Source: a virus. Taken from it: a DNA stretch of 22,174 nucleotides. The notes below the pieces were generated by a model that saw only the letters and a list, made by a program, of their open reading frames with translations, had not been told where the DNA came from and searched no databases. Shown piece after piece: positions 1 to 22,174 of the stretch; the first letter of the stretch is position 1; the number at the start of each line of letters is the position of its first letter. The position numbers and the translations under genes are program-made. The DNA is taken from IMG/VR virus record IMGVR_UViG_3300009181_000387, positions 1 to 22,174 of that record. The stretch is one strand, 5' to 3'.

Positions 1-245
1 ACAAGATATTTGATCCTGTTCTTCTTGAGGAGATTATACAATACAATGATCAGGGTAACTTTGATAGGATCATTGCTGCAGAACTAGCTATTGCACAAGC
101 ACTTAAGATGGATCCTATCATGGGTAGGATTGGAGGATCAGGAGATGAGAGAGTAAAAGCAATGTTTGTTAAGAATAAAAACAATCAATTGTTCACAGAG
201 TCTAGAGGACTATTTAATACTAAAAAACGTAAACTGTTTACATAA
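1..245 (+). CDS. terL: Terminase large subunit, C-terminal end (partial)
   Basis: An open frame enters from the left edge (first full codon at base 3) and gives 80 residues before TAA at 243-245. The product would be the end of the ATPase/nuclease motor that packages DNA through the portal. The visible part has the pattern LLEEIIQYNDQGNFDRIIAA, which resembles the late part of phage TerL proteins, where a 'leu-rich helix - N-x-G-N-(F/Y)-D-R' segment precedes a basic tail; here the tail ends NTKKRKLFT. The ATPase and nuclease motifs lie outside the window, so the call rests on this tail and on the portal gene directly downstream. The stop overlaps the portal start by one base (TAATG), which suggests coupled translation. 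Another head gene cannot be excluded. Confidence 0.6.
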   Translation, partial: KIFDPVLLEEIIQYNDQGNFDRIIAAELAIAQALKMDPIMGRIGGSGDERVKAMFVKNKNNQLFTESRGLFNTKKRKLFT

Positions 246-2824
246 TGGCAATTATAAGATATACGAAAGATGCAACAATTAGGTATGCCTATTTGAACAT
301 ATTTCCTGATCAGTTTAAAACTGACAAAGAGAAACAAGATGAGAGCTGGGTGAAAAACACAATGGACTACTTTGCAAACAAAGCTTATGCTGAGTATGTA
401 AAGAATAGAGATACATTTGTAAAGAACTATGATCTTATTAAAGGTATTCTTCGCCCAGAGGATTTTTATCAAGATGCTCAGGTGAGAAGCTTTACAGATG
501 TACTTACATCTGATTTGGAATTACCAGCTTATGTGAAGATGTATTCCATCATCACAACACCTATTAATGAATTGATTGGAGAAATATCTAAAAGACCTGA
601 TGCATTTCGTGTGAAAGCTTTTGATAGTGATAGTCAGTCTGAAGAGCTTGAATTTAAAACAGGTATATTACAAGAATATGTAATTAATCAAGCTAAACAA
701 CAGATTCAAGAAAAGGCTGCATTACAAGGACAACAAATAGATGATGAGCAGTTACAGCAAATGACAATGGATGAGGTGAAGGATGAACTTGATTCATATA
801 CATCTATTGCTGAGAAGTGGGCTAACCATGTACTCACTGCTGAAAAAGCTGAGTTTAATACAAAAGAAAAGAGTGAAGATAGCTTTAGGGATTTATTAAT
901 TTCTGCTAGAGAGTTCTTTCATATATATGAGGACAACTCAAAGACTGGATTTAATATAGAGGTGGCTAATCCAAAGAACACATGGTTTCTTACAACACCA
1001 GATAGAAAATATGTTTCAGATCCTACAGGTAGAGCACAAGGAGCATATGCTGCTGGTATAGTTCAAGTGATGGAGCTTTCTGAAATCATTGAGAGTATTC
1101 CTGATTTAACTAAAGATGAGATAGATCACTTACGTTCTTCTCTTCAGGATTATGGTTTGATTAATGTACGTGAGTCTAACCTTGGTAATCCAGATGCAGT
1201 TCCTGGACAAGATTCAGTGATGTATGATACATATGATCCTCTTGTTCTACAAACAAGAATGATGATTGAATCTGAGATGAAAGAGAACAATGATGGACTT
1301 AAAGACTTCTTAGGACTAACGTCTAACGTTAGTAGCTTTGGTTATAAGTATGTTGTTGTAAGAGCTTATTGGATCAGTAAAAAGAAGATAGGTAAACTTA
1401 TCTATTTAGATGAAATGGGTAATGAGCAGTCTATGCTTGTTGATGAGAATTATAAGAGTAAGACTCTTCCTACAGAACAATCATTAGAATGGGGATGGAT
1501 TAACCAATGGTACCAAGGAATAAAGATTGGACCAGACATCTATCATATTAAACCATATAAACTTTTAAACTATTGCCCTATTATAGGACTAGTTCATGAG
1601 GTGAAGAATACAGAAGCTAAAAGCTTAGTAGACTTAATGAAACCTTTCCAAGTGTTATACAACGTTTGTATGAATCAGTTATACAAGCTTCTTGAGAAAG
1701 AGGTGGGTAAAGTTTATCTAACATCTATCAGACACATCCCTATTCCAAAAGATGGTGATGCCCAAGATGCTTTAGATATATGGGAAATGGAAGCTCGTAA
1801 CAGAGGAGTGATGTTTATTGATGATAGTCCTGAGAACTTAAAAAGTCCTAGCTCATTTAATCAATTTAGAGATATTGACCTTACACGTACGCAGGAGATT
1901 CAATCTAGATATAATCTAGCTATGCAATTAAAAAATGAGTGTTGGGAACTAATTGGTATGTCCAAGCAAAGACTAGGATCTGTATCAGCTAGTGAATCAG
2001 CCACAGGAACTAATGCTGCTATTACACAAAGCTATTCTCAAACAGAACCTTTGTTTGTAGCCCATGAATATGTTCTTGGTCAATTGTATCAAGCAATGAT
2101 TGATGCTTCTTTATATATAGAAAGCCAAAAGCCTCAGTCTACTATTTCTTATATTACATCTGAAGGAGAATCTGCTTTTGTACAGGTGAATGGTTCTGAG
2201 CTTAAGTTCAGAGACCTTAAAGTGTTCTTAACTAACAGACCAGAAGATAAGAAAATGTTTGATGAGATTAGAGGATTGTCTCAAGCAGTTATACAAAATG
2301 GTGGAAGTCTTCATGACATCATTGAATTATACACAACTAACTCTGTACGTCAGATGAAGAAAGTGTTTAAGACATTGAAAGATAAGCAAGACCAAATGCA
2401 ACAACAACAAGCTCAACAGCAACAACAGCAGCTTGATCAACAGCAAAAACAATCTGAAGCTCAAATTGCAGCTGTTCAACAAGCTCAACAAGAGAAACAA
2501 GCTCATGATGATTATCAAAATGAACTTGACAGAATCAATAAGGTGCAGATAGCAATGATTGCTGCTGAATCTAAAGGAGCTGTTCTTCCAGATTTAAATG
2601 CAAATGCAACACCTGATGTATTGGAAACCAGCAAGTTAGCTCATGACCAAATGAAAGCTGCTAAAGATTATGATGTTAAAATAGCTCAGATCCAAGCTCA
2701 GAATAAGCAGAACAATGACAAGATGCAAATAGAAAGAGAGAAGCTACAAGTGGCTAGAGAGAATCAGGCAAACGATTTAGCAGTGGCTAAAGAGAATGCC
2801 AAGGGTAGGAATAAAACTAAATAA
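245..2824 (+). CDS. Portal protein, crAss-like
   Basis: This 859-residue protein is the likely dodecameric portal, the ring at one capsid vertex through which DNA enters and leaves. Support is its place between terminase and scaffold/capsid genes, its large size (crAss-like portals are long), and its layout: an alpha-rich N-terminal half with segments such as YVKMYSIITTPINELIGEIS, a central beta/alpha core, and a long helical C-terminus. Residues about 715-760 are extremely Gln-rich, and the helical, charged Gln/Lys/Glu sequence continues to the end (MQIEREKLQVARENQ). This matches the long C-terminal barrel helices of podoviral portals. Arg codons are mostly AGA/AGG (about 23 against 7 CGN), unlike the capsid gene. 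The ATG at 245 is used because it overlaps the upstream stop; no Shine-Dalgarno sequence is seen. Confidence 0.85.
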   Translation: MAIIRYTKDATIRYAYLNIFPDQFKTDKEKQDESWVKNTMDYFANKAYAEYVKNRDTFVKNYDLIKGILRPEDFYQDAQVRSFTDVLTSDLELPAYVKMYSIITTPINELIGEISKRPDAFRVKAFDSDSQSEELEFKTGILQEYVINQAKQQIQEKAALQGQQIDDEQLQQMTMDEVKDELDSYTSIAEKWANHVLTAEKAEFNTKEKSEDSFRDLLISAREFFHIYEDNSKTGFNIEVANPKNTWFLTTPDRKYVSDPTGRAQGAYAAGIVQVMELSEIIESIPDLTKDEIDHLRSSLQDYGLINVRESNLGNPDAVPGQDSVMYDTYDPLVLQTRMMIESEMKENNDGLKDFLGLTSNVSSFGYKYVVVRAYWISKKKIGKLIYLDEMGNEQSMLVDENYKSKTLPTEQSLEWGWINQWYQGIKIGPDIYHIKPYKLLNYCPIIGLVHEVKNTEAKSLVDLMKPFQVLYNVCMNQLYKLLEKEVGKVYLTSIRHIPIPKDGDAQDALDIWEMEARNRGVMFIDDSPENLKSPSSFNQFRDIDLTRTQEIQSRYNLAMQLKNECWELIGMSKQRLGSVSASESATGTNAAITQSYSQTEPLFVAHEYVLGQLYQAMIDASLYIESQKPQSTISYITSEGESAFVQVNGSELKFRDLKVFLTNRPEDKKMFDEIRGLSQAVIQNGGSLHDIIELYTTNSVRQMKKVFKTLKDKQDQMQQQQAQQQQQQLDQQQKQSEAQIAAVQQAQQEKQAHDDYQNELDRINKVQIAMIAAESKGAVLPDLNANATPDVLETSKLAHDQMKAAKDYDVKIAQIQAQNKQNNDKMQIEREKLQVARENQANDLAVAKENAKGRNKTK

Positions 2825-2826
2825 TT

Positions 2827-3357
2827 ATGTTTGATAAACTCGTTGAACTATTAATCAGTTGGTGGATAGAAATTAAGCCAATAGTTATCATTAGAGATTA
2901 TGAAGAAGCTGTATTGCTCAGGTTTGGTATCTTTAAAAGGGTATTCAAACCTGGGCTACATTTCAAGGTGCCATTCTTTGATGAGGTGATAGATCAGCAT
3001 GTGGTTATTACAACACTTAGTCTTGATGCTCAATCTTTATATACCAAGGATAAACAGAACATTGTGGTTAAGGGAGTTATTAAATATAGAATAGCAGATG
3101 TAAAAATATTTCTATTAGAAGTGTGGGATGCACAAGATGCTCTATCAGATATGTCTTCAAGCATTATAAAAAATGTTATTATGTCCATGACCTTAGATGA
3201 GTGTACAGATTCTGAAATGGATAACATACTTACTAAAAAGGTGAGGGTTGAAGCAAAGAAGTGGGGAGTTGAGGTACAACAAGTTACACTTACAGATCTT
3301 GCCCCAATCAGAAGTTTTAGGCTTATAAATGATACATTTACAAACAAACTTGATTAG
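2827..3357 (+). CDS. SPFH/band 7 (stomatin-prohibitin-like) membrane protein
   Basis: This 176-residue protein is a compact SPFH-domain protein. Residues about 5-22 are hydrophobic (LVELLISWWIEIKPIVII) and could anchor or insert it in the membrane. The SPFH pattern follows: EEAVLLRFGIFKRVFKPGLHF, a P-F-F-D-E-V strand, TLSLDAQSLYTKDKQNIVV, and near the end KKWGVEVQQVTLTDLAP, the 'WG(V/I)xVxxVxxxDL' signature of stomatins. It stops right after the SPFH domain and lacks the long C-terminal coiled coil of cellular stomatins or HflK/HflC. SPFH proteins scaffold membrane microdomains and some regulate FtsH-type proteases; the role in this phage is unknown. It lies two bases after the portal gene, in the same operon. 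It ends with TAG; the other complete genes end with TAA or TGA. Confidence 0.8.
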   Translation: MFDKLVELLISWWIEIKPIVIIRDYEEAVLLRFGIFKRVFKPGLHFKVPFFDEVIDQHVVITTLSLDAQSLYTKDKQNIVVKGVIKYRIADVKIFLLEVWDAQDALSDMSSSIIKNVIMSMTLDECTDSEMDNILTKKVRVEAKKWGVEVQQVTLTDLAPIRSFRLINDTFTNKLD

Positions 3358-3415
3358 AGTAAAAAAAGTTAATGCTATATTATACAAAATAATCATCTAT
3401 ATGGAATACTATCTC

Positions 3416-3446
3416 TTTGCTATTAACTTAAACTAATATACTTTTA
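3416..3446 (+). promoter_or_regulatory. Bacteroidota-type promoter candidate before scaffold gene
   Basis: In the 120-base gap before the scaffold gene, TTTG at 3416-3419 is followed after 19 bases by TACTTTTA at 3439-3446. This is one mismatch from the Bacteroidota primary-sigma pattern TTTG-N19ish-TAnnTTTG. It could drive extra transcription of scaffold and capsid genes. AT-rich DNA produces such matches by chance, and the phage may carry its own RNA polymerase. Confidence 0.3.
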
Positions 3447-3450
3447 CAAC

Positions 3451-3477
3451 AATAAACCAATTTTAAAACAACTACAT
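3451..3477 (+). promoter_or_regulatory. Leader motif shared with the gene at 6494 (copy 1)
   Basis: The scaffold gene leader contains AATAAACCAA (3451-3460) and then AACTACAT just before the ATG. The same two blocks, with similar spacing, occur before the ATG at 6494. This looks like a translation or transcription initiation element used for selected head genes. Confidence 0.35.
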
Positions 3478-4731
3478 ATGGCTGAAAATTTAGATAGTCA
3501 ACCGTTTGGGAACTTTAGTATTGAGAATACTATGGAAATGGGATTGGGTAATGCAGAACTTTTAAATGATTTGCTTGCCCCTGAAACATCAACAACTAAT
3601 CCTGATGATATACAGGATATCAATAAAGCAGATGAAATCCCTCCGAATGGTTCAAAGAAAAAAGTTGTTGCACAAGCTCCTGTAGAGGAAGATGGTGCTG
3701 CAACAGAGAAAAAAGACAGTGCTACTTCTATTCAAGATTTCCTTTTAGGAGGAGATGATGAAGATGATGAAGAAGAGGACAATGCTCCTGCTGTTAAAAC
3801 TACTAATAAGCCAACATCTGAACCAGAGGTTGAAGAGGGTGAAGAAGAAGAGGTGAGTAGATTCTCTGCTCTATCTAAAGACCTATTCAAACTTGGTGTG
3901 TTCTCTAAAGATGAAGATGAAGAAGATGTTGCTATATCAACTCCAGAAGAATTCTTAGAAAGATTTAATTCTGAGAAAAAGAAAGGAGCTATTGAAGTGG
4001 TAAACAACTTCATTGGTCAATTTGGAGAAGACTATCAACAAGCATTTGATGCCATCTTTGTTAAGGGTGTTGATCCTAAAGAATATTTCGGTACATATGG
4101 AAACATTCAGAGTTTTTCTGAAATGGATTTGTCTCAGGAAGCTAACCAAGTTAATGTTTTAAAACAAGCACTAACTGATCAAGGTTTTGATCCTGAAGAT
4201 GTTACAACAGAAATTGAAAGACTTAAAAATTATGGTGACCTTGAAACAGTTGCTGCAAAACACCATAAGGTTTTAATAAAGAAAGAAGCTGCAAAACTTC
4301 AACAACTAGAGCAACAAAGGACTACAGAGTTACAACAACAACAAGCTGTTAAACAACAATACTATCAGAACGTTCAGAATGTATTGCAAGATAAGCTAAA
4401 AGCTAAAGAGTTTGATGGTATTCCTCTGAATCCAAAATTAGCAAGTGAACTACAAGATTTCCTTATTACAGATAAGTATAAAACAAACTCTGGTGAAACT
4501 CTCACAGACTTTGATAAAACTATTCTGGAACTTAAGCGTCCTGAGAATCATGAGAAGAAGGTTAAACTTGGTCTATTATTAAAAATATTAGAAAAAGATC
4601 CCACTCTCTCTACGATTCAAAAGAGTGGTCTCACTAAAAAGTCAAACGAGTTATTTGGTGAAGTGGCTAGACAGGCAAGTAAAAGTTCAGTGAAATCTAG
4701 CAAGCCTGCTCAAACTTCATGGTTTACATAA
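3478..4731 (+). CDS. Probable head scaffolding protein
   Basis: This 417-residue protein directly upstream of the capsid gene is the likely internal scaffold that guides procapsid assembly and then leaves. I assign it from position and composition, not from a recognised fold. Residues about 85-150 are very acidic low complexity (runs of D and E, e.g. GGDDEDDEEEDNAPAV). Residues about 255-320 are Gln/Leu-rich and probably a coiled coil (KLQQLEQQRTTELQQQQAVK). The C-terminus is basic and Ser/Lys-rich, ending SSKPAQTSWFT; in other phages a positively charged scaffold tail contacts the capsid protein. The ATG follows an A-rich leader without Shine-Dalgarno, behind a promoter candidate. A minor internal head protein is the main alternative. 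Confidence 0.65.
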   Translation: MAENLDSQPFGNFSIENTMEMGLGNAELLNDLLAPETSTTNPDDIQDINKADEIPPNGSKKKVVAQAPVEEDGAATEKKDSATSIQDFLLGGDDEDDEEEDNAPAVKTTNKPTSEPEVEEGEEEEVSRFSALSKDLFKLGVFSKDEDEEDVAISTPEEFLERFNSEKKKGAIEVVNNFIGQFGEDYQQAFDAIFVKGVDPKEYFGTYGNIQSFSEMDLSQEANQVNVLKQALTDQGFDPEDVTTEIERLKNYGDLETVAAKHHKVLIKKEAAKLQQLEQQRTTELQQQQAVKQQYYQNVQNVLQDKLKAKEFDGIPLNPKLASELQDFLITDKYKTNSGETLTDFDKTILELKRPENHEKKVKLGLLLKILEKDPTLSTIQKSGLTKKSNELFGEVARQASKSSVKSSKPAQTSWFT

Positions 4732-4766
4732 ATAATTTATATAACAAAAATTAAAAAAATAACAAA

Positions 4767-6320
4767 ATGGCAATTCAAACAATTCCAGGTTTAACTGGTT
4801 TTACTTACGCTAGAGTAGCTTCTATGGATAAGCGTGCTGTAGGTAAATTAACAGATTCTAACCACTTGGAAAGCTTTCACTCTACAGAGCCTGCAGATTA
4901 TGATAAGAAAATTATCAGCTTGTATACTCAAAGTTCTCTTTACAGTAATGATTTCTTAGACATGATTAACAAGTCTACTCCTTACTATATTGATAACAAT
5001 AGTGATGCTTGGAAGTGGCAAGTACAAGTTCCTTACAAATTCCCTAAGATTATTGACATCCCAACTACCACTTTAGAGTTATCTAAGCCTGGTATTGATG
5101 GTCAAGAGTTTCAAGCAATCTTGGATACAAATGAGTTCTCTAAGAACGCAATTGTTTCTGTAGGTTCTCGTCAATATGGTCCTAGATTCTATGTAATCAA
5201 AGATCCTCAACCATGGAACGTAGGTTATCTTTACACATTCAATTTAATTACCGACAACCCACAAGTTGATTTTGTAAGCCCTGTGTACTTACAAGTTGGT
5301 ATTGAGCTTGAATTAGTTGATGCTGCAATTGGTGAATTCGATCAAGACTTATTAGGTCTTCCTCGTTTGGGTGAGCAAATCACAATGTTTGAATCTTTAG
5401 GTTCTGCATATGGTTATGAGCACAAAATCACAGAGTGGGCTGATGACAAAATGATGGTTGATGCTTCTGGTAAAGCTTTGGATATCTTGGTTTATGCTCC
5501 TCAAAGACGTAACCAATTACCTCTAACTCGTAATGATGTTAAGTGGGAACCATTCATTGAGTTCTGGATGCGTAAATCTATGTTAGAATTAAAAGTTAAG
5601 CGTATGATCTGGGCTAAGCCTGGTACTGTGAAGACTAATGGTTCTAAGCAAGAATTAAAAAGAACTTCTGCTGGTGTTTACCACAGAATGCGTAATAACG
5701 GTAACTTAGTTCAATACAATCGTGGAGAGTTCACTGCAAACTTGATTCGTTCAGTGTTTGGTGATTTATTCTATCGTAGGGTTGATGTTAAGGATCGTAG
5801 AGTTAAAATGTACACTAATGAAGCTGGATTCGATGTATTCCAACAAGCTTTAAAGAATGATGCATTAAACTCTGGTCTTACTTTCATGGCTGATAGCGGT
5901 AATCGTTATATGCAAGGTGAAGGTCAGCATATCACTTATAACTTTGCATTCGATGCAATGGTTACTCGTGAGACTGGTCGTGTTGAATTGATTCACTTGA
6001 AAGAGTTGGATCTTCCTCAAACTAACCTTGAATTTGGTCAGAACAAAAAGAGCACTCCTGTATTCATGGTATTTGATGTAAGCCCTATGAGCGATGGTTC
6101 TATGGTTAACAACATTCGTGAAGTGAGAATGAAAGGTGCTCCTTCAATGACTTGGGGTTATATTGATGGTACTCGTCACCACTTAGGTTTTGCTAAATCT
6201 CAAGGTATGTCAAGTGCTAACAAGTTCCCTGGTTATGAAATCTGGATGAAAGATCGTTGTGATGTATTTATTGAAGATTTATCACGCACAGTATTGATCG
6301 AAGAGATTCCACAATTCTAA
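4767..6320 (+). CDS. Major capsid protein, crAss-like
   Basis: The 517-residue product is the probable HK97-fold shell protein. Its size, place after the scaffold gene, and segments such as GSRQYGPRFYVIKDP, PLTRNDVKWEPFIEFWMRKS and MTWGYIDGTRHHLGF match my knowledge of crAss-like capsid proteins. Codon use supports very high expression: by my count Arg is encoded by 18 CGT and 1 CGC against 8 AGA/AGG, the reverse of the portal gene. The start is preceded by the A-rich leader TTAAAAAAATAACAAA, closely similar to the leader of the gene at 8219. The gene is followed by a strong GC hairpin at 6361-6400. No signal for proteolytic removal of a propeptide is evident. Confidence 0.88.
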   Translation: MAIQTIPGLTGFTYARVASMDKRAVGKLTDSNHLESFHSTEPADYDKKIISLYTQSSLYSNDFLDMINKSTPYYIDNNSDAWKWQVQVPYKFPKIIDIPTTTLELSKPGIDGQEFQAILDTNEFSKNAIVSVGSRQYGPRFYVIKDPQPWNVGYLYTFNLITDNPQVDFVSPVYLQVGIELELVDAAIGEFDQDLLGLPRLGEQITMFESLGSAYGYEHKITEWADDKMMVDASGKALDILVYAPQRRNQLPLTRNDVKWEPFIEFWMRKSMLELKVKRMIWAKPGTVKTNGSKQELKRTSAGVYHRMRNNGNLVQYNRGEFTANLIRSVFGDLFYRRVDVKDRRVKMYTNEAGFDVFQQALKNDALNSGLTFMADSGNRYMQGEGQHITYNFAFDAMVTRETGRVELIHLKELDLPQTNLEFGQNKKSTPVFMVFDVSPMSDGSMVNNIREVRMKGAPSMTWGYIDGTRHHLGFAKSQGMSSANKFPGYEIWMKDRCDVFIEDLSRTVLIEEIPQF

Positions 6321-6360
6321 AATAAGAACAAAGGGTAGGACTAATGTTCTAAACTTACCG

Positions 6361-6400
6361 AGAAGAATTACCCCCCAGGCAACCCCTGGGGGAGTCTTCT
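6361..6400 (+). terminator. Strong GC hairpin after the capsid gene
   Basis: CCCCCAGG (6372-6379) pairs perfectly with CCTGGGGG (6385-6392) over a 5-base loop, and an outer stem AGAAGA/TCTTCT (6361-6366 with 6395-6400) extends it. It stands out in AT-rich DNA. No T-tract follows (an A-run lies at 6402-6408), so classical termination is uncertain. It may be a partial terminator or a 3' structure that protects capsid mRNA. Confidence 0.6.
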
Positions 6401-6468
6401 CAAAAAAACGGATGATTGAATTAAGTCTAATGCTTAATTGCTAGTTCTTCGATGAACATTCATCTGCT

Positions 6469-6493
6469 AATAAACCAAATAAATAACTACATT
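6469..6493 (+). promoter_or_regulatory. Leader motif shared with the scaffold gene (copy 2)
   Basis: AATAAACCAA at 6469-6478 followed by AACTACATT immediately before ATG 6494 repeats the leader seen before the scaffold start. The match fixes the start of this gene at 6494 rather than at the in-frame ATG 6452. Confidence 0.35.
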
Positions 6494-7462
6494 ATGGGTA
6501 AGACAGGAAAAATCTCCACTTTAAAAAAGGAGTACAATAACTCTCAGTTACAGACAATGCAAGGTGGTCTTGCTGCTAAAGGCATGACAAGAATTCCTGG
6601 TACAGGTGTTTTCAAATATCCTTACAAGGAACTTGATGGACAGTATAGAACAGGACTTGATGTAAATGCTGCTTATATCAGAAGAATTTCAGATCCTTTA
6701 GAAAAGGAACTAGAAACTGAAAGAGTAAGTAATTTACGTGCTAAGTTAGAAGCTGCATTAGGTGATATTGATTTAGGACCAAGATCTTCATTTTGGAACT
6801 ATGGTTTATCAACTTCTACAAATGATGCTCTTCATGTTCAACCAGTTAAGCTTATGGATGGTGACAATTATTATGATTTGTCTATTCCATTCCAAGAATT
6901 AGCTTTTTCATGGTTAAGGGTACATCCTACAATTGCTTCTAGCTATCAAGCTTGGGAGCGTGGTGAATATCCTGCTGATATACAATTCTATGTAGCAGAT
7001 GATGAAATTGAGAATGCAATTATATTTAAAAAGAAACAATTGATCAACAAAGCTATTAGCAAGTTTGATTCAATGACTCCTGAGAAGAAAAAGAAAGTTG
7101 CAAGACTTTTAGGACTTCCTGTTACAGAAGAAACCAAAGAAGAAGTTATATATAATCAAGTGGACAACCTCTTGAAACAAACTGAATTCAAATCTGGTAA
7201 ATTCCAAGGATCTTCAACAGTAGAAATCTTTAATAGATTTGCTGACATGAAGGAAAACTTACTCCATATTAAAGACTTAGTAAAACAAGCTATTACACAT
7301 TCTGTTTACAGAATCAAACCTAATGGTAAAGTTTATGAAGGTGAATTTGAAATAGCAAGCGATGAAGATGATTTAGTCAAATTCTTAGCTGATGAAGATA
7401 ATCAAGACCAACTATTAACACTAGAAGGTAAATTAAAAACTAAAAAACTAGCTTCTGTATGA
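6494..7462 (+). CDS. Conserved charged virion-module protein, unknown function
   Basis: The protein has 322 residues from the ATG at 6494. An in-frame ATG at 6452 would add 14 residues (MNIHLLINQINNYI) but falls in the leader motif shared with the scaffold gene, so I reject it. The N-terminus is polar (MGKTGKISTLKKEYNNSQLQ). The middle has a Trp-containing segment FQELAFSWLRVHPTIASSYQ, and the second half is Lys/Glu-rich and helical (KFDSMTPEKKKKVARLLGLP), ending in SDEDDLVKFLADEDNQDQLL. I recognise this general type of charged protein beside capsid genes of Bacteroidota phages but know of no function. It overlaps the next gene by four bases (ATGA), implying coupled translation. A head-completion or internal virion protein are both possible. 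Confidence 0.7.
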   Translation: MGKTGKISTLKKEYNNSQLQTMQGGLAAKGMTRIPGTGVFKYPYKELDGQYRTGLDVNAAYIRRISDPLEKELETERVSNLRAKLEAALGDIDLGPRSSFWNYGLSTSTNDALHVQPVKLMDGDNYYDLSIPFQELAFSWLRVHPTIASSYQAWERGEYPADIQFYVADDEIENAIIFKKKQLINKAISKFDSMTPEKKKKVARLLGLPVTEETKEEVIYNQVDNLLKQTEFKSGKFQGSSTVEIFNRFADMKENLLHIKDLVKQAITHSVYRIKPNGKVYEGEFEIASDEDDLVKFLADEDNQDQLLTLEGKLKTKKLASV

Positions 7463-8190
7463 TCCCTGTAGATAGTTTATTATACAAGATAGATCAGAAA
7501 CTAAATAAACTATCAACTAACGAGCATCAACAAATTAACCTTGAAGATAAAATCCTAGCTTTAAATGAAGCTCAGATTAAGTTAATTAAGCAAAAGGTTG
7601 ATGGTCAAAATACAATTTCTGGTATGGGGCTTGATGCTTTTAAAAAGCGTTATGAAGACCTACAAAGTTTGGTTATAACTTATAATAACCAACCTCTTAG
7701 TTTAGCAATTAAAAATGCTGAATTAAATCAATGGTCTGCAAACATACATCTTCTTACACCTAAATACATGTTCTATATAGATAGTTATATATTAGCAGAT
7801 AAAGGAAGATGCGTAGATAGAAAGATATGGATAAATAGAGATTTGGCTAAACATGGTGATGTTTCTTTAATATTAAACAACACACATTATAAACCATCTT
7901 TTGAATATCAAGAAACATTTAACTTTATATCTTCTGATGAGATCTCTATATTTACAGATGGTACTTTTATACCAAGTAAAGTATACATCTCTTATATGAG
8001 GTATCCCAAATACATTAACAAAACTGGCTACATAATGCTTGATGGTTTACCATCATTCGATGAAGATTGTGAACTAGAAACATATTTAGAAGATGAGCTT
8101 TTAGATATTACAGTTCAGAATTTAGCAATGTATACAGAAAACCAGTCTGCTGTTCAATCTGCTCAAATGAGGATACAGACAAATGAATAA
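7459..8190 (+). CDS. Connector/ring-like head-tail protein
   Basis: This 243-residue protein starts inside the upstream stop (ATGA). It has a helical N-terminus (KIDQKLNKLSTNEHQQINLE), a beta-rich middle (PKYMFYIDSYILADKGRCVD; KVYISYMRYPKYI), and a C-terminal helix LEDELLDITVQNLAMYTEN. The C-terminal pattern 'L-x-(D/E)-(I/L)-T-x-Q-x-L' also occurs near the end of the 243-residue protein at 13850-14581, so the two may be related. Position after head genes and this layout suggest one of the stacked ring proteins that connect the portal to the tail in crAss-like podoviruses. That role is inferred; I see no diagnostic motif. Confidence 0.5.
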   Translation: MIPVDSLLYKIDQKLNKLSTNEHQQINLEDKILALNEAQIKLIKQKVDGQNTISGMGLDAFKKRYEDLQSLVITYNNQPLSLAIKNAELNQWSANIHLLTPKYMFYIDSYILADKGRCVDRKIWINRDLAKHGDVSLILNNTHYKPSFEYQETFNFISSDEISIFTDGTFIPSKVYISYMRYPKYINKTGYIMLDGLPSFDEDCELETYLEDELLDITVQNLAMYTENQSAVQSAQMRIQTNE

Positions 8191-8218
8191 GTTATTTAAC
8201 AATTTAAAATAAAACAAA

Positions 8219-9382
8219 ATGGCAGATTTTTCGTTAACTACCCTCTTTGTAGTACCAGTAGGAAATACACTTCCTAGCTCTGGATCTACACAAGACTTGA
8301 CCGCTGGTCAATTTGGGCTGTTTCGTAGTGATTACACAGTGGCTACCGCTGGTAACATTGCAGCATCCCCTTATTTTTATGCAACTCAAGGTAGAACAAA
8401 CACTTATTTACAAGGCTCTAAAAGATCTGATAAGATCAAAGGATGTCCTAGTGGATCTGGATGTAGTTCAAATGTAACAGAATGGTATAAAGTTGTATGC
8501 AACCCTGTTGCTGCTAACCAAGTAACTGAAGTGGGTAATTTCACTGTTAAACCAGGAGAAGTTATAACACTAACTTTACGTGCTTTTTCTAGCTACATTA
8601 ACACCTTGTATTTCAATGGTTTCACACGTTCAGTAACAGTGAATGCTCCATGCCTAGAGTGTGGTGGTGATCCTTGTACTGATGTTGATGTACCAGAATT
8701 GATTGATCGTTTGATTTATCAATTAGAATTAAAAGCTCCAGGTAACAATCCTGACAACATTTCCTTTAGCACTTTCTATCAGTTCCAACGTGTTGGTAAT
8801 GATGCTTCTGCTAAATTAGTTATCTCTGGTAAACCACTAACTCAATATGGACAACCATGTGATGTTGCTGCTTTCCCTTGGGAGTATGACCGTATGTGGT
8901 TCCGTACCTTTATTTATTCTGGTCCTGCTACCACTGCTGACTTCATTGTATTTGATCCTTGTAATTTAGTTGCTGAACCTGTAGTTACTCAACGTGCAAC
9001 TTATGTATCTGGTAGCTCTGCAGAGATTCAACAATTAGAAAAGAACTTCTACAGCTATCAAGCTGGTTATTTGAAGCATCTTTACAGAATGGTTGGTTAT
9101 AATGAAAACTTTGAAAGCTGGGTAACTGATGGTACTTCATATACCACTTATTACATTAAGTTTAATGAGTATGATAAATCAGCTTACCAATGGGGTGATT
9201 ACATCATGGAAGATAGCACAATAATTATTGCTGTTCCTTGTGGTGAAACCTCTGGAATTGAAGCGGTATTAACAGCAGCATTAGGTACTCCAGTTAATGA
9301 TAGTGGTGACACTACTGTTACAACTAGTACAACTACTACTGTATGGCCTTCTACTTCAACAACAACTACTTTGATTCCATAA
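8219..9382 (+). CDS. Abundant structural protein with Thr-rich tail (auxiliary capsid candidate)
   Basis: The 387-residue protein is beta-rich, with several Cys residues (GCPSGSGCSS, PCLECGGDPCTD) and no transmembrane segment. It ends in a Thr/Ser tract at residues 365-384 (DTTVTTSTTTTVWPSTSTTT), probably an extended exposed stalk. Arg codons are 8 CGT against 3 AGA, a bias otherwise seen in the capsid gene, and the A-rich leader ending AAAACAAA resembles the capsid leader. Both predict high expression, so an auxiliary capsid or head-decoration protein is my leading guess; a major tail component is the alternative. A hairpin terminator follows. Similar proteins sit beside the capsid genes of Bacteroidota phages, but I cannot name the fold. 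Confidence 0.6.
   Translation: MADFSLTTLFVVPVGNTLPSSGSTQDLTAGQFGLFRSDYTVATAGNIAASPYFYATQGRTNTYLQGSKRSDKIKGCPSGSGCSSNVTEWYKVVCNPVAANQVTEVGNFTVKPGEVITLTLRAFSSYINTLYFNGFTRSVTVNAPCLECGGDPCTDVDVPELIDRLIYQLELKAPGNNPDNISFSTFYQFQRVGNDASAKLVISGKPLTQYGQPCDVAAFPWEYDRMWFRTFIYSGPATTADFIVFDPCNLVAEPVVTQRATYVSGSSAEIQQLEKNFYSYQAGYLKHLYRMVGYNENFESWVTDGTSYTTYYIKFNEYDKSAYQWGDYIMEDSTIIIAVPCGETSGIEAVLTAALGTPVNDSGDTTVTTSTTTTVWPSTSTTTTLIP
9311..9370 (+). repeat. Thr/Ser codon tract, C-terminus of 387-residue protein
   Basis: About 20 codons are dominated by ACT/ACA with interspersed Ser, encoding the Thr-rich end. It is one of seven such tracts in the window. Confidence 0.85.
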
Positions 9383-9407
9383 GAAGAAAGTAGTTATTAT
9401 ATAACCT

Positions 9408-9457
9408 ATGCCAGAGGGTGAGAGGATTAATTCTCAAATCCTCTGGCATTATTATTT
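9408..9457 (+). terminator. Rho-independent terminator hairpin
   Basis: ATGCCAGAGG (9408-9417) pairs perfectly with CCTCTGGCAT (9440-9449). An inner stem TGAGA/TCTCA (9419-9423 with 9432-9436) continues it, and TATTATTTT follows on the + strand. The fold closes the unit ending with the 387-residue protein. It also shows that the GTG at 9418 is not a start for the next gene. Confidence 0.75.
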
Positions 9458-9465
9458 TAAAGAAT

Positions 9466-10026
9466 ATGACTTTAGATATACTGGTAATACCTACTTATAA
9501 CACATATACATTAGGAATTGCAGATGCTTCAACGTATGATACAGATCCTCCTGTTGTCACTGCTCCAACAATAGAAATTACTATTCCTGGATTTGCTACA
9601 CCTGTGTTTCTACCATTTGTAGTAAATGATTTTAATATATTTAATTCAACATCATTAGGACTTAGTGGTGTAGGAGATCCATTAATTCCTTTACCAGATG
9701 GTATATACTATTTGAGATATACAGTTTCTCCTGCATATATAAATTATGTAGAGAAGAACATTATGCGTACAGAATTAATACAAGAAAAGTTTGATAGTGC
9801 TTTTATGAAGCTTGATATGATGGAATGTGATCTTGCTATTAAAACACAATCAAAAGTGAATTTAAATAGTATATACTATATGATATCAGGATCTATAGCT
9901 GCAGCAAATAACTGTGCTATAGACACAGCTAACACATTGTATATACAAGCAAATAATATGTTGAATAACTTTATAAGAAACAACTGTGGTTGTTCTGGTA
10001 ATAATTATCAAATCAACTTTGTTTAA
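9466..10026 (+). CDS. Conserved structural protein of Bacteroidota phages, probable tail-associated
   Basis: Starting at ATG 9466 gives 186 residues. The upstream in-frame GTG at 9418 lies in the terminator hairpin and is rejected. Residues 1-90 look beta-rich (APTIEITIPGF, LPLPDGIYYLRYTVSPAY style), and residues about 95-170 form a helical part with YVEKNIMRTELIQEKFDSAF and LDMMECDLAIKTQSKVNLNS. The tail has two close Cys in NNCGCSGNNY. I recognise the combination of 'PDGIYYLRYTVSP' with 'KLDMMECD' as recurring in Bacteroidota phage virion modules, but no function is known to me. It is immediately followed by a 44-residue Cys-rich gene and an 88-residue gene; the three probably act together. 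Confidence 0.65.
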   Translation: MTLDILVIPTYNTYTLGIADASTYDTDPPVVTAPTIEITIPGFATPVFLPFVVNDFNIFNSTSLGLSGVGDPLIPLPDGIYYLRYTVSPAYINYVEKNIMRTELIQEKFDSAFMKLDMMECDLAIKTQSKVNLNSIYYMISGSIAAANNCAIDTANTLYIQANNMLNNFIRNNCGCSGNNYQINFV

Positions 10027-10027
10027 A

Positions 10028-10162
10028 ATGGCAAACTGTAAAAACTGTAGAGCTAAGGTGGGATGTGGTTGTCAATTAATTAATGGCTTATGTTCAGCAT
10101 GTAACTATGCTGTTCAGCAAGCAGCTAAACTAGCTAAAGATGTTATCGCCAAGATTAACTAA
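10028..10162 (+). CDS. Small Cys-rich protein (44 residues), possible metal-binding
   Basis: An ATG one base after the upstream stop opens a 44-codon gene reading MANCKNCRAKVGCGCQLING, then LCSACNYAVQQAAKLAKDVI and AKIN. Three Cys pairs (C-x2-C, C-x-C, C-x2-C) in 26 residues suggest one zinc site or a disulphide-linked knot, followed by an amphipathic helix. Its place between two structural genes, and its 23-base overlap with the next gene, argue that it is real and translated. The Cys spacing resembles a small zinc ribbon but is too short to assign. It may be a minor virion component or an assembly helper. Confidence 0.6.
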   Translation: MANCKNCRAKVGCGCQLINGLCSACNYAVQQAAKLAKDVIAKIN

Positions 10163-10406
10163 CTGTATAGAATGTGCAAGCATTCCTGTGTTACTAAAAG
10201 ATATTGATGCAAAGCTAACAGAGTTGGCTAAGATTCAATATAATAATATTATATTTTCTATGAACTATAACCTTGGGTGTAGTCCAATTGGTGATCTATT
10301 AAATTACAAAAGAATATTAACATATAAGTATTGTAATCCAGATTATGCTAAATCCTACACTGTAAAAAGAATAGCTAGTAGAGTTAAACTTTTAATTCAT
10401 AAATAA
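10140..10406 (+). CDS. Small conserved virion-module protein (88 residues)
   Basis: The 88-residue product starts inside the preceding small gene (23-base overlap). The N-terminus has C-x2-C (TNCIECASIPVLLKDIDAKL). The 'DIDAKL' segment recalls the LQKIDAKL of the protein at 11616-11924, although the surrounding sequence differs. The C-terminal half, with DLLNYKRILTYKYCNPDYAK and RIASRVKLLIHK, is a pattern I have seen in short proteins of Bacteroidota phage tail modules. The function is unknown. The order 186-residue, Cys-rich, 88-residue gene implies a functional set. The overlap suggests reinitiation or coupling. Confidence 0.6.
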   Translation: MLSPRLTNCIECASIPVLLKDIDAKLTELAKIQYNNIIFSMNYNLGCSPIGDLLNYKRILTYKYCNPDYAKSYTVKRIASRVKLLIHK

Positions 10407-10414
10407 CTTATAAA

Positions 10415-11596
10415 ATGTCAGAAACCACCACTACTACTACTTCTAGTACTAGTACCACTTCTACTACTACTTCTACCACCACCACAGCATATCACAGTTC
10501 TTGTGATGCTTGTTATAATGGTTGTGTATCAGTAACTCCTGATGCGTGTGTTAGATATACAGGAATTGATTATCCTGCTTTAGATATTGTTACAGGAGAT
10601 TCATTACTTACTATAGAAAATATATTGATTAATAATGTTATCTCTTTTTTAGATGGAACAGGTATTAATATCACTATAGATCCTTCATACTATTGCGAAC
10701 TTGTTAGCCAATATTTAGTAGATACTCCAATTCCTACAGTGCCTCAATTGTTTAGTGCTTTAGTAAGAGCTGCTTGTAGTTTACAAGCTCAAGTAACAGC
10801 AATTGATGAAACACTAGCTATATTAAATGCTGATTATGATGTAGACTGCTTAACTGGTGTAACAGACTCTAGTGATACACATGCTGTATTACAAGCTGTT
10901 ATAACAAAGCTTTGTTTAGTAAGTGCTAACCTAGATGCATTTGAAATCTATGCAGATGTTACGTATGTAAAACTTGCTGATTTAAATGCCCTAATAGCTG
11001 CTTATTTATCTAGTCAACTTCCTTCTACACAACAATATGTAAAGATGATTCCTTACGCTGCTATAGAGTATTATGGACCATTGACAAACTTTGATGGTAC
11101 AGGTGCTGGTATAAGTGCATTAGGATGGGATAAGGTGTATCTATGTAATGGTTCAAATGGCACTCCTGATAAAAGAGGAAGAGTTGGTGTTGGTGCAATA
11201 TTTGATGTACCAGGTGGTCCATTATCTTCTGTTGTAAATCCTATATATGCTGGTAATCCAAATTATGATCTTGGAGATTTAGTTGGTGCAAATACAGTGG
11301 GATTAAATGTTTCACAACTACCTAGTCATACACATACAGCAACATCAAGTGCTTCTTCAGCAGTTACTGATCCTGGACATACACACTATGCAGGACATAC
11401 TCCTGATCAATGGGGAGGAAGTGGTACTATTGGTATTACTACTAATAGCCCTCAGAATGTATTAACAACATCATCATACACAAATATCACTGTAGCAACT
11501 ACAGTGAATGTAAGTAATGGTAATACTGGTAGTGGTGAGAATCATGCAAATATTCAACCTGTTATTGCTGCATATTATATAATGTATATTCCTTAA
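10415..11596 (+). CDS. Tail fibre/collar protein with T4 gp12-like tip
   Basis: This 393-residue fibre-like protein starts with a Thr/Ser tract (residues 4-24). A Cys-containing adapter follows (SCDACYNGCVSVTPDACVRY, then LDIVTGDSLLTIENIL), then a helical, repetitive shaft-like middle (SALVRAACSLQAQVTAID). From about residue 235 it resembles phage tail-collar domains: W-D-K-V-Y-L-C-N-G, then DKRGRVGVG (252-260), then His motifs PSHTHT (303-308) and PGHTHYAGH (320-328), and a closing NIQPVIAAYYIMYIP. In T4 gp12 the HxH motif binds zinc in the trimeric tip, and the closing 'N-x-(Q/P)-P-x-x-x-x-x-Y-x-(I/M)' is typical. It is a candidate receptor-binding protein. The 'DIVTG' adapter is shared with the next gene. 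Confidence 0.75.
   Translation: MSETTTTTTSSTSTTSTTTSTTTTAYHSSCDACYNGCVSVTPDACVRYTGIDYPALDIVTGDSLLTIENILINNVISFLDGTGINITIDPSYYCELVSQYLVDTPIPTVPQLFSALVRAACSLQAQVTAIDETLAILNADYDVDCLTGVTDSSDTHAVLQAVITKLCLVSANLDAFEIYADVTYVKLADLNALIAAYLSSQLPSTQQYVKMIPYAAIEYYGPLTNFDGTGAGISALGWDKVYLCNGSNGTPDKRGRVGVGAIFDVPGGPLSSVVNPIYAGNPNYDLGDLVGANTVGLNVSQLPSHTHTATSSASSAVTDPGHTHYAGHTPDQWGGSGTIGITTNSPQNVLTTSSYTNITVATTVNVSNGNTGSGENHANIQPVIAAYYIMYIP
10424..10486 (+). repeat. Thr/Ser codon tract, N-terminus of collar protein
   Basis: Twenty-one codons encode only Thr and Ser, using ACC, ACT and TCT/AGT mixed. The mixed synonymous codons suggest selection on the protein rather than simple slippage. Confidence 0.85.
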
Positions 11597-11615
11597 TATT
11601 ATAAATTAACTATAA

Positions 11616-11924
11616 ATGGCTTGCCTACCTGGAACTCCATGTTATAATGCTTACTATCATCCAAGTGAAAACTGTGGATGTAGTGAATGTGTAATCACAT
11701 CTAATAATGTAACATATAGTGGTCCTAACCTACCAAATACAGATATTGTTACAGGAGAGTGTCTTACAACATCATTACAAAAGATAGATGCTAAATTAGA
11801 TCCTACAGCACTTGCTCATGAAGTTTTAGCAACAATAGCATTGAGTCCTTCTCTATCCTTATTATTTTGTACGTTAGTAAGTAATTGTACATCAACTACT
11901 ACTACCACTACAACAACTCCTTAA
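11616..11924 (+). CDS. Small adapter-like fibre protein with Thr tail
   Basis: This 102-residue protein has a Cys-rich start (CLPGTPCYNAYYHPSENCGC), then VTYSGPNLPNTDIVTGECLT and LQKIDAKLD, a short helical segment, and a C-terminal Thr tract at residues 92-101. The 'Y-(S/T)-G-x-(D/N)-x-P-x-x-D-I-V-T-G' block matches the adapter of the collar protein (YTGIDYPALDIVTGDSL). I think of this block as a fibre attachment or oligomerisation unit in Bacteroidota phages. The gene looks like the collar protein's front end without the shaft and tip. It could be a separate decoration protein or the leftover of a fibre gene. Confidence 0.6.
   Translation: MACLPGTPCYNAYYHPSENCGCSECVITSNNVTYSGPNLPNTDIVTGECLTTSLQKIDAKLDPTALAHEVLATIALSPSLSLLFCTLVSNCTSTTTTTTTTP
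11889..11918 (+). repeat. Thr codon tract, C-terminus of 102-residue protein
   Basis: Ten codons encode Thr (one Ser), ending one codon before the stop. Confidence 0.8.
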
Positions 11925-11934
11925 AACCAAACCA

Positions 11935-12420
11935 ATGACAGTATTAATAACATTAACTTTAGCAGGTGCAGATACAGGTCCTTTTGACTTATATTCAGAT
12001 TTAGATGGATACACTACACCTTTTGAAACAGGTGTATCTAAAGCTGCATTACTTGCTGGATATTTATCATCATTAGTTCCTGATGGAACAAGTGGTATTC
12101 TTGTACAATCTACAGGAGTTTGTGATAGAGACTTATTTTTGAATGTTGAAGGTTATCCAACTACAACAACCACTACAAGTTCATCTACTAGCACAACTAC
12201 AACTAGTACATCTACAAGCACTACAACTACAACAACTACAGCACTTCCTTGTACAAACTATTACAACAATACAGAAACTACATATACAATAAATTATGTT
12301 GATTGTCTTGGTGGACCAGCGGTTGTAGGATATGAAATTCCTCCAGGATATGGAGTGTGTGTATCATCAATCAGTGGTGACTATGGATATCTATTAGATC
12401 TAGGCCCCTGTGTTGTATAA
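11935..12420 (+). CDS. Modular decoration protein: TGPF domain, Thr tract, Y-x-D-C domain
   Basis: The 161-residue protein has three clear modules. Residues 1-73 form a small beta domain with LAGADTGPFDLYSDLDG and ILVQSTGVCD. Residues 76-102 are pure Thr/Ser. Residues 106-161 form a Cys-containing domain (CTNYY, INYVDCLGG, GYEIPPGYGVCV, ending LGPCVV). The first module closely matches the N-terminus of the protein at 20936 (LTGAGNRTGPFTIYDDLE, IILQSTGKC). The third matches the C-terminus of the giant protein at 16045 (C-E-N-W, IQYYDC, then C-terminal Cys). No function is known to me. Surface exposure, with the Thr tract as an extended or glycosylated linker, is an inference. It is the last gene before a strong terminator. 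Confidence 0.6.
   Translation: MTVLITLTLAGADTGPFDLYSDLDGYTTPFETGVSKAALLAGYLSSLVPDGTSGILVQSTGVCDRDLFLNVEGYPTTTTTTSSSTSTTTTSTSTSTTTTTTTALPCTNYYNNTETTYTINYVDCLGGPAVVGYEIPPGYGVCVSSISGDYGYLLDLGPCVV
12160..12240 (+). repeat. Thr/Ser codon tract in 161-residue protein
   Basis: Twenty-seven consecutive Thr/Ser codons, alternating ACT and ACA with scattered Ser, form the longest such tract in the window. Confidence 0.85.
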
Positions 12421-12427
12421 TTAATCA

Positions 12428-12457
12428 AAAATCTTGTTTGTTGGTTTACAAGATTTT
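12428..12457 (+). terminator. AT-rich hairpin preceding the main terminator
   Basis: AAAATCTTGT (12428-12437) and ACAAGATTTT (12448-12457) are perfect 10-base complements around a 10-base loop. The right arm ends in TTTT. It abuts the next hairpin, so the two form a tandem stop. Confidence 0.6.
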
Positions 12458-12487
12458 CCCCTTGAGTTTCTACTTAGGGGGTTTTTT
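12458..12487 (+). terminator. Rho-independent terminator with U-tract
   Basis: CCCCT (12458-12462) pairs with AGGGG (12476-12480), extended by inner pairs across a small bulge, and TTTTTT follows at 12482-12487. This is a standard intrinsic terminator. It separates the fibre cluster from the unit starting at 12600. Confidence 0.85.
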
Positions 12488-12497
12488 GTTTAAACTC

Positions 12498-12512
12498 TAA
12501 TCAACTTGATTA
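12498..12512 (+). promoter_or_regulatory. Palindrome, possible operator
   Basis: TAATCAA-C-TTGATTA is a perfect 7-base inverted repeat around one base, about 30 bases upstream of a promoter candidate. Dimeric regulators bind such sites. It could also be a chance palindrome in AT-rich DNA. Confidence 0.3.
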
Positions 12513-12540
12513 AAGTGAATAATCAAATAAGTTAATTAAA

Positions 12541-12573
12541 TTTGGTAGATATCAAAATAAATACCTATCTTTA
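12541..12573 (+). promoter_or_regulatory. Bacteroidota-type promoter candidate for the second structural unit
   Basis: TTTG at 12541-12544 and TATCTTTA at 12566-12573, 21 bases apart, approximate TTTG/TAnnTTTG. The pair lies between a terminator and the start at 12600, where a promoter is expected. One base of the -7 box is off consensus. Confidence 0.4.
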
Positions 12574-12599
12574 CTCTAATTTTAACCAAAAAAGACCAT

Positions 12600-13850
12600 A
12601 TGTCAGAAAACAACAACCTGTTGAACCAGCTTCAACAAATGTTACATTGGAAGAAAAGTAAAAAGTTTTATGCAGAAAAATTAGGAATTACAGAGTTTGA
12701 AATTGATGAGCTGTTATCAGACATCAGAAGAAGAGAGCAGGCTGAAGAAGCTGCTGAGATAGGAAACTACATTAGTGAATTAGAAGATGTAGTGGTTAAG
12801 TTTGAAGAAGATTTAGTTAAAGGAATAGGAGAAATTGTAATCAATACAAAAGAAGAGATTAAAAGCTTGGAAGAGCTTATAGTCAAATGCAAAATAGATA
12901 CAGATAAGTGGGAGATAACTAAATATGTACAGAATTTCTGGGGTAATAGTGATTCACCACACTGGCAGGTTAAAGCTTGGTTAGGTAAAAAGAAGGATGA
13001 ACAAGTGTTTCAAGATTCATTTATTGACTTCCTAGCTTCATATGAACCCATCTCTCAAGAAATAATGAGTCCTAAGTTTGCTTTAAATAAATCTTTTGGC
13101 TCATTAATTATTAATAAACAAGACTCTCATCTAAACAAATATGATATTGATGGAAATAATGACATCAATGAAAGATTAGGAGATATTCTATACAAGGTGG
13201 AATTGATTGCTACACAAGCAGCTCTTTCAAACAATCTAGAGAACATCACATACATTATTGGTTCTGATGAATTTAATAGTGAATACTCAGGAGCTACAAC
13301 CAAAGGAACTCCTCAAACTAATACACATACATATCAACAATCATTTGAATATATATGTAACCATGAGGTGCTAATGATTACAATGTTATTACAATATGCT
13401 GAAAATGTTAATGTTGTATATGTAGCAGGTAATCATGATGAGTATGTAGGTTGGCATATGATTAATTGGTTACAAAGTTATTTCAGAGGAACAGCTAGAT
13501 TAGAATTTGATTGTTCTCCTAAATATAGAAAGTATATAAGTTATGGTATTTCTGCTATGATGTTTAATCATGGAGATGCTATTAAGCCTGCTAAGTTAGC
13601 AGCAATATTCCCAATGGAATTTAAAGATGGTTGGTCTTTTCATAAAAACTTTTACATCTTCACAGGAGATAAGCACCATGAGGTGAGTCACGATTTTAAT
13701 GGTATTAAATTTTACCAAATTCCAGCATTCTCTAATGCTAAAAGTCTTTGGGATGATAAGAATGGTCATGTGATGTCAAAAGCTGAAGTGACTGGATTCT
13801 TAATAGATGAGAATGATGGGATGACAAATATATTCAAACAATACTTATAA
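12600..13850 (+). CDS. HTH-containing calcineurin-like metallophosphoesterase
   Basis: This 416-residue enzyme has two parts. Residues about 17-45 form a helix-turn-helix-like segment (KKFYAEKLGITEFEIDELLS), followed by a charged helical stretch to about 100. From about 165 the metallophosphoesterase motifs appear in order: D-x-H (D175, H177), G-S-D-E-F-N (221-226, a variant of GDxxD/N), GNHDE (277-281), NHGD (323-326) and GDKHHE (356-361, a variant of GHxH). These bind two metal ions in SbcD/Mre11-type nucleases and other phosphoesterases. The substrate is unknown; a role on DNA is plausible given the HTH. It opens the unit behind a terminator and promoter candidate, and its stop overlaps the next start (TAATG). 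Confidence 0.8.
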   Translation: MSENNNLLNQLQQMLHWKKSKKFYAEKLGITEFEIDELLSDIRRREQAEEAAEIGNYISELEDVVVKFEEDLVKGIGEIVINTKEEIKSLEELIVKCKIDTDKWEITKYVQNFWGNSDSPHWQVKAWLGKKKDEQVFQDSFIDFLASYEPISQEIMSPKFALNKSFGSLIINKQDSHLNKYDIDGNNDINERLGDILYKVELIATQAALSNNLENITYIIGSDEFNSEYSGATTKGTPQTNTHTYQQSFEYICNHEVLMITMLLQYAENVNVVYVAGNHDEYVGWHMINWLQSYFRGTARLEFDCSPKYRKYISYGISAMMFNHGDAIKPAKLAAIFPMEFKDGWSFHKNFYIFTGDKHHEVSHDFNGIKFYQIPAFSNAKSLWDDKNGHVMSKAEVTGFLIDENDGMTNIFKQYL

Positions 13851-14581
13851 TGGCAACATTAAGAAAAATGGTTTCAGATGTGCGGTCAATGCACAAGCTT
13901 TTATCAACAGATAATCTTATCACTGATAGAGTGGTGGCATCTGAGATTAAAAACAATACACAATTATTGATTAAACGTGAGACAAACCTCAGAAAGCTTT
14001 GGGCTACTGATACTGTATTTACTACCATCCCTTGTTTAGAGATGATAGAAGTTCCTATTTCTGAGTGTTGTGAATATGTTGATCCTTGTAATGTAGCAAG
14101 AACTAGATTTAAAATTCCTCGTATATCTGAAGGAAACTACCAATATCTTATTCAAGGTGTTTATTCTATAAATGCTATGGGTGGACAGGGTAAGAGATTT
14201 AAAGAGATTACAATCAATAGGTATTTAAATCTATTAAAACTTCCTATTATAAAGAAAGAACAATATTATTGGATAACTAATGGTTATCTCTACATTAATA
14301 ATCCTTTGTTAAAAGCTGTTAGAATAGCTGCTTTCTTTGAAGAAGATGTTCCTAATGAGATTATGTATCCAGAATGTGGATGTGGACCTGGACCTACTGT
14401 AAGCACAGAAGACTGGTGTAAGAATCCATTGGATAAAGAATATGGATGTCCAGGTTATTTAGAAAAACAAGTGCTAGAATTAACATCTCAAAAGTTATTA
14501 TCTACTTATTTCAGAATTAAAACAGATATGACATTTGATGGTGTAGATGGTCAAGCACCAAATGCACAACCAAATCACTAA
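13850..14581 (+). CDS. Connector/ring-like head-tail protein
   Basis: This 243-residue protein is joined to both neighbours by TAATG overlaps. It has a helical N-terminus with LIKRETNLRKLWATDTVFTT, a beta-rich middle (ISEGNYQYLIQGVYSINAMG; YYWITNGYLYINNPLLKAVR), Cys clusters SECCEYVDPCN and PECGCGPGP, and a C-terminal helix YLEKQVLELTSQKLLSTYFR. The pattern 'plain beta domain ending in (V/I)RIAAFFE', followed by that helix, is what I expect of the portal-adjacent ring proteins of crAss-like podoviruses, where an IHF-like gene and another ring gene follow. The C-terminal helix resembles that of the protein at 7459. Function is inferred from context. Confidence 0.6.
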   Translation: MATLRKMVSDVRSMHKLLSTDNLITDRVVASEIKNNTQLLIKRETNLRKLWATDTVFTTIPCLEMIEVPISECCEYVDPCNVARTRFKIPRISEGNYQYLIQGVYSINAMGGQGKRFKEITINRYLNLLKLPIIKKEQYYWITNGYLYINNPLLKAVRIAAFFEEDVPNEIMYPECGCGPGPTVSTEDWCKNPLDKEYGCPGYLEKQVLELTSQKLLSTYFRIKTDMTFDGVDGQAPNAQPNH

Positions 14582-15060
14582 TGCCTAGAGTTCATATAGA
14601 GTGGAGAAGCTCCAGTAAAGATAACTACAATAACTTCTGTAAGAAGAATCCTGATATCAAACTTACATTTGATGAATGGAGAAACATTATATACTCTTAT
14701 AATGAGCATTTCAAGAATTATATATTAGAAACTGGAGAGAAGGCTAGATTACCTTTTGGGTTTGGTGAGTTTTCAATTAACAAAAAGAAGAGAAAGAAAA
14801 TAAAGAACATCCAAGGTAAAGAGTATGTTAATCTACCTGTCAATTGGCAAAGAACCAAAGAGAAGGGAAAGATGATATATAATTTTAATTACCATACAGA
14901 AGGCTATTTCTTTGGCTGGATGTGGTTTAAAGAATCAACTAGACTAAAGAATATAAACCTTTGGTATTTTAAACCTTCACGTACTACATCACGATTGTTA
15001 TCACATTACATCAATACAAACGATAAATATCAACATATTTATTGTGAGTGGAAAAAATAA
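14581..15060 (+). CDS. IHF/HU-like DNA-binding protein
   Basis: The 159-residue protein has an HU/IHF-like core. A helical segment (LTFDEWRNIIYSYNEHFKNY, ILETGEK) leads into ARLPFGFGEFSINKKKRKK, which matches the HU signature 'G-x-x-(V/A)-x-(L/I)-x-x-F-G-x-F-x-V-x-x-(R/K)' at the start of the DNA-binding arms. The arm tip and second half are longer and more aromatic than in bacterial HU (about 90 residues), with KESTRLKNINLWYFKPSRTT near the end. Crassvirales typically carry such genes among tail genes. Binding or bending DNA during packaging or ejection is the natural role, but structural use is possible. It starts at a TAATG overlap and is followed after five bases by the next ring gene. 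Confidence 0.72.
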   Translation: MPRVHIEWRSSSKDNYNNFCKKNPDIKLTFDEWRNIIYSYNEHFKNYILETGEKARLPFGFGEFSINKKKRKKIKNIQGKEYVNLPVNWQRTKEKGKMIYNFNYHTEGYFFGWMWFKESTRLKNINLWYFKPSRTTSRLLSHYINTNDKYQHIYCEWKK

Positions 15061-15065
15061 AATAA

Positions 15066-16034
15066 ATGTCATACTATTACAAGTATAATTTCATCTCTCC
15101 TGAACCAGTTTATTCAACTGTCAAGGAAGAGTTAAAAAGCTATTTTGATACAGGAGCTGTAGATGATTTGCTTTTTCCTACCTATCTAGACAAATGTCTT
15201 AAGAAGTTAGGCAGAACAACTTTTGTAATTGCTGAGCAACCTCTATATATTGAGGACTTTCAAGCTAGACTTCCAGATAACTTTTATGCTGTAAGAGAAG
15301 CTTGGATGTGTACAGAGATTCCACAATATCCTTATCAATCAGCTAATTCATTTTATTCTCAAGCTGCTACACAAACAACAATACAGGTGAGTCCTGTTAC
15401 TATTGGTGGTGCTCCTTGTGTTAATCCTACATGTGTAACAGGATGTCCTGAATGTATGCCTGAGCTTATACAAGCTGTATATAAAACAAACAATTCTATA
15501 GCTAGAGCATATCAACAAAACTATTTGCTAAAACCAGGTAATATATCTGCAAGAACAAATTGTAATGTAGATTATAACAATGCTTGGGAGTTTGGACAAT
15601 ATGCTCCTCCTTTACATGAGTTCACTCCAGGATCTGCTAGTTATGATTCATTTGATGTTAGAGATAATAAGTTTGTTACTAATTTCAGAAATGGTATAGT
15701 TCATTTGATATTTTATGCCACTGAATATGATTGTGTTGGTAATCAAATGGTTCCTGATAATTATCGTATTAGAGAATATATAGAAGCATTTATTAAATAT
15801 AAAGTGTTTGAAACTCTATCTAACCAGCTCACTGATGAGACCTTTCAACAAATACAGCAAAAGCTAGTATATTACAAAGGTTTATCTGATGAAGCATTTA
15901 TTATGGCTGATATTGAAATCAAGAAACAAACTCCTTGGGAAAAGCAAAGAAGGATAAAGAATGATCTAAACAGAAATAATAAGTACGAATTACCAAATAG
16001 AACTAACCGTTATGGTTGGAGAAGAAATGGATAA
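15066..16034 (+). CDS. Head-tail ring protein, crAss-like (R1-type candidate)
   Basis: The 322-residue protein lies between the IHF-like gene and the muzzle gene, where crAss-like phages encode the ring that binds the portal. The N-terminus reads YKYNFISPEPVYSTVKEELK, then DDLLFPTYLDKCLKKLGRTT and LPDNFYAVREAWMCTE. A middle Cys cluster (CVNPTCVTGCPEC) could bind metal or form disulphides. After a beta region (FRNGIVHLIFYATEYDC), a helical end contains IREYIEAFIKYKVFETLSNQ and EIKKQTPWEKQRRIKN. This mix of a beta sandwich and C-terminal helices fits a podoviral head-completion or adaptor protein. Assignment relies on gene order and on recalled family patterns. Confidence 0.7.
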   Translation: MSYYYKYNFISPEPVYSTVKEELKSYFDTGAVDDLLFPTYLDKCLKKLGRTTFVIAEQPLYIEDFQARLPDNFYAVREAWMCTEIPQYPYQSANSFYSQAATQTTIQVSPVTIGGAPCVNPTCVTGCPECMPELIQAVYKTNNSIARAYQQNYLLKPGNISARTNCNVDYNNAWEFGQYAPPLHEFTPGSASYDSFDVRDNKFVTNFRNGIVHLIFYATEYDCVGNQMVPDNYRIREYIEAFIKYKVFETLSNQLTDETFQQIQQKLVYYKGLSDEAFIMADIEIKKQTPWEKQRRIKNDLNRNNKYELPNRTNRYGWRRNG

Positions 16035-16044
16035 AATTTAATAA

Positions 16045-19000
16045 ATGGCAGATCAAGAACAAGGGAATGTTAGACAAGAAACCAATTCTGGACAGAGTGG
16101 TTTAAATATGGATTCATCTATAGGACAAGTTCCTAAAGGTGCTCTTACATATGCATTAAACGCTGCTGTAGAAAACTTCGATGCTAATTCTGTAAACTAT
16201 CAGAATGAGCCAGGTAATGAGTTTTGTCTAAACTTTCCTGAAAACTTTCATAATATAGGTAATCATTTTATTCCAGAACAAAATAAGCATATATTCTTTT
16301 TAGTTAATCCTGAAACAGGAGCTTCTCAAATAGGATATATGGAAAATAATGATTGTGTATATGTTCAATATATTCAAGGAGACTGTCTTAATTTTAATAT
16401 AAACTATCCAATTCATAAAGCTGTACACAAGATTACAAATTGTGTAACAGAAATATATTGGACAGATGGATTAAATCCTAGAAGATATTTAAATCTAAAT
16501 AATCAACCATGGGTTACAATTTATGTTGATGGGATTATATGTGATCCTGTTGTAGAAGAAGGTGTAATTGATTGTAATAAATTAAATATTCAACCTAATT
16601 TTTCTATACCAGAACTAGTTATAGCAGATGTAACTAATGTTGGAGATTTAACTGCTGGTACATATCAATTTGCTATTCAATACGCTAGTGCTATAGGAGA
16701 TGGTTATACATCTTATTATTCAGTTACTAACCCTACATCTATTGCTAATCCTCAACTTACAACACTAGATTTTAATTATGCTGTAGGTAGAGCTATTATA
16801 ATAAATATTGATAACTTAGATCTTACAGGATATTTTCAATATTACAACTTAGCTGTAATTAAAACCATAAATGGTGTAGCATCTGTAGAACTTGTAGGTA
16901 CATATTTCATTGATGGTTTAGCAAATCAAATAACATACACAGGACAAAATCTAACACAGATTCCTCTCAGCACTGCTGATATATTTGAGAAGTTTCCATA
17001 TTATGATATAGCTCAAGACTTAACAGCAGTTCAGGATATATTAGTGTGGGATAATCTTACATCTATTGATAAAATTAATTATCAAAATATTGCTAATAAG
17101 ATTGATCTTCAATGGGAAACTTATAAACTTCCTAGTACAGACAGTTATGCAAATGCATTAAACACTGTAAATCTAAGAGGTTATCTTAGAGATGAGGTGT
17201 ACGCATTTGAAATAACATTCTTATTAAAGAACGGTAAACAAACAGATAGTTTTCATATTCCTGGTAGAGCTAAGAATTCAAATGAAGCTTATCCAGATGT
17301 ACCATCAACTAATCCTGATTTTATTGGTTCAGGAGCAAGTGCTCCATATTGGAAGATATATAATACGGCATCTGTAACTGGAACTGCTATAGGACCTCCT
17401 ATTGGAAATGCTACACCATATCAATATGGTGAGTTTGCATATTGGGAATCAACAGAAAAATATCCATGTAACACTCTTGTATGGGGCAATCTTGCTGATA
17501 CATACATTAGACATCATAAGTTTCCTGATGTATTAGTTTCTCCTATATTTGAAACTCCTGCACCAGAATATAATGCAGATGGTACATATAAAACCACAAT
17601 GCAAAATGATGCCATTTATCCAATTGGTGTTAGAGTTAGTACAGATCAAATTGTTCAATTAATAAATCAATCAACTCTTACACAACAAGAGAAGAACAAT
17701 ATAGCTGGATATAAAATAACAAGAGGAGATAGAAGCACAAATAAATCTATTGTAGCAAAAGGAATTCTTAGAAATGTAGGTAAATACACAAGAGAAGAAA
17801 CCGATTACTACTATCCTAACTATCCTTATAATGATCTCAATAAAGATCCATTCCTTCTTGAGAAGAATAATGGATTTAATTCTCAGTGTGGTACATTTAA
17901 AATACTTGTTTACGCTGCTGGTACATTACAATATACAGATTGTAACACTGGTGAATTAACAGTGGAGAATGTAGGTTTTTATACACTTACACAATGTTCT
18001 ATGACTGTGCCTGTTATGTTAACAGGAGCAGCAGTTATTGAGAACATGACAGCTACATCTTATACATTAGCAGCATTTTATGATGGTGTTACTACTTGGG
18101 CAAATTTTCAATATACTATTCCTGGTGGATCTTCTGCCACTGCATTTGTAGAGGTTGATAAACCACAAACAATAAGTTCTAGTACAGTTCCTACATATAC
18201 AAATGGTACAGGTAAGTATAGCATTACACAAGTTAATAATATAAACATAACTTGTTATCCTGATGAATTAGAAGCATTTAATGATGATTCTTCTAAATAT
18301 AGACAAGTATTTAATTCTCCTGAAACTTCTTTTGGACAACCTATTCTAGGAAATATTCTTAAATTAGAAAGTGCAATATATGGTGCTGGTAAAGCTCATT
18401 TTGTACAAGTGAAGAAACATGCCTTATATAAACTTATTAGTGAACAAGCACAGGTGGAGGCATTAACATCTAGTTATAACATTGCTTTTATTACAGGTAC
18501 GTTTGACTCTACAGCAATGTTCACTGCTTACCAAGCATATCTACAAATATACATTAATGGTATAAGTAGAAGAAATTTTACATATTCATTCAACTCTATA
18601 GCTAGTTATGACTATAGTGCTGATATAGCTAATAATATAGGAGTTAAACAAAGAGAACTTGATATATATCAATATCTTATCCCTGGTGTACAATCAGTGG
18701 GAGATGATCATAATGTTAATAACTTTCAAAGAGAATCTTCTGTTTATTTAAAAACAAAAGAAGCAGTACAACCGTTACCTTTTCCAAATCAAACACCAAG
18801 TGTTGTGGTTGCTGGTAATAGTTTAATTTCTGATAATTCAAGATTTACCCTATCTCAAAAAAATACATGTACTATTCCTGAGATGCAAGAACATATTGAT
18901 ACAATTTGTTACTATGCATCACTTAAAACTATGTTTGTAAATCAGTGGGGGCAAATGTATTCTTATAGTACAATTGATACAGGATTTCAAAGAATCTTTA

Positions 19001-20919
19001 ATAGTCTTAGTGTTAGTCAACCTGATGTAGTATTTGGTGGAGATACATTTATTACTAGGTTTGCATTTAAAACTAAACTACCATTCTTTATAGATAATAG
19101 AGTGAATGCTCCTGATGATAGTGATGTATTCTATGATGAGATAGGTAATGTTGCCTATCCTCAATACTGGTATTCAGCTAGGTCTGTTTTAAGTAATTAT
19201 ATAGCAGGATCAGTTACACTAAAGAATATCATATCTATAAAAGCACATAATCTTGATTGTGCTAATGATGCCACTGTGTTAGTAGGTACAACTACCACCA
19301 CTACAACTAGTGCTGGAACATTTGTTACATCAAGTTCTACAACAATGTCTTACACTGGTAAGATGTATTTATTTGCTTATGGTATTCCTTCTTTCTATGT
19401 AGAGAGTTCTGTTAATGTAGATTTACGTCAAGCATTTAATAACCTAGAAGGTGATTTCTATCCTCACGTGAGTACAGGTATTCCTGATAACTGGTTACAA
19501 CAATCTGTTGTTCCTATTCAGTTTGACAACACCTATCATTATAATGTAACATATTCTAGACAGAATAAAGAAAACTATTTCTCTCATCTACCTGTAGATT
19601 GGGATGATAATCAATGTTATACAAACTTTCCTTTTAGAGCAATTTATTCTGAAGCACAATTAAATGATCCTAGCATCAAGGTGAACAACTGGTTGACCTA
19701 TGCTCCAATATCATTCTTTGATTTTCCTCAAACATATGGTGATCTTGTATCATTAGATGGTATTCAAAATAAAGCTGTACTAGCTAGATTTGAAAACAAG
19801 AGCTTGTTATATAATACAATGCTTACAGTTCAAACTAGTAACCCACAAGCTGCTTATTTAGGAAATGACACATTGTTTAGATCTTCTCCTCCAATTGATT
19901 TTGCTGATACAAATCTTGGTTACATGGGAAGTCAGAATAAAATGTTATTAAAGATTCCTAATGGACAAATAACAATAGATGCTAAAAGAGGACAAATATT
20001 CTTAGTTGCTGGTAATCAAGCACAAGAGATATCTGCATTTGGTTCTGGATTAAATAGATTCTTTACAGATCATTTAGCATTTGAGATTCTTAGATATTTT
20101 CCAGATACATATGTAATGGTAGATGGACAAAGAATATTAATACCAGGAGCAAATACAGATAATCATTTTAATGGTTGTGGTTTACATGGTGTATATGATA
20201 GTAAATATGATAGAGTTATTATATCAAAACTTGATTATATTCCTCAACCAGAATATGTAAATATTATAAAATATAATTCTACTTTACAAAAGTATTATAT
20301 AGAACATACGTTAGGGGAAAGTGTATTAATAGAATATATAGACTTAACAAATAGAAAGTATTTCTGTAATAAGAGCTGGACACTATCTTTCAATTTTAAT
20401 ACAAGAACTTGGATTAGTTTCCATAGTTATATTCCTAATTGGTATATAGCTGAGAACAACTTCTTCTATTCTGGATTAAATGAAGGATGTGATTTAGAAG
20501 CAATTGCTGTTCAGGAGATTCCTACACCAACAACAACTACTACCACTACAATTGTATTAGATTGTGCATTAGCAGGATTTGCTGTTATAGGACCATGTGA
20601 GTTAGATGGAACTGCATATACAAATGATCCAGTTCCTACAACTACCACAACCACATCAACTAGCACATCTACAACTACTACCACAACAACTATTGGTATC
20701 ACTTGTGAAAATTGGAACTTACAAGCATTATCAGGTACAGTGGATACCGTTATTCAATATTATGATTGTACTAATGTTTTACATACAGTTACATTAATGC
20801 CAGAAGAATTTTTAGGATGTACACCAATTAATGCACATGGATTTGGACCAGGTAATTTAGGATCAGATAGATGGCTTATAGTTTCTGGACCAGGATATGG
20901 TGGTGAAACTCCTTGTTAA
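16045..20919 (+). CDS. Tail hub (muzzle) protein, P22 gp10-like, N-terminal and central part
   Basis: The 1624-residue protein starts with SGLNMDSSIGQVPKGALTYA and IYWTDGLNPRRYLNLNNQPW, patterns I associate with crAss-like muzzle/P22 gp10-type hub proteins. The long body is beta-rich, with FNQFQ-style repeats and segments such as DTYVMVDGQRILIPGANTDN. A short Thr tract sits at 1082-1088. Around residue 1440-1485, WTLSFNFNTRTWISFHSYIP and FYSGLNEG match the point where a hub normally continues. Instead the protein has a Thr tract (1496-1502), a small Cys module, a second Thr/Ser tract (1532-1549) and a Y-x-D-C domain to Cys1624. The missing C-terminal hub part appears to be the gene at 20936, 16 bases downstream. 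Confidence 0.72.
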   Translation: MADQEQGNVRQETNSGQSGLNMDSSIGQVPKGALTYALNAAVENFDANSVNYQNEPGNEFCLNFPENFHNIGNHFIPEQNKHIFFLVNPETGASQIGYMENNDCVYVQYIQGDCLNFNINYPIHKAVHKITNCVTEIYWTDGLNPRRYLNLNNQPWVTIYVDGIICDPVVEEGVIDCNKLNIQPNFSIPELVIADVTNVGDLTAGTYQFAIQYASAIGDGYTSYYSVTNPTSIANPQLTTLDFNYAVGRAIIINIDNLDLTGYFQYYNLAVIKTINGVASVELVGTYFIDGLANQITYTGQNLTQIPLSTADIFEKFPYYDIAQDLTAVQDILVWDNLTSIDKINYQNIANKIDLQWETYKLPSTDSYANALNTVNLRGYLRDEVYAFEITFLLKNGKQTDSFHIPGRAKNSNEAYPDVPSTNPDFIGSGASAPYWKIYNTASVTGTAIGPPIGNATPYQYGEFAYWESTEKYPCNTLVWGNLADTYIRHHKFPDVLVSPIFETPAPEYNADGTYKTTMQNDAIYPIGVRVSTDQIVQLINQSTLTQQEKNNIAGYKITRGDRSTNKSIVAKGILRNVGKYTREETDYYYPNYPYNDLNKDPFLLEKNNGFNSQCGTFKILVYAAGTLQYTDCNTGELTVENVGFYTLTQCSMTVPVMLTGAAVIENMTATSYTLAAFYDGVTTWANFQYTIPGGSSATAFVEVDKPQTISSSTVPTYTNGTGKYSITQVNNINITCYPDELEAFNDDSSKYRQVFNSPETSFGQPILGNILKLESAIYGAGKAHFVQVKKHALYKLISEQAQVEALTSSYNIAFITGTFDSTAMFTAYQAYLQIYINGISRRNFTYSFNSIASYDYSADIANNIGVKQRELDIYQYLIPGVQSVGDDHNVNNFQRESSVYLKTKEAVQPLPFPNQTPSVVVAGNSLISDNSRFTLSQKNTCTIPEMQEHIDTICYYASLKTMFVNQWGQMYSYSTIDTGFQRIFNSLSVSQPDVVFGGDTFITRFAFKTKLPFFIDNRVNAPDDSDVFYDEIGNVAYPQYWYSARSVLSNYIAGSVTLKNIISIKAHNLDCANDATVLVGTTTTTTTSAGTFVTSSSTTMSYTGKMYLFAYGIPSFYVESSVNVDLRQAFNNLEGDFYPHVSTGIPDNWLQQSVVPIQFDNTYHYNVTYSRQNKENYFSHLPVDWDDNQCYTNFPFRAIYSEAQLNDPSIKVNNWLTYAPISFFDFPQTYGDLVSLDGIQNKAVLARFENKSLLYNTMLTVQTSNPQAAYLGNDTLFRSSPPIDFADTNLGYMGSQNKMLLKIPNGQITIDAKRGQIFLVAGNQAQEISAFGSGLNRFFTDHLAFEILRYFPDTYVMVDGQRILIPGANTDNHFNGCGLHGVYDSKYDRVIISKLDYIPQPEYVNIIKYNSTLQKYYIEHTLGESVLIEYIDLTNRKYFCNKSWTLSFNFNTRTWISFHSYIPNWYIAENNFFYSGLNEGCDLEAIAVQEIPTPTTTTTTTIVLDCALAGFAVIGPCELDGTAYTNDPVPTTTTTTSTSTSTTTTTTTIGITCENWNLQALSGTVDTVIQYYDCTNVLHTVTLMPEEFLGCTPINAHGFGPGNLGSDRWLIVSGPGYGGETPC
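19288..19308 (+). repeat. Thr codon tract inside the muzzle protein
   Basis: Seven Thr codons (residues 1082-1088), followed by SAGTFVTSSSTTMS, form an internal loop-like insertion well inside the hub body. Confidence 0.7.
20530..20550 (+). repeat. First C-terminal Thr tract of the muzzle protein
   Basis: Seven Thr codons encode residues 1496-1502 at the point where the recognisable hub sequence stops. Confidence 0.75.
20638..20691 (+). repeat. Second C-terminal Thr/Ser tract of the muzzle protein
   Basis: Eighteen Thr/Ser codons encode residues 1532-1549, just before the Y-x-D-C domain. The order tract then domain is the same as in the 161-residue protein at 11935. Confidence 0.85.
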
Positions 20920-20935
20920 AATATAAAATAAAAGT

Positions 20936-21802
20936 ATGTCTAAGGTAATAATAGTAAAATTAACAGGAGCTGGAAACAGAACTGGACCATTCACAATCTA
21001 TGATGATTTGGAGAATGTTCTAGCTACAGATGTTCCTAAAGAACAACTCATCATAGGAGTTGTGTACACTGTAGATGATGCAGTGACTACTATTATATTA
21101 CAATCCACTGGTAAATGTCACACTGTTATATCAATAACAATAGGAACAGCAACAGTTGAGGAGTTAGCAGCTATTACATTTACAGAAATTAATACATCTA
21201 GTTTATGGAGACATTTAACTAACACATTGATTTACAATACATATTATGATAATATAGAACCTTATATAATTGAATATCCATTCTTCTATCAATATCATGA
21301 TGAAATTCTTCAGAATGTAAAAGACTTCTCAAGAGTGTATAAATATCTTCCTATACCAGATGGTGTATTCAATGATAATGCACAGATACAAACTGATAAC
21401 CAATATTTCAATAAAGCTATTCTTTATAATGGTCAGCAGTCAACTGGTATATTAGAACTAGTTGCTAAACCAATTAATAACTTAAAGGAATATTTGAAGT
21501 ATCCTTTATATAACGCTGAGAGTAAGACAATTACGTACACTAAGAATGATAGTTTCTATCAATATAATACGTTCTGGAGTCTTGTTAAAAATAAATCCAT
21601 ACCTTTGTTTGTAACTGGTTGTGAATCATTATCAATAGATAAGATTATAAATCAAGCAAATATGGATTATGGTAAACGTTCATTCAAGAAAGAACCACTA
21701 AGAGCTAAAGGTTTAATGGTGAGACACATTCTTGATAATGCATCTGACGCACATATAGTTTCTCAATTTATTATTACACCTGCTCAAATCTCTTATAAGT
21801 AA
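20936..21802 (+). CDS. Muzzle/hub C-terminal part fused to a TGPF domain
   Basis: This 288-residue protein combines two parts. Residues 1-70 are a TGPF domain (LTGAGNRTGPFTIYDDLE; IILQSTGKC), homologous by eye to residues 1-73 of the protein at 11935. From about residue 88 the sequence (SLWRHLTNTLIYNTYYDNIE, YFNKAILYNGQQSTGILELV, SFYQYNTFWSLVKNK, NMDYGKRSFKKEPLRAKG, QFIITPAQISYK) matches what I recall as the end of crAss-like hub proteins. It therefore looks like the detached C-terminal part of the muzzle encoded upstream. A 16-base A/T-rich gap with its own ATG separates them, so this is a normal gene boundary. Its stop overlaps the next ATG (TAATG). An independent fibre or tail protein is the alternative. 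Confidence 0.6.
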   Translation: MSKVIIVKLTGAGNRTGPFTIYDDLENVLATDVPKEQLIIGVVYTVDDAVTTIILQSTGKCHTVISITIGTATVEELAAITFTEINTSSLWRHLTNTLIYNTYYDNIEPYIIEYPFFYQYHDEILQNVKDFSRVYKYLPIPDGVFNDNAQIQTDNQYFNKAILYNGQQSTGILELVAKPINNLKEYLKYPLYNAESKTITYTKNDSFYQYNTFWSLVKNKSIPLFVTGCESLSIDKIINQANMDYGKRSFKKEPLRAKGLMVRHILDNASDAHIVSQFIITPAQISYK

Positions 21803-22174
21803 TGGCTAAGAAGTTATCACAAGCTAAGGCTATAGAAATGTTAAAGAATCCTCCACATGGGATGGCTTTAACTGATAAACAGAAGCAATACTTCACTGAC
21901 GTAGCTACAGCAGAACCACCACCACTTGCAAAAATGGGTGGATGGTTAGAAAAATATAATGATGGAGGCCCTGTACAACCTAACTATAATGATGCACAAG
22001 CATCAACAGGTCCAGGTTATGTAGGAACAGGATATGATACAACAGGTAGAAACTATTCTCCTGCATGGGGAGGACAGTTTCAGAATGGTGGATTCTTACA
22101 ACCTAATAGTTCTAAACTACCAGAGGGATATGTAATACCATACAACACTCCTAGCACTGAACTTGCCATGTCTA
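21802..22174 (+). CDS. Internal virion (cargo-like) protein, N-terminal part (partial)
   Basis: The frame opens at ATG 21802 and runs off the right edge (124 codons seen). It begins MAKKLSQAKAIEMLKNPPHG followed by MALTDKQKQYFTDVATAE. The 'LT-x-K-Q-K-(Q/K)-Y-F' motif near the start is common in large internal virion proteins of crAss-like and other Bacteroidota phages, where it begins a Gly-rich, disordered N-terminus. The remaining visible sequence is Gly/Pro/Asn-rich (WLEKYNDGGPVQPNYNDAQA), consistent with that. In podoviruses such proteins are packaged and ejected with the DNA. Size and function cannot be judged from this fragment. Confidence 0.6.
   Translation, partial: MAKKLSQAKAIEMLKNPPHGMALTDKQKQYFTDVATAEPPPLAKMGGWLEKYNDGGPVQPNYNDAQASTGPGYVGTGYDTTGRNYSPAWGGQFQNGGFLQPNSSKLPEGYVIPYNTPSTELAMS

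Follow-up and report, generated by a model that had tools for sequence, protein, structure and literature searches.

The muzzle protein of the crAss-like phage crAss001, gp44, assembles as a hexamer at the end of the tail, and members of its family vary in length through insertions, which lie in the crass and IG2 domains (PMC10172136). Some crAss-like phages frequently have introns, inteins and recoded stop codons (PMC7886860). Here we describe a clade in which the muzzle protein is, very probably, a naturally split virion protein that arose by cassette insertion and whose chains reassociate.

The DNA analysed (hereafter the window) is a stretch of 22,174 nucleotides from IMG/VR record IMGVR_UViG_3300009181_000387. 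A match to the Pfam family crAss_MUZ identifies its source as a crAss-like phage genome. The matching protein, P1 (1624 residues, 16045-20919), passes the family cut-off (PF25731; E 4e-28, 98.5 bits against a required 27). P2 (288 residues, 20936-21802), encoded on the same (+) strand, starts in another frame after a stop codon and a 16-base gap; the two are thus not encoded as a single polypeptide, a variation that does not affect their kinship with the muzzle family. Comparison of the region with phage records by blastn gave no match. The original prediction viewed P1 and P2 as one tail hub protein interrupted by a surface-module cassette. The elements it listed (both open reading frames, the 16-base gap, two Thr tracts, a Cys module, and the YxDC and TGPF domains) are all in place. 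It gave the interval as 20480-21300; the full feature spans 16045-21802. The features are given below; loci with the muzzle in two genes are termed split, those with a single gene fused, and L numbers designate individual loci.

16045-20484, + strand: hub part of P1 (residues 1-1480), the main muzzle region without the C-terminal domain; PF25731, PHROG 15100 and 37948, alignment to Lbo-JY46 up to residue 1457.
20485-20529, + strand: short conserved extension past the cut (GCDLEAIAVQEIPTP), running into the first Thr tract; at 102 of the 130 distinct split loci, 15-18 residues separate the cut from the start of the first Thr run.
20530-20550, + strand: first Thr tract, seen in the sequence; 126 of the 130 distinct tails contain a run of at least six T/S.
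20551-20637, + strand: Cys module (IVLDCALAGFAVIGPCELDGTAYTNDPVP), seen in the sequence and retained in L001 and L002.
20638-20697, + strand: second Thr/Ser tract, with a module-swap breakpoint near 20688, where homology between the window and L001 ends.
20698-20916, + strand: YxDC-type module that ends P1; the near-identical L001 has an unrelated module in its place and no DNA match over 20689-20911.
20917-20935, + strand: TAA stop and 16-base A-rich gap ahead of the P2 start; an A-rich leader precedes the P2 ATG in 131 distinct loci, and TAA is the P1 stop in 126 of the 131.
20936-21193, + strand: TGPF domain of P2 (residues 1-86), a small beta domain folded confidently by AlphaFold2; present in 231 of 231 split loci, window included, and in 0 of 58 fused loci.
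21197-21799, + strand: hub C-terminal domain of P2 (residues 88-288), aligning with the final ~200 residues in both Lbo-JY46 and Fpv1; PF25729 falls here in Fpv1; median dN/dS 0.07.
11935-12420, + strand: separate TGPF-led gene (TGPF domain, Thr tract, YxDC module; TGPF HMM match 3e-9), with the architecture of the genes found between the halves in relatives.

Alignment to complete muzzle proteins showed that these continue beyond the hub end of P1 through P2 residues 88-288. In the single-chain protein of Lbo-JY46, P1 residues 1-1480 align up to Lbo residue 1457 (E 5e-94), and P2 aligns from its residue 88 and Lbo residue 1461 (E 1e-20) to the C-termini of both. In that of Fpv1, P1 residue 1478 corresponds to Fpv1 1584 and P2 residue 88 to Fpv1 1588 (E 5e-16), the latter alignment again reaching the Fpv1 C-terminus. 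In both homologues the P1 and P2 junctions thus abut within four residues, which chance would not give. PHROG 15100 (structural proteins, 1783 positions) is matched by P1 at 11-417 and by P2 at 1587-1781. These three alignments bear out the hub motifs of the original prediction (FYSGLNE; SLWRHLTNT...TPAQISYK) and its division of the hub over two genes, the sequence being cut after about residue 1480 of P1 and resuming at P2 residue 88 to run to TPAQISYK. Judged from the alignments, P2 residues 88-288 are the C-terminal domain that the muzzle protein P1 lacks.

Comparison with gp44 places the cut at a domain boundary. MAFFT sets FYSGLNE/SLWRHL on YAFKDG/KMWEQF of gp44, and a profile comparison with hhalign returns the same register, weakly (E 0.019, probability 2.5%). 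In gp44, crAss_MUZ ends at residue 1235 and crAss_MUZ_C begins at 1244; the equivalent of the cut, at about 1236/1237, falls between the two, and in Fpv1 it falls just before crAss_MUZ_C. P2 has no direct match to PF25729 (crAss_MUZ_C) at E<=1; the connection passes through Fpv1, which matches this family at 6e-14 and aligns with P2 at 5e-16. No muzzle came up when the PDB was searched by sequence with P1, P2, Fpv1 and the A5 profile. The cut sits where the main muzzle region meets the C-terminal domain, in what seems to be a hairpin turn, rather than within the crass domain. The fused relative L090 was modelled with low confidence; in that model the equivalent residue (340) lies in a hairpin turn between strands 331-338 and 341-346. 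By analogy with the known domains of gp44, P2 residues 88-288 may join the muzzle to the tail ring.

AlphaFold2 modelled the two parts of P2 differently. Residues 1-80, the TGPF domain, reached pLDDT values of 82-94 per 10-residue block, while the hub part alone stayed at 23-51 and was not predicted to fold. The hub part is modelled poorly even in fused L090 (546 residues, mean pLDDT 53), and the failure of P2 to fold alone therefore lends weak support to dependence on P1. Foldseek with the P2 model returned nothing significant, the top hits being C2, Ig and other beta-sandwich folds at E ~1; the L090 model was too uncertain for fold assignment, with phage tail complexes and beta-propellers among its weak matches (E >0.1). 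For the TGPF domain, searches of Pfam, PHROGs and GenBank phage records yielded no match.

Searching IMG/VR with P2 yielded 399 relatives, the best 80 of which all match from residue 1. The C-terminal region of Lbo-JY46 retrieved no IMG/VR relatives, and a mixed alignment was too diverse to serve as a locus-search query. The sample comprised 230 split loci, some overlapping on the same contig, whose C-domain sequences number 131 when duplicates are removed, and 58 fused loci, with 36 distinct ones; loci were picked by similarity to the queries, a choice that may miss rarer arrangements. All 230 split loci are broken at the same site and in each the TGPF domain opens the C chain. An HMM search for TGPF and a scan for runs of six Thr found neither in any of the 58 fused loci. 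In the fused clade of L090, 1-6 codons separate the aligned halves. One fused locus, L137, has a lone in-frame stop elsewhere in the muzzle gene than at the split site, which may be an error or have arisen by recent mutation. Its presence shows that such events happen, and one might read the split in the window phage likewise, as a single mutation of this phage or an artefact of sequencing or assembly. This reading has practically no probability left: the same break, conserved start and new domain recur across many independent metagenomes, in 131 distinct C-domain sequences, and this recurrence refutes it. The split is clade-wide in the sampled sequences and not an event confined to the window phage.

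A tree of 87 representatives calls for a single change between split and fused states (SH-aLRT 97), and the outgroups and the sister clade of the split clade are single chains. Since Fpv1-type phages, Lbo-JY46 and gp44 (the last outside the tree) are all fused, the fused state is likely ancestral. On this tree the split is old and stable, with one origin. Together with the finding that components of the cassette occur in none of the fused loci sampled, this agrees with the proposal that a surface-module cassette came to interrupt the hub gene.

Could P1 form the whole muzzle without the old C-terminal domain, leaving P2 to act at another place as a separate accessory protein? The TGPF domain of P2 also occurs in free-standing genes. 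Furthermore, pairwise distances among split loci correlate only modestly across the junction (0.11-0.35, against 0.49 and 0.41 within the halves), which suggests recombination at the cassette or, alternatively, loose coupling. However, the C domain closes every single-chain homologue sampled. It occurs once in each of 14 split contigs (111-118 kb), in an open frame of 288-308 residues, and once in each of four fused contigs, inside frames of 1681-2094 residues. The order P1-P2 is kept at all split loci examined, and a median dN/dS of 0.07 for the P2 hub part denotes strong purifying selection. On balance we regard an accessory role for P2 as improbable. With the hub C domain present in a single copy, on the second chain only, the two chains must meet if the muzzle has a C domain at all; constraint and copy number together make it likely that the muzzle keeps this domain, which would require reassembly in trans. 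Reassembly of P1 and P2 in the virion is strongly implied by these sequence data.

A second alternative would preserve a single mature muzzle chain by joining the halves after transcription or translation, through a group I or II intron, an intein, frameshifting or readthrough. Other split genes of crAss-like phages are indeed interrupted by introns and inteins (PMC7886860). But here the insert is coding on both sides of the break, TGPF is under selection (median dN/dS 0.22), the start methionine of P2 is invariant in 36 aligned sequences, the P1 stop is TAA in 126 of 131 loci, and entire genes sit between the halves at many loci. In 80 distinct loci where the halves are direct neighbours, the gap from stop to start ranges from -1 to 34 bases and occupies all three frames; frameshifting and readthrough were rejected on this ground. 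Rfam, applied to the window and to nine relatives, gave no intron RNA reaching the gathering threshold, nor any at E<=1 over 20300-21400, and no intein was present among the Pfam matches of P1 and P2. Joining into one chain is, accordingly, a still less probable reading than an accessory P2.

The junction of the split muzzle is a site of rapid change. The window and L001 share 98.6% identity over 13116-20099 and 98.3% from 20912 on, whereas L001 carries 448 unrelated bases in place of window 20689-20911, the segment that runs from the second Thr tract to the P1 stop. The P1 tails of 72 lineages have almost no 4-mers in common, while the adjoining hub parts are ~74% identical; tail length at split loci ranges from 15 to 963 residues. 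The tail of P1 is, on the sampled loci, a hypervariable Thr-linked cassette, and long tails may contain recognisable domains, such as the DUF5122 propeller in L029. At 49 of 130 distinct split loci (~38%) at least 250 bases separate the halves, and the genes located there are nearly all TGPF-led. Modules are found again at other sites and in lineages whose cores are less alike, although the cross-site pair counts include some hub segments and their totals overstate module traffic. The window's separate TGPF gene (11935-12420) is 78% identical over 63 amino acids to a between-half gene of L236. It belongs to a run of genes at 8219-12420 with Thr tracts and Cys/YxDC modules; a tail-fibre-like protein (PHROG 8763, 8469) is encoded at 10415-11596. 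The variability of the modules suggests that they are displayed outward, where they may take part in binding the host surface.

Other hub loops also accept modules, as indicated by Thr-flanked inserts. These occur within single chains near residues 1080-1100 of the window P1 and, in L056, L264 and L269, in the loop that precedes the final blade-like segment. In L072 (~7651-7660) the insert in the blade loop closes with a stop codon and a new start follows 5 bases later; the third chain carries one blade-like segment, and the muzzle is thus encoded as three chains. L055 and L158, 95% similar to L072, were not flagged with a second break. L266 (6485-7707) has a similar arrangement, with a second break that is less clear because its P1 end looks frame-shifted. 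A second break, giving three chains, is thus present in one relative, and possibly in two. Among the single-chain Fpv1-like loci, L085-L089 have an insert of ~250 residues in this blade loop, ahead of the C domain, with a DxSGSF-type motif that by eye resembles a von Willebrand A domain.

We propose that an ancestor with a single-chain muzzle acquired a passenger cassette in a tight turn before the C-terminal domain. The cassette would have brought a stop and a new start, to be fixed once and then kept. Chain 1 now terminates in a stalk rich in Thr that bears exchangeable Cys/YxDC modules, and chain 2 opens with the TGPF domain, to which the hub C-terminal domain is fused. Most likely, the two chains associate at the old interface during assembly, in six copies as expected from gp44, and both new ends would leave the hub at one spot. 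Since a stop of its own ends the passenger and the essential C domain begins at a start of its own, modules and whole TGPF-led genes can be swapped without preserving the reading frame. A more specific version, to which we give about an even chance, is that the break is an evolved exchange port: a hub beta-hairpin was opened, modules and TGPF-led genes are exchanged independently of the hub domains, TGPF serves as a common docking domain, and a second loop was opened in at least one relative.

The known crassvirus structure has this core virion protein, which forms a gate, as one chain; across a large clade it would thus be made as two chains, apparently, and as three in at least one relative, with the cut at one precise turn coinciding with the site of rapid module exchange. 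The muzzle would provide a natural example of a split and reassembled structural protein, and a plausible route for swapping tail-tip surface modules while leaving the hub intact. The partial literature sample searched contained no precedent for a split phage structural protein or a split crAss muzzle.

Among described systems, gp44 of crAss001 (PDB 7qok, 7qol, 8ckb) belongs to the same family, the C-terminal piece of P2 being in register with it from about residue 1237. However, gp44 is one chain of 1371 residues, whereas the window muzzle has its last ~200 residues on a second chain together with TGPF, and P1, unlike gp44, ends in a variable tail linked through Thr. Length variation published for the gp44 family lies elsewhere than at the junction of the split clade. 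The single-chain muzzles of Fpv1 (a Flavobacterium phage), Lbo-JY46 (a Leptolyngbya phage) and 48 L090-related IMG/VR loci are homologous over both P1 and P2, but unbroken at the cut site, the cut falling between near-adjacent residues. The crAss-like genes interrupted by introns or inteins (Yutin et al. 2021, PMC7886860) likewise present a conserved phage gene in pieces; there, intron or intein domains splice the product together, whereas the split muzzle showed no intron, and both of its chains possess a separate start, a separate stop and a new domain.
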